Shown in pieces: positions 1 to 64,000 of a stretch of DNA of 64,000 nucleotides. Numbering within the stretch: the stretch's first letter is position 1; each line of letters begins with the position of its first letter. Location: positions 6,447,001 through 6,511,000 of the forward strand of contig NZ_JAZHSD010000001.1 of NCBI RefSeq assembly GCF_036924745.1, in the 5' to 3' direction. A program made the translations under genes and the position numbers. The notes under the pieces are model-generated. The model was not told the DNA's origin. It made no database searches and was given only the letters and a program-made list of their open reading frames with translations. The DNA comes from Bradyrhizobium sp. AZCC 1693. Its GTDB lineage: Bacteria; Pseudomonadota; Alphaproteobacteria; Rhizobiales; Xanthobacteraceae.

Positions 1-741
1 TGCTTCAGCCAGGGCTGGTTTGGCGGGAAGACACCGATGCGCGCCGCCGCCTCTCTTTTTCGCGTGGCTTCCCGAACCGGGCCGGCGGCGCTGGCCAGGG
101 CGGGCTGGCCCATGAATTCCGGGAACGAGGTCCACACGCCGAGCAGCACCACGACGCCAAGGCTGAACGCATAGCTGAAACTCAGGGATCGCAACGGAAT
201 TGCAGCAAGGCCCGAAACCGCATTGACCATGACAAACGCCGTCATCGCCAAGAGGAAGGCGATCAGCAGCCGGCGACGCCCCGGCCACCAGATCCGCACG
301 CCAGACCGGCAGGGTCTGCGCAGCAGCCAGAAGGGCGAACATGATCGAGACCAGCGCGAACATGCGGCCGCTGATCAGGCTGATCATCGGCGAGGTCGCC
401 CATCCGCAATAGGCGAAGAGCCCGAGGCCGGCGACAAGCGCCCAGATCGCCATGTGGTGCGGCTGCAAGGCGAAACTGTCGTTGAAGACCGCGAGTGCCC
501 ACAGCCACAAGATGACCGGTGAGCCCGTATAAAGGATTACAAGCGGCGCGTTCCAACAGGATCCCAGCGGAAAGAACGGCGCCGTCGAAATGGCATAGGC
601 GGCGGCGCCAGTGCCCAGCGCGACGCGCAACGCCGTGAGCGCGCGGACCGGCCGATCGCGCAGCAGCAGCAGCGCACAAATCACGAGAACCAGCCCAACC
701 GCCGCGCCACGGAAACCGAAATCAAGTGCCGTCCACGCCAT
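1..741 (-). pseudogene. Membrane sensor-type (probably AraC-family) regulator, 5' part, frameshifted and cut by window edge
   Basis: Starting from the ATG at 741 the minus strand encodes a hydrophobic protein with repeated membrane segments (N-terminus MAWTALDFGFRGAAVG, then VILWLWALAVFN and MFALVSIMFALLAAAQTLPVW). This resembles the membrane-embedded N-terminal half of a group of AraC-type regulators found in Bradyrhizobium; the DNA-binding half would lie beyond position 1 and is not seen. After residues RADLVAG the frame becomes cysteine-rich and shadow-like, while the neighbouring frame continues as GRRRLLIAFLLAMTAFVM, another membrane segment. Dropping one base from the CCCC run at 279-282 (plus strand) joins the two perfectly. 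So the gene carries a 1-nt insertion, real or from sequencing. The AraC assignment is an inference from the N-terminal look only. Confidence 0.45.
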
Positions 742-839
742 AACGACCCGCCCCCTGCCGTTGTCCCGGAGTTCTCGTATCCGTCGTCAGCATAGCGCCT
801 CCGATCTCTCGGATGAAGCGGTGTATGGTGGCACTGACG

Positions 840-1631
840 TCAATGGCCGGAATAGCTCGGCCGCCGGCGCTCGATCCAGGCATTGATGCCTTCGCCGAGA
901 TCGCTGGTCGGCACCAGCGCGGCGAACTGCTCGCTCTCGACCTGCAGCCCTTCGGCGATGCCCATGTTCAGCCCGCGGGTGACCGCCGTGATGATGCTGC
1001 CGATTGCGAGCGGCGAATGCCGCACGATGCGTTCGGCCAGTTCGCGCGCGGCCGGCAGCAGCCCGTCATGCGGCACCACCCGATTGACCAGCCCGATCTC
1101 CAGCGCCCGTTGCGGCGAGAACGGATCGCCCGTCAGTAGCAGCTCCAGCGCGCGCTTGCGCCCGGCGAGGCGCGGCAGCCGCTGCGTTCCGCCGAAGGTC
1201 GGCGGCATGCCCAGATTGATCTCCGGCTTGGCGAAGCGCGCGCGCTCGCTGGCGATGGCCAGATGCACGGCCTCGGTGATCTCGCATCCACCGCCGAACG
1301 CCAGCCCGTTGATTGCCGCGATGACAGGTTTCCTGAAGGCTTCGAGCCGTGCGGTCATCGCCTGGCCGCGCCGGACGAAGTCACGGATGGCCGTATCGCG
1401 ACCGTGCCGGACGCTGCCGGAGAATTCGTGGATATCGGCGCCGGCGGAGAACGCGCGGTCACCCGCGCCGGTCAGGATCACCGCGCGCACGCCGTCGTCG
1501 GTCTCGATCCCGTCCAGCGCCGCCATCAGGCGGTCGATCAGATCGTAGTTCAGCGCATTGAGCTTGTCAGGACGGTTGAGCGTGACCAGCGCGATCCCGT
1601 CAGTGATTTCGAGCAGCACGGCGTCGGACAT
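840..1631 (-). CDS. Enoyl-CoA hydratase/isomerase (crotonase) family protein
   Basis: 263 aa from the ATG at 1631, preceded by GGAGAG at good spacing; an upstream in-frame ATG at 1700 would run through the operator region and is less likely. The crotonase fold is clear: oxyanion-hole segment FSAGADIHEF near residues 61-70, GGGCEI at 113-118 and FAKPEINLGMPPTFGGTQRL at 133-152. Both glutamates used by true hydratases are present (E117 and E137), so water addition to an enoyl-CoA is plausible, but substrate chain length or class cannot be read. It is cytosolic and is transcribed away from the TetR gene at 1722, with a palindrome in the shared promoter, so it is probably the target of that regulator. 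Confidence 0.88.
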   Translation of the reverse strand: MSDAVLLEITDGIALVTLNRPDKLNALNYDLIDRLMAALDGIETDDGVRAVILTGAGDRAFSAGADIHEFSGSVRHGRDTAIRDFVRRGQAMTARLEAFRKPVIAAINGLAFGGGCEITEAVHLAIASERARFAKPEINLGMPPTFGGTQRLPRLAGRKRALELLLTGDPFSPQRALEIGLVNRVVPHDGLLPAARELAERIVRHSPLAIGSIITAVTRGLNMGIAEGLQVESEQFAALVPTSDLGEGINAWIERRRPSYSGH

Positions 1632-1689
1632 CTGGGTCTCTCCGGAAGTGTCGGTAACTTGCGGGCACCCTAGAAGGCGGCTCCCGTTG

Positions 1690-1713
1690 TGTATATTCAC
1701 TGGTTAGTATACA
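1690..1713. promoter_or_regulatory. Candidate TetR operator, TGTATA-N12-TATACA
   Basis: Arms TGTATA (1690-1695) and TATACA (1708-1713) form a perfect inverted repeat around 12 bases in the 90-bp gap between the divergent enoyl-CoA hydratase and TetR genes. It lies about 8 bp before the TetR start and overlaps where promoters of both genes should be, which is the normal place for an autoregulatory TetR operator. No binding data; inferred from position and symmetry. Confidence 0.5.
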
Positions 1714-1721
1714 TACGGGCC

Positions 1722-2321
1722 ATGGCACGATCCGGCATCCCGACGCGTGAGCGCATTATTTCGGCGGCGAACGCGTTGTTCTACAATGACGGTATCAGGG
1801 GCGTCAGCGTCGATGCGGTGGCGGCGAAGGCCGGCGTCACCAAGCGCACGCTGTATTATCATTTCAAGAGCAAGGACGATCTCGTCGCGGCGTACCTTGC
1901 CGCGCGCGATCAGCCCAATCTCGCGCTGTTCCGGCAATGGTTTTCGGAGACCAAGGGCGGCTTGCCTGCGAAGGTCGAAGCGATCTTTCTCAACCTCGCG
2001 CGCTCCGCGCGGCATCCGAAATGGAGGGGATGCGGATTCCTGCGCACCTCGGCCGAACTCGCCAACATGCCCGGCCATCCCGCGATCAAGATCGGGGCCG
2101 CGCACAAGAAGAAGTTCGAGGAATGGCTGCGTGCAACCTTCGAGGCGGAGGGCACTGCCGGTCCCTTGCGGCTCGCGCGGCAAGTCCTGCTGCTGCTCGA
2201 TGGATCGTTCGCGGTCGTGCTGCTGCACCGTGATCCCAGCTATATGGAAACGGCGGGTGAGGCGGCGCATGCGTTGATCGAGGCTGCGCTTCCCGTGCGG
2301 GGGAAGCGGCGAGCGCGGTAG
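1722..2321 (+). CDS. TetR/AcrR family transcriptional regulator
   Basis: 199 aa from the ATG at 1722 (MARSGIPTRERII). An in-frame ATG at 1689 exists, but it would translate the operator palindrome and gives an odd N-terminus. Residues about 8-55 form the TetR helix-turn-helix (VSVDAVAAKAGVTKRTLYYHF), followed by a helical ligand-binding half with CGFLRTSAELANMPGHPA, typical of the TetR_C group linked to small-molecule sensing. It is divergent from the enoyl-CoA hydratase at 840-1631 and probably represses that gene and itself through the palindrome between them. The inducer is unknown; an acyl-CoA is possible given the partner. Confidence 0.88.
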   Translation: MARSGIPTRERIISAANALFYNDGIRGVSVDAVAAKAGVTKRTLYYHFKSKDDLVAAYLAARDQPNLALFRQWFSETKGGLPAKVEAIFLNLARSARHPKWRGCGFLRTSAELANMPGHPAIKIGAAHKKKFEEWLRATFEAEGTAGPLRLARQVLLLLDGSFAVVLLHRDPSYMETAGEAAHALIEAALPVRGKRRAR

Positions 2322-2328
2322 GTCCCCC

Positions 2329-2446
2329 GTCATTGCGAGGAGCCAGCGGGTCGCGCGAATGCGCGCCCGATGACAGGCTCCACGACGAAGCAATCCACTC
2401 TCACGACAAACGGAAAGATGGATTGCTTCGCTTCGCTCGCAATGAC
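2329..2446. repeat. Dispersed inverted-repeat element, family A
   Basis: Bounded by GTCATTGCGAG (2329-2339) and its complement CTCGCAATGAC (2436-2446), with an inner GAAGCAATCC/GGATTGCTTC pair. Near-copies occur at 16093-16211 and 45266-45372. It fills the gap between the TetR gene and the HAD gene (convergent), so the RNA would fold into a long imperfect hairpin. No coding sequence inside. Confidence 0.75.
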
Positions 2447-2464
2447 GGCTATGACGAGCGGCGT

Positions 2465-3139
2465 TCAAACCCCGCCGCGCTCGCGCAGCACCTCGAGCAC
2501 TGCGCCGAGATCCGGCACGATAGCGGCGCATCGCGCGCGCGACTCGTCGGTCGGCGTCACCATGTCAGGCACCATGATCGTAATGGCGCCGGCGGCGAGG
2601 GCGGCGGTCACGCCGTGATTGGAATCCTCCACCGCCACGCAAACTTCCGGCTTCAGGCCGAACCGCTCTGCCGCCAGAAGATAGAGATCGGGACTCGGCT
2701 TGCCGCGGGTCACGTCGTCGCGGGTCAGGAGCGTTTCGAAGCGGTGGCGAATACCGGCAAGCCGCAGATGCGTGTCCGCCGTGCGCAGCGATGATGAGGT
2801 GACGATCGCCATCGGGCATTCGGCCGCCTGCAGCGCATCCAGCAGTTCGACCGCGCCGCTCTTGAGCGGCAGGCCTGCGCGGAGAATTGCATCGCGGTTG
2901 CTGACGAAAGCCCGGCTGATCTCCGCAAGCGGAAAGTTTTCGCCGTAGCGCGCGTGCAGCATGGCCTCGCAGTCCGGCCCCGGCAGGCCGACCATCGCCT
3001 GGCACAGCGTCACGGCGTCGTCGGTGTAGCCATGCGCATGCAGCGCCGCGACCAGGCTGTCGAAATAAACCCGCTCGGTGTCGAGCAGCGTGCCGTCCAT
3101 GTCGAGCAGGACGGCGCTGACATTCCATTTCCCGGTCAC
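2465..3139 (-). CDS. HAD superfamily hydrolase, phosphoglycolate phosphatase/beta-phosphoglucomutase-like
   Basis: 224 aa from a GTG at 3139 (VTGKWNVSAV). This start is chosen because GTG overlaps the TGA of the upstream CWC gene (GTGA, 3136-3139). HAD motifs are all present: motif I LLDMDGTLLDTE (D13, D15), motif II IVTSSS, the lysine motif GKPSPDLYLLAAE, and motif IV VAVEDSNHGVTAALAAG. The alpha-helical cap lies between motifs I and II, as in subclass IA. It should hydrolyse (or isomerise) a small phosphorylated metabolite in the cytosol; the substrate cannot be told. Translation is coupled to the small CWC protein. Confidence 0.87.
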   Translation of the reverse strand: MTGKWNVSAVLLDMDGTLLDTERVYFDSLVAALHAHGYTDDAVTLCQAMVGLPGPDCEAMLHARYGENFPLAEISRAFVSNRDAILRAGLPLKSGAVELLDALQAAECPMAIVTSSSLRTADTHLRLAGIRHRFETLLTRDDVTRGKPSPDLYLLAAERFGLKPEVCVAVEDSNHGVTAALAAGAITIMVPDMVTPTDESRARCAAIVPDLGAVLEVLRERGGV

Positions 3140-3339
3140 GTCACACTCGCACCTGGATGTTGCTCCGCGAGTTTGCGCAGGCAACCCGGACAGAGACAGT
3201 CGCTGCCGTCCACTGGCATCGGCACGCGGAACGTCTCGTCGGAACACCAGCATGGCCCCGACAGGCTGCAACTGAATTCGGTTCCGCAAGCAGCGCAGGC
3301 GAGGCGGCGCGTGGGCTGATTTTCCAAACGATTTGTCAT
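3136..3339 (-). CDS. Cysteine-rich CWC family protein
   Basis: 67 aa from the ATG at 3339 (MTNRLENQPTRRLACAACG); an ATG at 3381 would give 81 aa, and neither has a strong ribosome site. Seven cysteines in CAACGTEFSC, GPCWC and CLCPGCLRKL give the CWC signature, so it probably binds zinc as a small cytosolic protein of unknown function. The stop codon overlaps the GTG of the HAD hydrolase, so the two are translationally coupled and likely work together. Confidence 0.75.
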   Translation of the reverse strand: MTNRLENQPTRRLACAACGTEFSCSLSGPCWCSDETFRVPMPVDGSDCLCPGCLRKLAEQHPGASVT

Positions 3340-3441
3340 CAACGAGGCCGCATCCTGACGCGGAATTAATCCCGGGTTCATGCCGAAGCGCGTTATACTC
3401 GGGCGCCACTATACGCCCGCGAAACATCCAAGGGAAATCCG

Positions 3442-5004
3442 ATGGCCCGCGATTCGCAATCAGCCCTTGTTGCGCTCAATCGCTTCGGACTGGGCGCGCG
3501 GGGCGGAGCCTCCGGCGATTTTCTCAATGCGGCATCCGATCCGCGCGGCTTCGTCAAGGCAGAACTCGCCCGTCCCAACGGCGTGCTGCTCGAAGTGCCC
3601 GGATTGCAGTCGACGGCGGCGCTCGGCAAGGCCGTGTTCGACTATCAGTTCGAGATTCAGCAGGCCCGCGATGCCGCCGCCAAGCAGGCGGCGCCTGCGA
3701 CCGAAGGCCAACCGCCGGCGGATGCGAAGGCGCAGCGCCGAAACTTTTCGCTCAACAGCATCGCCATGGATATGGCGCCGAGAGAACCGCCAAAGGAAGC
3801 GCCGGTGAAGCCACCGGAAAATCGCAATACGGCCGTGGCGCCCACTGAAGCGATGCGGCCGAATGCGCCAAAACCGCCGCCGGCACCGCTCAACATCATC
3901 CAGAAAACCTTTCGTGCCGAGGCGCTGGCGCGGCTGCAACGGGCCGTCATGGTCGATTGCGGATTTACCGAGCGGCTGGTGGTGTTCTGGTCCAATCATT
4001 TCTGCATCTCCGCCAACAAGGGCGGGCCGGCGCGGATGTGGGCCGGCTCGTTCGAGCGCGAGGCGATCCGGCCCTACGTGCTCGGGCGTTTCGGCGACAT
4101 GCTGAAGTCGGTCGAGCAGCATCCGGCGATGCTGTTCTTTCTCGACAACCAGCAATCGCTGGGCCCGGATTCGCGCGCCGGGAAAAACCGCAACCGCGGA
4201 CTGAACGAAAATCTCGCGCGCGAAATCCTGGAACTGCATACGCTCGGCGTTGGCGGCGGCTATTCGCAGGACGACGTGACGTCGCTGGCGAACATCATCA
4301 CGGGTTGGACCTATGCGGGAAGGCTCGGCCAGTTGGGCGCGCCCGGGTCCTTCGTGTTCAATGCCAATGCGCATCAGCCGGGCGCGCAGCGGGTGATGGG
4401 AAAAATCTACGACGCGTCAGGCGTGGCGCAGGGCGAGGCGGTGCTGGCGGACATTGCGCGGCATCCGTCCACCGCGAAATTCATTGCTACCAAATTCGCG
4501 CGGCACTTCGTGGCCGACGATCCGCCACCGGCCCTGGTGGCGCGGCTCGCCGATGTCTTCACGCGAACCGACGGCGATCTCAAGGCGCTGGCGACGGCGG
4601 TGGTGGATTCCGACGAGGCCTGGAACGCGCCGCTCTCCAAGATGCGCTCGCCTTACGAATTCCTGGTCGCGAGCGGCCGGTTGCTGGCGCAGATCCCGAA
4701 CGATCCCGGCCGCTATCTCGGCGGTCTCAATACGTTGGGCCAGCCGCTGTGGGCGCCCGCCGGGCCGAACGGTTTTCCCGACAGCAACGCGGCCTGGGCG
4801 GCGCCGGAAGGCATCAAGCTGCGGCTCGATATATCGGCGCAGATCGCCTCGCGGCTCGCCGACGGCGTCGATCCGCGCGATCTGCTCGAACTGGTTGCCG
4901 CGGACGCGGCGTCATCGGAGACGCGGAAAACCATCGAGCGCGCGGAATCGCGGCAGCAGGCGCTGGCGCTGTTGCTGATGTCGCCGGAATTCCAGAGGAG
5001 ATGA
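3442..5004 (+). CDS. DUF1800 domain-containing protein
   Basis: 520 aa, ATG at 3442 with AAGGGA upstream. The family signature is clear: MVDCGFTERLVVFWSNHFC near 165-183, then NENLAREILELHTLGVGG near 255-272, and a C-terminal FPDSNAAWAAPEGI. A Pro/Ala/Lys-rich insertion of about 80 residues (roughly 75-150) separates a short N-terminal part from the main domain. No signal peptide is visible, unlike its partner. DUF1800 proteins have no known activity but are routinely encoded next to DUF1501 proteins, as here; the stop codon overlaps an ATG of the next reading frame and the genes form one transcription unit. Confidence 0.88.
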   Translation: MARDSQSALVALNRFGLGARGGASGDFLNAASDPRGFVKAELARPNGVLLEVPGLQSTAALGKAVFDYQFEIQQARDAAAKQAAPATEGQPPADAKAQRRNFSLNSIAMDMAPREPPKEAPVKPPENRNTAVAPTEAMRPNAPKPPPAPLNIIQKTFRAEALARLQRAVMVDCGFTERLVVFWSNHFCISANKGGPARMWAGSFEREAIRPYVLGRFGDMLKSVEQHPAMLFFLDNQQSLGPDSRAGKNRNRGLNENLAREILELHTLGVGGGYSQDDVTSLANIITGWTYAGRLGQLGAPGSFVFNANAHQPGAQRVMGKIYDASGVAQGEAVLADIARHPSTAKFIATKFARHFVADDPPPALVARLADVFTRTDGDLKALATAVVDSDEAWNAPLSKMRSPYEFLVASGRLLAQIPNDPGRYLGGLNTLGQPLWAPAGPNGFPDSNAAWAAPEGIKLRLDISAQIASRLADGVDPRDLLELVAADAASSETRKTIERAESRQQALALLLMSPEFQRR

Positions 5005-5009
5005 CGTCG

Positions 5010-6245
5010 ATGGAAACGACAATGGATTGCTGCGAAGGCTTGAGATCGTCGGTGATTCCGCGGCGTGGCGTGTTGCTCGGCGGCGCGTCCTTTGCGGCAT
5101 GGGCCTACTTGCCGAAATTCGCGCGTGCCGCCGATGGCCGCGATCCGCGGCTGGTGGTCGTGATCCTGCGCGGCGCGCTGGATGGGCTCGCCACCGTCGC
5201 GCCGATTGGCGATCCTGATTATGCCGGCCTGCATGGTTCGATCGCGCTGTCGTCGAGCGGGCCGAACGCGGCGGTGGGGCTCGACGATTTCTTTTCGCTG
5301 CATCCGGCGATGCCGGAATTTGCGCGGATGTATCGCGAGAAGAAGGCGGCCGTGGTTCACGCGGTGGCGACGTCCTACCGCGACCGCTCGCATTTCGACG
5401 GGCAGGACGTGCTCGAAAGCGGTTTTGCCGGTCCCGGCCGGGTGCAGTCCGGCTGGCTCAACCGCGCGCTGGAAGGCCTGCCGAAAGGCGAGCGGGTGAC
5501 GAGCGCGCTGGCGGTCGGCCCGACCACGCCGCTGGTGCTGCGCGGCGCGGCGCCCACCGTCGGCTGGGCGCCGGTGGCGCTGCCGCAGGCTGCGGAAGAT
5601 ACTGCGATGCGGCTCGTCGAACTTTATCAACACCGCGATCCCGCGCTGGCGAGCGCGTTGAAGCAGGGCCTCGCGCTCGACAAGGCCGCGCAAGGCGACG
5701 ACATGAAGCCAAAACCCGGCACCAATGGCGCCGGCGCGATGCGGCTGGTGGCGCGTGGCGCCGCCAAGCTGATGGCCGCCGACGATGGCCCCCGCATCGG
5801 CGCGCTCGCGTTCGACGGCTGGGACACCCATGCGAACGAAGGCGGACCTGTGGGGCGGCTGGCGCAACTGCTCGGCGGCCTCGACGGCGCATTGGCGGAA
5901 TTCGAAACCGGGCTGGGCGCGCGCTGGCGCGACACCGTGATCGTGGTCGCCACCGAATTCGGCCGCACCGCGCGCATCAACGGCACGCAGGGCACCGATC
6001 ACGGCACCGGCACCATCGCGCTGCTCGCCGGCGGCGCAGTGAAAGGCGGGCGCGTGATCACGGACTGGCCGGGGCTGAAGCCCGCCAATCTCTATCAGGG
6101 CCGCGATCTCGCGCCCACCACCGATCTGCGCGCGGTGATGAAGGGCGTGCTGAAGGATCAGTTCGGGCTGGCGGAGAAAGTGCTGGCGGAGAGCGTGTTT
6201 CCGGACAGCAGTGCCGTGAAGCCGATGCAGGGATTGGTGGGGTAG
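5010..6245 (+). CDS. DUF1501 domain-containing protein, Tat-exported
   Basis: 411 aa from the ATG at 5010; AGAGGAG at 4994-5000 gives 9-base spacing, whereas the ATG at 5001 sits directly on the ribosome site. The N-terminus has a twin-arginine signal (IPRRGVLLGGASFAAWA) ending near ARAADG. DUF1501 belongs to the alkaline-phosphatase/sulfatase-like fold; candidate metal-binding motifs are HFDGQDVLESG, FDGWDTHANEGG and ATEFGRTARINGTQGTDHG. It is therefore probably a periplasmic metal-dependent hydrolase-like protein of unknown substrate. It overlaps the DUF1800 operon partner upstream. Confidence 0.88.
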   Translation: METTMDCCEGLRSSVIPRRGVLLGGASFAAWAYLPKFARAADGRDPRLVVVILRGALDGLATVAPIGDPDYAGLHGSIALSSSGPNAAVGLDDFFSLHPAMPEFARMYREKKAAVVHAVATSYRDRSHFDGQDVLESGFAGPGRVQSGWLNRALEGLPKGERVTSALAVGPTTPLVLRGAAPTVGWAPVALPQAAEDTAMRLVELYQHRDPALASALKQGLALDKAAQGDDMKPKPGTNGAGAMRLVARGAAKLMAADDGPRIGALAFDGWDTHANEGGPVGRLAQLLGGLDGALAEFETGLGARWRDTVIVVATEFGRTARINGTQGTDHGTGTIALLAGGAVKGGRVITDWPGLKPANLYQGRDLAPTTDLRAVMKGVLKDQFGLAEKVLAESVFPDSSAVKPMQGLVG

Positions 6246-6262
6246 GGAGCTAACCCACCCAC

Positions 6263-6391
6263 GGTGTTGTCCCGGCCTTGAGCCGGGACCCATAACCACC
6301 GCAGAGAATTGTTGGAGCGCGCTGGAGCTTCAGCGCGGCGTAACCGCAAACATTTGTGGTTATGGGTCCCTGCGTTCGCAGGGACGACACC
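6263..6391. repeat. Dispersed inverted-repeat element, family B
   Basis: GGTGTTGTCCC at 6263 pairs with GGGACGACACC ending at 6391, and GGGACCCATAACCAC pairs with GTGGTTATGGGTCCC inside. A related copy with the same CATAACCAC core is at 20949-21069. It lies between two convergent genes and may act as a bidirectional terminator. Confidence 0.75.
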
Positions 6392-6401
6392 GAACAAGGA
6401 C

Positions 6402-7340
6402 TTACTTCGTAATCTGATCGACCTCCGCCATCTCCTCCGCGCTCAGCGTCCAGCCGATCGCCTTCACGTTCTGCTCGACCTGTTCGACACGCGTCGCGCC
6501 GGCGATGACGCTGGCGACTTGCGGGCGCTGGGCGAGCCAGGAGAAGGCGAGTTCGAGCATGGTGTGGCCGCGGGCTTGCGCGAACGCCTGCAGCTTTTCG
6601 ACGATGTCCTCATTGCGCGCGGTGACGTAGCGGTCCTTCAGCGCCGGCGCCTTGGCGAAGCGGGTGTCGTCGGGGGCGGCGGCGCCGCGCCTGTATTTGC
6701 CGGTGAGAAGCCCGCTCGCCAGCGGGAAGAACGGCAGCAGGCCGAGTTTGTATTCCGTTGCCGCGGGCAGCAGATCCTTTTCGATGCCGCGCACCACCAG
6801 GCTGTATTCGTCCTGGCAGGAGACGAAGCGGCTGACATTCATCTGCCGCGCCATCAGTTCCGCCTCCGCGATGCGCCAGGCCGGAAAATTCGAATTGCCG
6901 ATGTAGCGGACCTTGCCCTGGCGGACGAGATCGTCGAGCGCGCGGAGCGTCTCTTCCATCGGCGTCAAGGGATCGTAATCATGCTGCTGGTAGAGATCGA
7001 TGTAGTCGGTCTTCAGCCGCGTCAGGCTGGCCTCGACCGCGGACATGATGTAGCGGCGCGAGGCGCCCTGCCTGGTGCCGTCGGTTGCCATCGGCTTGGA
7101 ATATTTCGTCGCCAGCACGATGTCCTTGCGGCGGTCGCCGAGCACGGTGCCGAGCACGGTCTCGGAGCCGCCCATGCCGGCATAGATGTCGGCGGTGTCG
7201 AACAGGGTGATGCCGAGGTCGATGGCCTTGTGGATGACCTTGCGCGAAGTTTCCAGATCGGTGCGCTGGCCAAAGTTGTTGCAGCCGAGGCCGACGGCGG
7301 AAACGCGCAGGCCGGAGCCGCCGAGGTTGCGAATTTGCAT
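6402..7340 (-). CDS. Aldo/keto reductase
   Basis: 312 aa from the ATG at 7340 (MQIRNLGGSGLRVSAVGLG) with AGGA upstream; the frame extends upstream but only with low-complexity residues. The AKR catalytic tetrad is visible: D48 or D51 and Y53 in FDTADIYAG, K79 in LATKYSKP, H120 in DLYQQHDYDPL. It should be a cytosolic NADPH-dependent reductase of the YajO/KefF-type general stress or carbonyl-reducing kind; the physiological substrate is unknown. It stands alone between a repeat and a terminator. Confidence 0.9.
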   Translation of the reverse strand: MQIRNLGGSGLRVSAVGLGCNNFGQRTDLETSRKVIHKAIDLGITLFDTADIYAGMGGSETVLGTVLGDRRKDIVLATKYSKPMATDGTRQGASRRYIMSAVEASLTRLKTDYIDLYQQHDYDPLTPMEETLRALDDLVRQGKVRYIGNSNFPAWRIAEAELMARQMNVSRFVSCQDEYSLVVRGIEKDLLPAATEYKLGLLPFFPLASGLLTGKYRRGAAAPDDTRFAKAPALKDRYVTARNEDIVEKLQAFAQARGHTMLELAFSWLAQRPQVASVIAGATRVEQVEQNVKAIGWTLSAEEMAEVDQITK

Positions 7341-7450
7341 GGATCGATCCTGTGGGAAGCAGGCGGGAGAGAGGGGCCGGCATTGTGGCCCGCGCGGTCT
7401 GGCGCCGCAAGCAGCGGGGCTATCGGCCGGCACGCTTGGCAGCCATGCGG

Positions 7451-7498
7451 CACAAAAAGATGCGGCCCCGGTCAGACGCGGCGACTGACGGGGGCCGC
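7451..7498 (-). terminator. Rho-independent terminator downstream of the 7628-8089 acetyltransferase
   Basis: On the minus strand GCGGCCCCCGTCAG (7498-7485) pairs with CTGACCGGGGCCGC (7475-7462) across a 9-base loop, apart from one C-A mismatch, and is followed by TCTTTTTG. The U-rich tail is on the minus strand, so it ends transcripts from the acetyltransferase gene. Confidence 0.6.
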
Positions 7499-7627
7499 TT
7501 GGGGCGCGTGATCTGAGACGGGGGGCCTGATCAGACGCAGCCGCAACCTATCCGGGCTTTGTTACGTCGCGGTGACATCAAGACTTATCCACAGGCCGCC
7601 CGATGGGGCCGCCTTCACAAAACCGTG

Positions 7628-8089
7628 TCAGAACAGCTTGCGGTAAACGATGAAGCCGGAACGCTCCGCCACCTTGTCGTACAGCTGCATCGCGGTGTGG
7701 TTGGTCTCGTGCGTCTGCCAATAGACGCGGGAAGATCCCGCGAGCTTCGCCTGTTCGTACACGCCGTTGATCAAGGCGCGGCCGACGCCCTTGCCGCGCG
7801 CCGCCGCCCTGGTGAACAGATCCTGCAGATAGCAGTTCGGCTCGATCATGGTCGTAGAGCGGTGAAACAGATAATGCGTCAGCCCGAGCAGTTCGCCGCC
7901 GCTCTCGGCGACCAGCGCATGCACCGGCTCATAGGCATCGAAGAAGCGCGCCCACGTCATCGCCGTGATCTCGGGCGCAAGCGCGGTCGGGCCCGAGCGG
8001 CCGTAGAAGGCGTTGTAGCCGTCCCACAGTGGAAGCCATTGCGCGTAGTCCTGACGGGTGACGAAGCGGATGGTGAGGTCGCCGGACAT
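7628..8089 (-). CDS. GNAT family N-acetyltransferase
   Basis: 153 aa from the ATG at 8089. The acetyl-CoA binding signature is LQDLFTRAAARGKGVGRALI (motif A, with RGKGVGRA), followed by the WQTHETNHTAMQLYDKVAE motif B region typical of GNATs that acetylate small amines or protein side chains. Single gene with its own downstream terminator; substrate unknown. Confidence 0.87.
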   Translation of the reverse strand: MSGDLTIRFVTRQDYAQWLPLWDGYNAFYGRSGPTALAPEITAMTWARFFDAYEPVHALVAESGGELLGLTHYLFHRSTTMIEPNCYLQDLFTRAAARGKGVGRALINGVYEQAKLAGSSRVYWQTHETNHTAMQLYDKVAERSGFIVYRKLF

Positions 8090-8205
8090 GCGGGATTCCG
8101 TCTCTAGCGGGGTGGCGCGTCAAGGACGCGCAGGAGGGGTGTCCGTTCTTACTACAGATAGCGCAGGAGAGGATCAATGTCGCAAGCGCGCTTGCGTTGC
8201 CGCCG

Positions 8206-9018
8206 CTATTCCGCGGCACCGAGGTCGTGGGCAAGGCTGCGATAGCTGCCGCGCAACGCGCGATAGTAGTCGGCGCTGCCGGGATCGTCGCTGTGGCGAA
8301 CGAGGTCGGTGACCGGCGTATAGCTCAGCATGCGCCCGCCATCGGGCAGGGCCGTGCAGGTGAAGCGCAGCACCTGCCCGTCGGCGAGATCGATGTTGAT
8401 CGGGGTGGAATCGCCGGTCCGTATCATCTCGGTGCGCTTGGCGATGAACGCGCTCAGCTCGTCCTCGGGCAGTTGCCAGGCGCCGGTGTCGCGGCCGTGA
8501 TACATCAGCGCGATGAAGGGCGGCTTGCTGTCGGCCTGCGCGTCGGACAGCTTGAAGTAATCGCGGAAGGCGCGGTTGATGAATTCGGCGCGGGTATCGG
8601 AATCGAGCAGCACGATGCCGATATCGACTTGATCGAGCGCGGCCGACAGCCGTTCGGAAGTGGCATGATGCTTCTTCTCCCACGCGAACGCACCGACCCA
8701 TTTCTGCCTGAGAAGCCCGGTGATGAGCGCGGTGCCGCCGGCGGTCGCCGCCAGCAGCAGCATGCGCGCCAGGTCCGACATGTCGTAACCGGGCGCGGCG
8801 CGGTGGTTGAGGAAGAACAGCGCGGACGACGCCACCGCAATGACGGCGCTGGCCATGCCGGAGACGATGCCGCTGACGGACGAGGCAAGCGCGACGATGC
8901 AGACGAACAATGGCGCAGGGTTGGGGACGGGAACGAAATGCCGGTCGACCAGGAAGGCGAGCAGCGCCGTCGCTGTCGTGAGAGCCGGACCGGAGATTGC
9001 GCGCCAGTTGAACTGCAT
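8206..9018 (-). CDS. Membrane-anchored PAS-domain protein without output domain
   Basis: 270 aa from the ATG at 9018 (MQFNWRAISG); an ATG at 9078 adds 20 unlikely residues. Residues about 10-105 hold three or four hydrophobic segments (TATALLAFLVDRHF, LFVCIVALASSVSGIV, ASAVIAVASSALFFL, MLLLAATAGGTALITGLL), resembling DUF4118-type sensor membranes. A PAS domain follows (about 120-250: ALDQVDIGIVLLDSDTRAEF and FINRAFRDYFKLSDA). No histidine-kinase, GGDEF or HTH output is encoded before the stop and none follows nearby, so signalling would need a separate partner, or this is a shortened relic. The C-terminal stretch YRALRGSYRSLAHDLGAAE looks complete. Confidence 0.75.
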   Translation of the reverse strand: MQFNWRAISGPALTTATALLAFLVDRHFVPVPNPAPLFVCIVALASSVSGIVSGMASAVIAVASSALFFLNHRAAPGYDMSDLARMLLLAATAGGTALITGLLRQKWVGAFAWEKKHHATSERLSAALDQVDIGIVLLDSDTRAEFINRAFRDYFKLSDAQADSKPPFIALMYHGRDTGAWQLPEDELSAFIAKRTEMIRTGDSTPINIDLADGQVLRFTCTALPDGGRMLSYTPVTDLVRHSDDPGSADYYRALRGSYRSLAHDLGAAE

Positions 9019-9217
9019 GCCATTCTCGCACTTGCCGGGAATAAGACGCAAGCATGCCTGATTGTTGCGATTGTGCACGCCTTTCTGCCGCCAGTCTTAA
9101 GAGAACGTTGCGCGGATGCGGCGGACTTTCGCATTTTTGAAATCAAATGATATCGAGTTAAGGAACGGGTACCGCACCCGACGATTGAGCGGCGCGACAT
9201 TTTGCAAGAGGACATCG

Positions 9218-9571
9218 ATGCCCACTGTTTCCCCGACGTTGTTGCCGGTCCTGATGCTGTTTGCCTCCAACATCTTCATGACCTTTGCCTGGTATGGCCA
9301 TCTGAAATTCAAGGAGAGCCCGCTGCCGATGGTCGTGCTGGCGAGCTGGGGCATCGCCTTCGTCGAATACTGGCTGGCGGTGCCGGCCAACCGCTGGGGC
9401 AGTGCGGTGTATTCCGCGGCGCAGCTCAAGACCATGCAGGAGGTGATCACGCTGGTGGTGTTTGCCTGCTTCTCGGTGCTCTATCTGAAGCAGCCGCTGG
9501 GATGGAATCACGCGCTCGGCTTTGCCTGCATCGCCTTTGGCGCGTTTTTGATTTTCCACAAATGGGCGTGA
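9218..9571 (+). CDS. DMT-type DUF486 family membrane protein
   Basis: 117 aa from the ATG at 9218, with AGAGG upstream; the in-frame extension to 9116 is unlikely. Four hydrophobic helices (LLPVLMLFASNIFMTFAWYG, PMVVLASWGIAFVEYWLAV, LKTMQEVITLVVFACFSVLY, NHALGFACIAFGAFLIF) and the HLKFKESP motif match the DUF486 family, small drug/metabolite-transporter-like proteins of unknown substrate in the inner membrane. Confidence 0.87.
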   Translation: MPTVSPTLLPVLMLFASNIFMTFAWYGHLKFKESPLPMVVLASWGIAFVEYWLAVPANRWGSAVYSAAQLKTMQEVITLVVFACFSVLYLKQPLGWNHALGFACIAFGAFLIFHKWA

Positions 9572-9613
9572 GTTAGTTGCGCCCGGTGATGGCGCGGCAG
9601 TGCTCGGCGAGGA

Positions 9614-10774
9614 TCACTTCGCGGCCGGCGCCACCCGCAATACCCGTCCGTTCGAACTATCCGTCAGCAGCCACAGCGCGCCGTCCGGCCCCTGGCGGAC
9701 GTCCCTGATACGCTCGTGCAGGTTTTGCAAAAGGCGTTCCTCCGAGGTGACAGCGTTGCCGTTCAGCGTCAGCCGCACCAGCATCGCGCCGCGCAGCGCG
9801 CCGGTGAACAGGCTGCCGTTCCATTTCGGAAACAGCTTTCCGGTATAGAACGCCATGCCTGATGGCGCGATCGACGGCACCCAGTATTTGAGCGGCTGCT
9901 CCATGCCTTCCTTGGCGGTAGTGTCGTGGATCCTGGCGCCGGAGTAATCGATGCCGTAGCCGATCACCGGCCAGCCGTAATTTTTGCCCTTGCCGATCAA
10001 ATTGACCTCGTCGCCGCCGCGCGGACCGTGCTCGATTTCCCAAAGCTCGCCGGAGGTGGGATGGATCGCGAGCGCCTGCACGTTGCGGTGCCCGTAGCTC
10101 CAGATCTCCGGTTTGGCGTCAGTGCGGCCCGCGAACGGATTGCCTGATGGCACCGAACCATCGGGCGCGATCCGGATCAGTTTGCCGAGATGGTTGCCTA
10201 GATTCTGCGCTTGGTCCCGGTAAGTGAAATGATCGCCCAGGGCTACGAACAGATTGCTGTCCTCGGCCTGCGCGATGCGGCAGCCGTAATGATTGCCTGA
10301 TGACAGCGGCCCTTGCTGGCGGAAGATGATCTTGACGTCGTCGAGGCGGCCGTTGCTGTCGTTGAGTTTTGCGCGGGCGACCGTGGTGCGCCCGCCACCG
10401 TCGGTTCGTTCGGCAAAGCAGAAATAGATGGTCTTGTTCTGCGCAAATGAGTTGTCGACGACGACATCGAGCAGGCCGCCCTGGCCGGACGCCCAGACCT
10501 CGGGAACGCCGTTCAGCGGCGGCGAGATCTGTCCTTCGGCCGAAACGATGCGCATGCGGCCCGGACGCTCGGTCACCAGCATCTTGCCGTCGGGCAGGAA
10601 CGCCAGCGCCCAGGGATTAGCGAGGCCTCGGGCGATGGTGCGAACCTCGAGTTCGCCCGCCGACGAACCAAATGCTTGCTCCTGGCCACGCGTGCCGGTG
10701 GCGATCAGGAACGAGACGGCAAGCAGGATCGCCACCGCCAACGCGGCGGTCACGAGGCCGACAGGTGTTTTCAT
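9614..10774 (-). CDS. PQQ-dependent sugar dehydrogenase (glucose/sorbosone dehydrogenase family)
   Basis: 386 aa; an N-terminal hydrophobic segment AALAVAILLAVSFLIATG acts as export signal or anchor. The six-bladed propeller family is recognisable from LANPWALAFLPDGKMLVTER, SSGNHYGCRIAQAEDSNLF, YGHRNVQALAIHPTSGELWE and HGPRGGDEVNLIGKGKNYGW, and ends GALWLLTDSSNGRVLRV. Members oxidise aldose sugars with pyrroloquinoline quinone in the periplasm. No pqq genes are in the window, so the cofactor must come from elsewhere or be scavenged. Confidence 0.88.
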   Translation of the reverse strand: MKTPVGLVTAALAVAILLAVSFLIATGTRGQEQAFGSSAGELEVRTIARGLANPWALAFLPDGKMLVTERPGRMRIVSAEGQISPPLNGVPEVWASGQGGLLDVVVDNSFAQNKTIYFCFAERTDGGGRTTVARAKLNDSNGRLDDVKIIFRQQGPLSSGNHYGCRIAQAEDSNLFVALGDHFTYRDQAQNLGNHLGKLIRIAPDGSVPSGNPFAGRTDAKPEIWSYGHRNVQALAIHPTSGELWEIEHGPRGGDEVNLIGKGKNYGWPVIGYGIDYSGARIHDTTAKEGMEQPLKYWVPSIAPSGMAFYTGKLFPKWNGSLFTGALRGAMLVRLTLNGNAVTSEERLLQNLHERIRDVRQGPDGALWLLTDSSNGRVLRVAPAAK

Positions 10775-10839
10775 GCTCGTCCAATCGCGATGCCGATCAT
10801 CGCGCGTTCGCTAATGATGCAAACAAAAAGCCGCAACCA

Positions 10840-11013
10840 TTACGGAAAGGGCATCGCGACCGTGGCCTTGATCGATAGCACCGTCAGGGTGACCACGAGG
10901 CAAAGCGATAGCGTGCCGATCGCGAGAGAAGTGGCGATGGCACCAAGCAATCGGGAAGAAGCGACGGGCGCTCGGCTGCTCTCGAAGCCGACCGCGCCGG
11001 ATGACCGCATCAT
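10840..11013 (-). CDS. Small single-pass membrane protein, hypothetical
   Basis: 57 aa from the ATG at 11013 (MMRSSGAVGFESSRAP); a longer frame begins at 11046. One strong hydrophobic helix, LGAIATSLAIGTLSLCLVVT, follows a Ser/Arg-rich cytoplasmic head. No known domain. Support is the clean membrane segment and lack of any competing frame in this 445-bp gap; it is not conserved by any motif I recognise. Confidence 0.45.
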   Translation of the reverse strand: MMRSSGAVGFESSRAPVASSRLLGAIATSLAIGTLSLCLVVTLTVLSIKATVAMPFP

Positions 11014-11132
11014 TGGCCTAAATCCTTGTAACGCGGGACGAATCACCCGCGACTCACGCGACGTCAGGAAAATCTTGCAATGATCACCGGCAACATTGCG
11101 GCGCCCGGACGCTGAAAATGGCGGAATCGCGG

Positions 11133-11169
11133 CAAAGGTTAATGTTATGCCCGCTATTTTTAACCTTTG
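11133..11169. repeat. Inverted repeat CAAAGGTTAA / TTAACCTTTG in intergenic region
   Basis: A perfect 10-bp inverted repeat with a 17-base AT-rich loop between the GST gene (stop at 11220) and the small membrane ORF. There is no T-run on either strand directly after it, so a classical terminator is doubtful; an operator or RNA structure is possible. The rest of 11014-11219 shows nothing further. Confidence 0.4.
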
Positions 11170-11219
11170 GCGGCGTGCTCGCGCGAAAGTGAGGAGGCCG
11201 GCGGCTGGCGTGGCAGCGG

Positions 11220-11873
11220 TTATGCGCCGGCGGCGATGCCGGCCTGGTCGTCGACCTCGGCCTCCGGCCGCCAGTCCATGGTGACGAAGCCGGGGGTCTG
11301 CTCGACCCGCCGCAGCCAGGCGCGGATGGCGGGGAAGGTTGCCAGATCGTAGTCGCAGCGGTCGGCGACATGGGTGTAGCCGTACAGCGCGATATCGGCG
11401 ACCGTCAGTTGCCCTGCGGCGAAATAGGCGCAGCTCTTGAGATGGTTTTCCATCACCTGAAGCGCGGCGTAGCCGCGTTCCATCCAGTCCTCCAGCGCAT
11501 GCGTCTGCAGGTCGCGGCCGCCCTTGACCAGCGACAGCCAGAAATAGGCGGCGCCGATATTAGGCTCGAGCGCATGCTGCTCGAAGAACATCCATTGCAG
11601 CGCTTCGGCGCGTTCGACCCGTGACTCCGGGGCCAGCGAAGTGCCGCCGCAGACATACCAGAGGATGGCGTTGGACTCGGCGAGATAGCGTCCCTCGGCG
11701 ACTTCCAAGAGCGGAACTTGTCCGCTGGGATTCTTCGCCAGAAAATCGGGCGTGCGGCTTTCACCGCGCAGAATGTCCACCTCGATTGCTTGATAGGGTG
11801 CGTTGAGCAGCGCCAGCGCAAGGCGGACCTTGTAGCTGTTGCCGGAGCGCTGCATCGAATAGAGCTTGTACAT
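11220..11873 (-). CDS. Glutathione S-transferase family protein
   Basis: 217 aa from the ATG at 11873 (MYKLYSMQRSGNSYKVRLAL); the frame runs further upstream without support. The thioredoxin-fold N-terminal half has the glutathione-binding SGNSYKVRL loop, PSGQVPLLE with its cis-proline, and the ESNAIL motif; the helical C-terminal half has the LTVADIALYGY capping box. It probably conjugates or reduces electrophiles using glutathione in the cytosol. It is similar in layout to the GST at 27784-28374 but not a close duplicate. Confidence 0.9.
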   Translation of the reverse strand: MYKLYSMQRSGNSYKVRLALALLNAPYQAIEVDILRGESRTPDFLAKNPSGQVPLLEVAEGRYLAESNAILWYVCGGTSLAPESRVERAEALQWMFFEQHALEPNIGAAYFWLSLVKGGRDLQTHALEDWMERGYAALQVMENHLKSCAYFAAGQLTVADIALYGYTHVADRCDYDLATFPAIRAWLRRVEQTPGFVTMDWRPEAEVDDQAGIAAGA

Positions 11874-12085
11874 CGTCCTGGATTTCATCCCGATCGAGAA
11901 GGCACGCACGCCGCGGTTGCGCGCCCGCGCTGTCAGCGGTTCGCACCGCAACGCGGCTAAACAATGATGCCGATACGAATGCGTCGCAAGGCCCGCGGAA
12001 TGGAAAAAGTCGAAAACTCTACCGCACTGCACGCGTGCAGCATGGCATGCCATGACACGGCGATCACATGGTCGGGAGCGGATGA

Positions 12086-13099
12086 TCAGACCGATTCAAG
12101 CCTGCGCGATGCCGCCGCCGTTTCCGGCGTGGACATCGCTTCCGGCACGATCGAGGGTGGATCTGGAATTGTTGCGAGATGATTCTGCATCAAATCCACG
12201 TTGGCCGCAAAGAGGCGTGCAACGGCAACCCAGCACGCCGCCGCAATCAGCATTCCCGCGATCACGTCCACCAGGTAGTGGCTTCCATAGGCGGGGGTGG
12301 CAATCAGCATCAAGCCGTTCAGGCCAATTGCGATCCATCGCACGACGCTTATCTGCCAGAGCGCTGTGGCGAACAGGATGCCGAGCGCAGCGTGCAGACT
12401 CGGAAACGTGATGATCCCTTCCGAGTTCAATCCGTAGACGGTGTGCAGCGTGCCGTCGCGCAGTCCGAGGAAGACCGGCCAACTGGTCGACGAGACGGGC
12501 AGGAAGCCGTTTGCCGCAGCCGGCTGGATATCAAGAAAGAGCCACGGCCCTGCTGCGGGATACACGGCTGATATCGCGATGGTGACCAGTGTCGTGCCAA
12601 CGAGCGCGGCGACGAAAGTGCCGAGCCGGTCGAGCTGCCCGGCTATTCCGAGCGCCAGTATCGTCGTCACGGTTTGCAGCGCGAAGCTGAAATAGGCAAA
12701 CTGCAGGAAGTGTTGCAGTTCGGGGCGCAATGCGATGAACGTCATCATCTGCACCCAGTCGAAATGCAAATGGCGGTCCCAGGCGTCGAACATCGCGTCC
12801 TGCAGCGGAAATCTCGCCGCCGCCGCGATGTAGGACAACGGCGCGGCAACTGCGGCGAAGCCGATGATCTGCGCCGTCGACGAAAAAATGGCGCCGAGCC
12901 GTGGTTCTCCCCGGACGGACCGGTAGAACCACCCGCCGAGCGTGAGCAGCACGGCCGTGATAATCGGGGCGAGGAAAGAGCGCCACCCGATCTCGAAAGA
13001 GGTCCACAGCGTAAAGCCCACGATCCCGATCGCGATGACGCCAATCGTCATCCAGATCGCGGCTTCGGCCCGCGGCAACTGCTTGTGCGTGGTCCTCAT
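12086..13099 (-). CDS. PAP2-family membrane phosphatase
   Basis: 337 aa from the ATG at 13099. About six membrane helices with the phosphatase motifs near the C-terminus: ITFPSLHAALGILF (motif 2, PSxH) and PAYGSHYLVDVIAGMLIAA (motif 3, catalytic H with D). This matches the inositol phosphorylceramide synthase-like branch of PAP2 proteins, acting on lipid phosphates at the outer face of the inner membrane. The last 30 residues (NHLATIPDPPSIVPEAM onward) are a loose cytosolic tail. Monocistronic; substrate unknown. Confidence 0.83.
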   Translation of the reverse strand: MRTTHKQLPRAEAAIWMTIGVIAIGIVGFTLWTSFEIGWRSFLAPIITAVLLTLGGWFYRSVRGEPRLGAIFSSTAQIIGFAAVAAPLSYIAAAARFPLQDAMFDAWDRHLHFDWVQMMTFIALRPELQHFLQFAYFSFALQTVTTILALGIAGQLDRLGTFVAALVGTTLVTIAISAVYPAAGPWLFLDIQPAAANGFLPVSSTSWPVFLGLRDGTLHTVYGLNSEGIITFPSLHAALGILFATALWQISVVRWIAIGLNGLMLIATPAYGSHYLVDVIAGMLIAAACWVAVARLFAANVDLMQNHLATIPDPPSIVPEAMSTPETAAASRRLESV

Positions 13100-13368
13100 C
13101 GTCGGTGTTCCCACGCGCTTCCCCGCACGCCTGACCAAAGCGCGGCGGTCTCCACAGGACGGCCCACCCGCGCGGGCCTGTTCCCGGTCGCCTGCAATTC
13201 GCCGGATCGCAAGCCTTGCCAGATATGAGTCATTTCACCGCGGAATTTTACGAATATTGCGCCGATATTGCTCCGACCGTACCGAGCCCGCTTTAACGTT
13301 CCCTAAAGTTCGCCGTTATTTGGCCAAGCTTCTTGCGATGCAGCGCCCTGCGCCTTAGGGTGCGCTGA

Positions 13369-14628
<1,260 letters not shown>

Positions 14629-14631
14629 GAA

Positions 14632-14704
14632 GCGTTTTCGAGCGAAGCCTGTCCCGCACTTGATGCGGGATAGGTTTCGGTTTCTGTCCAAGAAATCGCG
14701 TCAA
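14632..14704. repeat. Dispersed element, family E (GCGTTTTC ... GAAATCGC), degenerate copy
   Basis: Begins GCGTTTTCGAGCGAAGC at 14632 and ends with GAAATCGCGTCA near 14703, directly after the aminotransferase stop. Better copies with perfect arms GCGTTTTC/GAAAACGC are at 28871-28938 and 63294-63337. An inner CCCGCACTTGATGCGGG hairpin is also present. Confidence 0.6.
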
Positions 14705-14862
14705 AAAAGCGGCCGTCAAATCACATCGCGCGTGAACGGCGATGTTTGACCGCTTCTTGTCGAAGTGCCATGTTTTTCAGGGAAGCGCCATGTTTTCGAC
14801 ACGACGCTTCCATCCTGTCCGCTCCGCTAAATTTGTTCATCAACTTGCGGAGACTGGGACAC

Positions 14863-15378
14863 ATGCGACTCCTGACACTGACACTCGCCATGGCGGCACT
14901 GATTGCGCCGATCGCAAGCGCCAACGCGGCGCCGCCGGTTCGCGCCGGCATTTTGCAATGCCAGGGCGGCCAGAATGTCGGCTTCGTGGTCGGCTCGGTG
15001 ACCAGCCTCGAATGCGTGTTCCGCAGCGAAGGCCGCCGGCCTGAACCCTATATCGCCAAGGTGCAGCGCATCGGCCTCGATCTCGGCGTGACCGAGCAGA
15101 CCCAGTTGTCCTGGGCGGTCAACGCGCCGAACAGCCGGCTCGGGCGCGGCGAACTCGCCGGCAGCTATGGCGGCGTCGGCGCCAATGCATCGATCGGCGT
15201 TGGCGGCGGCGGCAACTTCCTGGTTGGCGGTCCCGCCAACGCCTATGCGCTGCAGCCGATCAGCGTGCAGGGACAGACCGGGCTGAATGTCGCCGCCGGT
15301 ATCGCCGGCCTCGAACTGCAGCCGTTCTACGGTAATGGTCCGCGACGGCACGTCCGCCGCCATCGTCACCGCGGCTGA
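14863..15378 (+). CDS. DUF992 domain-containing secreted protein (copy 1)
   Basis: 171 aa from the ATG at 14863, with CGGAGA upstream. A signal peptide MRLLTLTLAMAALIAPIASANA ends near residue 22. The DUF992 domain follows: AGILQCQGGQNVGFVVGSV, LECVFRS, LGVTEQTQLSWAV and a glycine-rich LAGSYGGVGANASIGVGGGG. It ends in a basic, His/Arg-rich tail (RRHVRRHRHRG), lacking in the second copy. Probably periplasmic; family function unknown. A strong terminator follows at once, so it is transcribed separately from its paralogue at 15595. Confidence 0.88.
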   Translation: MRLLTLTLAMAALIAPIASANAAPPVRAGILQCQGGQNVGFVVGSVTSLECVFRSEGRRPEPYIAKVQRIGLDLGVTEQTQLSWAVNAPNSRLGRGELAGSYGGVGANASIGVGGGGNFLVGGPANAYALQPISVQGQTGLNVAAGIAGLELQPFYGNGPRRHVRRHRHRG

Positions 15379-15394
15379 GCATGACGCGTTAAGG

Positions 15395-15424
15395 AAAAGG
15401 CCCGCGCGAGCGGGCCTTTTTTGT
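15395..15424 (+). terminator. Rho-independent terminator after DUF992 copy 1
   Basis: Perfect 11-bp stem AAAAGGCCCGC (15395-15405) / GCGGGCCTTTT (15410-15420) with a GCGA tetraloop and a run of Ts to 15422. Confidence 0.9.
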
Positions 15425-15594
15425 TGGTGTCATTTGCGGGTGGGATGCTCGGCATCGCTGCGGAATAATGCTTGGCGCTTCTACCAATCTGGCACGGCCT
15501 GTGATGTTGTGGCATAGAACGGCGAGCGCCGCGGGGCACGGCGTTGTTCTTGATACTCTGCTCGCATCACAGTTTTTCAGCCGGAGATTTCTTC

Positions 15595-16077
15595 ATGCGT
15601 CGTTCTCTCATTCTCGCCGCTGCCGCGCTCGCCGCGCTGGCTTCGTCGATCGGCGGCGCCAATGCGCAGCAGGTGCAGCGCGTGCAGGTCGGTGTGCTGG
15701 AGTGCCGCGGCGGCGCCAGCGTCGGCTTCGTCGTTGGCTCCGTCACCAATCTCGGCTGCGTGCTGCGCGCCGAAGGGATGCCGGAAGACCGCTACATCGC
15801 CACCATCCGGAAAGTCGGGCTCGACCTCGGCATCACCCAGGAATCCGCGCTGGCCTGGGGCGTGTTCGCACCTGTAGCCCGCCTCGGGCCGGGCGGCCTT
15901 TCCGGCGATTATGTCGGCGCGCAGGGCAGTGCCACGCTCGGCGTCGGTGTCGGCGGCAACGTGCTGGTCGGCGGCTCCGCCAATTCGATCGCGCTGCAGC
16001 CGCTCAGCGTGCAGGGCCAGGTCGGCGTTAGCGTCGCTGCCGGATTGGAGAGCCTGGAACTGCGGCCGGGGCGGTAG
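15595..16077 (+). CDS. DUF992 domain-containing secreted protein (copy 2)
   Basis: 160 aa from the ATG at 15595 with GGAG upstream. The signal peptide (LILAAAALAALASSIGGANA) and whole domain match copy 1 line by line: VGVLECRGGASVGFVVGSV, LGCVLRAEG, LGITQESALAWGV, LSGDYVGAQGSATLGVGVGG and LQPLSVQGQ. The basic C-terminal tail of copy 1 is missing. The pair arose by tandem duplication; a terminator between them suggests independent expression. Periplasmic, unknown function. Confidence 0.88.
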   Translation: MRRSLILAAAALAALASSIGGANAQQVQRVQVGVLECRGGASVGFVVGSVTNLGCVLRAEGMPEDRYIATIRKVGLDLGITQESALAWGVFAPVARLGPGGLSGDYVGAQGSATLGVGVGGNVLVGGSANSIALQPLSVQGQVGVSVAAGLESLELRPGR

Positions 16078-16092
16078 TTAACGCTGCTCCTC

Positions 16093-16211
16093 GTCATTGC
16101 GAGGGGCCAACGGGTCGCGCGAATGGGCGCCGATGACAGACTCCGCGACGAAGCAATCCAGGGTTTTACCTGAGCTAAGACTTTGGATTGCTTCGCTTCG
16201 CTCGCAATGAC
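16093..16211. repeat. Dispersed inverted-repeat element, family A (copy 2)
   Basis: GTCATTGCGAG at 16093 and CTCGCAATGAC ending at 16211, with the same GAAGCAATCC / GGATTGCTTC inner pair as 2329-2446. It lies between DUF992 copy 2 and the EF-G paralogue, and the reading frame of the latter runs back into it, so care is needed with the start of that gene. Confidence 0.75.
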
Positions 16212-16340
16212 GACGTTTGGCCTCTTGAGTCGCACGCCGCACTGCAGCGAATTTTTCCCGCTTGCCAAAACCTCGGGACAGGCGGAGCATCAGAAGTCGC
16301 CGACCCAATCATGGGCCGAGCTCCAAACAAGGAGGCGGCA

Positions 16341-18389
16341 ATGGGACAAGACGTCAGAAGTCCCCGCGGCCCACGGTGCATTGCACTGGTGGGCCCTTTC
16401 CAGAGCGGTAAAACCACACTTTTGGAGGCGATATTGGCGCGAACGGGCGCCATTAAAAATGCCGGCAGCGTCGACGCCGGAACTTCGGTCGGCGATTCCA
16501 GCCCCGAGGCGCGGAATCACAAGATGGGCGTGGGCCTCTCCGCTGCCACGACCAGTTTCATGGGCGACAGTTACACCTTTATCGATTGTCCCGGCTCGAT
16601 CGAGTTCGTGCATGACATGCGCGCCGCGTTGCCCGCGGTCGATGCCGCGGTCGTGGTCTGCGAGGCGGACGAGAAGAAGCTGCCGCAACTGCAGATCATC
16701 CTGCGCGAGCTCGAGGATCTCGGCATTCCGCGCTTTCTGTTTTTGAACAAGATCGATCGCGCCAACAAGCGCATCCGCGAAACGCTGGCGACGTTGCAGC
16801 CGGCCTCGCGCATGCCGCTGGTGCTGCGGCAGATCCCGATCTGGAACGGCGAGTTGATCGAAGGTTTTGTCGATCTCGCGCTGGAGCGCGCCTTTGTTTA
16901 TCGCGAGCACAAGCCCTCCGAAGTCATGGCGCTGGAAGGCGGCAATCTCGACCGCGAGAAGGAAGCGCGCTTCTCGATGCTGGAAAAGCTCGCCGATCAC
17001 GACGACGCGCTGATGGAGCAGTTGCTGGAGGACATCCAGCCGCCGCGTGACGCGGTGTTCGACGATCTCGCCCGCGAATTGCGCGAAGGCCTGATCTGCC
17101 CGGTGCTGCTCGGCTCGGCGGCGCGCGAGAACGGCGTGTTGCGGCTGATGAAGGCGCTGCGGCACGAAGCGCCCGGCGTGACCGAGACGGCAAAGCGCCT
17201 CGGCGTATCCGCGCAAAAGGAAGCGCTGGCCTATGTGTTCAAGACCCTGCATCTGCAGCACGGCGGCAAGCTTTCGTTGACGCGGCTGCTTGCCGGCCGC
17301 CTCGACGACGGCGCGACGCTGCAATCCTCCTCCGGCGAGACCGGGCGCGTGTCCGGAATACTCGGGATCAACGGCGGCCACGACAGCAAGCGCGCCGCGG
17401 CCGAGGCCGGAGACACGATCGCCCTCGGCAAGCTCGACGCGATCAAGACCGGCGACTCGCTATCGAGCGGCAAGACTGCGCCGCCGGCGCTGGTCCACGT
17501 CGAGCCGACGCCGCCGGTGCTGGCGTTGTCGCTCGCGGCGACCGACCGCAAGGACGACGTCAAGCTCGGACAGGCGCTGCTGCGGCTGAACGAGGAGGAC
17601 CCGTCGCTGACGATGATCCAGAACCAGCAGACCCACGACATCGTGCTGTGGGGACAGGGCGAGATGCATCTGCGCGTCGCGCTCGAGCGGCTCAAGGACC
17701 GCTTCGGCGTCAACGTCAAATCGCAACCGCCCGCGATCGGCTATCAGGAGACCATCCGCAAATCGATCACCCAGCGCGGCCGCCACAAGAAGCAATCCGG
17801 CGGCCATGGCCAGTTCGGCGACGTGGTGCTGGAGATCAAGCCGATGCCGCGCGGCTCAGGCTTCGAATTCCACGAAAAGGTCGTGGGCGGTGCGGTGCCG
17901 CGCAACTACATCGGCGCGGTGGAGGAGGGCGTGGTCGACAGCCTCGTGCGGGGCCCGCTCGGCTTCCCGGTCATCGATCTTCACGTCACGCTGACGGACG
18001 GCTCCTATCACAGCGTCGATTCCTCCGATCTCGCGTTCCGCACCGCGGCGCGGATCGGCATGAGCGAGGCGCTGCCGCAGTGCCAGCCGGTGCTGCTGGA
18101 GCCGATTCACATGGTGGAAATCGTTTGCCCGACGGAGGCGACGGCGAAGATCAACGCCATCCTGTCGGCGCGGCGCGGCCAGATCCTGGGCTTCGACACC
18201 CGCGACAACTGGCCGGGATGGGACTGCGTCCGCGCCACCATGCCGGAAGCGGAGATCGGCGACCTGATCGTGGAATTGCGCTCGGCCACCGCCGGCGCCG
18301 GCAGCTTTACGAGGCAGTTCGACCGCATGGCCGAAGTCTCCGGCCGAGCCGCCGACCAGATCATCGCCGCGCACCGCGTCGCGGCGTAG
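16341..18389 (+). CDS. EF-G-like translational GTPase (EF-G paralogue, subfamily II type)
   Basis: 682 aa from the ATG at 16341, with AAGGAGG 5 bases upstream. G1 is GPFQSGKT (18-25), G3 is DCPGSIEF instead of DTPG, G4 is LNKIDRA. The G2/switch I region, normally RGITI after a DxxxxE stretch, reads NHKMGVGLSAATTSF, so the conserved threonine context is lost. Domains II-V follow (LRLNEEDPSLTMIQNQQTHD, GQGEMHLRVALERLKDRFGV, GHGQFGDVVLEIKPM). Such paralogues occur alongside true EF-G, are not known to carry normal elongation, and their role is unclear. It should be ribosome-associated in the cytosol. Genuine fusA is not in the window. Confidence 0.88.
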   Translation: MGQDVRSPRGPRCIALVGPFQSGKTTLLEAILARTGAIKNAGSVDAGTSVGDSSPEARNHKMGVGLSAATTSFMGDSYTFIDCPGSIEFVHDMRAALPAVDAAVVVCEADEKKLPQLQIILRELEDLGIPRFLFLNKIDRANKRIRETLATLQPASRMPLVLRQIPIWNGELIEGFVDLALERAFVYREHKPSEVMALEGGNLDREKEARFSMLEKLADHDDALMEQLLEDIQPPRDAVFDDLARELREGLICPVLLGSAARENGVLRLMKALRHEAPGVTETAKRLGVSAQKEALAYVFKTLHLQHGGKLSLTRLLAGRLDDGATLQSSSGETGRVSGILGINGGHDSKRAAAEAGDTIALGKLDAIKTGDSLSSGKTAPPALVHVEPTPPVLALSLAATDRKDDVKLGQALLRLNEEDPSLTMIQNQQTHDIVLWGQGEMHLRVALERLKDRFGVNVKSQPPAIGYQETIRKSITQRGRHKKQSGGHGQFGDVVLEIKPMPRGSGFEFHEKVVGGAVPRNYIGAVEEGVVDSLVRGPLGFPVIDLHVTLTDGSYHSVDSSDLAFRTAARIGMSEALPQCQPVLLEPIHMVEIVCPTEATAKINAILSARRGQILGFDTRDNWPGWDCVRATMPEAEIGDLIVELRSATAGAGSFTRQFDRMAEVSGRAADQIIAAHRVAA

Positions 18390-18402
18390 CTGTGCGGCCT
18401 CC

Positions 18403-18427
18403 CTCTCCCCGTTCTTCACGGGGAGAG
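18403..18427. repeat. Hairpin repeat, family C (CTCTCCCCG ... CGGGGAGAG)
   Basis: Perfect 9-bp stem 18403-18411 / 18419-18427 with a 7-base loop directly after the EF-G paralogue; no T-run follows. The same core recurs at 30581-30765, 34331-34372 and 60950-61101. Confidence 0.65.
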
Positions 18428-18533
18428 CGAGAACACCGGCCGCGTGCTTGACACGGCTGGCGGTACACGAAATGGATCGCCTTCCAAGAATTTTGGAAGG
18501 AAACCATGCCTGTCTGCTCCACCGAGACCGATC

Positions 18534-19367
18534 GTGCCTAACCCCCCCGCCGCCTGCCTGATCGGATGGCCGGCCGCGCATTCGCGCTCGCCGCTGATCC
18601 ATCATTACTGGCTGCGGACGCTCGGCATCGAGGGCGGCTATGTCATTGAGGCGGTGCCGCCCGACGAGTTCAAGGATTTCTTGTTTCGGCTGTCGCTGCG
18701 AGGCTTTGTCGGCGCCAATGTCACCATTCCGCACAAGGAGCGGGCGCTTGCGCTGTCGAAGCCGGATGAGCGGGCGCGCGCGGTCGGCGCGGCCAATACG
18801 CTGTGGTTCGCCGATGGCGAGTTGTGCTCGACCAATACCGACGTTGAGGGCTTTATCAACAATCTCGATGCCTGCGCTGATGGATGGGACACATGCGATG
18901 AAGCGCTGGTGCTCGGCGCCGGCGGCTCGTCGCGCGCGGTGGTTTTCGGCCTGCTCGATCGTGGCGTTAAGCGGGTGCATCTCGCCAATCGCACCATCGA
19001 GCGCGCCCGATCGTTGGCGGATCAGTTCGGCGCGAGCGTGTTGCCCGTGGCATGGGACGCGCTCGGCGATCTGCTGCCGCGCGCCGGGCTGCTGGTGAAT
19101 ACGACCTCGCTCGGCATGAAGGGCCAGCCGCCGCTCGAAATCGATGTCGGGCGGTTGCCGTCAAGCGCCGTCGTCGCTGATCTCGTATACGTGCCGCTCG
19201 ATACGCCGTTGCTTGCCGCCGCACGCGCGCGGGGCCTGAAGACCGCCGACGGGCTCGGCATGCTGCTGCACCAGGCGGTGCGCGGCTTCGAATTGTGGTT
19301 CGGCCGGCGCCCCGAGGTGACGGCGGAACTTCGCGCGCTGGTCGAAGCCGATCTCACAAATACATGA
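18534..19367 (+). CDS. aroE: Shikimate dehydrogenase
   Basis: 277 aa from a GTG at 18534; the frame is open to 18444 but that part is not family-like. Reduces 3-dehydroshikimate to shikimate with NADPH in chorismate synthesis. Visible: shikimate-binding SRSPLIHHYW, catalytic lysine in NVTIPHKE, the aspartate in STNTDVEGF, NADP-binding GAGGSSRAVVFGLLDRG and NRT (NADP preference), and VNTTSLGM. Odd point: a short ORF MPVCSTETDRA starts at an ATG at 18506 with a good GGAAGG site and its stop TAA (18539-18541) overlaps the GTG region, so AroE may be read by coupling, or the true start lies elsewhere. Confidence 0.87.
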   Translation: MPNPPAACLIGWPAAHSRSPLIHHYWLRTLGIEGGYVIEAVPPDEFKDFLFRLSLRGFVGANVTIPHKERALALSKPDERARAVGAANTLWFADGELCSTNTDVEGFINNLDACADGWDTCDEALVLGAGGSSRAVVFGLLDRGVKRVHLANRTIERARSLADQFGASVLPVAWDALGDLLPRAGLLVNTTSLGMKGQPPLEIDVGRLPSSAVVADLVYVPLDTPLLAAARARGLKTADGLGMLLHQAVRGFELWFGRRPEVTAELRALVEADLTNT

Positions 19368-19453
19368 TCGGCCGATCGCGAAGACTTGAGCCGGAATTTT
19401 TTTGAAACGCCGGGGTCAATGGCTACGTCAGGACCGCCACCGGAGACTCCAGC

Positions 19454-20080
19454 ATGTCCGTCAGTCGCTTTCAGTTCGTTCGCTTGCTTGCCGCCGTTGC
19501 GATGGTTGCGGGCTCCACGCTTTACGCCATCGCCCAGCAGCCGCCTACGCCGGCGCGCGTTCGCGGCACCATCGAGGCCGTCGATGGCGACGTGCTGGCC
19601 GTCAAGTCGCGTGGCGGCGAGGATGTCAAGCTGCATATGACCGGCGACATCAACATCGTCGGGATCAGCAAAATCGCGCTGTCCGATATCAAGGTCGGTT
19701 CCTTCATCGGCACCACCACGGTGCCGGGGCCGGACGGCGGCCAGAATGCGGTCGAGGTGCATGTGTTTCCGGAAGCCATGCGCGGCACCGGCGAGGGCTC
19801 GCGGCCCTATGATCTGCGTCCCAACTCCACCATGACCAACGCTACGGTGGCGGATTCGGTGGTCGGCAATGACGGTCACACCCTGATGATCAAATACCGG
19901 GGCGGCGAGAAGAAAGTCGTGGTCTCCCCGGAGACGCCGGTCGTGACCTACGTTCCCGCCGACAAGTCCGACCTCAAACCGGGCGCCAAGGTGATCGCCT
20001 TCATGAAGAAGCTGCCGGACGGCTCGCTCGAGACCAGCCGGGTCAGCGTCGGCCGCGACGGGCTGACCCCGCCGATGTGA
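19454..20080 (+). CDS. Secreted beta-rich protein, DUF5666-like (copy 1)
   Basis: 208 aa from the ATG at 19454 with CGGAG upstream. Signal peptide LLAAVAMVAGSTLYAIAQ, then two OB/beta-like repeats: RVRGTIEAVDGDVLAVKSRG and LMIKYRGGEKKVVV, plus SDLKPGAKVIAFMKKLPDG. The RGTIEAVDGD and metal-independent look resemble DUF5666 domains; no catalytic residues recognised. Its C-terminus GRDGLTPPM is shared with the neighbour at 20302. Probably periplasmic. The two genes are tandem duplicates separated by a palindrome array. Confidence 0.8.
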   Translation: MSVSRFQFVRLLAAVAMVAGSTLYAIAQQPPTPARVRGTIEAVDGDVLAVKSRGGEDVKLHMTGDINIVGISKIALSDIKVGSFIGTTTVPGPDGGQNAVEVHVFPEAMRGTGEGSRPYDLRPNSTMTNATVADSVVGNDGHTLMIKYRGGEKKVVVSPETPVVTYVPADKSDLKPGAKVIAFMKKLPDGSLETSRVSVGRDGLTPPM

Positions 20081-20087
20081 CGCGAAG

Positions 20088-20213
20088 CGTCATTCCGGGG
20101 CGATGCAAAGCATCGAACCCCAATGTGCAATTGCACATTGTGGAATCTCGAGATTCCCCGATGCGCAATTGCGCATCTGAGGTCTGGTCCTTCGGACCAT
20201 CCCGGAATGACGA
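20088..20213. repeat. Palindrome array (family D) between tandem paralogues
   Basis: An outer inverted repeat, GTCATTCCGGG (20089-20099) / CCCGGAATGAC (20201-20211), encloses five perfect palindromes: GATGC-AAA-GCATC (20102-20114), the 20-bp CAATGTGCAATTGCACATTG (20121-20140), GGAATCTCGAGATTCC (20142-20157), GATGCGCAATTGCGCATC (20160-20177) and TGGTCC-TTC-GGACCA (20185-20199). The transcript would form a cruciform-like multi-hairpin. Confidence 0.85.
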
Positions 20214-20301
20214 ACCGGGTAACGAGCGTAAGAGCGGAATAGCACCTCCCGTGCGGTGTTTGCGTTGAGTTGGGCGCCAAATACACCTCGGGAGGGATAC
20301 G

Positions 20302-20928
20302 ATGCCAAAATCTTCTTCATGGCCGCGGATGCTCGCGGCGTCGCTGACCTTTGTCACCCTGCTTGGATCGGCGGCGTGGGTGCAGCAGCCGCCGACGGTC
20401 CGCATTCGCGGCACCATCGAGGCCGTAGACCTGCCCATGCTGTCGATCAAGTCACGCGAGGGCACCGACATGAGGGTGCGCGTCACCGACAATGTCGCGG
20501 TGTTCGGCGTGGCCAAGACCGAACTCTCGGAGATCAAGGAAGGCTCCTATATCGGCGTCACCGCGATGCCGGAGCCGGACGGCACCCAGAAGGCGGTCGC
20601 GGTGCATATCTTCCCGGAGAACCAGCGCGGTGCGGCCGAAGGTTTCAGGCCCTGGGATCAGCGTCCGAACTCGACCATGACCAACGCCACCGTCGCGCAG
20701 ACGGTGAAGGGCACCGACGGTCAGAACATTCTGGTCAAATACAAGGACGGCGAAAAGAAAGTCGTGGTGCCGGACGGGACGCCGATCGTCACCTTCGTCG
20801 CCGGCGACAAGTCCGAGCTGAAGCCGGGCGCGAAGATCATCATCTTCGGCGCGGTGAAGAAGGACGACGGCACGCTAGAAGCCAACCGCGTCAATGTCGG
20901 CCGCGACGGGATTACACCGCCGATGTGA
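20302..20928 (+). CDS. Secreted beta-rich protein, DUF5666-like (copy 2)
   Basis: 208 aa from the ATG at 20302, with CGGGAGGG upstream. Same length, domain order and C-terminus (NVGRDGITPPM) as the copy at 19454: signal peptide LAASLTFVTLLGSAAWV, IRGTIEAVDLPMLSIKSREG, ILVKYKDGEKKVVVPDGTPI and SELKPGAKIIIF. Many positions are conserved, including PNSTMTNATVA. Likely periplasmic, function unknown. The pair would be easy to miss as duplicates because they diverge at the signal peptide. Confidence 0.8.
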   Translation: MPKSSSWPRMLAASLTFVTLLGSAAWVQQPPTVRIRGTIEAVDLPMLSIKSREGTDMRVRVTDNVAVFGVAKTELSEIKEGSYIGVTAMPEPDGTQKAVAVHIFPENQRGAAEGFRPWDQRPNSTMTNATVAQTVKGTDGQNILVKYKDGEKKVVVPDGTPIVTFVAGDKSELKPGAKIIIFGAVKKDDGTLEANRVNVGRDGITPPM

Positions 20929-20948
20929 TCGTCCGCAAATCTCTCAAC

Positions 20949-21069
20949 GGTCGTCCCCGCGAACGCGGGGACCCATAACCACAGTTGTTTATTGCAGATG
21001 GAAGGCGTCTACTACATCGCCTAACCGAAGGGCCGCGGCGTATGGATCCCCGCGTTCGCGGGGACGACC
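20949..21069. repeat. Dispersed inverted-repeat element, family B (copy 2)
   Basis: GGTCGTCCCCGCGAACGCGG at 20949 pairs with CCGCGTTCGCGGGGACGACC ending at 21069. The core GGGACCCATAACCAC is shared with 6263-6391. It lies between convergent genes and may terminate both. Confidence 0.75.
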
Positions 21070-21099
21070 CGTTGTGGGATTTGTGCCTAATAGGCGCCC

Positions 21100-22236
21100 T
21101 CACACCGCCAGCACGTTGTCGTCGATCTCGGCGATCGTGTTGACGCCGCACAATCCCATCGTCGTGAGCATTTCCTTGGCGAGGATGTCGAGCGCCTTGG
21201 CGACGCCGGCCTGTCCGCCGGCCCCCAGCCCATAGGCATAGGCGCGGCCGATCATGCAGGATTTGGCGCCGAGCGCGAGCGCGCGTACCACGTCCATGCC
21301 GGTGCGGATGCCGCCGTCGAACATGATCTCCATCTTCGAGCCGACCGCGTCGACGATTTCAGGCAGCACCTCGATCGACGACGGTGCGCCGTCGAGCTGA
21401 CGGCCGCCATGGTTGGAAACCACCAGCGCCTGTGCGCCGGTTTTAGCAGCGAGCTCGGCGTCCTCGACGTCCAGAATGCCTTTCAGGATCAGCTTGCCCG
21501 GCCAGATCGAGCGGATCCAGTCGATGTCCTTCCAGTTCAGCGAAGTGTCGAACTGCGATGCGGTCCATTCCGACAGCTTGGTGAGGTCCTCGGTGCCTTT
21601 GACGTGGCCGACGATGTTGCCGAAGCTGCGGCGCTTGCCGCGCAGCACGCCGGCAACCCATGACGGCTTGCTGGCGAAGTCGAGCAGTTTCGACAGCGAC
21701 CATTCCGGCGGCACCGACATGCCGTTCTTGATGTCCTGGTGGCGCTGCCCGATCACCTGCAAATCGACCGTCAACACCAGTGCGCTGCACTTCGCAGCGA
21801 TCGCGCGCTCGATCAGCGACTTGATGAAGCCGCGGTCCTTCATCACGTAGAGCTGGAACCAGAAAGGCTTGTCGACGCTGGCGGCGATATCCTCGATCGA
21901 GCAGATCGACATCGTGCTCTGGGTGAAGGGAATGCCGGCGGCCTGGGCAGCGCGGCAGGCGTAAATCTCGCCGTCGCCATGCTGCATGCCGAGCAGGCCG
22001 ACCGGCGCCAGGATCAGCGGCATTGTGGCCGGCTCGCCCAGGATCGTGGTGGAGAGATCGCGCTTGGAGACGTCGACCAGGACGCGCTGGCGGAACTTGA
22101 TCTGCTGCAAATCCTCGGTATTGGCGCGCAGCGTGTCCTCGGTGTAGGAGCCGCGGTCGGCGTAGTCGAAAAACGCCTTGGGAACCCGGCGCTTGTGCAG
22201 CTGGCGCAGATCCTCAATGCAGGTGATGTGCTTCAT
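21100..22236 (-). CDS. FMN-dependent alpha-hydroxy-acid oxidase/L-lactate dehydrogenase (LldD family)
   Basis: 378 aa from the ATG at 22236 (MKHITCIEDL). It oxidises an L-2-hydroxy acid to the 2-oxo acid with FMN at the inner membrane. Features: the N-terminal FDYADRGSYTEDTLRANTED, phosphate loop LAPVGLLGMQHGDGEI, catalytic KLILKGILDVEDA (lysine) and VSNHGGRQLDGAPSS (catalytic histidine with arginine), and GGIRTGMDVVRALALGAKSC for FMN phosphate. A second member of the family is at 58807-60033. No lactate permease or lldR is near, so the hydroxy acid is not settled. Confidence 0.9.
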   Translation of the reverse strand: MKHITCIEDLRQLHKRRVPKAFFDYADRGSYTEDTLRANTEDLQQIKFRQRVLVDVSKRDLSTTILGEPATMPLILAPVGLLGMQHGDGEIYACRAAQAAGIPFTQSTMSICSIEDIAASVDKPFWFQLYVMKDRGFIKSLIERAIAAKCSALVLTVDLQVIGQRHQDIKNGMSVPPEWSLSKLLDFASKPSWVAGVLRGKRRSFGNIVGHVKGTEDLTKLSEWTASQFDTSLNWKDIDWIRSIWPGKLILKGILDVEDAELAAKTGAQALVVSNHGGRQLDGAPSSIEVLPEIVDAVGSKMEIMFDGGIRTGMDVVRALALGAKSCMIGRAYAYGLGAGGQAGVAKALDILAKEMLTTMGLCGVNTIAEIDDNVLAV

Positions 22237-22257
22237 GGACGTCCCGGCCCTTCTTGA

Positions 22258-22524
<267 letters not shown>

Positions 22525-22563
22525 GCCGGCAGGGCCCGATGGGCGGTCTGGCGTGAATACTGA

Positions 22564-22584
22564 AATATAACAAATAGTTATATT
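22564..22584. repeat. AT-rich inverted repeat AATATAAC-N5-GTTATATT
   Basis: A perfect 8-bp repeat in the unusually AT-rich 214-bp gap before glmM. It could be an operator or promoter element; no T-run typical of a terminator. The rest of 22525-22738 shows no gene. Confidence 0.4.
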
Positions 22585-22738
22585 GCGTTATGACCGGTAA
22601 TGGTCGTAATGATTCATCATATTTTTTGAAGCCATTTTAGCGGGCGAGGGATTATAACCCAGCACGCTACCATGGAGGCATTCGGGGATTCGTGGCCTTG
22701 CATGGCCTTGAAGAAGACCCGGAATGGCTGGGGGTCAC

Positions 22739-24085
22739 ATGAGCCGCAAATATTTCGGTACCGATGGAATTCGGGGCCGCGCCAACGGGTTGATCACGCC
22801 GGAGCTCGCGCTCAAGGTGGGGCAGGCGGCTGGTCTGGTGTTCCAGCGCGGCGACCATCGCCACCGCGTCGTGATCGGCAAGGACACCCGGCTCTCCGGC
22901 TACATGATCGAGTACGCCATGGTGGCCGGCTTCACCTCGGTCGGCATGGATGTGCTGCTGCTCGGCCCGATGCCGACGCCGGCGGTCGCGATGCTGACCA
23001 AGTCGATGCGCGCCGATCTCGGCGTGATGATTTCAGCTTCCCACAACCTGTTCGAGGACAACGGCATCAAGCTGTTCGGCCCGCAGGGCTTCAAACTGTC
23101 CGACGATGTCGAAAAGCAGATCGAGCAGTTGCTCGATGAGCCGATCGACCGTCGCCTTGCGCAGAGCGCCAGCCTCGGGCGCGCCCGCCGCATCGACGGC
23201 GTCCATGACCGTTACATCGAATTCGCCAAGCGCACGCTGCCGCGCGAGCTCTCGCTCGACGGCCTGCGCGTGGTGGTCGATTGCGCGCATGGCGCGGCCT
23301 ACAAGGTGGTGCCGGAAGCACTGTGGGAACTGGGCGCCGACGTCATTGCGATCGGCGTCGAGCCTGATGGCTTCAACATCAACAAGGAATGCGGTTCGAC
23401 CTCGCCGGAAGCGCTGGCGAAAAAGGTGCGCGAGATGCGCGCCGACATCGGCATCGCGCTCGACGGCGACGCCGATCGCGTCATCCTGGTCGACGAGCGC
23501 GGGCATGTGGTCGACGGCGACCAGTTGCTCGCGGTGATCGCGCAAAGCTGGAAGGAAGATGGCCGTCTCGCCAAGCCCGGCATCGTCGCCACCGTGATGT
23601 CGAATCTCGGGCTCGAGCGCTTCCTCGAAAGCCAGGGCCTCGGGATGGTGCGCACGCCGGTCGGCGATCGCTACGTGCTCGAGCAGATGCTGACGCAGGG
23701 CTACAATCTCGGCGGCGAACCTTCGGGCCATATCATTCTCTCCGACTACGCCACCACAGGCGACGGCTTCGTCGCCGCGCTGCAGGTGCTGGCCGTGGTG
23801 CAAAAACTTCGCCGTCCGGTGTCGGAAGTCTGCCACCGTTTCGATCCGCTGCCGCAGATCCTGAAGAACGTGCGTTATCGCTCAGGCAAGCCGCTCGACC
23901 ACGCCGAGGTGAAATCGGCGATCCTGGACGGCGAGAATCGCCTCAACGGCCACGGCCGGCTCCTGGTCCGCTCGTCCGGTACCGAGCCCGTGATCCGCGT
24001 GATGGGCGAGGGCGACGACCGCATCCTGGTCGAGGACGTCGTCGATCAGATTGTCACCGCGCTCGGTCACGCCGCGGCGGCATAA
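22739..24085 (+). CDS. glmM: Phosphoglucosamine mutase
   Basis: 448 aa, matching the family length; ATG at 22739 with GGGGGT upstream. Converts glucosamine-6-phosphate to glucosamine-1-phosphate for UDP-GlcNAc, peptidoglycan and LPS synthesis. Phosphoserine S101 is in [16 protein letters not shown], metal-binding loop [13 protein letters not shown], sugar-binding [12 protein letters not shown], and phosphate-binding [12 protein letters not shown]. Essential in most bacteria. No ftsH directly upstream here, unlike the order in many relatives. Confidence 0.95.
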
Positions 24086-24234
24086 GCGCGTTTTATTTTG
24101 ACGGCGCAGGATCGCTGATCGGTGGTGCGGCAACGCATCGCAGCCATAAGCTATTGATGCTGGTCGCGACGATGGCCCGGCCGTAGAACACACGAGACAT
24201 TGCCTGTCTCGCGATTCTTTTCGGGAATGCGCCC

Positions 24235-25494
24235 TTGAACAAGCCCGTCATCGTCTCGGAGGAAACGGCGACCGCGCCGGCGGTCGTGCTGGACGCAACG
24301 CCAGGCCTCGCCGCCAAGGCAGTCGCGGCCGGGCCGGCCTATGTCGTGCTGACCGGCATCAGCTTCTCGCATTTCCTCAACGACACCATGCAATCGTTGA
24401 TTGCCTCGGTCTATCCGATCCTGAAGGATGCTTACGCGCTGGACTACGGGCAGATCGGCATGATCACGCTGGCGTTCCAGTTCACTGCGTCGCTGCTGCA
24501 GCCTTTGGTCGGGCATTTCACCGACAAGAAGGCGCAGCCGTTCTCGCTTGCGATCGGCATGGGTTTTACGTTTTTCGGATTGCTGCTGCTCAGCGTCGCG
24601 CATCTCTATCCCATCATCCTGATCGCAGCCGCCCTGGTCGGCCTCGGCTCGGCGGTGTTCCATCCGGAGTCGGCGCGGATCGCGCGTCTCGCCTCGGGCG
24701 GGCGTTATGGCTTTGCGCAATCGGTGTTTCAGCTCGGCGGCAGTTTTGGCACGTCGATGGGGCCGGTGCTGGCGGCGCTGATCGTGGTGCCGTTCGGCCA
24801 GCCCTCGATCGCCTGGTTTTCATCGATCGCGTTTCTGGCGATCGTGATCCTGTGGCGGATCGGCGTCTGGTACAAGCCGCAGATCGTGACGAAGAAATCG
24901 GCCGTGGTGGAACGTCATCCGGACCTGCCGGATTCGCGGCGCGTGAAAATTGCGCTCGCGGTGCTGGTCGCGCTGCTGTTCTCGAAACAGCTCTACGTGT
25001 CGAGCCTGTCGAGCTATTACATCTTCTATCTGATCGACAAGTTTCAGGTCTCGACGCAGGCCGCCCAGCTCTATCTCTTCATCTTCCTTGCCGCCAACGC
25101 TGCGGGTGCGTTCTTCGGCGGGCCGCTCGGCGATCGCTTCGGCCGCAAATACATCATCTGGTTCTCCATCCTTGGGGCACTGCCGTTCACGCTGGCGCTG
25201 CCCTATGCCGGCCTTGCCGCAAGCGCCGTGCTGACAGTTTTCATCGGCCTCATCCTCTCGTCGGCGACGTCGTCGATCATCGTGTTCGCACAGGAGCTGA
25301 TGCCGCATCGCTTCGGGATGATCTCCGGGGTGTTCTTCGGCGTCGCCTTCGGCATCGGCGGACTTGGCGCCGCCGTGCTCGGCAAGCTCGCCGATCACAC
25401 CGGGATTGCCTTTGTCTATCACCTCTGCGCGTTCCTGCCCGCGCTCGGCCTGCTCGCGGTGTTCCTGCCGAAGATGCCGAAGCACGTACGTTGA
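24235..25494 (+). CDS. MFS transporter, fosmidomycin-resistance (Fsr)-like
   Basis: 419 aa from a TTG at 24235 (MNKPVIVSEE when read as Met); GGGA lies about 9 bases upstream, and a three-codon ORF ATG-CGC-CCT-TGA overlaps just before it. Twelve membrane helices in two halves; motif A-like LQPLVGHFTDKKAQP between helices 2 and 3, FSHFLNDTMQSLIASVYPIL in helix 1, and GFAQSVFQLGGSFGTSMGPV in helix 5 fit the Fsr branch, proton-coupled exporters of drugs. Inner membrane; physiological substrate unknown. Monocistronic after glmM. Confidence 0.85.
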   Translation: MNKPVIVSEETATAPAVVLDATPGLAAKAVAAGPAYVVLTGISFSHFLNDTMQSLIASVYPILKDAYALDYGQIGMITLAFQFTASLLQPLVGHFTDKKAQPFSLAIGMGFTFFGLLLLSVAHLYPIILIAAALVGLGSAVFHPESARIARLASGGRYGFAQSVFQLGGSFGTSMGPVLAALIVVPFGQPSIAWFSSIAFLAIVILWRIGVWYKPQIVTKKSAVVERHPDLPDSRRVKIALAVLVALLFSKQLYVSSLSSYYIFYLIDKFQVSTQAAQLYLFIFLAANAAGAFFGGPLGDRFGRKYIIWFSILGALPFTLALPYAGLAASAVLTVFIGLILSSATSSIIVFAQELMPHRFGMISGVFFGVAFGIGGLGAAVLGKLADHTGIAFVYHLCAFLPALGLLAVFLPKMPKHVR

Positions 25495-25826
25495 AGCACG
25501 CATATTTGAGGCACACGCGCTGAGCGCGGCCTGCTGGCTCTCGTGAGGCGAGGGCGCGTCGGCCGCATCAACAAAGTCTTAACGGCGCTGCGGCGAGCGG
25601 ATTTCGCTCAACACATCGTTAGGATGTATGGCGGTTTCGGCGTTTTTCCCTTGTTGCAAATGCATCATGCCTCGCGTTGCAAGCAGCGCTGCGAAAGAAA
25701 GTCAGAGATTGTCAACCTTAAAAATTAGGGTTAAGCGCCGCTTAAGCATTTAATGCCATCGTCCGTCCGTGAGTTTTTGAAGTGGGGCTCTTTGCAGGCA
25801 GCCTCACCGGACAAAGGACGAAGCCC
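25495..25826. other. Intergenic region with palindrome and promoter-like AT-rich segment
   Basis: 332 bp with no convincing gene. TTAAGCG-C-CGCTTAA (25731-25745) is a near-perfect palindrome about 80 bp before the beta-barrel gene start, next to the AT-rich stretch CCTTAAAAATTAGGGTTAAG. TTGCAA occurs twice (25653 and 25677 area). These may belong to the promoter of the downstream outer-membrane protein. Confidence 0.35.
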
Positions 25827-26663
25827 ATGCGTAGCGTTAAGTCTTTCATTGCCGCCGGTGCGGCCACATTATTGTCCCAGGCGGCGTTTGCTGCCGACAT
25901 GGCGATTGCGCCTCCTCCGGCATATGCGCCGGCTCCGGTGGTCGAGGATTTTGGCGGCTGGTATCTGCGCGGCGACATCGGCTTCAGCAACCAGCGCGTC
26001 GATCGTCTCAACAATCTGCTCGACCGCAACAACACTTCGTCAGTTCAGACCCTGAACTTCAGCAGCGCGGGCATCTTCGGCCTCGGCGTCGGTTACAAGG
26101 TCAACAACTGGTTCCGCGCCGACATCACCGGTGAATATCGCGGCAACTCAAATTTCTTCGGCACCGACCGCATCACCTATGTGGGCGGCGTCGGCACCGA
26201 TACCTACCACGCCACCAAGAACGAGTGGGTCGTTCTCGCCAACGCCTATGTCGATCTCGGCACCTGGTGGTGCATCACCCCGTTCATCGGCGCCGGCGTC
26301 GGCGGCGCGCGGGTTGCGATCAACGGCTTCACCGATCAGGGCATCGCGCTGAATGGCGGCGTTGGTCCCGCATTGCCGGGTCTCGCCTTCGGCGACAACG
26401 TGTCGAAATGGAATTTTGCCTGGGCGGCCCATGCCGGCCTCGCCTACAAGGTCACGCCGAACTTCACCGTCGAACTCGCCTATCGCTATCTCGATATGGG
26501 CGATGGTCTGACGGGCGACCTCCGCACCTTCGATGGCGTCAACGCCTTCAACAACCCGATGACCTTCAAGCACATCACTTCGCATGACCTGAAGCTCGGC
26601 GTGCGCTGGGATCTGACCAGCCCGCAGGTTTACGCGCCGCCGCCGCTGATCCGCAAAGGTTAA
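25827..26663 (+). CDS. Outer-membrane beta-barrel protein (Omp25/31-like), copy 1
   Basis: 278 aa from the ATG at 25827 with AAAGGA upstream. Signal peptide SFIAAGAATLLSQAAFAAD, Pro/Ala-rich linker (APPPAYAPAPVVEDFGG), then an eight-stranded barrel with alternating residues: GWYLRGDIGFSN, FGLGVGYKVNNWFRADITGE, WVVLANAYVDLGTWW, CITPFIGAGVGGA, FTVELAYRYLDMGDG and HDLKLGVRWDL. It ends in an aromatic/hydrophobic C-terminal extension rather than a terminal Phe. Likely a structural or adhesin-like outer-membrane protein. The next gene but one strand apart (26877) is another barrel. Confidence 0.85.
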   Translation: MRSVKSFIAAGAATLLSQAAFAADMAIAPPPAYAPAPVVEDFGGWYLRGDIGFSNQRVDRLNNLLDRNNTSSVQTLNFSSAGIFGLGVGYKVNNWFRADITGEYRGNSNFFGTDRITYVGGVGTDTYHATKNEWVVLANAYVDLGTWWCITPFIGAGVGGARVAINGFTDQGIALNGGVGPALPGLAFGDNVSKWNFAWAAHAGLAYKVTPNFTVELAYRYLDMGDGLTGDLRTFDGVNAFNNPMTFKHITSHDLKLGVRWDLTSPQVYAPPPLIRKG

Positions 26664-26692
26664 TCACGACTTCTATTCGTTAACGGTTGCCG

Positions 26693-26724
26693 AACGGCGC
26701 GGGAGTTTCCCGCGCCGTTTTGCT
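26693..26724 (+). terminator. Rho-independent terminator after beta-barrel copy 1
   Basis: Perfect 12-bp stem AACGGCGCGGGA (26693-26704) / TCCCGCGCCGTT (26708-26719), loop GTT, followed by TTGCTTTT. Confidence 0.9.
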
Positions 26725-26876
26725 TTTGGCGCATGCCGATGCGGATGCAGCGGCTGACGAAAAATGTTTGCCGGCTTTCCGACAAGATCTCGCCAATTGG
26801 ATGCCGCGAGAACGATTGGTTAAGGTTAACAGGCGATGATCGACGCAAGTTTCAGAGTGTCTGATGGAGCGTTGCG

Positions 26877-27701
26877 ATGCGTCGATTGTTGCTGGTGGCT
26901 GTGATGTGCGGAGCGGCGAGCGTCGCCTCGGCGGCCGATATGCCGGACTTGCCGTTTCTCCGAGGCAGCTTCACCGAAGGGCTGAGCACCAGCACGGTGA
27001 ACTGGCAAGGTTTCTATGTCGGTGGTCAGGGCGGTTATGGTTCATCCGACGCAAAGTTCTCCGGCTCGAATGCGACCATGCTTGCCGCCCTGCTGGACCA
27101 TAACGTCATCGAGCAGATGCAGGTTTCGCAATGGAATCTCGGCCTCGGAGGGCGATCGGCGCGCTCGTCGGCGTTCGGCGCCTTCGCTGGATATAATTCG
27201 CAATGGGACGACGTCGTCATCGGCCTCGAAGTAAGTTACATGCACGGCTCGTTCGGGGGAGCGTCTCGCGCGACCAAGGAACTCGTCAGCGGCTCGGCGT
27301 TGTCCGACGGCTTCTTCCACGACGTTGCCGTCGATTCATCGGCATCAATTTCGATTTCGGACATGGCGACCTTCCGTGCGCGCGCCGCTTACGCGTGGGG
27401 CTGCTTTCTGCCCTACATGTACGGCGGATTCGCGCTCGGCAAAGCCGACATCGCACGTTCGGTCACCGTCCGTGATGCTGTCAGCCTCACGATAAACGGG
27501 CCTTTCACGTCACTGGCAACATTGAACGCCACGGATGCCGTTCATAATCACCTGATCTACGGTTACACGGCGGGCCTTGGCGTCGACGTCAATCTGGTCG
27601 GCGGTCTCTTCATGCGTGCGGAGTGGGAGTATATCCGCTTCACATCCCAGATTGACACCAACATCAATACCGTACGCGCCGGCCTCGGCTACAAATTCTG
27701 A
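26877..27701 (+). CDS. Outer-membrane beta-barrel protein, copy 2
   Basis: 274 aa; ATG at 26877. Signal peptide LLLVAVMCGAASVASAAD. Barrel features: NWQGFYVGGQGGYGSSD, SAFGAFAGYNSQWDDVVIGL, FRARAAYAWGCFLPYMYGGF, GYTAGLGVDVNLVGGLFMRA and a C-terminal RAGLGYKF ending in Phe, the classical outer-membrane sorting signal. Same broad family as copy 1 but not a recent duplicate. Outer membrane; function unknown. Confidence 0.85.
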   Translation: MRRLLLVAVMCGAASVASAADMPDLPFLRGSFTEGLSTSTVNWQGFYVGGQGGYGSSDAKFSGSNATMLAALLDHNVIEQMQVSQWNLGLGGRSARSSAFGAFAGYNSQWDDVVIGLEVSYMHGSFGGASRATKELVSGSALSDGFFHDVAVDSSASISISDMATFRARAAYAWGCFLPYMYGGFALGKADIARSVTVRDAVSLTINGPFTSLATLNATDAVHNHLIYGYTAGLGVDVNLVGGLFMRAEWEYIRFTSQIDTNINTVRAGLGYKF

Positions 27702-27783
27702 TCCCGCTGCCGTCGCATCGATCCCGTCGCCGTTGACAGATCTGCCGCCGCCTGTTGCAGTGCCGCCGTAACGAGGGCGGCGC

Positions 27784-28374
27784 ATGAAGGTCTACGGCGA
27801 TACCAATTCCGGCAATTGCCTGAAGGTGAAGTGGGTGTGCGATCATCTCGCGCTGCCCTACACCTGGATAGCGGTCGACACCCTCAAGGGTGAGACGCGC
27901 ACCCCGGAGTTTCTCAAGCTCAATGGCGCCGGCCAGGTGCCGACGATCGAACTCGACGACGGACGCACGCTGGCGCAATCCAACGCCATCATCCGCTATC
28001 TCGCCCGCGGCTCCCATCTCATCCCGCAGGATGCTTACACGCAGGCCAAGATGGACGAATGGCTGTTCTGGGAACAGTACAGCCATGAGCCGTACATCGC
28101 CGTATGCCGCTTCCAGATGTTCTATCTGAAGAAGCCGGCCTCCGACCTCGATCCCGAGAAGGTCAAGCGCGGCTATGCGGCGCTGGCGCGGATGGAGCAC
28201 CAGCTTGCCATCACGCCGTTTTTGGCCGGCGACGCCGTCACGCTGGCCGACATATCGCTGCTGGCCTATACCCGCGTAGCGCATGAAGGCGGCTTTCACC
28301 TCGACGGCTACGCCGCGGTGCGCCGCTGGATCGGCGCGACTGAAAAATTCCTCGGCCTGCCGCCGGCGCGCTGA
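27784..28374 (+). CDS. Glutathione S-transferase family protein
   Basis: 196 aa. GST N-terminal domain MKVYGDTNSGNCLKVKWV with the SGN glutathione loop, LNGAGQVPTIELDD with its proline, and AQSNAIIRYL; C-terminal helices with VTLADISLLAY capping box. Eighteen bases separate its stop from the acetyltransferase at 28392, so the two are probably cotranscribed. Substrate unknown. Confidence 0.9.
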   Translation: MKVYGDTNSGNCLKVKWVCDHLALPYTWIAVDTLKGETRTPEFLKLNGAGQVPTIELDDGRTLAQSNAIIRYLARGSHLIPQDAYTQAKMDEWLFWEQYSHEPYIAVCRFQMFYLKKPASDLDPEKVKRGYAALARMEHQLAITPFLAGDAVTLADISLLAYTRVAHEGGFHLDGYAAVRRWIGATEKFLGLPPAR

Positions 28375-28391
28375 CTTCACTGGAAATCGTC

Positions 28392-28862
28392 ATGTCTGCC
28401 ATCTCAGAGGTCACCATCCGCCCCGCGCGCCGCGAGGACGTCGGCACCATCGTCGCCATGCTGGCGGACGATCCGCTCGGCGGCGCCCGTGAGCGGATCG
28501 AAAGCCCGCTGCCGCAATCCTATTTCGCGGCGTTCGAGCAGCTCGCACGCGATCCGAATATTCTCCTCGTCGTCGCCGAGGACGGCGAGGGCGCCGTAGT
28601 CGGCTGCCTGCAGCTCTGCATCCTGCCGGGACTGAGCTCGCAGGGCGCCTCGCGCGGCCTGATCGAGGATGTCCGCGTCGCCAGCCATTGCCGCAGCCGC
28701 GGCATCGGCGAGCAGATGGTGCAGTGGGCGGTTGTGGAAGCACGCGCGCGGGGATGCAGATTGGTCGAACTGCTGACTCATCACACCCGTGTCGATGCGC
28801 AGCGGTTTTACGAGCGGCTCGGCTTTGCGCGCAGCCATGTCGGCATGACCTTGCGATTTTGA
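28392..28862 (+). CDS. GNAT family N-acetyltransferase
   Basis: 156 aa from the ATG at 28392. Motif A VASHCRSRGIGEQMVQWAV binds acetyl-CoA (RSRGIG), and HHTRVDAQRFYERLGFARSH is the conserved GNAT C-terminal part. Likely a cytosolic small-molecule or amino-group acetyltransferase; in an operon with the GST before it. Confidence 0.88.
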   Translation: MSAISEVTIRPARREDVGTIVAMLADDPLGGARERIESPLPQSYFAAFEQLARDPNILLVVAEDGEGAVVGCLQLCILPGLSSQGASRGLIEDVRVASHCRSRGIGEQMVQWAVVEARARGCRLVELLTHHTRVDAQRFYERLGFARSHVGMTLRF

Positions 28863-28870
28863 TCGCCATC

Positions 28871-28947
28871 GCGTTTTCGAGCAAAGCATGCCCTTGGACC
28901 TGATCCGGGATGGAATCCGGTTTGCGTAAAGAAAACGCGTCAGAACA
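28871..28947. repeat. Dispersed element, family E (GCGTTTTC ... GAAAACGC)
   Basis: Arms GCGTTTTC (28871-28878) and GAAAACGC (28931-28938) are perfectly complementary, then GTCAGAACAAAG. An inner CTGATCCGGGATGGAATCCGG also folds. Follows directly after the acetyltransferase gene. Confidence 0.7.
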
Positions 28948-29120
28948 AAGGTCAGCCAACTGCGGTTGAAGCGTATTTGCGACGAATGCCTGAGGTAGCC
29001 GTCATTGTGCGATCCGGTTAACAACCGATAAACTACGCGTGCGTCCGTGATTTTACGGACCGGAACGTCTCCGCTATGCCAGCGTCTCCCATGGGGCTTT
29101 GGGCAGCTTGGGGATTTCCG

Positions 29121-29315
29121 ATGAGAAAATATTCGATTGTCCGGATCGGAAGCGAATATGTCGTGCAGGCCGGAAAGACCAGCATTTTGAAGGTCTCGAG
29201 CCGACGGCAGGCGGCCAAGCTGGTCACCGATGCCGCCGAACTTCTGCAGCAGGAGCCGGCGTCTTCCGAGGGCGAAGAGCCATCAATCGGGCGTGAAGCG
29301 CCCGAAGTTTCTTGA
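29121..29315 (+). CDS. Small conserved hypothetical protein
   Basis: 64 aa from the ATG at 29121 with TTGGGG upstream. N-terminal half MRKYSIVRIGSEYVVQAGKT forms a short beta-like unit, followed by a helical RRQAAKLVTDAAELLQQ and an acidic tail. No named domain. It ends 79 bp before serC; the RNA leader hairpins lie in that gap. Confidence 0.6.
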   Translation: MRKYSIVRIGSEYVVQAGKTSILKVSSRRQAAKLVTDAAELLQQEPASSEGEEPSIGREAPEVS

Positions 29316-29339
29316 CGATCGGGCGCGATTCCCTTAATG

Positions 29340-29394
29340 ACCGCCGCGGGACACCTCCCCCCAACGGGAGGCTTACTATCTGGAAGGATAGATT
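29340..29394 (+). ncRNA. serC leader element (alphaproteobacterial serC RNA-like)
   Basis: Two hairpins precede serC. The first is CCTCCC (29354-29359) / GGGAGG (29366-29371) with loop CCCAAC. The second is CTATC (29376-29380) / GATAG (29387-29391), whose loop TGGAAG joins the stem to hold the ribosome site GGAAGG. So the Shine-Dalgarno is buried in a hairpin just before the ATG. This layout agrees with the serC leader motif described in alphaproteobacteria; I recognise it by position and shape, not by a search. Confidence 0.6.
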
Positions 29395-30567
29395 ATGACC
29401 GTAGCGAAGCCCGCTTCGCGGCCGAACGTGCCGCATTTTTCCTCCGGCCCCTGCGCCAAGCGCCCCGGCTGGAATCCCCAAAATCTCAAGGATGCTGCCC
29501 TCGGCCGTTCGCATCGCGCGAAGATTGGCAAGGCCAAGCTCAAGCTCGCGATCGAACTGACGCGTGAAGTGCTTGAAGTGCCGGCCGACTACAAGATCGG
29601 CATCGTGCCGGCGTCCGATACCGGCGCGGTCGAAATGGCGCTGTGGTCGCTGCTCGGCGCGCGGCCCGTCACCACGATCGCCTGGGAATCTTTCGGCGAG
29701 GGCTGGGTCAGCGACATCGTCAAGGAATTGAAGCTGAAGGACGTCACCAAGCTGCATGCCGGCTATGGCGATCTTCCCGACCTCTCCAAGGCCGATCCCG
29801 CTTCCGACATCGTCTTCACCTGGAACGGCACCACCTCGGGCGTGCGTGTGCCGAACGCCGACTGGATCAGCGCGACCCGCGAAGGCCTTACGATCTGCGA
29901 CGCCACGTCGGCCGCTTTCGCGCAAGCACTCGATTTTGCAAAACTCGATGTGGTGACATTCTCCTGGCAGAAGGCGCTGGGCGGCGAAGCCGCGCATGGC
30001 ATGCTGATCCTCTCGCCGCGTGCGGTGGAGCGGCTTGAGACCTACAAGCCGGCCTGGCCGCTGCCGAAAATTTTCCGCCTGACCAAGGGCGGCAAGCTCA
30101 ACCAGGGCATCTTCGAGGGCGAGACCATCAACACGCCGTCGATGCTGTGCGTCGAGGACTATCTCGATGCGCTGAACTGGGCGAAATCGATCGGCGGCCT
30201 GAAAGCCCTGATCGCGCGCGCCGACGCCAACACCAAGGTGCTGTCGGACTGGAAGGCGAAGACGCCGTGGATCGATTTCCTGGCAAAGGATTCCGCGATC
30301 CGTTCCAACACCTCGGTGTGCCTGAAGTTCACAGATCCCGCGATCACTTCGCTCAACGCGGACGCGCAGGCGGAGTTCTCGAAAAAGCTGGTCGCGCTGG
30401 TTGAGAAGGAAGGCGCCGGTTACGATTTTGCGTATTACCGCGATGCGCCGGCAGGCTTGCGGATCTGGTGCGGCGCCACCGTGGAAGCCTCCGATGTCGC
30501 GCTGCTGACGCAGTGGATCGACTGGGCGTTCGCCGAGACCAGGGCCGCGCTGCCGAAGGCGGCTTAG
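29395..30567 (+). CDS. serC: Phosphoserine aminotransferase
   Basis: 390 aa. Transfers the amino group from glutamate to 3-phosphohydroxypyruvate, second step of serine synthesis; also used for pyridoxal phosphate synthesis. PLP lysine K193 in [18 protein letters not shown], phosphate-binding [16 protein letters not shown] and [20 protein letters not shown]. The longer alphaproteobacterial type (about 390 aa). First gene of the serC-serA unit with a leader hairpin sequestering its ribosome site. Confidence 0.95.
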
Positions 30568-30580
30568 CTTTCTTTTTGCC

Positions 30581-30765
30581 TCTCCCCATTCTTACGGGGA
30601 GAGCATAGGCCGGCCTTCGGCGGCCGTCCTTTGAGAAGAACGCCGAAGCCAAGCTTCGGCTATCGCATCGCGCCGGGTGAGGGGCTCTCTCCGCGCGCAC
30701 CTCGCCTGTGGCTGCCCCTCACGCCGACCCTCTCCCCGTAAGAACGGGGAGAGGGAGAAGAAATC
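30581..30765. repeat. Composite hairpin repeat, family C, between serC and serA
   Basis: Starts with CCTCTCCCCATTCTTACGGG at about 30581 and ends with CCCTCTCCCCGTAAGAACGG and its complement GGGGAGAGGG near 30754. In between are CGAAGCCAAGCTTCGG and GTGAGGGGCTC elements. The serC and serA genes are thus not translationally coupled and may need this readthrough. Confidence 0.7.
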
Positions 30766-30833
30766 GTTCCGAGACTTTCACCATTTCGGCCTTCAAGGCC
30801 GGCCTTCCGTAGAGAAGGCCAAGGATCACACCA

Positions 30834-32423
30834 ATGACAAAACCCAAAGTTCTCATTTCCGACGCGCTCTCTCCGGCCGCCGTGCAAATCTTCAAAGACC
30901 GCGGCGTCGAGGTCGACTTCCAGCCCAACCTCGGCAAGGACAAGGACAAGCTCGCCGAGATCATCGGCAATTACGACGGCCTTGCGATCCGCTCCGCGAC
31001 GAAAGCGACCGCGAAGATCATCGAGAAAGCAAAGAAGCTGAAGGTGATCGGCCGCGCCGGCATCGGCGTCGACAACGTCGAAATACCGGCGGCCACCGCC
31101 AAGGGCATCATCGTGATGAACACGCCGTTCGGCAATTCGATCACGACTGCCGAGCACGCGATTACGCTGATGCTGGCGCTGGCGCGCGAAATTCCGCAGG
31201 CCGACGCCTCGACGCAGGCCGGCAAGTGGGAGAAGAACCGCTTCATGGGCGTCGAGATCACCGGCAAGACGCTGGGCGTGGTCGGCTGCGGCAATATCGG
31301 CTCGATCGCCGCCGACCGCGCGCTCGGCCTGAAAATGAAGGTGGTCGCGTTCGATCCGTTCCTGTCGCCGGAGCGCGCCAAGGATATCGGCGTCGAGAAG
31401 GTCGAACTCGACGAACTGCTCAAGCGCGCCGATTTCATCACGCTGCACACGCCGCTCACCGAGAAGACGAGGAACATCATCGACGCGGCCGCGCTCGCCA
31501 AGACGAAGAAGGGCGTGCGCATCATCAACTGCGCGCGCGGCGGCCTGGTCGACGAGCAGGCGCTGCTCGACGCGCTCAATTCCAAGCATGTCGCGGGCGC
31601 CGCCTTCGACGTGTTCGTCGAGGAGCCCGCCACCAAGAACGTGCTGTTCGGCCATCCCAACGTGATCTGCACCCCTCATCTCGGCGCCTCCACCACGGAA
31701 GCGCAGGAGAACGTGGCGCTGCAGGTCGCCGAGCAGATGTCCGACTATCTCCTGACCGGCGCGATCTCGAACGCGGTGAACTTCCCCTCGATCACGGCGG
31801 AGGAAGCGCCAAAGCTGAAGCCGTTCATCGAGCTCGCCGAAAAGCTCGGCTCGTTCGCGGGCCAGCTCACCGAGAGCGGGATTTTGAAAGTCCAGATCAC
31901 CTATGAGGGCCACGTCGCCGAGATGAAGATCAAGGCGATCACTTCGGCGGTGCTGTCGGGCCTGCTGCGGCCGATGCTCGGCGAGGTCAATGTGGTCTCC
32001 GCGCCCGTCGTCGCCAAAGAGCGCGGCATGGTGGTCGACGAGATCGTGCGCGCAGCGCAGAGCGACTACGAAAGCCTGATCACGGTTACCGTCGTGACCG
32101 AGCGGCAGGAACGCTCGGTGTCCGGCACGGTCTATCACGACGGCAAGCCGCGGCTGGTCGACATCAAGGGCATCCGGGTCGATGCCGAGTTCGGCAAGTC
32201 GATGATCTATGTCACCAACGAGGACAAGCCCGGCTTCATCGGCAGCTTCGCCGGCCTGCTCGGCGCGGCCCAGATCAACATCGCCACCTTCCATCTCGGC
32301 CGCACCAAGCAGGGCGGCGACGCCATCGCGCTGGTCGAGATCGACGGGCCGGTGCCCGCTGACGTGCTCGCCAAGGTGCAGGCTCTGCCGCAGGTGAAGC
32401 AGGCCAAGGCGCTGGTGTTCTAG
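30834..32423 (+). CDS. serA: D-3-phosphoglycerate dehydrogenase
   Basis: 529 aa, the long form with an intervening domain. First step of serine synthesis, NAD-dependent. NAD-binding GCGNIG at 151-156; catalytic R235 in INCARGGLVDE, E264 in FVEEPAT and H282 in CTPHLGAST. Regulatory half includes an allosteric-substrate-binding-like domain and a C-terminal ACT domain (about 455-529, GFIGSFAGLLGAAQINIATF), which normally mediates serine feedback. Downstream of serC. Confidence 0.95.
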   Translation: MTKPKVLISDALSPAAVQIFKDRGVEVDFQPNLGKDKDKLAEIIGNYDGLAIRSATKATAKIIEKAKKLKVIGRAGIGVDNVEIPAATAKGIIVMNTPFGNSITTAEHAITLMLALAREIPQADASTQAGKWEKNRFMGVEITGKTLGVVGCGNIGSIAADRALGLKMKVVAFDPFLSPERAKDIGVEKVELDELLKRADFITLHTPLTEKTRNIIDAAALAKTKKGVRIINCARGGLVDEQALLDALNSKHVAGAAFDVFVEEPATKNVLFGHPNVICTPHLGASTTEAQENVALQVAEQMSDYLLTGAISNAVNFPSITAEEAPKLKPFIELAEKLGSFAGQLTESGILKVQITYEGHVAEMKIKAITSAVLSGLLRPMLGEVNVVSAPVVAKERGMVVDEIVRAAQSDYESLITVTVVTERQERSVSGTVYHDGKPRLVDIKGIRVDAEFGKSMIYVTNEDKPGFIGSFAGLLGAAQINIATFHLGRTKQGGDAIALVEIDGPVPADVLAKVQALPQVKQAKALVF

Positions 32424-32600
32424 CTGCACGCCGTCCTATTCCCGTCAGGGAGGGATTACCCACTCTTTGCCGCGGCCCCGCCGCGGCGAAGCCGCATGGA
32501 AACCTCAATCGAACCGGTTCCTCTCTCGCTGCGTCTCATGACCGGGAGTGGTGGGCGTTGTTGCGCGTCGCCATTCGGCGAACGGTTCAGGAGGGTATCC

Positions 32601-34286
32601 ATGCGATTGATTGCGAACGTTTTTTCGACGACGAGCCTCGTCTTGCTCACGGCGTTGGCTGCGGGTGAGGTGCGGGCGGCCGACGTCGCCGCCAGTTCGG
32701 CGGTCGACGCCGTTACCGTCTATCCCGATAGCGCAAGCGTCACGCGGATCATCTCGCTCGATCTGCCGGCGGGCGAGAATTTCGCTGTTCTCAAGGATTT
32801 TCCGCTCACGCTGGATCCGTCATCCCTGAGGGTCGAGGGCGAGGCGGGCGCAAAACTCACCATCGGCGCGATCGACGCAAAACCGCCGCGCGCGGCGCCG
32901 CCGGTCAACCTGCCCGAACTCGACAAGCGCATCGAGGCGCTGAAGGACGAGCGGGTCAACTTGCAGGGTGCGATCGATGCGGCGACCGCGCGGCGCAAAT
33001 TCGCGGAGCGATTTGCGGATACGTCTCCGGCCGGAATCGGCGACAAGGGTGAGGCGCGGCCGATCGCGGAGTGGCGCGCGGCCTTTGCCGCGGTCGGCGA
33101 GGAGATCGCCAACGCCGATGCCGCCATTCGCGATGCCGAGCGTAAGCAGCGCGAGCTCGATCGCGAAATCGCGCGTCTCGAACAGGACCGGGCGCAAAAG
33201 CCGCCGAGCAGACTGGAAGTCAGGATCGAACTCGCGGCAGCCGCCGCGACGAAAGCGACGTTGCGTGTCACCTATGCGGTGCGCAACGCGCGCTGGACGC
33301 CGCTCTACGACGCCCGTCTCGACACCGGCGGCAAGGACCGCAAGCCCGCGCTCGAACTGGTGCGCCGCGCCGAAATCACCCAAAACACTGGCGAGGACTG
33401 GTCCAACGTCGCGCTCAGCGTCTCGACGGTGCGTACCGCGCGCGGCGGCAGCGCACCCGATCTGAAATCGCTCGTCGTTCAATATCCGCAAGTGCCGCGC
33501 CCGATGGCCGTGGGCTCCACATTGGATTATGCAATGCCCTCGGCTGCGCCAGCCCCGGAAAGGTCGAGGCAGATCCGCGCTAGCGGGGGGAAAAGCGAAG
33601 AGCCCGTGATGGAGAAGGCGGCCGAGCAGCAGGCCGCGGCCGATGTCAGCGGCTTCCAGGTGGTGTTCAGGATTCCCGGCCGCGTCAGCCTCGGCGCCAG
33701 CGAAGGCGCCAAGAGCCTGCGTGTTTCCACCGCCACCATCGCACCCGATCTCACCGTACGCGCGGCGCCGGTGCTGGATCCGACCGCATTCCTCGAAGCG
33801 AGCTTCAAGCAGACCGAGGACGCGCCATTGCTGCCCGGCCGGGTCGCGATCTACCGCGACGGCGTCTTCGTCGGCCGCGGGCAGATGGCCGCGGCGAGCA
33901 GGGACGAAACCGTGCGGCTCGGCTTCGGCGCCGACGACAAGATCAAGATCGAACGCACCGTCCTCAAGCGCAACGAGGGATCGGCCGGCCTGATCGTGAC
34001 GACGTCGAAGACCGACGAGCGCGCGTTCAAGACCGCCGTGCGCAACGGCCATGATTTCCCGCTTCGGATCGCGATCGAGGATCAGCTACCGATCAGCGAG
34101 AACGAGGATATCGTGGTCGAGATGTTGCCGTCGACGACGGCTCCGACCGCCAGCAACATCCGCGACAGGCGCGGCGTGCTGGAATGGGCTTTTGAGGCCA
34201 AGCCCGGCCAGGTCAGGGAAATCAACTTCGCCTGGCGGATACGCTGGCCCAAGGACAAAGGCGTCGTGATGGCGCCGGCGGGGTGA
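32601..34286 (+). CDS. MuiA (mucoidy inhibitor A) family protein, DUF4139
   Basis: 561 aa from the ATG at 32601, with CAGGAGGG upstream; the longer frame from 32496 is not supported. Signal peptide LVLLTALAAGEVRAAD. An N-terminal DUF4140-like part (AVDAVTVYPDSASVTRIISL), a coiled coil (about 110-210: AERKQRELDREIARLEQDR), then DUF4139 (RNARWTPLYDARLDTGG, VSTVRTARGGS and GVLEWAFEAKPGQVREINF). Such proteins are named for a mucoidy effect; biochemical activity unknown. Likely periplasmic. Confidence 0.85.
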   Translation: MRLIANVFSTTSLVLLTALAAGEVRAADVAASSAVDAVTVYPDSASVTRIISLDLPAGENFAVLKDFPLTLDPSSLRVEGEAGAKLTIGAIDAKPPRAAPPVNLPELDKRIEALKDERVNLQGAIDAATARRKFAERFADTSPAGIGDKGEARPIAEWRAAFAAVGEEIANADAAIRDAERKQRELDREIARLEQDRAQKPPSRLEVRIELAAAAATKATLRVTYAVRNARWTPLYDARLDTGGKDRKPALELVRRAEITQNTGEDWSNVALSVSTVRTARGGSAPDLKSLVVQYPQVPRPMAVGSTLDYAMPSAAPAPERSRQIRASGGKSEEPVMEKAAEQQAAADVSGFQVVFRIPGRVSLGASEGAKSLRVSTATIAPDLTVRAAPVLDPTAFLEASFKQTEDAPLLPGRVAIYRDGVFVGRGQMAAASRDETVRLGFGADDKIKIERTVLKRNEGSAGLIVTTSKTDERAFKTAVRNGHDFPLRIAIEDQLPISENEDIVVEMLPSTTAPTASNIRDRRGVLEWAFEAKPGQVREINFAWRIRWPKDKGVVMAPAG

Positions 34287-34330
34287 GTGCCGCCCTCTAT
34301 TTATATGCACGGCCTGCTGTCGCGGATCGA

Positions 34331-34372
34331 CTCTCCCTCTCCCCGTTCTTCACGGGACAGGGCGGGGTGAGG
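34331..34372. repeat. Hairpin repeat, family C
   Basis: CTCCCTCTCCCCGTTCTTCA then ACGGGACAGGGCGGGGTGAG, the same consensus as 60950-61101 in degenerate form, next to a gene remnant. Confidence 0.55.
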
Positions 34373-34387
34373 GGCTGTCTCGGCGGA

Positions 34388-34543
34388 CTCAATCAGCGGC
34401 GATGACGCGGATGTGGCGTCGATCATGTTGAAGTCGCCGATGGCGTTGCCGTTCTGCTCGAACACGTAACTCCAGTAGCGGCGGTTACAATTGGCTGACG
34501 GTTCCGTGGCGAATCTGTAACGCCGTTGGATAAGGGTTGCGGC
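34388..34543 (-). pseudogene. Coding-like remnant without start codon
   Basis: On the minus strand, just past the hmuV stop, a frame reads RYRFATEPSANCNRRYWSYV then FEQNGNAIGDFNMIDATSAS, with strongly GC-ended codons and normal composition, but it has no start codon upstream (that region is hmuV in another frame) and runs into the repeat at 34331-34372 before a stop at 34301. This looks like the tail of a small gene whose 5' end was lost. I do not recognise the protein. Confidence 0.4.
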
Positions 34544-34544
34544 G

Positions 34545-35351
34545 TTATGCCGTCGGCGCGCCGGTGGGCCGCATGGTTTGCGGCAGCAGGAACGGTACGC
34601 CCTGATCGGTGTAGTCGATCCTGACGTCGACCTCGAAGATGCGACGGATGGTCTCCGTCGTGATCGCGTCAGCGCGGCCGCCGTCGACGGCGAGCTTGCC
34701 GCGATGCAGCAGCACGATCCGGTCGGCGAAGCGCATTGCCAGATTGAGATCGTGCAGCACGGCGATCACAGCCGTGCCGTTCTGTGCACGCCGCTTTGCT
34801 GTTTCCACCAGGTCGATCTGGTGGCGCATGTCGAGGCTGGAGGTCGGCTCGTCCAGCAGCAGCAGGCCGGGGCCGTGCTGTTGTTCGCCGCAGGCGAGCT
34901 GCACCAGCACGCGGGCGAAATGCGCGCGTTGCTGCTCGCCGCCGGATAGCGTCGGCAATTGCCGGTGACTGAAATGCGCCAGATCGACTTCGCCGAGCGC
35001 GGCATCAACCAGCCGCTGCGCGGCGGCGCGGCCGGTATCGCCCGCGCCCATATGGACGATTTCCTCGACCGTGAACGGGAAGGTGACGTTGACATGCTGC
35101 GACAGCATCGCGCGGTGATGGGCGAGAACGCGCGGCGCATAGAGGTGGATGTAGCGCTGCTTCAGTTTGATCTGCCCGCGCGTCGGGCGGAGATCGCCGG
35201 ACAGCATCCGCAGCAGCGTCGATTTGCCGGCGCCGTTGGGGCCGACGATCGCGACCATCTCGCCGGCCTTGATGCGCAGATCGATGCCGTCGACCAGCGT
35301 GGCGCCGCCGACCATCATCGAGACCGCCTGTGCCTCGAGGATGGCGGTCAT
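34545..35351 (-). CDS. hmuV: Heme ABC transporter ATP-binding protein HmuV
   Basis: 268 aa. ATPase of the heme importer. Walker A GPNGAGKST, Q-loop region, signature LSGGEQQRAHFARVL, Walker B LLLLDEPTSSLD, H-loop AVLHDLNLAMRFADRI. Its ATG overlaps the hmuU stop (35348-35351, ATGA), so V is coupled to U. Cytoplasmic face of the inner membrane. Confidence 0.93.
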   Translation of the reverse strand: MTAILEAQAVSMMVGGATLVDGIDLRIKAGEMVAIVGPNGAGKSTLLRMLSGDLRPTRGQIKLKQRYIHLYAPRVLAHHRAMLSQHVNVTFPFTVEEIVHMGAGDTGRAAAQRLVDAALGEVDLAHFSHRQLPTLSGGEQQRAHFARVLVQLACGEQQHGPGLLLLDEPTSSLDMRHQIDLVETAKRRAQNGTAVIAVLHDLNLAMRFADRIVLLHRGKLAVDGGRADAITTETIRRIFEVDVRIDYTDQGVPFLLPQTMRPTGAPTA

Positions 35352-36439
35352 AGCGAAACCAGCCCGCGCTGGCGCAGCAGCATGCCCAGGAAGAACGGTG
35401 CGCCGATCGCCGCCGTCAGGATGCCGATCGGCATTTCCGCGGGCGCCACGATGGTGCGGGCCAGTGTATCCGCGCCCACCATCAGCACGGCGCCCAACAG
35501 CATCGAGGCCGGCAGCAGCAGCCGGTGCGCCGGTCCGATCACCAGCCGCAGCAGATGCGGCACCACGATGCCGACAAAGCCGACCACGCCGCAGACCGAA
35601 ACCGCAACCCCCGTCATCGCCGACACCAGCACGATCGAAATCCGCTTCAGCCGCTCGACATCGACGCCGCTGTGAAACGCCTCGGCCTCACCCAGTACAA
35701 GCACATCGAGCCCGCGCGCGATCGAGACGCAGGCGGTCAAGGCGAGCGCCAGCACCGGCGCCAGCGTGGCGAGCTTGGGCCAGGTTGCGCCGCTCAGCGA
35801 GCCCAGCATCCAGAACGTGATGTCGCGCAACTGGCGATCGTCGGCGATGAACACCAGAAGCCCGACGCCTGCATTGGCGATGGCGGCAATCGCAATGCCG
35901 GCCAGCAGGAAAATCGCGATCGAGGTGCGACCCGAACGGCTCGCGATCGAATAAAGGATGATCGTCGTCACCAGTGAGCCCGCGAAGGCCGCAATCGGCA
36001 GCAACTGGTTTTGCATGAAATGAAGGCTTTGGCCGATCTGGCTGTCGGTAATGACGATCGCCGCGGCGGCTGCAAATGCGCCGCCGGAGGAAACGCCGAC
36101 CAGCGCGGGGTCGGCGAGCGGGTTGCGAAACAGCCCCTGCATGATCGCCCCCGATGCGGCGAGCAGGGCGCCAACCATCGCTGCGGCGGCGATCCGCGGA
36201 ATCCGGATCGACCACAGCACCAGCTGGTCGCGCGCGAGCGTTGGACTGGCTGAAGCGTCCGCCCACAGGCCGAGTGCGGCAGGCAGCCGCGCCAGCGGAA
36301 TTCCGGCGGCGCCCATCGTGAGCGCGACCAGCGCCGCACCGGCAAGCGCGGCGAAGAGACAAATGAGGGTCAGGGAGGCGGGCGGACGCAACGCATAGCC
36401 GCTGCGGCGCTTCGCGCCTGCATCAGTGAGAGCGGTCAT
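35348..36439 (-). CDS. hmuU: Heme ABC transporter permease HmuU (FecCD family)
   Basis: 363 aa from the ATG at 36439, which overlaps the hmuT stop as ATGA. A FecCD/BtuC-type permease with about nine or ten helices: LTLICLFAALAGAALVALTM, IRIPRIAAAAMVGALLAASG (IRIPR is typical), GLFRNPLADPALVGVSSGGAF and GVVGFVGIVVPHLLRLVIG. Forms the dimeric inner-membrane channel for heme with HmuV and receives it from HmuT. Confidence 0.93.
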   Translation of the reverse strand: MTALTDAGAKRRSGYALRPPASLTLICLFAALAGAALVALTMGAAGIPLARLPAALGLWADASASPTLARDQLVLWSIRIPRIAAAAMVGALLAASGAIMQGLFRNPLADPALVGVSSGGAFAAAAAIVITDSQIGQSLHFMQNQLLPIAAFAGSLVTTIILYSIASRSGRTSIAIFLLAGIAIAAIANAGVGLLVFIADDRQLRDITFWMLGSLSGATWPKLATLAPVLALALTACVSIARGLDVLVLGEAEAFHSGVDVERLKRISIVLVSAMTGVAVSVCGVVGFVGIVVPHLLRLVIGPAHRLLLPASMLLGAVLMVGADTLARTIVAPAEMPIGILTAAIGAPFFLGMLLRQRGLVSL

Positions 36440-37389
36440 TGCCGGCAATCGGCGGTGAGTGCCGCTGGCTTGAACTTCTCCGCCTGCGGTGCGAGCGCCG
36501 GATAGAGCTTGACCGAGAGATCGCGCGCCGCCGCCGCCGTGCGCGGACCGAAGCCGAGCAGATAGAGGCCTTCCATGGAGATAAAGGTCTTGTTGGCCGC
36601 GACCGGGGTTAGCGCGAAGGCGGGATGAACGTACACGGCTTCCGCGTCCACCGAGTCTTTGCCGCGCTGGATCGAGAGCACCACGTCGGGTTTGGCCGCG
36701 ACGATCGCCTCGTCATTGATGATCTTGTAGCCGTCATAGCCGTCGATGGCGTTGACGCCGCCGGCGAGTGCGATGATCTCGTTCGCAGCCGTCTTGTGGC
36801 CGGCGGCCATCGCCCGGCCGTTCAGCAGCGACATCACGAACATCACGCGGACCGGCTTGGTCACCTTGGAGCGCAGCTCGCGCAGTTGGGCCAGATCGCC
36901 GGCGACCGCCGCCGTCAGGCATTCCGCACGCTTGTCCGCGCCCATGGCGTGACCGACCAGCTTGATTTTGTCGATCAGCCCCTGCTCGGAAAACGTTTCC
37001 GGCACCAGCACCAGCGGCACCTTGGCTGCCTCCAGCACGTCCATGGTTTCCTTTGGTCCGGATCCCTGCACCGCCAGCACCAGCGAGGGATTGAGCCCGA
37101 GAACACCCTCGGCCGAAAGCTGGCGCATGTAGCCGACGTTCGGCTTGTCGCGCAGCGCCGCGGGCGGATAGAAGCTGGTGGAGTCCACGCCGGTCAGCCT
37201 GTCCTCAAAACCCAGCGCGTAGAGGATTTCGGTAATCGCGCCGCCGATCGAGACGATCCGCGCGGGGTCTGCGATCGTGACGTCGCGGTTACGGGCATCA
37301 TGCACCGTAATGCCCGCGGCGAGCGCAACGCCACCGAGCAGGAAACAGCCTGCGGCGGCCGACAATGCGAGCGTGCGACAAAATGTCAT
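36436..37389 (-). CDS. hmuT: Periplasmic heme-binding protein HmuT
   Basis: 317 aa with signal peptide LALSAAAGCFLLGGVALAA. Cluster A-III binding protein with two lobes linked by a helix (FEDRLTGVDSTSFYP, LGLNPSLVLAVQGSG, ALAGGVNAIDGYDGYKIIND). Carries heme from the outer-membrane receptor to HmuUV. Order on the minus strand is hmuP, hmuT, hmuU, hmuV, with ATGA overlaps T/U and U/V. Confidence 0.92.
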   Translation of the reverse strand: MTFCRTLALSAAAGCFLLGGVALAAGITVHDARNRDVTIADPARIVSIGGAITEILYALGFEDRLTGVDSTSFYPPAALRDKPNVGYMRQLSAEGVLGLNPSLVLAVQGSGPKETMDVLEAAKVPLVLVPETFSEQGLIDKIKLVGHAMGADKRAECLTAAVAGDLAQLRELRSKVTKPVRVMFVMSLLNGRAMAAGHKTAANEIIALAGGVNAIDGYDGYKIINDEAIVAAKPDVVLSIQRGKDSVDAEAVYVHPAFALTPVAANKTFISMEGLYLLGFGPRTAAAARDLSVKLYPALAPQAEKFKPAALTADCRQ

Positions 37390-37408
37390 TGCCGGTTCAC
37401 CTGGTGGG

Positions 37409-37615
37409 TCACTTGGTCAGGATCAGCTTGTTCTGCGACGTCAGCCGCAGACGATAGTTGTCCTCGCCATGCGCGATGATGATCTCGCGCTCGGTCGCGA
37501 ACAGTTCGCGGCTGTCGATTCGGCTGCCGTTCATGGTGAGAAGGCGCGTCGCAGACGGCGGATTTTCGGCGTGTTTTCCGGCGCCTCCGACATTATCTCC
37601 TGAAGGTGCCGCCAT
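37409..37615 (-). CDS. hmuP: Hemin uptake protein HemP/HmuP
   Basis: 68 aa from the ATG at 37615; the frame is open to 37690 but without a ribosome site, so the start is uncertain. The family core is exact at the C-terminus: RIDSRELFATEREIIIAHG and EDNYRLRLTSQNKLILTK. HmuP is a small protein needed in rhizobia for full activation of hmuR transcription, not a transporter. Nineteen bases separate its stop from hmuT, so it is the first gene of the hmuPTUV unit and divergent from hmuR. Confidence 0.88.
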   Translation of the reverse strand: MAAPSGDNVGGAGKHAENPPSATRLLTMNGSRIDSRELFATEREIIIAHGEDNYRLRLTSQNKLILTK

Positions 37616-37686
37616 AATTGCTGTTGTGTCCCCGATGTTCCCGACCAGCTGCTTGTATAATTTGATCGACGCGCAATCCAACTGCT

Positions 37687-37711
37687 GCACTTTACAATCG
37701 ATATAAAGTGC
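37687..37711. promoter_or_regulatory. Candidate iron-responsive operator, GCACTTTA-N9-TAAAGTGC
   Basis: A perfect 8-bp inverted repeat (37687-37694 / 37704-37711) in the divergent promoter gap between hmuP and hmuR. Bradyrhizobium heme genes are controlled by Irr through iron-control elements and by HmuP; I cannot say which factor binds here, and the sequence is not an obvious match to the published ICE motif. The gap 37616-37872 has no other gene. Confidence 0.45.
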
Positions 37712-37872
37712 GCCGTGTCATTATTGACCGGTTCCGCAACGCGGCGTAACCAAGATGAACGCGATACGAGCGGGGGTGCCCGGTCGCGAAAATTGTTAGC
37801 CAGCAAGCAGCCGCTCATCACCAGCGGCGCCCGCCAGCCAAACCCAAGACACAAATAACAGGTTGGGGCAGT

Positions 37873-40239
37873 ATGGCTTTCGGGGCTAGGCATTCGCGCG
37901 CCTTGGTTTTAGGCGCGTCGGCATTTTCGTTCGCATTGATGTCGTCAGGCGCAGCGTTCACGCAGGCGCTCGAAGCGGAGGCGGTCACGCGCTCTGCCGA
38001 ACAGAAGAAACAGAAGCAGGCCAAGCGCCAGCAAGCCAAGCCGCGGCAGGATACGCAGGCAACGGCGCCGGCGATGAATGCGCGGGCGCAGATCGGAGCC
38101 GCGCCGGTGCAATCGCTCGATACGATCACGGTGGCTGCCTCGAAAACCGAGGAGCGCGCGATCGATGCGCTGGCGCCGGTCAGCGTGGTGACGCTGGAGC
38201 AGATCCAGGGCCTGCAGCCGAACCGGCTGTCCGATATTTTCTACAACGTGCCCGGCGTGTCGTTTCAGGAGCGCGGCGACGATCCCGCGACTGTCATCAA
38301 CATCCGCGGCCTGCAGGATTTCGGCCGTGTCGCGGTCGTCGTCGACGGCGCGCGGCAGAACTACCAGCGCACCGGCCATAACGCCAACGGCTCGTTCTTC
38401 CTCGATCCCGAACTGGTCGGCGGCGTCGACGTGGTGCGCGGCCCGACCGCGAACATCTACGGCTCCGGCGCCATCGGCGGCGTGGTCTCGTTCCGCACCA
38501 AGGACATTAACGACGTCGTGCGCCCCGGTGAGCGCTGGGGCGTCGACATGACCGGCTCCGGCGGCACCAACACTGCTCGCGGTCTCGGCTCGATCTTCGG
38601 CGGCGTGCGCGCCGATCCCAATGTCGATGTTTTCGGCGGCGCGGTCTATCGCACGCAAGGCAATTACAAGGACGGCAACGGCACCGAGATCGGCAATACC
38701 GGCAACGAGATCGCGGCCGGTTTGATGAAAGTCACGGTGCGCCCTGCCGACGGACACGAGATCAAGCTCGGCGGTATCTTCCAGGATTACCAATACAGCA
38801 TCGGCCAGTTCAACCGCGGGCCGACGAGCGGGGCACTGCGCGCGCTGAACCAGGGATCGTCGGTCTATGCGTCAGACGCCAAGAACTACACGGGAACGCT
38901 GACCTGGAAATACAGCAAGCCGGACGACAATCTCTGGGACTGGAATATGTCGCTCTACGGCAATCGTACCGACAACGACCAGACCAAGACATATCATTAC
39001 AGCACCAGCGGGGCGACCTATTGCGGCACCGGCAATGCCGGCAACAACATTTCGGGCTGCGTCGGCGACAAGCGGGGCTATGTGCTCGATACGCTCGGCA
39101 TCGACGTCAACAATACGACGAGGTTCAATGTCGGCGACTGGCGCAACGCGGTCACACTCGGGGTCGACGCGTTTCAGGACGATGTGAGAACCAGCGATAG
39201 CCGGGGCAATTCCAACATCACCACGCCCGGCGGCCTGCGCACCGTTTCCGGCGGATTCGCGCAGTTGAAGCAGAACTATTCCACCTGGTTCGAGGCCGTC
39301 AGCGCGATCCGCTACGACCGCTACGATCTGCATTCGCCGACCGTGGCCACGGGTGGTGGCGGCGATCGGTTTTCGCCGAAGATCACCATCGGCGTGACGC
39401 CGGTGGCAGGCTTTACGCCCTATGTCAGCTACGCCGAAGGTTATCGTGCGCCCTCGATCACCGAGACGCTGATTGCGGGCGCCCATGCGGATGGCGGCGG
39501 CGGTGCTTTGTTCCCCTGCCCGAACGGCACCAGCGGTCTGTTCTGTTTCCTGCCCAACCCCAACCTGCGGCCCGAGGTCGGCAAGAACAAGGAAGCAGGC
39601 ATCAACCTGAAGTACAATGATATCTTCACGTCCGAAGACAGCTTCCGCGGCAAGTTCAACGTGTTCCGCAACGACGTTTCAGATTACATCGATCTCGTCG
39701 GATCGACGCCGATCCCGCCGGTGCTTGTTCCGTTCCCGGGACTTTTCAGCCAGTTCTATCAGTACCAGAACATCGCGCAGGCCCGGATCGAAGGTGTCGA
39801 GGCCGAGACGATGTATGATGCGGGCCTGTGGTATGTCGGCGTCGCCGGGCACCTGATCCGCGGCAAGAACGTCGTCACCAATATCGGGCTTTCGACCATC
39901 ACGCCGCGCAAGATCACTACGACCGGCGGCGTGCGGCTGCTCGACCGCAGGCTGATCCTGGCGGCGCAGTGGTCCTCGTTCGGCGCCAACAACGACGTGC
40001 CGGCCGGCTATCTGCCCTCGACCGGGTATGAACTGGTCAATCTGTACCTGACCTGGAACGCGACCAAGGACATCGTCTTCTCGGCATCGATCGACAATCT
40101 GTTGAACCAGTATTACCGGCCCTATGCCATCCCCGGCAGTTCGACCGACGGCACCACGCAGAACGACGTGTTGTGGTCGAGCCCCGGACCGGGCAGGGTC
40201 TACAAGGCCGGCTTGAAGATCCATTTTGGCGGAGCATAG
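37873..40239 (+). CDS. hmuR: TonB-dependent hemoglobin/heme receptor
   Basis: 788 aa, usual for this receptor group. Signal region LVLGASAFSFALMSSGAAF, a lysine-rich linker, TonB box near SLDTITVAASKTEERAID, a plug domain (NRLSDIFYNVPGVSFQERG, VINIRGLQDFGRVAVVVDGA), then the 22-strand barrel. The FRAP/NPNL heme-receptor signature is present as YAEGYRAPSITE and NPNLRPEVGKNKEAG. C-terminal RVYKAGLKIHFGGA. Takes heme from the outside and passes it to HmuT in the periplasm. Followed by hmuQ, hutX, exbB, exbD, tonB. Confidence 0.93.
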   Translation: MAFGARHSRALVLGASAFSFALMSSGAAFTQALEAEAVTRSAEQKKQKQAKRQQAKPRQDTQATAPAMNARAQIGAAPVQSLDTITVAASKTEERAIDALAPVSVVTLEQIQGLQPNRLSDIFYNVPGVSFQERGDDPATVINIRGLQDFGRVAVVVDGARQNYQRTGHNANGSFFLDPELVGGVDVVRGPTANIYGSGAIGGVVSFRTKDINDVVRPGERWGVDMTGSGGTNTARGLGSIFGGVRADPNVDVFGGAVYRTQGNYKDGNGTEIGNTGNEIAAGLMKVTVRPADGHEIKLGGIFQDYQYSIGQFNRGPTSGALRALNQGSSVYASDAKNYTGTLTWKYSKPDDNLWDWNMSLYGNRTDNDQTKTYHYSTSGATYCGTGNAGNNISGCVGDKRGYVLDTLGIDVNNTTRFNVGDWRNAVTLGVDAFQDDVRTSDSRGNSNITTPGGLRTVSGGFAQLKQNYSTWFEAVSAIRYDRYDLHSPTVATGGGGDRFSPKITIGVTPVAGFTPYVSYAEGYRAPSITETLIAGAHADGGGGALFPCPNGTSGLFCFLPNPNLRPEVGKNKEAGINLKYNDIFTSEDSFRGKFNVFRNDVSDYIDLVGSTPIPPVLVPFPGLFSQFYQYQNIAQARIEGVEAETMYDAGLWYVGVAGHLIRGKNVVTNIGLSTITPRKITTTGGVRLLDRRLILAAQWSSFGANNDVPAGYLPSTGYELVNLYLTWNATKDIVFSASIDNLLNQYYRPYAIPGSSTDGTTQNDVLWSSPGPGRVYKAGLKIHFGGA

Positions 40240-40367
40240 TTCGACGAGCTGACAAGCCAATCAAGTTGCACCGGGCCGCGCTGATGCTCCAGCGCGGCTG
40301 CGGTGCATCCATGTTTCCAACCAACTCAAACGGTACGCCAGGCGCAACCCAGCAAGGAGATTTTGAA

Positions 40368-40703
40368 ATGTTTATCGCAATGAACCGGTTCCAGGTGAAG
40401 ATTGGCTCTGAAGCGGCCTTCGAGACCGTCTGGCGCACCCGCGAATCCTACCTCAGCAGCATGGCCGGCTTCGTCGAGTTTCATCTGCTCAAGGGACCCG
40501 TCGCCGAGGATCACACGCTGTATTCCTCGCATACAGTCTGGGTCGACAAGGCGGCATTCGAAGCCTGGACCAAATCGGACGAGTTCCGCCGGGCGCACGC
40601 CCGCGCCGACAACAAGACCGGCGAAAGCCTTTACCTCGGCCATCCCAAGTTCGAAGGTTTCGAGGTGATCCTGAGCGAGCGCAAATCCAGCGCAGCCGCG
40701 TAA
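40368..40703 (+). CDS. hmuQ: IsdG-type heme oxygenase (antibiotic biosynthesis monooxygenase fold)
   Basis: 111 aa from the ATG at 40368 with AAGGAGA upstream; longer frames start inside hmuR. The IsdG/IsdI catalytic residues N, W and H line up with N6, W67 and H77 here (NRFQVK; FEAWTKS; RRAHARA), the same numbering as IsdG but for a one-residue shift at N. It should degrade heme and free iron in the cytosol. The Bradyrhizobium enzyme of this kind is HmuQ, which fits this position; the symbol follows that precedent. Confidence 0.85.
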   Translation: MFIAMNRFQVKIGSEAAFETVWRTRESYLSSMAGFVEFHLLKGPVAEDHTLYSSHTVWVDKAAFEAWTKSDEFRRAHARADNKTGESLYLGHPKFEGFEVILSERKSSAAA

Positions 40704-40716
40704 CGGGGAGGGTGCC

Positions 40717-41232
40717 ATGTTGAGCACGGAGCTTGCCGGCCTCAAGGCGCATATGGCGGAAAATCCGGGCGCGGTGATCGAGGACGTGGCGCGCGAACGC
40801 AAGGTCACGCCGCGCGCCGTGCTCGAGGCGCTGCCGGAAACGATGGTGCGCCTCGGTCCCGGCAGCGAATTCGCCGCCGCGATGGCCGACATCGCGCAAT
40901 GGGGCGAGGTGACGCTGATCGTCCATACCGATGATGCGATCTTCGAATTCACCGGCAGCGTGCCCGCGGGCGAGATCGGCCGCGGCTATTTCAATCTGAT
41001 GCAGCCGAAGGGATTGCACGGCCACCTCCGCCATGAGCGTTGCGCGGCCATCGCTTTCGTCGAGCGGCCCTTCATGGGCAAGTCGTCAGCCTTCATCGCG
41101 TTCGTCAATGTCGACGGGGGCATCATGTTCAAGGTGTTCGTCGGCCGCGACGAGACGCGCGCGCTGCGCGGCGACCAGTTGCAGCGCTTTCACGCGTTGG
41201 CCGAAAGGATCGCGTCGGCTGGTGCGGCCTAG
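40717..41232 (+). CDS. hutX: Heme utilisation carrier protein HutX
   Basis: 171 aa. HutX/ChuX-type small cytosolic heme carrier; dimer-forming fold with WGEVTLIVHTDDAIFEFTGS and LRHERCAAIAFVERPFMGKS and FMFK-like strand SAFIAFVNVDGGIMFKVFVG. It is expected to hand heme from HmuUV to HmuQ. Starts 13 bp after hmuQ. Confidence 0.88.
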   Translation: MLSTELAGLKAHMAENPGAVIEDVARERKVTPRAVLEALPETMVRLGPGSEFAAAMADIAQWGEVTLIVHTDDAIFEFTGSVPAGEIGRGYFNLMQPKGLHGHLRHERCAAIAFVERPFMGKSSAFIAFVNVDGGIMFKVFVGRDETRALRGDQLQRFHALAERIASAGAA

Positions 41233-41263
41233 CCAGTCGGCATTGTCAGTCCGGGAGATGACC

Positions 41264-42079
41264 ATGCAGCCAGGAATGCAGTCAGGTGTGTGCGACTTCT
41301 TGATCCGATTGAGTTCGAAGGCAGCTGTCTTGGCGGTCGTTGCCATTGCCGCGTTACCGGGCGCGGCGTTCGCCGCCACCGACGTCGCGCTGCTGCCGCG
41401 CAACCTGTCGCCCTGGAACATGTTCGTGAATGCGGACGTCGTGGTGCAGGCGGTCATGGTGGGCTTAGCCTTCGCCTCGCTGGTGACGTGGACGGTCTGG
41501 CTTGCCAAGACCATTGAAGTCCGCCGCAAGACCGCGACCGCCAGGCGGCGGCTGAGCCTGCTGGAAACCGATACGGTGCTGGCCAAGGCCGAACAGGAAA
41601 CCCGCGGCGGCAGCGATGCCGTGGCGCAGATCATCCAGTCCGCCGCGCGCGAGGCCTCTCTCTCCGGCGGTCATTTCGACGACGGCCTCAAGGAGCGGGT
41701 GGCGCTGCGGCTGGAGCGGGTCGAGGCGGCGATGTCGCGGCAGATCGCGCGTGGCACCGGCGTGCTCGCCACCATCGGCGCCACCGCGCCGTTCGTCGGC
41801 CTGTTCGGAACGGTCTGGGGCATCATGAATTCGTTCATCGGCATTTCCGAAGCCCACACCACCAATCTCGCCGTCGTCGCGCCGGGCATTGCCGAGGCGT
41901 TGCTCGCGACTGCGCTCGGTCTCGTGGCGGCGATCCCGGCGGTCGTGATCTACAACCATCTTACCCGCACCATTGCGGCCCACCGCGCGCTGCTCGGCGA
42001 CGCCTCGGCGATGGTGCTGCTTCTGATCAGCCGCGAAGGCGACCGCGGCGCGTTCCGCCTGGCGCGCGCCGCCGAGTAA
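41264..42079 (+). CDS. exbB: TonB-system energiser ExbB
   Basis: 271 aa from the ATG at 41264; GGGAG is adjacent to the ATG at 41258, so the third codon on, at 41264, has better spacing. A signal-like segment (SSKAAVLAVVAIAALPGAAF) precedes three membrane helices: VVQAVMVGLAFASLVTWTVW, ATIGATAPFVGLFGTVWGIM and LATALGLVAAIPAVVIYN. The last two hold the MotA/ExbB core with GTVWGIMNSF. Proton channel driving TonB with ExbD. Confidence 0.93.
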   Translation: MQPGMQSGVCDFLIRLSSKAAVLAVVAIAALPGAAFAATDVALLPRNLSPWNMFVNADVVVQAVMVGLAFASLVTWTVWLAKTIEVRRKTATARRRLSLLETDTVLAKAEQETRGGSDAVAQIIQSAAREASLSGGHFDDGLKERVALRLERVEAAMSRQIARGTGVLATIGATAPFVGLFGTVWGIMNSFIGISEAHTTNLAVVAPGIAEALLATALGLVAAIPAVVIYNHLTRTIAAHRALLGDASAMVLLLISREGDRGAFRLARAAE

Positions 42080-42096
42080 ACGACGGAGTGTGAGCG

Positions 42097-42540
42097 ATGG
42101 GAGCGAAGCTCGGTCAGGCAATCGGCGGACGGGCGCGCGGTAGCGGCGACGATCTTGTCGAGTCTCACGAGATCAACGTCACGCCGTTCATCGACGTGAT
42201 GCTGGTACTCCTGATCATCTTCATGGTCGCCGCCCCGCTCGCAACCGTCGACCTCGGCGTCGATCTCCCGGCGAGCGCCGTCGAGCCACAGCCGCGCCCG
42301 GACAAGCCGGTGTTCGTCACGGTGAAGCCGGATCTTTCGGTCGCGGTCGGCGAAGAGGTGATCGCGCGCGACACGCTGACCGCCACGCTTGATGGCGCTA
42401 CGCATGGCAAGAAGGACGAGCGCATCTATCTGCGCGCCGACAAGGCCGTCAGCTATGGCGACCTGATGGAGGTGATGAACCTGTTGCGCAACGCCGGCTA
42501 TCTCAAGATCGCGCTGGTCGGCCTCGACGGCCGGAGCTAG
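42097..42540 (+). CDS. exbD: TonB-system energiser ExbD
   Basis: 147 aa. One N-terminal helix containing the protonatable aspartate in INVTPFIDVMLVLLIIFMV, and a periplasmic C-terminal domain (DERIYLRADKAVSYGDLMEV). Works with ExbB to couple the proton gradient to TonB. Stop and the tonB start are 5 bp apart. Confidence 0.93.
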   Translation: MGAKLGQAIGGRARGSGDDLVESHEINVTPFIDVMLVLLIIFMVAAPLATVDLGVDLPASAVEPQPRPDKPVFVTVKPDLSVAVGEEVIARDTLTATLDGATHGKKDERIYLRADKAVSYGDLMEVMNLLRNAGYLKIALVGLDGRS

Positions 42541-42544
42541 CGCC

Positions 42545-43375
42545 GTGAAGAACGCGTTCGCTCTGCATGATATCTCCGACCAGGCCGGCGTCCGGCGCTG
42601 GGGCGCCTCTGCGTTCGCGATTGCGGCCGCGCATGCGGCGCTGATCGCGTTGGCGTTGAACTGGTACACCCAGCGGCCGGTGCCCGGCGTTTCCCTGCCG
42701 GCGATCATGGTGGACATGGCGCCGGCTTCCTCTGCACCGCAACCGACGCAAATGGATCTTGCGCCAGGACCCTTCATGCAGCAGGCCGATGCTTCGCCGC
42801 CGGAGCCCGCGGCTGCGGAAGCCGTGCAGGAGCAGATTGCGCCGACCCCGCCGCAGGAGAAGCCGGAAGTCATAGCCCCGCCGGAGCAGAAGGTGGAAAT
42901 GAAGCCGGCGACGGACCCCGCCAAGCCGGCTCCGGAGGCCAAGCCGTCGCCGGTGAAGCCGAAAGTGGTTCGCCCCGACGCGAAAAAACCGACCGACGCG
43001 CCGCCTGCGCCGCGAACGACGGCCTCGCCCAAGGCCGAGCGCCAGGCGCCGGCCGCGTCCGCCGCCAACGCCGGCGCATCGGCCGCGGCGCTTGCTTCCT
43101 ACCGGCAGATGGTGGCCTCCCATCTGCAACGCTTCAAGCAATACCCGCCCGCCGCCAAGGCCGCGGGCCAGCAGGGCACCGCGCGGGTCAGTTTCACGCT
43201 CAGCCGAAGCGGCGGGGTGCTTTCCGTCGGCCTCGGCGGCTCGTCAGGCCATTCGGCGCTGGATGCCGAGACGCTGGCGATGGTGCGCCGCGCCCAGCCG
43301 TTTCCCGCATTCCCTGCTGACGTAAAGCAGGCCTCGATGCCGTTTAGCGCGCCGGTGGCGTTCTATATAAGGTAG
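42545..43375 (+). CDS. tonB: TonB family protein
   Basis: 276 aa from a GTG at 42545. N-terminal anchor helix AFAIAAAHAALIALALNWY, a long Pro/Lys/Glu-rich periplasm-spanning segment (about 75-170), and the TonB C-terminal domain (SHLQRFKQYPPAAKAAGQQG, TARVSFTLSRSGGVLSVG, AMVRRAQPFPAFP). Links ExbBD energy to the receptor at 37873. Last gene of the hmuR operon; it stops 5 bp before the opposite-strand permease. Confidence 0.9.
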   Translation: MKNAFALHDISDQAGVRRWGASAFAIAAAHAALIALALNWYTQRPVPGVSLPAIMVDMAPASSAPQPTQMDLAPGPFMQQADASPPEPAAAEAVQEQIAPTPPQEKPEVIAPPEQKVEMKPATDPAKPAPEAKPSPVKPKVVRPDAKKPTDAPPAPRTTASPKAERQAPAASAANAGASAAALASYRQMVASHLQRFKQYPPAAKAAGQQGTARVSFTLSRSGGVLSVGLGGSSGHSALDAETLAMVRRAQPFPAFPADVKQASMPFSAPVAFYIR

Positions 43376-43379
43376 CGCC

Positions 43380-44281
43380 TCATTCCTTCACCGCGCCGGT
43401 CAGCGACGAGACGTAGTAATCCACGAACAGCGAATAAAACAGCGCGACCGGCAGCGAGCCGAGCAGTGAGCCCGCCATCAGCGCGCCCCACTGGTAGACG
43501 TCGCCGGTGACGAGTTCGGTCAGGATCGCGACCGGCACCGTCTTGTTGGCGCCGCTCTGGATGAAGGCGAGTGCATAGATGAACTCGTTCCACGACAGCG
43601 TGAAGGAGAAGATGCCGGCCGAGATCAGGCCAGGCACGGCGAGCGGCAGCGTGATCCGCCGCAGGATCTGCAGCCGTGTGGCGCCATCGACCAGCGCGCA
43701 TTCCTCCAGCTCATACGGGATCGACTTGAAATAGCCGATCAGGAGCCAGGTGCAGAACGGCACCAGGAAGGTCGGATACACCAGAGGATCAGCGCCATCG
43801 GTGAGTCGAACAGGCCGAACTGCACGATCACGGTCGCCAGCGGAATGAACAGGATCGAGGGCGGCACCAGATAGGCGAGATAGATGCCGAGCCCCACGTA
43901 AGGGCTGCCGCGGAAGCGCAGGCGCTCGATCGCGTAAGCCGCAAGCGTACTCGCAAACAGCGACAGGAACGTGGAGCCGATCGCCACGAACATCGTGGTC
44001 CTCAGCCAGGTCGGGTAGGCGGTATTGAACAGCAAATGCTTGATATGGGCGAGCGTCGGCGAGGAGATCCAGAACGGATTGTGCTCCCTGTAGTTCAGAA
44101 GCTCGGCGTTCGGCTTGAACGAGGTGATGGCCATCCAGTAGAACGGGAACAGCAGGATCAGCACAAAGCAAGACAGCGGCAGGTAGATCATCATCACCCG
44201 CCGCGCCCGCGAATCCCACGCCATAGTGTCCGGCGTGGCGCTGCCGACATTGGTCGATTGCTGGGCGACTGCGTCAGTCAT
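43380..44281 (-). pseudogene. Carbohydrate ABC transporter permease (MalG/UgpE type), frameshifted
   Basis: From the ATG at 44281 the frame encodes a typical permease first half (MMIYLPLSCFVLILLFPFYW, FVAIGSTFLSLFASTLAAYA, GLGIYLAYLVPPSILFIPL, FDSPMALIL) then runs into nonsense WCIRPSWCRSAPGS. The rest of the family protein is in another frame: VYPTFLVPFCTWLLIGYFKS, the EAA-loop ECALVDGATRLQILRRITLP and the final helix FYSLFVDYYVSSLTG. The break is at about 43779-43786: either one base is missing or TG is duplicated; deleting TG restores ALILVYPTF. Overlaps the upstream permease by 8 bp. Real null allele or assembly error. Confidence 0.75.
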
Positions 44282-45230
44282 TGGCTTCTCCCTGCTGCCA
44301 TTTGCGGCGCGCGAGGCCGAAGTAGCTGAACAATGTCGCGAACACCAGGAACGGGATCATCGACACCGCGATCGCCGCACCTTCGCCGAGCTCGCCGCCG
44401 GCGATGCCGCGCTGGAACGCCAGCGTCGCGAGCAGATGGGTGGAGTTGACCGGCCCGCCGCGGGTGATGGCGTAGACGAGCTGGAAATCGGTAAAGGTGA
44501 AGATGATCGAGAACGTCATCACGATCGCGAGGATCGGCATCATCATCGGGAAGGTGATGTAGCGGAAGCGCTGCCAGGCGCTGGCCCCGTCCAGCATCGC
44601 CGCCTCATAGAGCGATGGCGAAATCGTCTGCAGGCCTGCCAACAGCGAGATCGCCACGAAGGGAATGCCGCGCCAGATGTTGGCCACGATCAGCGAGAAG
44701 CGCGCCGGCCAGGGCGTGCCGAGGAAATCGATATTGGTCGAGCGGATATGCAGCACGTCGACCAAGAGATAGGAGATGATCGAGAACTGCGGATCGTAGA
44801 TCCACCAGAACGCCAGCGCCGACAGCACCGTCGGCACGATCCACGGCAGCAGCACGATGGCGCGCAACAGGCTCTTGAGCGGGAAGTGGTTGTTGAGCAG
44901 CAGCGCCAGCCAGAAGCCGAGCGCGAATTTCCCGATGGTCGCGACCCCTGTGTAGAAGATGCTGTAGAACACCGCGTTCCACCACAAGGGATCCTTGAGC
45001 AGATACTGGAAATTCTCCAGGCCGATAAAGACGCCGCGCTGGCCGATCGTGGTGTCGGTGAAGGCGAGCCAGACGCCCAGGCCCAGCGGATAGGTGAGGA
45101 ACACCGTCAACAGCCCGATCGCGGGTGCAAGGCACATCACGATCAGGAACGGCTTGTAGTCGAACAGGCGTGCGATCCAGCCCGGTTGCCGGAGCGCCAC
45201 GCGGTGCGATGGTAGAGTCGTTACAGACAT
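44274..45230 (-). CDS. Carbohydrate ABC transporter permease (MalF/UgpA type)
   Basis: 318 aa with six helices: FLIVMCLAPAIGLLTVFLTY, FYTGVATIGKFALGFWLALL, LRAIVLLPWIVPTVLSALAF, and the coupling EAA loop YEAAMLDGASAWQRFRYITF. One half of the inner-membrane channel of a CUT1-type sugar importer; the other half is the frameshifted gene downstream. Substrate unknown. Confidence 0.9.
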   Translation of the reverse strand: MSVTTLPSHRVALRQPGWIARLFDYKPFLIVMCLAPAIGLLTVFLTYPLGLGVWLAFTDTTIGQRGVFIGLENFQYLLKDPLWWNAVFYSIFYTGVATIGKFALGFWLALLLNNHFPLKSLLRAIVLLPWIVPTVLSALAFWWIYDPQFSIISYLLVDVLHIRSTNIDFLGTPWPARFSLIVANIWRGIPFVAISLLAGLQTISPSLYEAAMLDGASAWQRFRYITFPMMMPILAIVMTFSIIFTFTDFQLVYAITRGGPVNSTHLLATLAFQRGIAGGELGEGAAIAVSMIPFLVFATLFSYFGLARRKWQQGEAND

Positions 45231-45265
45231 TGATTATTCATCCCGGTGCTTCGCGCGTCACCACC

Positions 45266-45372
45266 GTCATTGCCTGCGACAAACGCGAAGCGTTTGTGCA
45301 AGGGAGCGAAGCAACGAAGCAATCCATCTGTCCCCGGCGGCACGATGGATTGCTTCGCTTCGCTCGCAATGA
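45266..45372. repeat. Dispersed inverted-repeat element, family A (copy 3)
   Basis: Begins GTCATTGCCTGCGACAAACG at 45266 and ends GCTTCGCTCGCAATGAC at 45372, with GAAGCAATCCAT / ATGGATTGCTTC pairing inside. It sits between the permease start and the binding-protein stop, inside an operon. Confidence 0.7.
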
Positions 45373-45378
45373 CGTTCC

Positions 45379-46725
45379 CTACCGGCCCTGCCGCCGGAAA
45401 TATCGCTTGCAGCGCTGCTCCGCTTCCGCGGCCGCAGTCTCCGGGGTCGAGGCACCTGTCGCAACCGCCGCGCACATCTGTATCAGCACGTAATCGGCGC
45501 CGACGGCGCCGGTTGCCGTCGAGATCGGCCCCTTGTAGCCGTCGTAATAGGTGCTGTTCATGGTGTCCTTGAAGATCTTGACCTTCGGATCTTCGGACCA
45601 AACCTTGGCTTCGGCGTAGGCGGCAAGCGGCTGCGACCAATAGCCGGAGTTGGCATTGAGCCACGGCTCGTACTGGTCCTTTTCCAGCATGTACTGCAGG
45701 AATGCCTTTGCGGCGTTGGGATACTGGCTGTGCTTGAACAGCATCGCGTTCAGCGTCAGGCCCGCCATCGGCGAGATCTTGGCGAGGCCCTTCGGCAGCA
45801 GCTGGTGCTCGCTGTCTTCGGCGATCGCGCGGGTCGCCGGATCGTTCTTCAGCGAGAAATACAGCGAGACGCCGTTGGCGGTCAGCGAGATTTCCTGCGA
45901 GGAATAGGCGCGGTTGTTGCTGACGTCGTTCCACGACGGCGTGCCGGCGATGAAGGTCGGGTACAGTTCCTTGACCCAGTTCAGCGCGGCGATGGTCTCC
46001 TTGCTGTTGATGACGATGTTGCCTTCCTCGTCGAGCAGGGCGGCGTTGTGCGACCACAGCACCCAGTTGGCGAAGCCGTTTCCGTCGCCCCTGGCGTTGC
46101 CCAGCGCGAAGCCGGCCGGCTTGCCGGCCTTTTGCAGCTTGCGGCACAGATCCAGGATTCCGGCATGGTCTTCCGGGACCTTGTCGAAGCCGACCGATTG
46201 CAGAATTGATTTGCGGTAGATCAAGGGGCCGGCGCTGGCGCCGAACGGCAATCCGATCCAGGCGTCGCTCTTATTGCGCTTGCCGTATTTCTGCGCCAGC
46301 GGCTGCCAGCCGCCATAGCGCTTGCCGAGATAGTCGGCCACGTCGGTCAGCTCGACCAGCTTGTCGACATAGATGTGCGGCGCGTCCGAGAAGCCGATGA
46401 TGACGTCGGGGCCGGCGCCGGAATTCGACGTCACCGCGGTCTGCTGGTTGATGTCTTCCCAGCCGACGAAGTCGACCTTGACCTCGACGCCGGTCTCCTT
46501 GGTGAATTTGGCTGCATTGGCGCGGAACACGTCCTCATCAGCCTGCACGAAGCGCACCGGGCGCAGCATGCGCAGGCTCGCGCCTTTCTCAATCGCAAGC
46601 TTGGGCGCCGGGACGTCGGCAGCCTTGATGCCGGATGCGGTTTGCGCCGAAGCGCCGGTCACGGCGATCGCAGCCGCGGATGCGCCCAAAGCCAACGCGT
46701 CGCGACGGGTGATGTCGTTCCTCAT
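45379..46725 (-). CDS. Carbohydrate ABC transporter substrate-binding protein, Tat-type signal
   Basis: 448 aa from the ATG at 46725 with GGGAGAGC upstream. Twin-arginine-like N-terminus RNDITRRDALALGASAAAIA, then a family-1 binding protein: FTKETGVEVKVDFVGWEDIN, SGAGPDVIIGFSDAPHIYVD, WIGLPFGASAGPLIYRKSIL, and YPNAAKAFLQYMLEKDQYEP. Periplasmic capture of a sugar or sugar derivative for the permeases at 44274-45230 and 43380-44281. No ATP-binding gene is in this cluster. Confidence 0.9.
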   Translation of the reverse strand: MRNDITRRDALALGASAAAIAVTGASAQTASGIKAADVPAPKLAIEKGASLRMLRPVRFVQADEDVFRANAAKFTKETGVEVKVDFVGWEDINQQTAVTSNSGAGPDVIIGFSDAPHIYVDKLVELTDVADYLGKRYGGWQPLAQKYGKRNKSDAWIGLPFGASAGPLIYRKSILQSVGFDKVPEDHAGILDLCRKLQKAGKPAGFALGNARGDGNGFANWVLWSHNAALLDEEGNIVINSKETIAALNWVKELYPTFIAGTPSWNDVSNNRAYSSQEISLTANGVSLYFSLKNDPATRAIAEDSEHQLLPKGLAKISPMAGLTLNAMLFKHSQYPNAAKAFLQYMLEKDQYEPWLNANSGYWSQPLAAYAEAKVWSEDPKVKIFKDTMNSTYYDGYKGPISTATGAVGADYVLIQMCAAVATGASTPETAAAEAEQRCKRYFRRQGR

Positions 46726-46790
46726 GGTGCTCTCCCTGTGCGGGTTCCCGGCGTTGAATCGCCGGTGATCCCTGTCGTTCGACACCGTCT

Positions 46791-47834
46791 CTAGCTGTTC
46801 GGGCCGCGATCCATGCTGACGGGCTGCCAGCGTCGGAGCGCGGTGTCTTGCAGCACCGACGGATTGACGCAGCTTACCGGCCACATCCCCTGCAGGACCA
46901 GTGACAATTCGTAGCCCACGCGGCGCTTGCGCGCCTCGTCAAAACGTGCCGATGCCGAGGCCACATGCGCGGTCAGGGTGACGTTTTCCATCGAAAGCAT
47001 CGGGTTGTTGTGGGACGGCGGCTCCTTTTCCAGCACGTCCAGCGCCGCATGCGCGATCCAGCCCTCCTGCAGCGCCTTGATCAGCGCTTCCTCGTCCACG
47101 GTGGCGCCGCGGCCGGTATTGATGAAGACGGCGGATTTTTTCATCTGGCGGAAATGCTTCTCGGTGAGCATGTGGTGCACCTCGGGCCGGGCCGGCGCAT
47201 GCATCGAGACGAAATCCGACTGCGACAGCACCTCGTTCAGCGTCGCCGGCATCACGCCGTGATCGTACAACAGCGTTTCCTGGATGAAGGGATCGTAGGC
47301 CATCATGCGCAAGCCAAAGGGCGCCGCGCGCTTGGCGACCGCGCGCGCCACCCGGCCGAACGAGATGAAGCCCAGCGTCTGGCCCATCAGCCGCGGGATC
47401 TTCAAGAGCGCCGGACGTCCCTCCGACCAGCGGCCGGTGCGCACCATCTTGTCCTGCTCGACCAGCCTCCGGAACCCGGCCAGCAGCAGCATCATGGCGT
47501 GGTCGGCGACCTCCTCGATGAAGGTGTCGGGGATGTTGGTGACGGGAATGCCGCGGGCGGTGGCGGCCTTGACGTCGACGGAGTCGACGCCGACGCTGCC
47601 GAGCGTGATCACCTTGCAGTTTTCGAGCGCATCGATGACCGCTTTGGTGATCGGCATGCCCTTGGCGTAGATCGCGTCCGCGGTCTTTGCAGCGGCGATG
47701 AATTCCGCCTCGTTCGCTGGCGCCTCGATGATTTCGGCCCCGATCGGGTCGAGCGCTTCCTTTTCATAGTCGTAGCCGCCGCCGGCGACCGTGAAGCTCG
47801 CGCCTTTCGGCGTCACCACCCTGTATTTCGGCAT
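46791..47834 (-). CDS. C-terminal binding protein-like D-2-hydroxyacid dehydrogenase
   Basis: 347 aa. NAD-binding fold with [20 protein letters not shown], catalytic arginine in [16 protein letters not shown], glutamate in [14 protein letters not shown], histidine in [14 protein letters not shown]. Reduces or oxidises a 2-hydroxy acid with NAD(P). It stands at the head of the sugar importer operon, 65 bp before the binding protein, so it may act on the imported compound. Distinct from SerA at 30834. Confidence 0.87.
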
Positions 47835-48086
47835 TTCCTGCTCCCGATTTTATTCCTCGGTGTTGGTTTAAGGCGGCGGGCGCCGCCCTTTTCTTTTACG
47901 CGACTTCATCTTTTACGCGACCAAGCCGCTCCCTGCTACAATCGCCAGTTGCTGCCCGGATCGGGAGTAGCAGTTTTCGGGCGGATTTCCGCTGGCCTTC
48001 GTAACCAAGCGCTAAAGGGTCTCACGATATTGTGCGCCAAATCAATCGGCCAATCGCGTGCCACGCGCCTATTTCCGGAGATCCCC

Positions 48087-49772
48087 GTGAAGCTCACCAA
48101 TCTCAAGATCACCCCCAAGCTCGGCATTCTGGTGGGAGTGACCTTGCTAGGGCTCTGCGTCGCCGGCGTGCTCGCGGGGTATCTGATGCAGCGTGAGATG
48201 CTGAATGCGCGGGTCGAGCAGACCAGGGCGATCGTCGACATGGCGCGCAACATGGCGTTGGGCTTGCAGAAGCAGGTTGCCGCGGGGCAGATGACCAAGG
48301 AGGCGGCGATCGCCGAATTCAGCAAGCGCGGCAATACGCTGACTTTCGACAACGGCAACGGCTACGTGTTCGCCTATACGATGGATGGCGTTGCGGTGCT
48401 GGCGCCGGTTCCCTCGCAGATCGGCCAGAACCGCATGGACATCGACACGGGCGGCAGAAAACTCGTGCGCGAACTGCGCGATGGCATCGCGGCCAATGGC
48501 GAAATCATGCTGCGCTACGAATTCCGCAAACCGGGCGAGGAAGCGCTGATCCGCAAATTCTCCTACGCGGTTCCGATCCCCGGCTGGAACATGTTCGTCG
48601 GCACCGGCGCCTATCTCGACGATCTCGACACCAAGATGAAGCCGATCGCGGCCGTGCTCGGCCTCGCCATTCTCGGCATCGCGCTGATTGCCGGCAGCAT
48701 CGCCTGGATGATCGGCCGCAGCATTTCCAAGCCGCTCGTTCAGCTCGGCAGCCGCATGCAGGACCTCGCCGAGGGCCGTCTCGACGGCGAAATTCCCGGT
48801 ATCGGCCGCGGCGACGAAATCGGTGCGATGGCCAAGACCGTCCAGATTTTCCAGGACAATGCGGTGCGCATCCGCGGGCTTGAACAGAAGGAAGCCCAGG
48901 TGCAGGCTCGCGCCGAGGCCGAACGGCGGGCAGCGATGGAAAGCATCGCCAGCGACTTCGAACGCAGCGTGACCGGCATCGTCCGCTCGGTGTCGACGGC
49001 GGCCGCCGGCATGCAGAGCACCGCCCAGTCCATGACAGCTACCGCCAGTGACGCCAGCGCGCGGGCTGCGACCGTCGGCGCCGCGTCGCAGCGTTCGTCC
49101 GACAATGTCGGCACGGTCGCATCCGCCGCCGAAGAGCTCTCCAGCTCGGTGACCGAGATTTCCCGTCAGGTGGCGCGCTCCAGCGAGATCGCCAGCAAGG
49201 CGGTCAGCGACGCCGAACGCACCAACGCCACCGTCGGCGCGCTCTCGACCGGCGCCGAGAAGATCGGCGAGGTGGTCAAGCTGATCCACTCGATCGCAGC
49301 CCAGACCAATCTGCTCGCGCTCAACGCCACCATCGAGGCGGCGCGCGCCGGCGATTCTGGCCGCGGTTTTGCGGTGGTGGCGTCGGAAGTGAAGGCGCTC
49401 GCCAACCAGACCGCGCAGGCGACCGAGGAAATCTCGTCGCAGGTCGCGGCCATGCAGGCTTCCACCAGCGAAGCCGTGGCCTCGATCGGCGGCATCACCG
49501 AAACCATCGGGCAGATGAGCGAGATCACGGTCTCGATCTCGACCGCCGTCGAGCAGCAGGGCGGCGCCACCCGCGAGATCGCCCGCAACATTCAGTCGGT
49601 GGCGGCCGGGTCGAACGAGATCTCCACCCATATCGGCGGTGTCACCACGGCGGCGGCGGCGACCGGCCAGGCGGCGTCCGAGGTGCTGGCGAACGCCCGC
49701 GAACTCGACACCCAGTCCGGCATGCTGCGCAACGCGGTCGACGAGTTCCTGGTCAAGGTGCGGGCGGCCTGA
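48087..49772 (+). CDS. Methyl-accepting chemotaxis protein with Cache sensor domain
   Basis: 561 aa from a GTG at 48087, with CCGGAG upstream. Helix [20 protein letters not shown], periplasmic Cache_2-type sensor (about 35-190: [40 protein letters not shown]), second helix [24 protein letters not shown] ([16 protein letters not shown]), then the cytoplasmic signalling part with hairpin tip [20 protein letters not shown]. Inner-membrane receptor for small carboxylates or similar, relaying to CheA. The reading frame is open far upstream across the dehydrogenase, but those residues are not family-like. Confidence 0.9.
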
Positions 49773-49788
49773 GTATCAGCCAAGCCGA

Positions 49789-49878
49789 CATGCCCGGGCT
49801 TGTCCCGGGCATCCACGTCTTTCTTTTTCGGTGGACGCCAAGAGCGTGGATGGCCGGGTCAAGCCCGGCCATGACGGA
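49789..49878. repeat. Dispersed inverted-repeat element (CATGCCCGGGC ... GCCCGGCCATG)
   Basis: ACATGCCCGGGCTTGTCCCG with the internal CCACG / CGTGG and the closing GTCAAGCCCGGCCATGACG, just after the chemoreceptor stop and before the Bug-protein stop. Related in style to family B. Confidence 0.6.
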
Positions 49879-49894
49879 GAGAGCGAACGCGTTC

Positions 49895-50872
49895 TTACTG
49901 CTTCTCGATCCCCGCTTCCGTGATCAGCTTCTCCCAAACCTTGAGCTGCTCCTTCACGAAGGCGTCGAACTCTTCCGGCGTGCCGGAGAATGCTTCCATG
50001 CCGCGCTCAGCAAGCTGGCCCTTGATGTCGGGCCGTTCGACCACCTTGCGGATTTCCGCGTTCAGCCTGGTGACGACGTCCTTGGGCATATTGGCCGGGC
50101 CGAAATAGCCCTGCCATGAGGTGATATCAAAACCCTTCACCGTATCGTCCATGGTCGGAAGATCGGGCAACAGCGCCGAACGCTTCTTGGTCGTGACCGC
50201 CAGCGCCTTCAGCGCCTTGGCGTTGACGTGGGGCAGGCCGGTCGGAACGTCGATGAACATCATCGAGACGCGGCCGGCGATCAGGTCGGTCAGCGCCGGC
50301 GGCGAGCTCTTGTAGGGAACGTGCAGCAGGTCGATGCCGGCAAGTCGGGCAAAGGTCGCGCCCGCGACGATCGCCGCTGAGCTGCCGCTGGCATAGGAGT
50401 ATTTGCCCGGCTCCTTCTTGGCGAGCGCGATCAGATCGGCCACGGAATTGGCCGGAATCTCCGGATGGATCACCAGCATGAAGGGCAGGTCGCCGGTCCG
50501 CGCGATCGGGGTGAAATCCTTGACCGGATCGTAGGTCATGTTCTTCAAGAGATACGGATTGGCCGAATGCGACGTGTTCGTCGTCACGAACAGCGTGTAG
50601 CCGTCGGGCGCGGAGCGCGCGACATAGCTCGCCGCGATTGAACCGTTAGCGCCCGCCTTGTTGTCGATCACCGTGCTGACGCCGAGGGCTGTACCGAGTT
50701 CTTTCCCGATCAGGCGCGTCGTGGTGTCGGTGCCGCTGCCGGCGGCGAACGGCAGCACCAGCGTGATGTTGCGGCTCGGGTAGGGCGTCTGCGCGGCAGC
50801 CGTGGCGATCATCGCCAGCACGAGGGGAGCCACTGCGGCGGCGTGCCGGTACCGTTTCCATAACGCGAACAT
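49895..50872 (-). CDS. Bug-family (tripartite tricarboxylate transporter) solute-binding protein
   Basis: 325 aa with signal segment VAPLVLAMIATAAA. Bug signature: YPSRNITLVLPFAAGSGTDT, ASYVARSAPDGYTLFVTTN, GKYSYASGSSAAIVAGATFA and FARLAGIDLLHVPYKSSPPA. Periplasmic ligand protein for organic acids or related compounds. No TctA/TctB membrane genes are near it. A paralogue is at 53349-54353, with similar domain order but not a recent copy. Confidence 0.88.
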   Translation of the reverse strand: MFALWKRYRHAAAVAPLVLAMIATAAAQTPYPSRNITLVLPFAAGSGTDTTTRLIGKELGTALGVSTVIDNKAGANGSIAASYVARSAPDGYTLFVTTNTSHSANPYLLKNMTYDPVKDFTPIARTGDLPFMLVIHPEIPANSVADLIALAKKEPGKYSYASGSSAAIVAGATFARLAGIDLLHVPYKSSPPALTDLIAGRVSMMFIDVPTGLPHVNAKALKALAVTTKKRSALLPDLPTMDDTVKGFDITSWQGYFGPANMPKDVVTRLNAEIRKVVERPDIKGQLAERGMEAFSGTPEEFDAFVKEQLKVWEKLITEAGIEKQ

Positions 50873-50924
50873 TTAGTCGTTTCCTCGTTTGTTCTTATGA
50901 TGAATTGGCCGGCACGCTAGCCTG

Positions 50925-51090
50925 CCCGGGGACAAAGTGGAAGCCCGGTAAAGCGTACGCCGCATGCCTGCGGAATGCGTGCCCCGGGCGGAGTGCGGCA
51001 CGAAGTGACGCGCTGCTGAACCGGGGCCCATATGGGTCCCGGCTCTGCGGAGCAGCGCTGAAGTGGCGCTGCACCGCGTCCGGGACACGT
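50925..51090. repeat. Composite palindromic element
   Basis: Contains CCCGGGGACAAAGTGGAAGC, then GTACGCCGCATGCCTGCGG, ACCGGGGCCCATATGGGTCC, GCTCTGCGGAGC and CAGCGCTGAAGTGGCGCTG, ending GTCCGGGACACG. Several nested hairpins like those in family D. It fills the gap between the Bug and EamA genes (both minus strand). Confidence 0.65.
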
Positions 51091-51096
51091 AAGCTC

Positions 51097-52035
51097 TCAA
51101 GCCTTCTTCGCCGACGCCCGCCTGGAGGCGATCACCACGCCGGCCAGCACCAGCGCATAGCCCACCAGATGGAATAACCGCAATTGCTCGCCGAGCAGCA
51201 GGATCGCCATGGCCGAGCCGAACACCGGCACTAGATGGAAGAACGGCGCAGCGCGGTTGGGCCCGATCAGCGCCAGCCCGCGGTTGAAGAACAGATAGGC
51301 CAGCGTCGAGGGAAAGATCACGGCATAGCCCAGCGTCGCCATCGAGATCATGTCGAATTTCAGCGTGACGCCGGTCGAATATTCCCAGATCGAGAACGGC
51401 ACCAGCATCAGCGCGCCGCAGCAGGTGGTGAATGAAATCAGCGACAGCGCGTGCGTTACCGGGCGGCGCGGGATCAGCGCCGAATACAATGCGAACGACA
51501 CCAGGGAACTTGCAAACATCAGGTCGCCGCGGTTGAAGCTGATGCTGGCGAGCGCGCCAAAATCGCCGCGCAGGATGATGGTCAAGACGCCCGCGAGCGA
51601 AATGGTGATGCCGGCGAGCTGCGCGCCGGTGAGGCGGATGCCGAACAGCGCCAGCGACCACAGCGCGACAAACAGCGGCCCCGACGACTGGATCAGAAGC
51701 GCGTTCAGCGCCTCGGTATATTGCAGGGCCCAGTAGGAGATCGCATTGTTGTAGGCGAATCCGACGAACGACAGAAACAGCATCATCGGCAGATGCGCGC
51801 GCAGCACCGGCCAATCCTGCTTCAGGTGCGGCCAGGCAAAGGGCAGCAGGATCAGAAAGGTGCCGATCCAGCGGACGCAGGACAGCGTCAACGGCGGCAC
51901 GTGGCCCGCGACATGGCGCGCCAGCACGATGTTGCCGGCCCAGAACAGCGAGGTCAGGGTCAGCAGCAGATAAGGCTGGTTGTTCAGCCACCGGACCGGA
52001 TCGAGGGCAGGCGGCGCTGGTGCGGGCTGGGTCAT
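51097..52035 (-). CDS. EamA/DMT family transporter (copy 1)
   Basis: 312 aa from the ATG at 52035 (MTQPAPAPPALDP); the longer upstream frame is not supported. Ten helices from two EamA repeats: LTLTSLFWAGNIVLARHVAG, LQYTEALNALLIQSSGPLF and FFNRGLALIGPNRAAPFFHL. Inner-membrane exporter of metabolites or amino acids. Close in layout to the copy at 61105-62031, so the two arose by duplication. Confidence 0.88.
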   Translation of the reverse strand: MTQPAPAPPALDPVRWLNNQPYLLLTLTSLFWAGNIVLARHVAGHVPPLTLSCVRWIGTFLILLPFAWPHLKQDWPVLRAHLPMMLFLSFVGFAYNNAISYWALQYTEALNALLIQSSGPLFVALWSLALFGIRLTGAQLAGITISLAGVLTIILRGDFGALASISFNRGDLMFASSLVSFALYSALIPRRPVTHALSLISFTTCCGALMLVPFSIWEYSTGVTLKFDMISMATLGYAVIFPSTLAYLFFNRGLALIGPNRAAPFFHLVPVFGSAMAILLLGEQLRLFHLVGYALVLAGVVIASRRASAKKA

Positions 52036-52128
52036 GATCGCGAGTCGAGATAGGCCGGATTTTCCGCCGCGCGACAAGTCCTGCGCATGCAATGCTACAA
52101 TGTCCCAAGATTGTCGCGAGTTACATCG

Positions 52129-52255
52129 ATGGCTGTGGACTTGCTGAACGTGAAGGGCCTGCGGGAGCTCGATCCATCGGCGCCGGTCGTGATGGTGAAC
52201 CTGATGCGCTTCCGCGAGCGTTCGCTCGACGGCAATGGATCGGGCTGGTACGGCG
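52129..52255 (+). pseudogene. Truncated DUF1330-type gene, N-terminus only
   Basis: From an ATG at 52129 it reads MAVDLLNVKGLRELDPSAP then VVMVNLMRFRERSLDGNGSG, the opening of a DUF1330 ferredoxin-like protein. After about 42 codons the DNA turns into the 3' end of the TetR gene on the opposite strand (stop at 52256), so the frame continues only as its shadow. A deletion or rearrangement joined the two genes at about 52250. Normal DUF1330 proteins are about 95-130 aa. Confidence 0.6.
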
Positions 52256-52864
52256 CTAGCGCGACAGCGGATCAACCGCCGCGCGGCAGGCCGTTTGCGC
52301 CAGATGGCAGATCTCGCTGGTCGGCCGCCCCCGGTCGAGCATCGCAAACATCGGGTAGCTCGTCAGCGCAAAGATCATGTCGACGGCTTCCTCGCGCGCG
52401 CGGCGCGATGCGGTCCTCGCAGCGATGCGTCCGACCAGCATCCTGACCAGCTTTCGCCGCCGCTCGTTGCGTTCGAGCAGCGCCTCTGCAAATTCGGGAT
52501 CGGTGGCCATCGCCTCGTGGAGGCGGCCAATGGCGGCGTCCCTGGCCCAGAAGCCGCAGAAGATTTCGACCACGCGATCCAGCGCCATCAGCAGATCCGG
52601 CATCGCCATGGCATCGGCGATTTCATGAAGCCCGCCCTGGCGGGCGATGTCGTCGAACACAGCTTCGAGCAGGCCGCGCCGTGATCCGAACTGATTGTAG
52701 ACGGTAAGCCGCGTCACGCCGGCTGCCTTCGCCACTGTGTCCAGCGAAAACCGCGCGATGCTCGCATCCTCGCGCAGCAATCTTGCCGCGGCTTCGATGA
52801 CGCGATCGCGCTTCTCCGCAGCGGCTTCTGACCGCACGGAACTCACATAGGCGCGCTTTTTCAT
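52256..52864 (-). CDS. TetR/AcrR family transcriptional regulator
   Basis: 202 aa. HTH at about 20-65: RVIEAAARLLREDASIARFS and DTVAKAAGVTRLTVYNQFGS. The ligand-binding half has DLLMALDRVVEIFCGFWARD. It is divergent from the small membrane protein at 52942 and separated from it by a 15-bp palindrome, so it probably represses that gene. Its stop is adjacent to a broken DUF1330 gene, so its 3' end could have been altered by rearrangement; the C-terminus AAVDPLSR still looks sound. Confidence 0.87.
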   Translation of the reverse strand: MKKRAYVSSVRSEAAAEKRDRVIEAAARLLREDASIARFSLDTVAKAAGVTRLTVYNQFGSRRGLLEAVFDDIARQGGLHEIADAMAMPDLLMALDRVVEIFCGFWARDAAIGRLHEAMATDPEFAEALLERNERRRKLVRMLVGRIAARTASRRAREEAVDMIFALTSYPMFAMLDRGRPTSEICHLAQTACRAAVDPLSR

Positions 52865-52892
52865 TCACTCGCCATCCTTTTGACGAATTGAC

Positions 52893-52907
52893 TATACATT
52901 TTGTATA
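52893..52907. promoter_or_regulatory. Candidate TetR operator, TATACA-N3-TGTATA
   Basis: A perfect 6-bp inverted repeat in the 77-bp gap between the TetR gene and the membrane protein at 52942. It may overlap the -10 elements of both genes. The half-site TGTATA/TATACA is the same as that before the other TetR gene (1690-1713) but with the arms reversed and a 3-base spacer. Confidence 0.5.
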
Positions 52908-52941
52908 TCTAATTTCAACATCCGATCTGAAAGCGAGCCCC

Positions 52942-53346
52942 ATGCAGATCCCACTCATCATAACCCTGTCCCTTCACGTGTTGTCATCGGTGTTCTGGGC
53001 TGGATCGAGCTTTACGCTGGCGCGAACCGGTGGCGCCGGCGGCGAGCAGTTGATCGGGCCGCAGATGGGCGCCGCCGGTGTCACGATCCTGACCGGCGCC
53101 TATCTCGGACACTCCGTTCATGCCGGCATGTTCGGTACGGCCGAGCAAATCCTGGCGGTCGGGGCGCTCGCCGCGCTGGTTGCCGCCGCCGTTCAGGGCG
53201 CGATCGGCGGCCGCGCGATCCGAAGTTTACGCAACGGCAAGGCCGATGAGGCTGAGGCGCGCTCGCGCATCGCCGCGGCCCAGCGCATCGCGGCCTTGTT
53301 GCTTGCGGTGACGGCGGTGTGCATGGGCGCGGCGCGTTATGCGTGA
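52942..53346 (+). CDS. Small integral membrane protein, hypothetical
   Basis: 134 aa from the ATG at 52942 (MQIPLIITLSLHVLSSVFWA). Four hydrophobic segments, including GAAGVTILTGAYLGHSVHAG, AVGALAALVAAAVQGAIGG and IAALLLAVTAVCMGAARYA. The first helix has a conserved histidine (LHVLSSVFWAG), a feature of DUF2269/CopD-like small membrane proteins, but I do not assign a family. Probable target of the divergent TetR regulator. Its stop is 3 bp before the Bug gene stop at 53349 (convergent). Confidence 0.7.
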   Translation: MQIPLIITLSLHVLSSVFWAGSSFTLARTGGAGGEQLIGPQMGAAGVTILTGAYLGHSVHAGMFGTAEQILAVGALAALVAAAVQGAIGGRAIRSLRNGKADEAEARSRIAAAQRIAALLLAVTAVCMGAARYA

Positions 53347-53348
53347 GG

Positions 53349-54353
53349 TCAGATGCGCGGAATGCCGGCGTCGTTTATCACTTTCGACCATTTGTCGGTT
53401 TCGGAAGTTATCAGCGCGCGCATTTCCTCCGGCGTGCTGCCGCGGACCTCGCCGCCGGTCGCCGTCTCCAGCGCCGCCTTTGTGGCGGGGTCGGCCAGCA
53501 TCGACTGGATCTCCGCGTTCAGCCGTTTCACGATGTCCGGCGGCGTGCCCTTCGGAACCAGCAGCCCGGCCCAGGTCCGCACGTCGAAACCTTTGACGCC
53601 GGCTTCCTGCGCGGACGGCACGTTCGGCAGCAGCTTCGTGCGTGTGGGCGAGGTGACCGCGAGGCCGCGAATGGCGCCGCTTTCGATTTGGCCCGCGAGC
53701 AGCACGGTGGTTCCGACGATCAAGGGAACGTCTCCGGCGAGCAGAGAGGTGACGGTCAGTGAGTCACCGCGATAGGGGACGTGGACCATCCTGGTGCCCG
53801 CGGTTACGTTCAGGAGTTCGCCGGCGAGATGATGCGTGCTGCCAAAGCCGACCGAGCCGTAGCTGAGCCCGTCGGGCTTGGCTTTCGCCATCGCAATCAG
53901 GTCCGCCAGCGTCTTCGCCTGATGGTCGGCGCGAACCGCGATCACCAGCGCGTAATACACCATTGTCGATAGCATCTCGAAGCTGTCGACGGGGCTATAG
54001 GCGAGCGACTTGTACAGCGCGCCCGAGATCGCGTGCGCGCCGGTGACGAGACCGATCGTGTAACCGTCCGGCGCCGACTTCGCGACGGCGTCGGCGGCAA
54101 GGTTGCCGCCCGCGCCCGGCTTGGCTTCCACCAGCACCGGCTGTCCCAGCCGCTTGGAAAGGCCGTCGGAGACGATGCGCGCCATGGTGTCGGCGGCGCC
54201 GCCCGCCGCAAAGCCGTGCAGCAGCCGGATCGGCCTGCTCGGGTAGCTTTGCGCTGTGACGGAGGGCGCGAGGCACGCCAGACTTACCGCCGCGACTGCG
54301 ATGTAACGCAGGGCGCACCATCGTCCGCGCAGGACGTTCAACGATCGAGCCAT
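53349..54353 (-). CDS. Bug-family solute-binding protein
   Basis: 334 aa with signal segment YIAVAAVSLACLAPSVTAQ. Bug features: YPSRPIRLLHGFAAGGAADT, AKSAPDGYTIGLVTGAHAIS and MVHVPYRGDSLTVTSLLAGD. Last gene of the minus-strand run after the VOC enzyme and MDR oxidoreductase, so it may bind the substrate or a product of that pathway in the periplasm. Confidence 0.88.
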   Translation of the reverse strand: MARSLNVLRGRWCALRYIAVAAVSLACLAPSVTAQSYPSRPIRLLHGFAAGGAADTMARIVSDGLSKRLGQPVLVEAKPGAGGNLAADAVAKSAPDGYTIGLVTGAHAISGALYKSLAYSPVDSFEMLSTMVYYALVIAVRADHQAKTLADLIAMAKAKPDGLSYGSVGFGSTHHLAGELLNVTAGTRMVHVPYRGDSLTVTSLLAGDVPLIVGTTVLLAGQIESGAIRGLAVTSPTRTKLLPNVPSAQEAGVKGFDVRTWAGLLVPKGTPPDIVKRLNAEIQSMLADPATKAALETATGGEVRGSTPEEMRALITSETDKWSKVINDAGIPRI

Positions 54354-54415
54354 CTTGTTTCATCCCTGAAGTTTTGATTTTGACGTCAGTTTCGGCTGTC
54401 GGTGTCGAGGCGCGA

Positions 54416-55324
54416 TTACTTCACCCCGCGCATCGCCGGAGAAAATTCGCTGGCTTCCTTGGCCGGGCCGACGCCCCAGACGTCGCGCGGCAATCCTGCC
54501 CAGGTCTTCGGCCGCTGCGGACGATCGCGATGCCAGGGACGCGGCTCGAAATAGCCGAGCTCTTCGTCAAGCATCAGGTCCATGCTGTAGTAGAGCTCGA
54601 TCAGATGGCGATCGGGATTGTGGTGATAGACCGCCACGTTGTGACCGGGCCCGTGCCGTACCGGTCCCCAGAGAATCTGAAACCGATTGCGTCCGAGCAG
54701 ATCGCAGGCCTGATGCATGTGCGAGGCGTCGCGCAATTCGAACGCCAGATGGTGGATGCGCGCCTCTGTACCGCGTGCAAAATTCATCGCGTGATGTTCG
54801 GGGCCGCAACGCATGAAGACGAAATTCTCCTCGATCCGGTCGGAGACGCGGAAGCCGAGAACGTCGCCGAAGAATTTTGCGGCCCGTTCCGGGTCGGGCG
54901 TATAGAGCGCGACGTGACCGAGCTTGGCGACCGCCAGGCCGCGGACGGGTTCGACCGGCTTGCAGAAATCCCACCGGGAGAACAACTCGATCTGAAGCCC
55001 GTCCGGATCGTTGAAGACCAGCGTCTTCGGTATTCCGGGCGCCGTGTCGCTCCTGACCTCCGACTTGATATGGAGGCTCGCCAGCGACTTCTGCAGGTCG
55101 GAGAGATCGAGTCCGGGAGCAACCTCGTAGGCAGTGGCGGTCACGCGCGAGGCCGAGCCGTGCTCAAGAACGAGCGTGAGTTCATCGGACTCCGTTCCGA
55201 GATTAACCCGGCGGTCGTCCCGCCCGATCACGGCGAGCCCGATGATGGATCGATAGTAATCGAGTTGCGCCTCGACGTTCGGGCTCGCAAAGGTGACGTG
55301 TCGCAGTCGCTTGACCTTAATCAT
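54416..55324 (-). CDS. VOC-family extradiol dioxygenase-like protein
   Basis: 302 aa with two VOC repeats. The second carries the metal triad candidates H137 (LGHVALYTP), H191/H192 (RIHHLAFEL) and E243 (HLIELYYSM), as in type I extradiol dioxygenases such as 2,3-dihydroxybiphenyl dioxygenase. Fe(II)-dependent ring opening of a catechol-like compound is therefore plausible. Encoded 57 bp after the MDR oxidoreductase in the divergent GntR module. Confidence 0.85.
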   Translation of the reverse strand: MIKVKRLRHVTFASPNVEAQLDYYRSIIGLAVIGRDDRRVNLGTESDELTLVLEHGSASRVTATAYEVAPGLDLSDLQKSLASLHIKSEVRSDTAPGIPKTLVFNDPDGLQIELFSRWDFCKPVEPVRGLAVAKLGHVALYTPDPERAAKFFGDVLGFRVSDRIEENFVFMRCGPEHHAMNFARGTEARIHHLAFELRDASHMHQACDLLGRNRFQILWGPVRHGPGHNVAVYHHNPDRHLIELYYSMDLMLDEELGYFEPRPWHRDRPQRPKTWAGLPRDVWGVGPAKEASEFSPAMRGVK

Positions 55325-55381
55325 CTCGTGGCCCTCTTTAAATCCGGCGAACTCTCTGGCGGTGCGGGCGTCCGGCCCGTC

Positions 55382-56377
55382 TCAATCCGGTGTCATCACG
55401 ATCTTGCCGAATGCCGCACCGGAATCGAGCAGTTCATGCGCGGCGCGCACTTCCGAGAGCTTGAAGCGCTTGAAGATCGACGGGCGGATGGCGCCATCGG
55501 CGAGATAGCCGATCATCTTGCGCATGATTTCGCGCCGGCCTTCGCGGTCGTGATCATAGATGTGAAAGGAAAAGCAGCGGATCGCCGGGCAGATATCGAG
55601 ATACTTCCGCATCTCGCCCATCAGGTTTTCGGTCGGCAGACCGGCAAACGCATTGTAGGAGACGATGGTGCCCCATTTATCGAGCGCGCCGAGATAGGAA
55701 TAGAACTCCGGGCCGCAGACGTGATCGAGCACGAGGCTGACGCCGCGTCCGCCGGTCAGGGCGCGGGTGCGGACGACGACGTCCTCGTCGCGATAGAAGA
55801 TCACCTCATCTGCGCCCATGGTTCGCGCGTAGGCGGCCTTCTCCCGCGTGCTGACGGTTCCGATCACCTTCATCCCGGCGAGTTTTGCAAGCTGGACGAG
55901 GGACGTGCCGACGCCTCCGGCTGCGCCAATGACAAGGACCGAATGCGCCGGCGTGCTGGAGCCGCAATTGTTCAATAGCGCCCAGGCGACCTGATAATTG
56001 GGCAGGCAAACGGCGTCCTCGAACGCGACGTTTTCGGGCAGGGTGTGCACGGCGTCCGCGGGCGCAGAGACGTACTCGGCGTAGCAGCCGCCGCGCTGGG
56101 CAAGGTCGCGCGCGCTCAGAAGCACCCGCTGGCCGACGGAGACCTCGGTAACCTGCGAGCCTATGGCTTCGATCTCTCCGGCGAGGTCGTTGCCGGGATT
56201 GGCCGGCAGCGCCGGCATCCATTTGTAGACGCCGCTGCGGATCAGCTTGTCGGGCTGGCCGACGCCGAAGGCCCTGGCGCGGATCAGGACCTCCCGCTCG
56301 CCTGGCGCCGGTGTGGGCGCGTCGGTGTAGTCGAGCGCCTCCGGGCCTCCGGGGCGATGCACCAATACCGTTTTCAT
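55382..56377 (-). CDS. MDR-family oxidoreductase, quinone-oxidoreductase type
   Basis: 331 aa from the ATG at 56377 with GAGGGGG upstream. Medium-chain reductase fold: GNDLAGEIEAIGSQVTEVSV, GAAGGVGTSLVQLAKLAGMK (NADPH), then STREKAAYARTMGADEVI. Lacks the catalytic-zinc cysteine set of true alcohol dehydrogenases, so a zinc-independent quinone or enone reductase is more likely. First gene of the minus-strand arm; the operator-like palindrome 56413-56426 is just upstream. Confidence 0.88.
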   Translation of the reverse strand: MKTVLVHRPGGPEALDYTDAPTPAPGEREVLIRARAFGVGQPDKLIRSGVYKWMPALPANPGNDLAGEIEAIGSQVTEVSVGQRVLLSARDLAQRGGCYAEYVSAPADAVHTLPENVAFEDAVCLPNYQVAWALLNNCGSSTPAHSVLVIGAAGGVGTSLVQLAKLAGMKVIGTVSTREKAAYARTMGADEVIFYRDEDVVVRTRALTGGRGVSLVLDHVCGPEFYSYLGALDKWGTIVSYNAFAGLPTENLMGEMRKYLDICPAIRCFSFHIYDHDREGRREIMRKMIGYLADGAIRPSIFKRFKLSEVRAAHELLDSGAAFGKIVMTPD

Positions 56378-56412
56378 CCGAGCGCCCCCTCTCTTGTCTT
56401 GGTCGAATGAGC

Positions 56413-56426
56413 TATTTTCGAAAATA
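56413..56426. promoter_or_regulatory. Candidate GntR operator TATTTTCGAAAATA
   Basis: A perfect 14-bp palindrome in the divergent gap between the MDR gene and gntR. Its 12-bp core ATTTTCGAAAAT recurs at 57293-57304, after gntR and before the FAH operon. Nearby TTGCGAAAATTATTGCAA may be a second weaker site. The pairing with the GntR gene makes it a likely binding site. Confidence 0.65.
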
Positions 56427-56501
56427 TCTCCTATTGCGAAAATTATTGCAACGGGATTCTTTTGGGCTAGGATCGCGGGCTTCCAGGTGGCGAGAGAATC
56501 A

Positions 56502-57203
56502 ATGACGACGACGGCCCTCAAGGCGCGCAAGGAGTTCGGGAAGACGCTCGCCGCCGACATTGCACACCGGCTGCGCAACGAGATCGTCACCGGTCAGCTC
56601 AAGCCGGACGAATCGCTGAAATTCGACGCATTGCGGCTGTCGTTCGGCGCCAGCTTCACGACCCTGCGCGAAGCGCTGACACTGCTGGCGGCGGAAGGCC
56701 TGGTCGTCGCCGAGGAACAGCGGGGCTACAAGGTCGCGCCGGTCACACTGGATGATCTGTCGGATCTCACGCATGCGCGCATCCTGATCGAGGTCGATCT
56801 GATCCGGCGGTCCATCGAGAATGGCGATGATGACTGGGAGATAAGGGTTATTTCATCCCTGCATCGGCTCGCCAAGATCGAGGAGCGGGCGCCTGAAAAC
56901 TACCCCGTCAACGTGGAATGGAAATCGGCGCATCGCCAGTTCCATGAGGCGCTGGTGTCGGCATCGGGCTCGCCGACACTGCTTGCCGTGCGAAATTCCC
57001 TGTTCGATCGCGCCGAGCGCTACCGCAATCTGTCGGCACTGTTCCGGCCGCATCCGCGCGACAAGACCGGTGAGCACCGGGCCTTGATGCAGGCCGCCAT
57101 AAGCCGCAACGCCGAGCAGGCCTGCAGTCTGATACGCACGCACATCCAGACCACCTCCGACAACGTGGCGAAATACGCCTCCGGCGTGATCGGCTCCCGC
57201 TGA
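56502..57203 (+). CDS. GntR-family transcriptional regulator (FCD domain)
   Basis: 233 aa from the ATG at 56502. Winged helix at about 15-80: ADIAHRLRNEIVTGQLKPDE and FGASFTTLREALTLLAAEGL, then the FCD all-helical ligand domain (DLTHARILIEVDLIRRSIEN, HRQFHEALVSASGSPTLLAV and HPRDKTGEHRALMQAAISRN) with the histidine/aspartate metal ligands of that group. Probably responds to a carboxylate metabolite of the pathway and controls both the divergent MDR-VOC-Bug genes and the FAH-DUF1185 operon via the ATTTTCGAAAAT sites. Confidence 0.9.
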   Translation: MTTTALKARKEFGKTLAADIAHRLRNEIVTGQLKPDESLKFDALRLSFGASFTTLREALTLLAAEGLVVAEEQRGYKVAPVTLDDLSDLTHARILIEVDLIRRSIENGDDDWEIRVISSLHRLAKIEERAPENYPVNVEWKSAHRQFHEALVSASGSPTLLAVRNSLFDRAERYRNLSALFRPHPRDKTGEHRALMQAAISRNAEQACSLIRTHIQTTSDNVAKYASGVIGSR

Positions 57204-57292
57204 CCGCATAGCCGGCGGCCGAAGCCGGCCCATTCGCAACAAAAGCCAGGCTGAGGTCGCTCATGCAGCGAATTTCGGTTGCGTTCGTTTAA

Positions 57293-57304
57293 ATTTTCGA
57301 AAAT
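57293..57304. promoter_or_regulatory. Candidate GntR operator ATTTTCGAAAAT (second copy)
   Basis: Exact 12-bp match to the core of 56413-56426, 51 bp before the FAH gene start and 90 bp after gntR ends. The FAH-DUF1185 operon is thus probably under the same regulator. Confidence 0.65.
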
Positions 57305-57354
57305 AGTGACTTTAAGCGAAATTTAGCGCCACCAATGAGAAGGATACCTGTTGC

Positions 57355-58224
57355 ATGCGGCTGCTTTCATTTCTGAACGACGGCAGGGAGACCTGGGGAG
57401 CGATCGCCGGCGACGGCGTGGTCGATCTCGGCAGCAAACTCCCTTACGCCACGCTGCAGGACTTCATCGCCAGCGGCGATTTCCAAAAGCGCGATCATAT
57501 CGTCGCAGGCTTCAAGCCGGACCTGAAGCTGTCCGACATCAAGTACCTTCCAGTTATTCCCCGCCCCGAGAAAATCGTTTGCGCCGTGCGCAACTATCTC
57601 GACCATCATCAGGAAGCGGTTGCCTTCGGCATGCAGCGGGAGCTCACGGCGTTTCCGCCGATCTTCCTGCGGGTCTGGCGCTCTCAGGTCGGCCACAACG
57701 CACCGGTCATTCGCCCCAAAGTATCGACCCATCTGGATTGGGAGGGCGAGCTTGCCGTGATCATCGGCAAGCCGGGCCGCCATATTTCCGAGGCCGATGC
57801 CATGCAGCACGTCGCCGGTTACTCGATCTACAACGATGTCAGCGTGCGCGATTATCAGCGGCACGCCCAGCAGATCGCAGCCGGCAAAAATTTCGTCGGC
57901 ACGGGACCGTTCGGGCCCTGGATGGTGACGACGGACGAGTTGCCCGATCCGACCAAACTGAAGCTCGAGACCCGCGTCAACGGCAACGTCGTTCAGAAAT
58001 CGGACACCTCGTTCCTGATCTTCTCGATTCCGCGGCTGATCAACTACGCCTCCGAGATTTTCGACCTCATGCCGGGCGACGTCATTGCCACGGGCACGCC
58101 GGCAGGCGTCGGTTTTACGCGCAAGCCGCCGATGTTCCTGGTGCCGGGCGACGTCGTCGAAGTCGAAGTGGAGAAGATCGGCGTGCTGCGAAATCCCGTT
58201 GTCGATGAGAGCGCACAATCGTGA
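57355..58224 (+). CDS. Fumarylacetoacetate hydrolase family protein
   Basis: 289 aa. FAH-fold core: IPRPEKIVCAVRNYLDHHQE, LDWEGELAVIIGKPGRHISE (acidic metal ligands), YSIYNDVSVRDYQRHAQQ, and DLMPGDVIATGTPAGVGFTR. Such enzymes hydrolyse or isomerise beta-diketo and 2-oxo acid products of aromatic ring cleavage with Mg2+, which fits the dioxygenase-like VOC protein across the regulator. Its stop overlaps the next start (GTGA). Confidence 0.9.
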   Translation: MRLLSFLNDGRETWGAIAGDGVVDLGSKLPYATLQDFIASGDFQKRDHIVAGFKPDLKLSDIKYLPVIPRPEKIVCAVRNYLDHHQEAVAFGMQRELTAFPPIFLRVWRSQVGHNAPVIRPKVSTHLDWEGELAVIIGKPGRHISEADAMQHVAGYSIYNDVSVRDYQRHAQQIAAGKNFVGTGPFGPWMVTTDELPDPTKLKLETRVNGNVVQKSDTSFLIFSIPRLINYASEIFDLMPGDVIATGTPAGVGFTRKPPMFLVPGDVVEVEVEKIGVLRNPVVDESAQS

Positions 58225-58802
58225 CGGCTTACGATATCCGCAAGACGCAGGTCTCGATCGAGGAAATCTGGCACGAGCGCGGGCCGCGCCGGGCGCAGCC
58301 GCTCTTGGTCGGGACCGTGCTCGCCGTCATCAACAATCCCTATGCCGGCCGCTATGAGCCGGACCTGATGCCGTTTCAGGCCGATTTGCGCGATCTCGGC
58401 CGCCAACTGGCGAGAACGCTGTGCGAACGGCTGGGCGGCAAGGACACCATCGAAGCCTATGGCAAGGGCGCGATCGTCGGCGGTGACGGCGAACTCGAGC
58501 ACGGCGCGGTCTGGCACGAGGCCGGTGGTGCGGCGGTCCGCGAAGTGATCGCGCAGGCCAAGGCGATCGTTCCCGCGGCCAAGACCATTGGCGCGCTTGG
58601 CACTAGGCTGATGGTGCCGCTCGGCCACATCGAGGCGGCCTATGTCCGCAGCCATTTCGGCACCGCCGAGATGACGATCTGGGACGCGCCGCGGCGCGAC
58701 GAAATCGTGTTCGGGCTTGCCATGGCGACCGGCGGCCGCACGCACGCGCGGATCGGCGGGCTTTCGGTCGACGCGATTTCAGTGCACGACGGGCAACGAT
58801 AG
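58221..58802 (+). CDS. Amino acid synthesis family protein (DUF1185)
   Basis: 193 aa from a GTG at 58221 that overlaps the FAH stop by 4 bp. The family features are VSIEEIWHERGPRRAQPL, VLAVINNPYAGRYEPDLMPF, AYGKGAIVGGDGELEHGAVW and MVPLGHIEAAYVRSHFGTAE. Despite the family name, its reaction is not established. Tight coupling to a FAH enzyme suggests a role in the same catabolic path. Confidence 0.85.
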   Translation: MTAYDIRKTQVSIEEIWHERGPRRAQPLLVGTVLAVINNPYAGRYEPDLMPFQADLRDLGRQLARTLCERLGGKDTIEAYGKGAIVGGDGELEHGAVWHEAGGAAVREVIAQAKAIVPAAKTIGALGTRLMVPLGHIEAAYVRSHFGTAEMTIWDAPRRDEIVFGLAMATGGRTHARIGGLSVDAISVHDGQR

Positions 58803-58806
58803 CGCC

Positions 58807-60033
58807 TCAGAACTTCCTCACCAGATCCGGCGTGATCTCGCTGATCGAGCGAATACCTGATAGCGCGAGGTCGCGGTCGATCTCGGCTTTGAGCAGCGTG
58901 ATCGCGCGCTGCACGCCGGCTTCGCCGCCGGCAATCGCCGCATAGAGGAACGGACGGCCGATCCAGACGAAATGCGCGCCGAGCGCCAGCGCCTTGATCA
59001 CGTCGGTGCCGCGGCGGATGCCGCCGTCGACCATGACCGTCATGCCCTTTGCCTCCGCCGCGATCTCCGGCAGCGTACGCAGGCCCGACATCGTGTAGTC
59101 GAGCTGGCGGCCGCCATGGTTGGACAGCATCACGCCGTCGACGCCGCTCTCGCGCGCGATGCGCGCATCCGCCGGCGAGACCAGGCCCTTGACGACGAGC
59201 TTGCCTTTCCACTTCTTGCGGATCAATTCGACATGCTTCCAGGCGAGCTGGTCGCGGGCGCCGATATTGCGCATCAGGTTTTTCGCCAGCACCGGCGGGC
59301 CGCGCTTGGCATCCATGTTCTCGAAATGCGGCATGCCGTGGTTCATGATCGTGCGCGCCCAGGTGCCGAACAGCCAGTGCGGATGGGTGACCGTGTCCCA
59401 GAACACGCGCGGCGTGATCGCGAGCGGCACCTGAAAGCCGTTGCGGATGTTGTTCTCGCGGTTCGGCGGCACCGGCACATCGGCGGTGACGACGAAGGTG
59501 TCGTAGCCCGCCGCCGCCACGCGATCGACCAGCGGCTCGATCCGCTCCGGCAGGCCGGCAAGATAGGCCTGATACCACGCCGCCTGGTTGGCGGCGCGCA
59601 CATCCTCCAGTGTGATCAGCGACGACGCGCTGAGAATCATCGGCACGTTCTCGGCCTGCGCCGCCTTCGTCAGCGCGATATCGCCGCGATAGGCTGATAG
59701 CGCCGAAGAGCCCATCGGCGGAATGCCGAACGGCGAAGCATAGGTCTTGCCGAACAGGGTGGTGGTCTGGTCGCGGCCGGAGACGTCGTTGAGCACGCGC
59801 GGCACAAAACCGTATTCGTCGAGGGCCTTGCGGTTGTCGCGCATCGCCGCGTCGGTCTCGGCGCCGCCGGAGATGTAGCCGTAGAGGAATTTTGGAAGCC
59901 GGCGCCGCGCGACAGCCTCGAAATCGTCGAGCGCGAGATATTTTTGTAAAGCCCGCGGCACCGTGCTCTCGGTGCGGGTCACGGTTGCGGGCGGCGCTGT
60001 CAGGCTTGCGGATTTGTCGAGCACGTCGGGCAT
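58807..60033 (-). CDS. FMN-dependent alpha-hydroxy-acid oxidase (LldD family), second member
   Basis: 408 aa. N-terminal FLYGYISGGAETDAAMRDNR, FMN loop IPPMGSSALSAYRGDIALTK, catalytic KLVVKGLVSPADARIARESG and VMLSNHGGRQLDYTMSGLRT (histidine and arginine), and GGIRRGTDVIKALALGAHFV. Oxidises a 2-hydroxy acid. It lies 4 bp from the DUF1185 stop (convergent). Same family as 21100-22236, but with an extended N-terminus and different active-site surroundings. Confidence 0.88.
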   Translation of the reverse strand: MPDVLDKSASLTAPPATVTRTESTVPRALQKYLALDDFEAVARRRLPKFLYGYISGGAETDAAMRDNRKALDEYGFVPRVLNDVSGRDQTTTLFGKTYASPFGIPPMGSSALSAYRGDIALTKAAQAENVPMILSASSLITLEDVRAANQAAWYQAYLAGLPERIEPLVDRVAAAGYDTFVVTADVPVPPNRENNIRNGFQVPLAITPRVFWDTVTHPHWLFGTWARTIMNHGMPHFENMDAKRGPPVLAKNLMRNIGARDQLAWKHVELIRKKWKGKLVVKGLVSPADARIARESGVDGVMLSNHGGRQLDYTMSGLRTLPEIAAEAKGMTVMVDGGIRRGTDVIKALALGAHFVWIGRPFLYAAIAGGEAGVQRAITLLKAEIDRDLALSGIRSISEITPDLVRKF

Positions 60034-60063
60034 TCCATTTTTTTGGTTGTTGTGAGGAGCAGG

Positions 60064-60879
60064 TTAGCGCCGGGGGGGCGGCCCGCCGAATTTCTGGCCC
60101 GCCTTGTTGACGGACGCGCTGACCTCGCCGAGCATTTTTCGCGTGTCGGCGATCAATTGCCCGGATTTCTTGTCGAAACTTTCGATCAGCTCGCGCATCG
60201 AGATCACGGTCGGCAGCAATTCGCCGCCATATTTGTCGCTGGCGAGGCCGCCGAAAAAGTCCTTGGTCTTGGTCAGCGCGCCGTCGACGGCGTCGACGCT
60301 ATTTTCGGCGGTTGCGATGATGCTGGTGATCTTCTCGCCGTCACCGGACAGGGAGGCCGTGAACGTCTCGAAATTCCGCAGCGTATCCTTGACCGCCACC
60401 TCGTTGTCGGCGATCACCCGGTCGACGTTGCGCAGCGCCACGCGGATTTTTTCCTGGGTGTTGAGCGTCCCTTCCGGATCGGCGGTCAATTCCGGAATGC
60501 CGTCCGCGCCCTTTGGCGGCGGCGCTGCCTCGTCCGATCCACCCGTGAAGGAGATCGCCGCAATCCCTGTCAGTCCCTGAAATTCGAGGCCGACTTGCGT
60601 GTCGCTTTTCACCGGCGTGTTGCCGTCGATCATGGCCAGCGCCACGACGCGGCGCGGATGGTCGAGCTTCAGCGACACCACCTCGCCGACCCGGATGCCG
60701 GCAAAATTCACGCTGCCGCCCCTGCGCAGGCCGGAAGCCGAACCTTCGAAGATTACCCGGAACGGCACCTTCTGCTTGGCGCTGACGAACTTCTGGTAGC
60801 CAAGAAACCCGCCCAGCGATCCCCCGATCAGGGCCAGGGTCAGGGTGCCGATCATCAGATTGCTGGCGCGAACCTTCAT
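60064..60879 (-). CDS. MCE-family (MlaD-like) lipid-binding protein, orphan
   Basis: 271 aa. One N-terminal helix (LMIGTLTLALIGGSLGGFLG) anchors the MCE domain (FEGSASGLRRGGSVNFAGIR, VGEVVSLKLDHPRRVVALAM, LEFQGLTGIAAISFTGGSD) in the periplasm, followed by a helical tail (RNVDRVIADNEVAVKDTLRN, STAENSVDAVDGALTKTKDF-like region). MlaD normally works with MlaE and MlaF, whose genes are not adjacent here; only this subunit is present in the window. Confidence 0.88.
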   Translation of the reverse strand: MKVRASNLMIGTLTLALIGGSLGGFLGYQKFVSAKQKVPFRVIFEGSASGLRRGGSVNFAGIRVGEVVSLKLDHPRRVVALAMIDGNTPVKSDTQVGLEFQGLTGIAAISFTGGSDEAAPPPKGADGIPELTADPEGTLNTQEKIRVALRNVDRVIADNEVAVKDTLRNFETFTASLSGDGEKITSIIATAENSVDAVDGALTKTKDFFGGLASDKYGGELLPTVISMRELIESFDKKSGQLIADTRKMLGEVSASVNKAGQKFGGPPPRR

Positions 60880-60949
60880 CGAGATGCCTTAAGCGATGCA
60901 GGCCCAAGAGATAGCGGATTTGCCACGGCAAGTCACCGCGCGCTCTTTT

Positions 60950-61101
60950 AACCTCGCCCCGCTTGCGGGGAGAGGTCGGAATTCGAGCGACGCTCGTATT
61001 CCGGGTGAGGGGGTACAGGTCTATCAATTAACGCAGCGCTCGTGGAGAGAGCCCCTCACCCCGACCCTCTCCCCGTAAGAACGGGGAGAGGGAGAAGGAG
61101 G
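60950..61101. repeat. Composite hairpin repeat, family C (copy)
   Basis: Starts ACCTCGCCCCGCTTGCGGGG at about 60953, continues TCGGAATTCGAGCGACGCTC, and ends with ACCCTCTCCCCGTAAGAACG and its complement GGGGAGAGGG near 61091. Between the MlaD-like gene and the EamA gene. Same consensus as 30581-30765. Confidence 0.7.
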
Positions 61102-61104
61102 CTC

Positions 61105-62031
61105 CTACGCGGACTCCCTTCGCGACGCCACAAACACCCCGGTTAGCACCAGCGCAAAGCCGATGAAGTGGAACGCCTGCGGGTGCTCGCCGAGAAAGGC
61201 GATCGACATGATGGTTCCGAACACCGGCACCACGTGGAAGAACGGCGCGGCGCGGTTGGCGCCGATCAGCTGCACGCCGCGATTGAAGCAGAGATAGGCG
61301 ATCGTCGAGGGAAACACCGCGACATAGAACAGCGTCAGCAGATTGGCCGTATCGATCTGCATCGGCGGCCGCGCGAACAGCTCCCAGACGAACAGCGGGA
61401 TCAGGCAGGCCGCGCCGGCGCCGAAGGTAAAGGCGACGAACGACAGGCCGTGGATATTTGGGCGTTTCAGCGACAGCACCGAATAGATCCCGAAGATCGC
61501 CAGCGCCACGATGAAGATCAGGTCGCCGATGTTGAAGTCGATGCCGGACAGTTTGGTGAGGTCGCCATGCATCAGGATGATCAGCACGCCGGCCATCGAC
61601 AGCATAACGCCCGCGGCTTGCGCCAGCGTCAGCCGGACGCCCAGCAGCAGCAGTGACCACACCGCGACCACCAGCGGGCCTGCCGACTGCAACAACAGCG
61701 TGTTCAGCGCCTGGGTGTGCTCGAGCGCCCAGTATTGCAGCGTATTGAACGCGCCGATGCCGGTGATGGAGAGCAGGATCATGATACCAAGGCGGCTGCG
61801 GATCGCGGCCCAGTCGCGGACCAGATGCTTCCAGGCAAATGGCAGGATGATCAGGAATGCGAACGACCAGCGCAGGAACGAAAGCGTCACCGGCGCGATG
61901 TGGCCGGCCGCCAGCCTGCCTACGATGGCGTTGCCGGCCCAGCACAGCGCGGTGATGCTGAGCAGCAGATAAGGCTGGTTGGCGAGCCAGTTCCCGGATC
62001 GGGCGGATGAAGTCTGTTCGGATGCCGTCAT
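61105..62031 (-). CDS. EamA/DMT family transporter (copy 2)
   Basis: 308 aa. Ten helices in two EamA repeats: LSITALCWAGNAIVGRLAAG, ALEHTQALNTLLLQSAGPLV and CFNRGVQLIGANRAAPFFHV. Its residues match the copy at 51097-52035 closely in order and in these motifs. Inner-membrane metabolite exporter, substrate unknown. Confidence 0.88.
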   Translation of the reverse strand: MTASEQTSSARSGNWLANQPYLLLSITALCWAGNAIVGRLAAGHIAPVTLSFLRWSFAFLIILPFAWKHLVRDWAAIRSRLGIMILLSITGIGAFNTLQYWALEHTQALNTLLLQSAGPLVVAVWSLLLLGVRLTLAQAAGVMLSMAGVLIILMHGDLTKLSGIDFNIGDLIFIVALAIFGIYSVLSLKRPNIHGLSFVAFTFGAGAACLIPLFVWELFARPPMQIDTANLLTLFYVAVFPSTIAYLCFNRGVQLIGANRAAPFFHVVPVFGTIMSIAFLGEHPQAFHFIGFALVLTGVFVASRRESA

Positions 62032-62412
62032 TTTGGGATAAGGCCCGGTTCATGGCGCCGCGGCCCGCCCGGCGGATGTCGCCGGGCCGGAATCTGGCCC
62101 GGCCCCCGCCACAGACACGGATTTGCGGTGCTCATCAATGGCGCAGGACGCATCGCGACCATGCAGCCCGCCTTAATCTGTTCCTTGTCTGTTGTTTGGG
62201 GTTGCCAGCGGGCAGGCGAATATGCAATCAAAGGACGATTGATTCATGCGACCCAACCTTGGTTTGTTTTCCGGGCGCATGCAGTGGGTTATTCCGGGTT
62301 AATTTCAGTACAGGGCGTTCGTTCGATCGCTGGGACCACGGATTTGCAGGCGGCGCTGCGCAGCAGCTTCGTCTGTCCGTGAGGCGAATTTCTAGAGAGA
62401 TGGGTCATTCCG
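62032..62412. other. Intergenic region without convincing gene
   Basis: 381 bp. GCGCCGCGGCCCGCCCGGCG and CCGGGCCGGAATCTGGCCCGG near 62054-62103 form GC-rich hairpins. An ORF at 62128-62382 exists but its codon pattern is not coding-like, so it is not called. Nothing else recognised. Confidence 0.4.
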
Positions 62413-62589
62413 TTGAGCAATCTGATCTCGGCCGAAGAAGCCGAAGCCGAAACACGTCTCCAGTTTGCAGTTCGCGCCAATTCGATTCTGGCGTTCATCG
62501 AATGCGATGAGGAGCAGCGCCCGAAACTGCGCAAGGCCATCATCGAGGCGATGCTATGGGCGCAGACGCAGCCCACGCTGACCAGCTAG
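62413..62589 (+). CDS. Small conserved hypothetical protein
   Basis: 58 aa from a TTG at 62413. Reads MSNLISAEEAEAETRLQF then AVRANSILAFIECDEEQRPK, an amphipathic helical protein with GC-ended codons, which supports real coding. No in-frame ATG. A second frame starting ATG at 62400 overlaps the start but is not coding-like. No domain recognised. Confidence 0.5.
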   Translation: MSNLISAEEAEAETRLQFAVRANSILAFIECDEEQRPKLRKAIIEAMLWAQTQPTLTS

Positions 62590-62618
62590 CGGCTTGCCGA
62601 AGCAAACGCCAAGGCCGC

Positions 62619-63092
62619 TCACGCCACCAGTGCGCGCGCGATCGCGCCCGCCGCCTTCACGGCGTCTTGGGGAGCGAGTTCGACTTGCAAGCCGCGCTGG
62701 CCGCCATTGAGGAACACGCTTGCATGGCCGAGCGCGGCTTCCTCGATCGCGACCGGCACGCGCTTCTTCTGCCCGAACGGCGAGATGCCGCCGACATGGT
62801 AGCCGGTCAGCCGTTCGGCATCCGCCGGCCGCATCATCTTCGCCGCCTTGGCACCGAAGGCGCTCGCAAGCTTTTTCATGCTGACTTCACAGTCCGACGG
62901 CACCACGGCGCAGACCGGCTTGCCGTCGGCCTCGGCCATCAGCGTCTTGAGCACGCGCGCAGGCGCAACGCCGAGCGCTTCCGCCGCCTGCAGCCCGATG
63001 CTGGCCGCATCCGGGTCGTAGTCGTAGGCATGCAGGGTGAATTTCACGCCCAGCTTTTCCAGCGCCTGCGTTGCACGGGTGGTTTTCGACAT
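62619..63092 (-). CDS. ybaK: Cys-tRNA(Pro) deacylase, YbaK/EbsC family
   Basis: 157 aa from the ATG at 63092 (MSKTTRATQALEKLG). Clears cysteine wrongly attached to tRNA-Pro. YbaK fold: DPDAASIGLQAAEALGVAPA, KTLMAEADGKPVCAVVPSD (with the lysine), AKMMRPADAERLTGYHVGGI and SPFGQKKRVPVAIEEAALGH. Cytosolic; single gene. The 340-bp gap after it holds a family E repeat. Confidence 0.92.
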   Translation of the reverse strand: MSKTTRATQALEKLGVKFTLHAYDYDPDAASIGLQAAEALGVAPARVLKTLMAEADGKPVCAVVPSDCEVSMKKLASAFGAKAAKMMRPADAERLTGYHVGGISPFGQKKRVPVAIEEAALGHASVFLNGGQRGLQVELAPQDAVKAAGAIARALVA

Positions 63093-63293
63093 GGCCTTTC
63101 CGTCATTGCCGGATGTTAATGGGGTCTCTCGCCCGGCGGTCAGGAATTTTACGGGGATATCAATGGGTTGGATCGGTTCTAAGACCCCCCTAAAACCGCC
63201 TTCTTGCTTGCCTAGAGCACCCGCTTCCTTTATCCGGTGGGGCTGCCTCGCACGCGAACGGCCCCGGCCGTGATTTTGGCTGGGCAACCTATA

Positions 63294-63405
63294 GCGTTTT
63301 CGAGCGAAGTGGAGACCGGTTCGCGTGAAGAAAACGCGTCAGAACTAAAGGGCGCATGATCCGGAAATGTAGAGACCGGTTTTCCGGAAAGGTCATGCTG
63401 GGACC
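63294..63405. repeat. Dispersed elements, family E plus a GCATGATCCGGAAA hairpin
   Basis: GCGTTTTC (63294-63301) / GAAAACGC (63330-63337), then GCATGATCCGGAAA (63353-63366) paired with TTTCCGGAAAGGTCATGC (63381-63398). Both share the AGACCGGTT inner box. Directly upstream of purA, so transcription of purA starts in or after it. Confidence 0.7.
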
Positions 63406-63432
63406 ATCAGATTTGCAGGGAACACTTTAGAA

Positions 63433-64000
63433 ATGGCCAATGTTGTCGTCGTCGGCGCCCAATGGGGCGACGAGGGGAAGGGCAAGATCGTCGACTGGTT
63501 GTCGGAGCAGGCCGATATCGTCGTGCGCTTCCAGGGCGGCCACAATGCCGGCCATACGCTTGTCATCAATGGCGAGACCTACAAGCTGGCGCTGCTGCCC
63601 TCCGGCGTGCTGCGGCCCTCGAAGCTGGCCGTCATCGGCAATGGCGTGGTGTTCGATCCCCAGGCCTTCCTCGACGAGGTTGCAAAGCTGAAGGGCCAGG
63701 GCGTCGCCATCAGCCCGGACAACCTGCGCGTCGCCGAGAACGTCACGCTGATCCTGCCGCTGCACCGCGAGCTCGATGCGCTGCGCGAATCCTCCAACGC
63801 AGGCACTGCGATCGGCACCACCCGCCGCGGCATCGGCCCCGCCTATGAGGACAAGGTCGGCCGCCGCGCCATCCGCCTGATGGACTTAGCCGACCTCGAC
63901 ACGCTGCCGCACAAGATCGACCGTCTGCTGGCGCATCACAACGCGCTGCGCCGCGGGCTCAACCTCGAAGAATTCGACGGCAACGACATCCTCAAGGAAC
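63433..64000 (+). CDS. purA: Adenylosuccinate synthetase, 5' part, cut by window end
   Basis: The first 189 residues from the ATG at 63433 ([18 protein letters not shown]); family length is about 430. Catalyses the GTP-dependent joining of IMP and aspartate in AMP synthesis. D13 in [11 protein letters not shown] and H41 in QGGHNAGHT are the catalytic pair, and the IMP-binding [20 protein letters not shown] is present. Incomplete at the right edge. Cytosolic. Confidence 0.95.

Follow-up and report, generated by a model that had tools for sequence, protein, structure and literature searches.

The window, a stretch of 64,000 nucleotides from Bradyrhizobium sp. AZCC 1693, carries a GntR-type regulatory gene between two arms. 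One arm encodes a Bug (TctC) solute-binding protein, a VOC protein and an MDR oxidoreductase, and the other an FAH-family hydrolase and a DUF1185 protein (Table 1). All six genes named in the initial annotation were recovered, and the 12-bp palindrome described there was found to be exact at both of its positions. The DUF1185 start does overlap the FAH stop, the shared nucleotides being GTGA. No TctA or TctB gene was found in the module.

Table 1. Features of the six-gene module in the window.
Feature	Position	Strand	Remarks
Bug/TctC solute-binding protein	53349-54353	-	Pfam TctC, E=1e-72
Two-domain VOC, predicted type I extradiol dioxygenase	54416-55324	-	Pfam Glyoxalase
MDR, quinone-oxidoreductase-like NAD(P)H reductase	55382-56377	-	Pfam ADH_N/ADH_zinc_N
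Predicted operator 1, ATTTTCGAAAAT	56414-56425		Exact in 35/35 sequences, window included (34 from the best 80 of 171 loci)
Secondary half-site, GCGAAAAT	56436-56443	+	CG step 18 bp from the centre of operator 1
GntR/FCD regulator, predicted repressor	56502-57203	+	Pfam GntR and FCD; recognition helix ASFTTLREAL
Predicted operator 2, ATTTTCGAAAAT	57293-57304		50 bp upstream of the FAH start; exact in 35/35 sequences
FAH-family hydrolase, nearest to dioxo-acid hydrolases and HpaG	57355-58224	+	Pfam FAA_hydrolase, E=5e-69
DUF1185 protein	58221-58802	+	Pfam AA_synth (PF06684), 218.7 bits, above gathering score

The module was compared with the best 80 of 171 loci (L006-L085). The six-gene order, suggested earlier as a test of the module in Bradyrhizobium, was kept in all 34 Bradyrhizobiaceae (alpha) loci among these 80, with the Bug/TctC gene at the same place in every one. 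Of the 46 further loci, 28 contained all six components in other orders and with a one-domain VOC. Judged from this distribution, the six genes (TctC/Bug, VOC, MDR, GntR, FAH, and DUF1185) form one evolutionary unit. Two neighbouring segments were considered as additional parts and rejected. In the fetched DNA, the gene for an FMN-dependent 2-hydroxyacid dehydrogenase (58807-60033) was found only in L006-L014 of L006-L085 and at varying distance, and TetR with orf152 (52256-53346) only in L006 and L014.

The H/H/E triad previously assigned to the VOC protein corresponds to H137/H192/E243 when aligned with homoprotocatechuate 2,3-dioxygenase (1f1x), which gives the C-terminal domain the 2-His-1-Glu metal triad of type I extradiol enzymes. 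Residues H178, H224, and Y233 align with the HPCD active-site His/His/Tyr, which we take to be H200, H248, and Y257. All six residues were found in 34 of 34 orthologues among the best 80 of 171 loci, and the VOC protein is accordingly predicted to be a ring-cleaving type I extradiol enzyme. Its nearest NCBIfam model is HpaD (TIGR02295), with 129.6 bits against an equivalog cut-off of 321.4. The one-domain VOCs of the further loci were found with the L064 and L040 queries and were not detected by the window VOC at E 1e-8. Those of the beta loci have Gln at the His192 position, and the second His ligand was absent in the four aligned. A ring-cleaving role may therefore not be common to all versions of the module. 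The MDR protein was found nearest to the PIG3 quinone oxidoreductase (204.8 bits, cut-off 296.8).

The FAH protein belongs to the FAH superfamily (PF01557; 232.7 bits, above the gathering score) and matches HpaG in the PDB with E=1e-55. Wherever an FAH match was obtained (67 loci), residues E130, E132, and D161, which we take to be metal ligands, were present; 13 of the 80 best loci (of 171) lacked such a match. The best NCBIfam model was 2,4-didehydro-3-deoxy-L-rhamnonate hydrolase (182.8 bits, cut-off 500) and the second the HpaG C-terminal model (TIGR02303; 171.7 bits, equivalog cut-off 276.4). The VOC and FAH scores lie below every NCBIfam cut-off listed. That the FAH enzyme suits a ring-fission product is supported. 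The DUF1185 protein matches 3byq in the PDB (E=1e-70), and its residues E91, E93, H99, E100, and R177 were conserved in 80 of 80 homologues, and H94 in 78 of 80, among the best 80 of 171 loci. In the 3byq alignment E91/H94/R177 correspond to the Glu90/His93/Arg176 cavity described for the DUF1185 protein BB2672 (PMC2954203).

The module had been proposed to encode a complete small pathway, which was not borne out, as it has no aromatic hydroxylase. Hydroxylase, HcdE-type MDR and cupin genes were found in 0 of the 34 alpha loci among the best 80 of 171 (queries at E 1e-15, fetched DNA), and the module of the window, lacking all three, is not an hcd-type cluster. Elsewhere in the window genome the best matches to the sister-cluster hydroxylase showed 28-33% identity and homologues of the HcdE-type reductase 30-32%. 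Six Variovorax loci, on the other hand, have a flavin hydroxylase, an HcdE-type MDR and a cupin beside GntR, VOC, FAH, TctC, DUF1185, and MDR genes, and the module is therefore most readily interpreted as that half of a hydroxycoumarin/isoflavone-type pathway which carries out ring fission. Sister clusters in the same genus have the GntR subfamily of the window and a palindrome that is the same or near-identical, and a flavin hydroxylase was found in L091, L092, and L096. Their FAH proteins are 71-78% identical to that of the window (L092, L094, and L096) and the TctC protein of L092 is 78% identical; two sister-cluster VOCs showed 25-27% identity to the window VOC.

These comparisons bear on what the module degrades. 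It could serve a non-aromatic route, e.g. sugar-acid catabolism, in which FAH would hydrolyse 2,4-dioxo sugar acids, MDR would be a dehydrogenase and VOC would catalyse an isomerisation or epimerisation. The rhamnonate-type FAH match, the nearest GntR model (CsiR, also below its cut-off) and the missing His ligand in the four one-domain VOCs are in agreement with this. However, we consider it unlikely given the invariant extradiol residues of the alpha VOCs, the hydroxylase, tannase-like or LigB genes carried by some of the 46 further loci (best 80 of 171), and the 71-78% identity of FAH to sister-cluster FAHs, two of three of which lie in clusters with a hydroxylase. Alternatively, the module might scavenge or detoxify rather than support growth, VOC and FAH removing toxic catechols, and MDR quinones, that are made elsewhere in the cell. 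The six genes include no hydroxylase, aldehyde dehydrogenase, hydratase or aldolase, and the PIG3-like MDR, although below cut-off, would fit such a role. An external substrate would better account for the binding protein and the locally acting regulator, and we regard detoxification as improbable.

We proceeded to the palindromes. Both were exact in 34 of 34 related Bradyrhizobiaceae loci among the best 80 of 171; L014 has two overlapping sites in place of operator 2, which puts this row out of register in the operator alignment. A chance control allowing up to two mismatches (2 sites found, 1.30 expected, and 36 of 100 shuffles reaching 2) does not discriminate. The whole 7.61-Mb genome contains three exact sites, compared to 0.03 expected from a simple base-composition model with the G+C of the window and to an empirical background of 0.35 sites per genome (77 genus genomes without a close GntR, sites at sister clusters counted in). 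The pattern read backwards gave 0 matches in 117 genus genomes. The third genomic site (C1:1989769) has neighbouring genes unrelated to the module, which fits this background, and it was rejected as a module part. No enrichment of the palindrome was thus seen in the rest of the genome, an outcome that had been listed beforehand among the signs against the module; taken with the invariance among related loci, it indicates a local operator rather than a genome-wide regulon.

The GntR protein has both the winged helix-turn-helix and the FCD domain of FCD GntR regulators. A close GntR (at least 66% identity) was found in 40 of the 117 genus genomes, and all 40 have at least two exact palindromes; the remaining 77 have 27 exact sites in total, with at least two sites in 7. 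In all 25 genomes compared by eye of those 40, the palindrome pair flanks gntR. The association gives a Fisher p of 1.9e-24, a value that is overstated since there is kinship and some overlap among the loci and genus genomes. Beyond the alpha loci, the comparison of helix and operator took in 35 others (31 of L040-L085 together with L117-L120; 15 of L040-L085 had no GntR match at E 1e-15). Helix SF[ST]TLREAL pairs with operator TTTTCGAAAA and helix SSSP[LI]REAL with TTRTGCAYAA, so that recognition helix and operator appear to change together. On this comparative evidence ATTTTCGAAAAT is predicted to be bound by the GntR of the module, with a response to an effector.

Some genomes deviate from this pattern. 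In L093 an exact palindrome adjoins a GntR with a different helix. G001 and G113, which belong to the genus and encode a sister GntR, contain no exact palindrome, while L096 (from G001) has two near-matches in a scan that allowed mismatches at certain positions only. Binding of the palindromes by another regulator, or their being chance or structural elements, would fit the arrangement in L093 and the sites without the module in some genomes. The two or more sites in every genome with a close GntR, the invariance in 35 of 35 sequences and the covariation of operator and helix make this very improbable.

Most parts of the module are similar to those of known gene clusters that break down hydroxycoumarin and isoflavones. 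The hcd region of Pseudomonas mandelii 7HK4 is described as one inducible region with the type I ring-cleavage dioxygenase HcdB, the FAA-family HcdC, the DUF1185 protein HcdD and the MDR HcdE (PMC6222606, PMC7913881), and the ring-cleavage and hydrolase roles of HcdB and HcdC as tested in E. coli cells (PMC6222606). DUF1185 is thus not a new pathway member, as initially proposed, since HcdD already belongs to the 7-hydroxycoumarin cluster; TgnF of Acinetobacter is called its homologue (PMC7913881). Compared to 7HK4, by description, the module of the window lacks the flavin hydroxylase, the cupin and the FMN reductase, and its VOC has two domains. Its MDR is 25-29% identical to the HcdE-type MDRs of hcd-like and sister clusters, and its GntR helix and operator differ from those of the hcd-like loci L117-L120. 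The ifc genes of Variovorax sp. V35 and the fde genes of Herbaspirillum, described for plant phenolic catabolism, combine a flavin hydroxylase with a glyoxalase-family ring-cleavage enzyme (IfcB/FdeC), and ifc genes are reported in Bradyrhizobium (PMC11069340). We infer, from descriptions of Ifc and Fde, that the sister clusters are ifc clusters; the module of the window differs in lacking an IfcA-like hydroxylase and an IfcD-like cupin. The homoprotocatechuate pathway (HpaD/HpaG) provides the nearest VOC model, the second FAH model and the HPCD active-site residues, but VOC and FAH score far below the cut-offs and none of the six genes is of HpaE, F, H or I type by Pfam.

Altogether, these observations suggest that the six genes probably make up a single catabolic module under local repression, whose substrate would be a plant phenolic acid of the catechol or trihydroxybenzene type. 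It would be the ring-fission half of an hcd/ifc-type pathway without the hydroxylase half. The GntR-centred module of the initial annotation, with its paired predicted operators, extradiol residues, FAH gene and gene order, is retained, while its completeness and the novelty of DUF1185 are not. A lignin-derived substrate received no specific support, and the comparative context points to hydroxycoumarin/flavonoid-type phenolics instead. Without inducer, GntR/FCD would bind both ATTTTCGAAAAT operators and shut both divergent arms, probably together with its own gene; binding of the substrate or a pathway intermediate to the FCD domain would allow co-regulated expression of both arms. The orphan Bug protein may help uptake, VOC would open the ring in extradiol fashion, FAH would hydrolyse the resulting dioxo acid and MDR would reduce a quinone or enone intermediate. 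DUF1185 may convert the fission product, either as an isomerase/hydrolase with a chorismate-mutase fold or in partnership with FAH. For Bradyrhizobium, the module would offer a defined, testable six-gene unit for plant-phenolic ring fission that has exact operators and for which a recognition-helix code is proposed. It places DUF1185, an unexplained family, beside VOC and FAH in both alpha- and beta-proteobacteria, a setting in which a known fission product could be used to assay the chemistry of the family.

A more speculative joint reading, which we hold only tentatively, is that of a distinct, widely shared ring-fission cassette with a private repressor for each plant-phenolic cassette. DUF1185 would be a dedicated fission-product enzyme coupled to FAH, and two to three residue changes in the helix (SF[ST]T or SSSP) would switch the operator from TTTTCGAAAA to TTRTGCAYAA. 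A GntR tetramer might also loop out its own gene. The operators lie 827-907 bp apart from start to start in the 35 sequences (879 bp in the window, with gntR between), and comparison by eye found no common phase in this spacing, so looping has no support from phasing.

Atu1419 of Agrobacterium fabrum is described as an FCD-type GntR protein that represses a pathway for plant phenolics and has identical short palindromes as operators (PMC7797058). Its operator is ATGTATACAT and its paired sites are 190 bp apart, compared to 879 bp with gntR between in the window; they are reported to lie over the -10 or between the -35 and -10 elements (PMC7797058). Next to operator 1, CGAAAAT was found in 35 of 35 rows at the distance given for the half-site. 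Around operator 1, a sigma-70 promoter fit yielded TTGCAA-16-TATGAT for 17 of the 35 sequences, the window sequence not being among them, and around operator 2 an 11-of-12 match in L018 and L019 only.

All six genes of the module (TctC/Bug, Glyoxalase (VOC), ADH (MDR), GntR+FCD, FAA_hydrolase (FAH) and AA_synth (DUF1185)) scored above the Pfam cut-offs. FAH and DUF1185 overlap by GTGA, which contains the stop of the former and the start of the latter. The exact palindrome ATTTTCGAAAAT was found at both places named in the initial annotation.

Predicted operators of the six-gene module
Feature	Sequence	Position	Location
Operator 1 (predicted)	ATTTTCGAAAAT	56414-56425	Divergent MDR/gntR intergenic region
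Operator 2 (predicted)	ATTTTCGAAAAT	57293-57304	FAH start 50 bp downstream

Comparisons were based on the best 80 of 171 DUF1185 relatives in genome contigs. Among these, 34 loci (L006-L039, termed alpha loci) from Bradyrhizobium, Tardiphaga and one Bradyrhizobiaceae MAG have DUF1185 proteins that are 74-94% identical. Conservation of the six-gene order, as expected for Bradyrhizobium, was found in all 34: TctC, VOC and MDR share a strand, and GntR, FAH and DUF1185 lie on the opposite one. The six-gene module is real and conserved, and it is bounded at 53349-58802, the limits originally drawn, since the neighbours on either side were not kept across these loci. In one locus (L026:2876-6223) MDR and TctC each matched in two pieces; these genes may be broken or mis-sequenced.

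Both exact palindromes were present in 34/34 alpha loci, and thus in 35/35 sequences with the window, and much of the flanking sequence had diverged around them. CGAAAAT, its CG step 18 bp from that of operator 1, and ATTGCAA were also found downstream of operator 1 in all 35, and a degenerate half-site 19 bp beyond operator 2 in most. Overlapping tandem copies of the palindrome occurred at one operator in L014:7056 and G024:C106:4961-4982.

The window's own genome (7.61 Mb, one contig) contains three exact palindromes including the two at the module, with 0.03 expected from base composition. At least one exact site was found in 60 of 117 same-genus genomes, which are mutually related, so that this and the following counts are non-independent tests; a reversed-pattern control had no match in any of the 117. 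The GntR was matched at E 1e-40 or better in 65 genomes. It was at least 66% identical in 40, all of which had at least two exact sites, and the pair flanked gntR in the 25 of these compared by eye. The remaining 77 genomes had 27 exact sites in total, with at least two in seven. Leaving the pair aside, the 40 genomes had 12 extra sites and the 77 had 27, roughly 0.3 per genome in each group with sister clusters counted. No exact palindrome was found in two genomes (G001 and G113) despite their sister GntRs (46-47% identical).

The GntR proteins of the window and all 34 alpha loci carry the helix SF[TS]TLREAL together with the exact upstream palindrome. Five sister GntRs of the same genus (L091, L092, L094, L095 and L096; 46-58% identical) carry SFSTLREAL, and all have the palindrome upstream with at most one mismatch. 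Outside the alpha group, 35 GntRs (31 from L040-L085, plus L117-L120) have SSSPLREAL (28) or SSSPIREAL (7). At none of these 35 loci was TTTTCGAAAA found within one mismatch. TTRTGCAYAA was exact in 27 and within one mismatch in 32 (shuffled means 0.05 and 0.85), and was absent from all 35 alpha sequences. That helix and operator motif change together supports the GntR as the probable reader of the palindrome. An exception was L093, with helix SVTPVREAL, one exact palindrome (7082-7093) and an amidohydrolase gene alongside. From the precedent of Atu1419, which PMC7797058 describes as an FCD GntR with paired palindromes at a plant-phenolic cluster, we infer that the module's GntR would act as a repressor. 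In sister cluster L094, one exact and four near-palindromes (5986, 6154, 7343, 12819, 12949) lie across one enoyl-CoA hydratase/acyl-CoA dehydrogenase/VOC/FAH cluster, which suggests a multi-operator local regulon.

Residues H137, H192 and E243 of the window VOC align with the metal ligands of homoprotocatechuate 2,3-dioxygenase, and H178, H224 and Y233 with its active-site residues H200, H248 and Y257. All six were kept in 34/34 alpha orthologues. The VOC scored below the HpaD cut-off and is, from its residues, predicted to be of extradiol type, not HpaD. The FAH was nearest to HpaG and dioxo-acid hydrolases, with scores below the NCBIfam cut-offs. DUF1185 matched 3byq across residues 2-193 and keeps the Glu/His/Arg cavity described for BB2672. 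A second DUF1185 gene in the same genome (G000:C1:7267621-7268148; L004, L122) encodes a protein 42% identical to that of the window; the module's VOC, FAH, MDR and GntR had no matches in the 16 kb around it.

The initial annotation had proposed a complete pathway, which did not hold. Because hydroxylase, HcdE-type MDR and cupin queries matched 0/34 alpha loci (E 1e-15, fetched DNA), and homologues in the own genome were only 28-33% (hydroxylase) and 30-32% (HcdE-type MDR) identical, the window appears to hold the ring-fission half only. Either the substrate should arrive with hydroxyls at neighbouring positions, or an unlinked enzyme should hydroxylate it. The chain would probably run from extradiol ring opening through hydrolysis of a dioxo acid to a quinone- or enone-reducing step; DUF1185 would be placed in it solely by association.

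Modules of this kind are already known. In sister clusters L091, L092 and L096, a VOC of about 300 aa is accompanied by a flavin hydroxylase, an HcdE-type MDR and a cupin. Identity to the window's proteins was 78% (L092), 74% (L096) and 71% (L094) for FAH, 78% for TctC of L092 and 69% for MDR of L091. The six-component module of six Variovorax loci (L045, L050, L051, L054, L055, L069) adjoins a hydroxylase, an HcdE-type MDR and a cupin; the MDR match at L051:8597-9582 is in two pieces, and the gene may be disrupted or mis-sequenced. L117-L120, from the family of Azotobacter, contain a cupin, an HcdE-type MDR and DUF1185, all three divergent from FAH, a one-domain VOC and a flavin hydroxylase; they also have a GntR, and resemble the published 7-hydroxycoumarin (hcd) genes of Pseudomonas mandelii 7HK4. 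L117 differs by an additional gene between VOC and hydroxylase, presumably aldehyde-dehydrogenase-like.

In the hcd system, HcdA is described as hydroxylase, HcdB as extradiol dioxygenase and HcdC as FAA-family hydrolase, the latter of 31.2 kDa yet called a 20-kDa band in one sentence (PMC6222606). HcdE is described as a coumarin reductase and HcdD as a DUF1185 protein, for which attempts at showing an effect failed (PMC7913881). Isoflavone genes are reported in Bradyrhizobium in the Variovorax sp. V35 ifc paper (PMC11069340). Searches of open-access papers yielded no description of the present version, which lacks a hydroxylase and has two sites of an operator of its own.

Of the 46 further loci (L040-L085), mostly Burkholderiales, 28 have the full set of six components no more than 6.5 kb from DUF1185; singly, GntR was found in 32, FAH in 33, TctC in 34, MDR in 31 and some VOC in 30. 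Gene order and strand vary, e.g., GntR-VOC-FAH-TctC-DUF1185-MDR. Their VOCs are one-domain (179 aa in L064, with 24% identity to the VOC of the window), and Gln replaces the second His ligand in the four aligned. We infer that HcdB is also a small, one-domain VOC, in which case Gln at this position does not preclude ring cleavage by a VOC. Next to this beta version of the module, genes of the tannase/feruloyl esterase family or of LigB type lie at L081:7220-8965, L049:2949-4550 and L048:9675-10526, a hint of phenolic ester or catechol substrates there. The genome of L042 (Eoetvoesiella) carries a tandem pair of DUF1185 genes (G118:C2:576786-578060; L086, L090).
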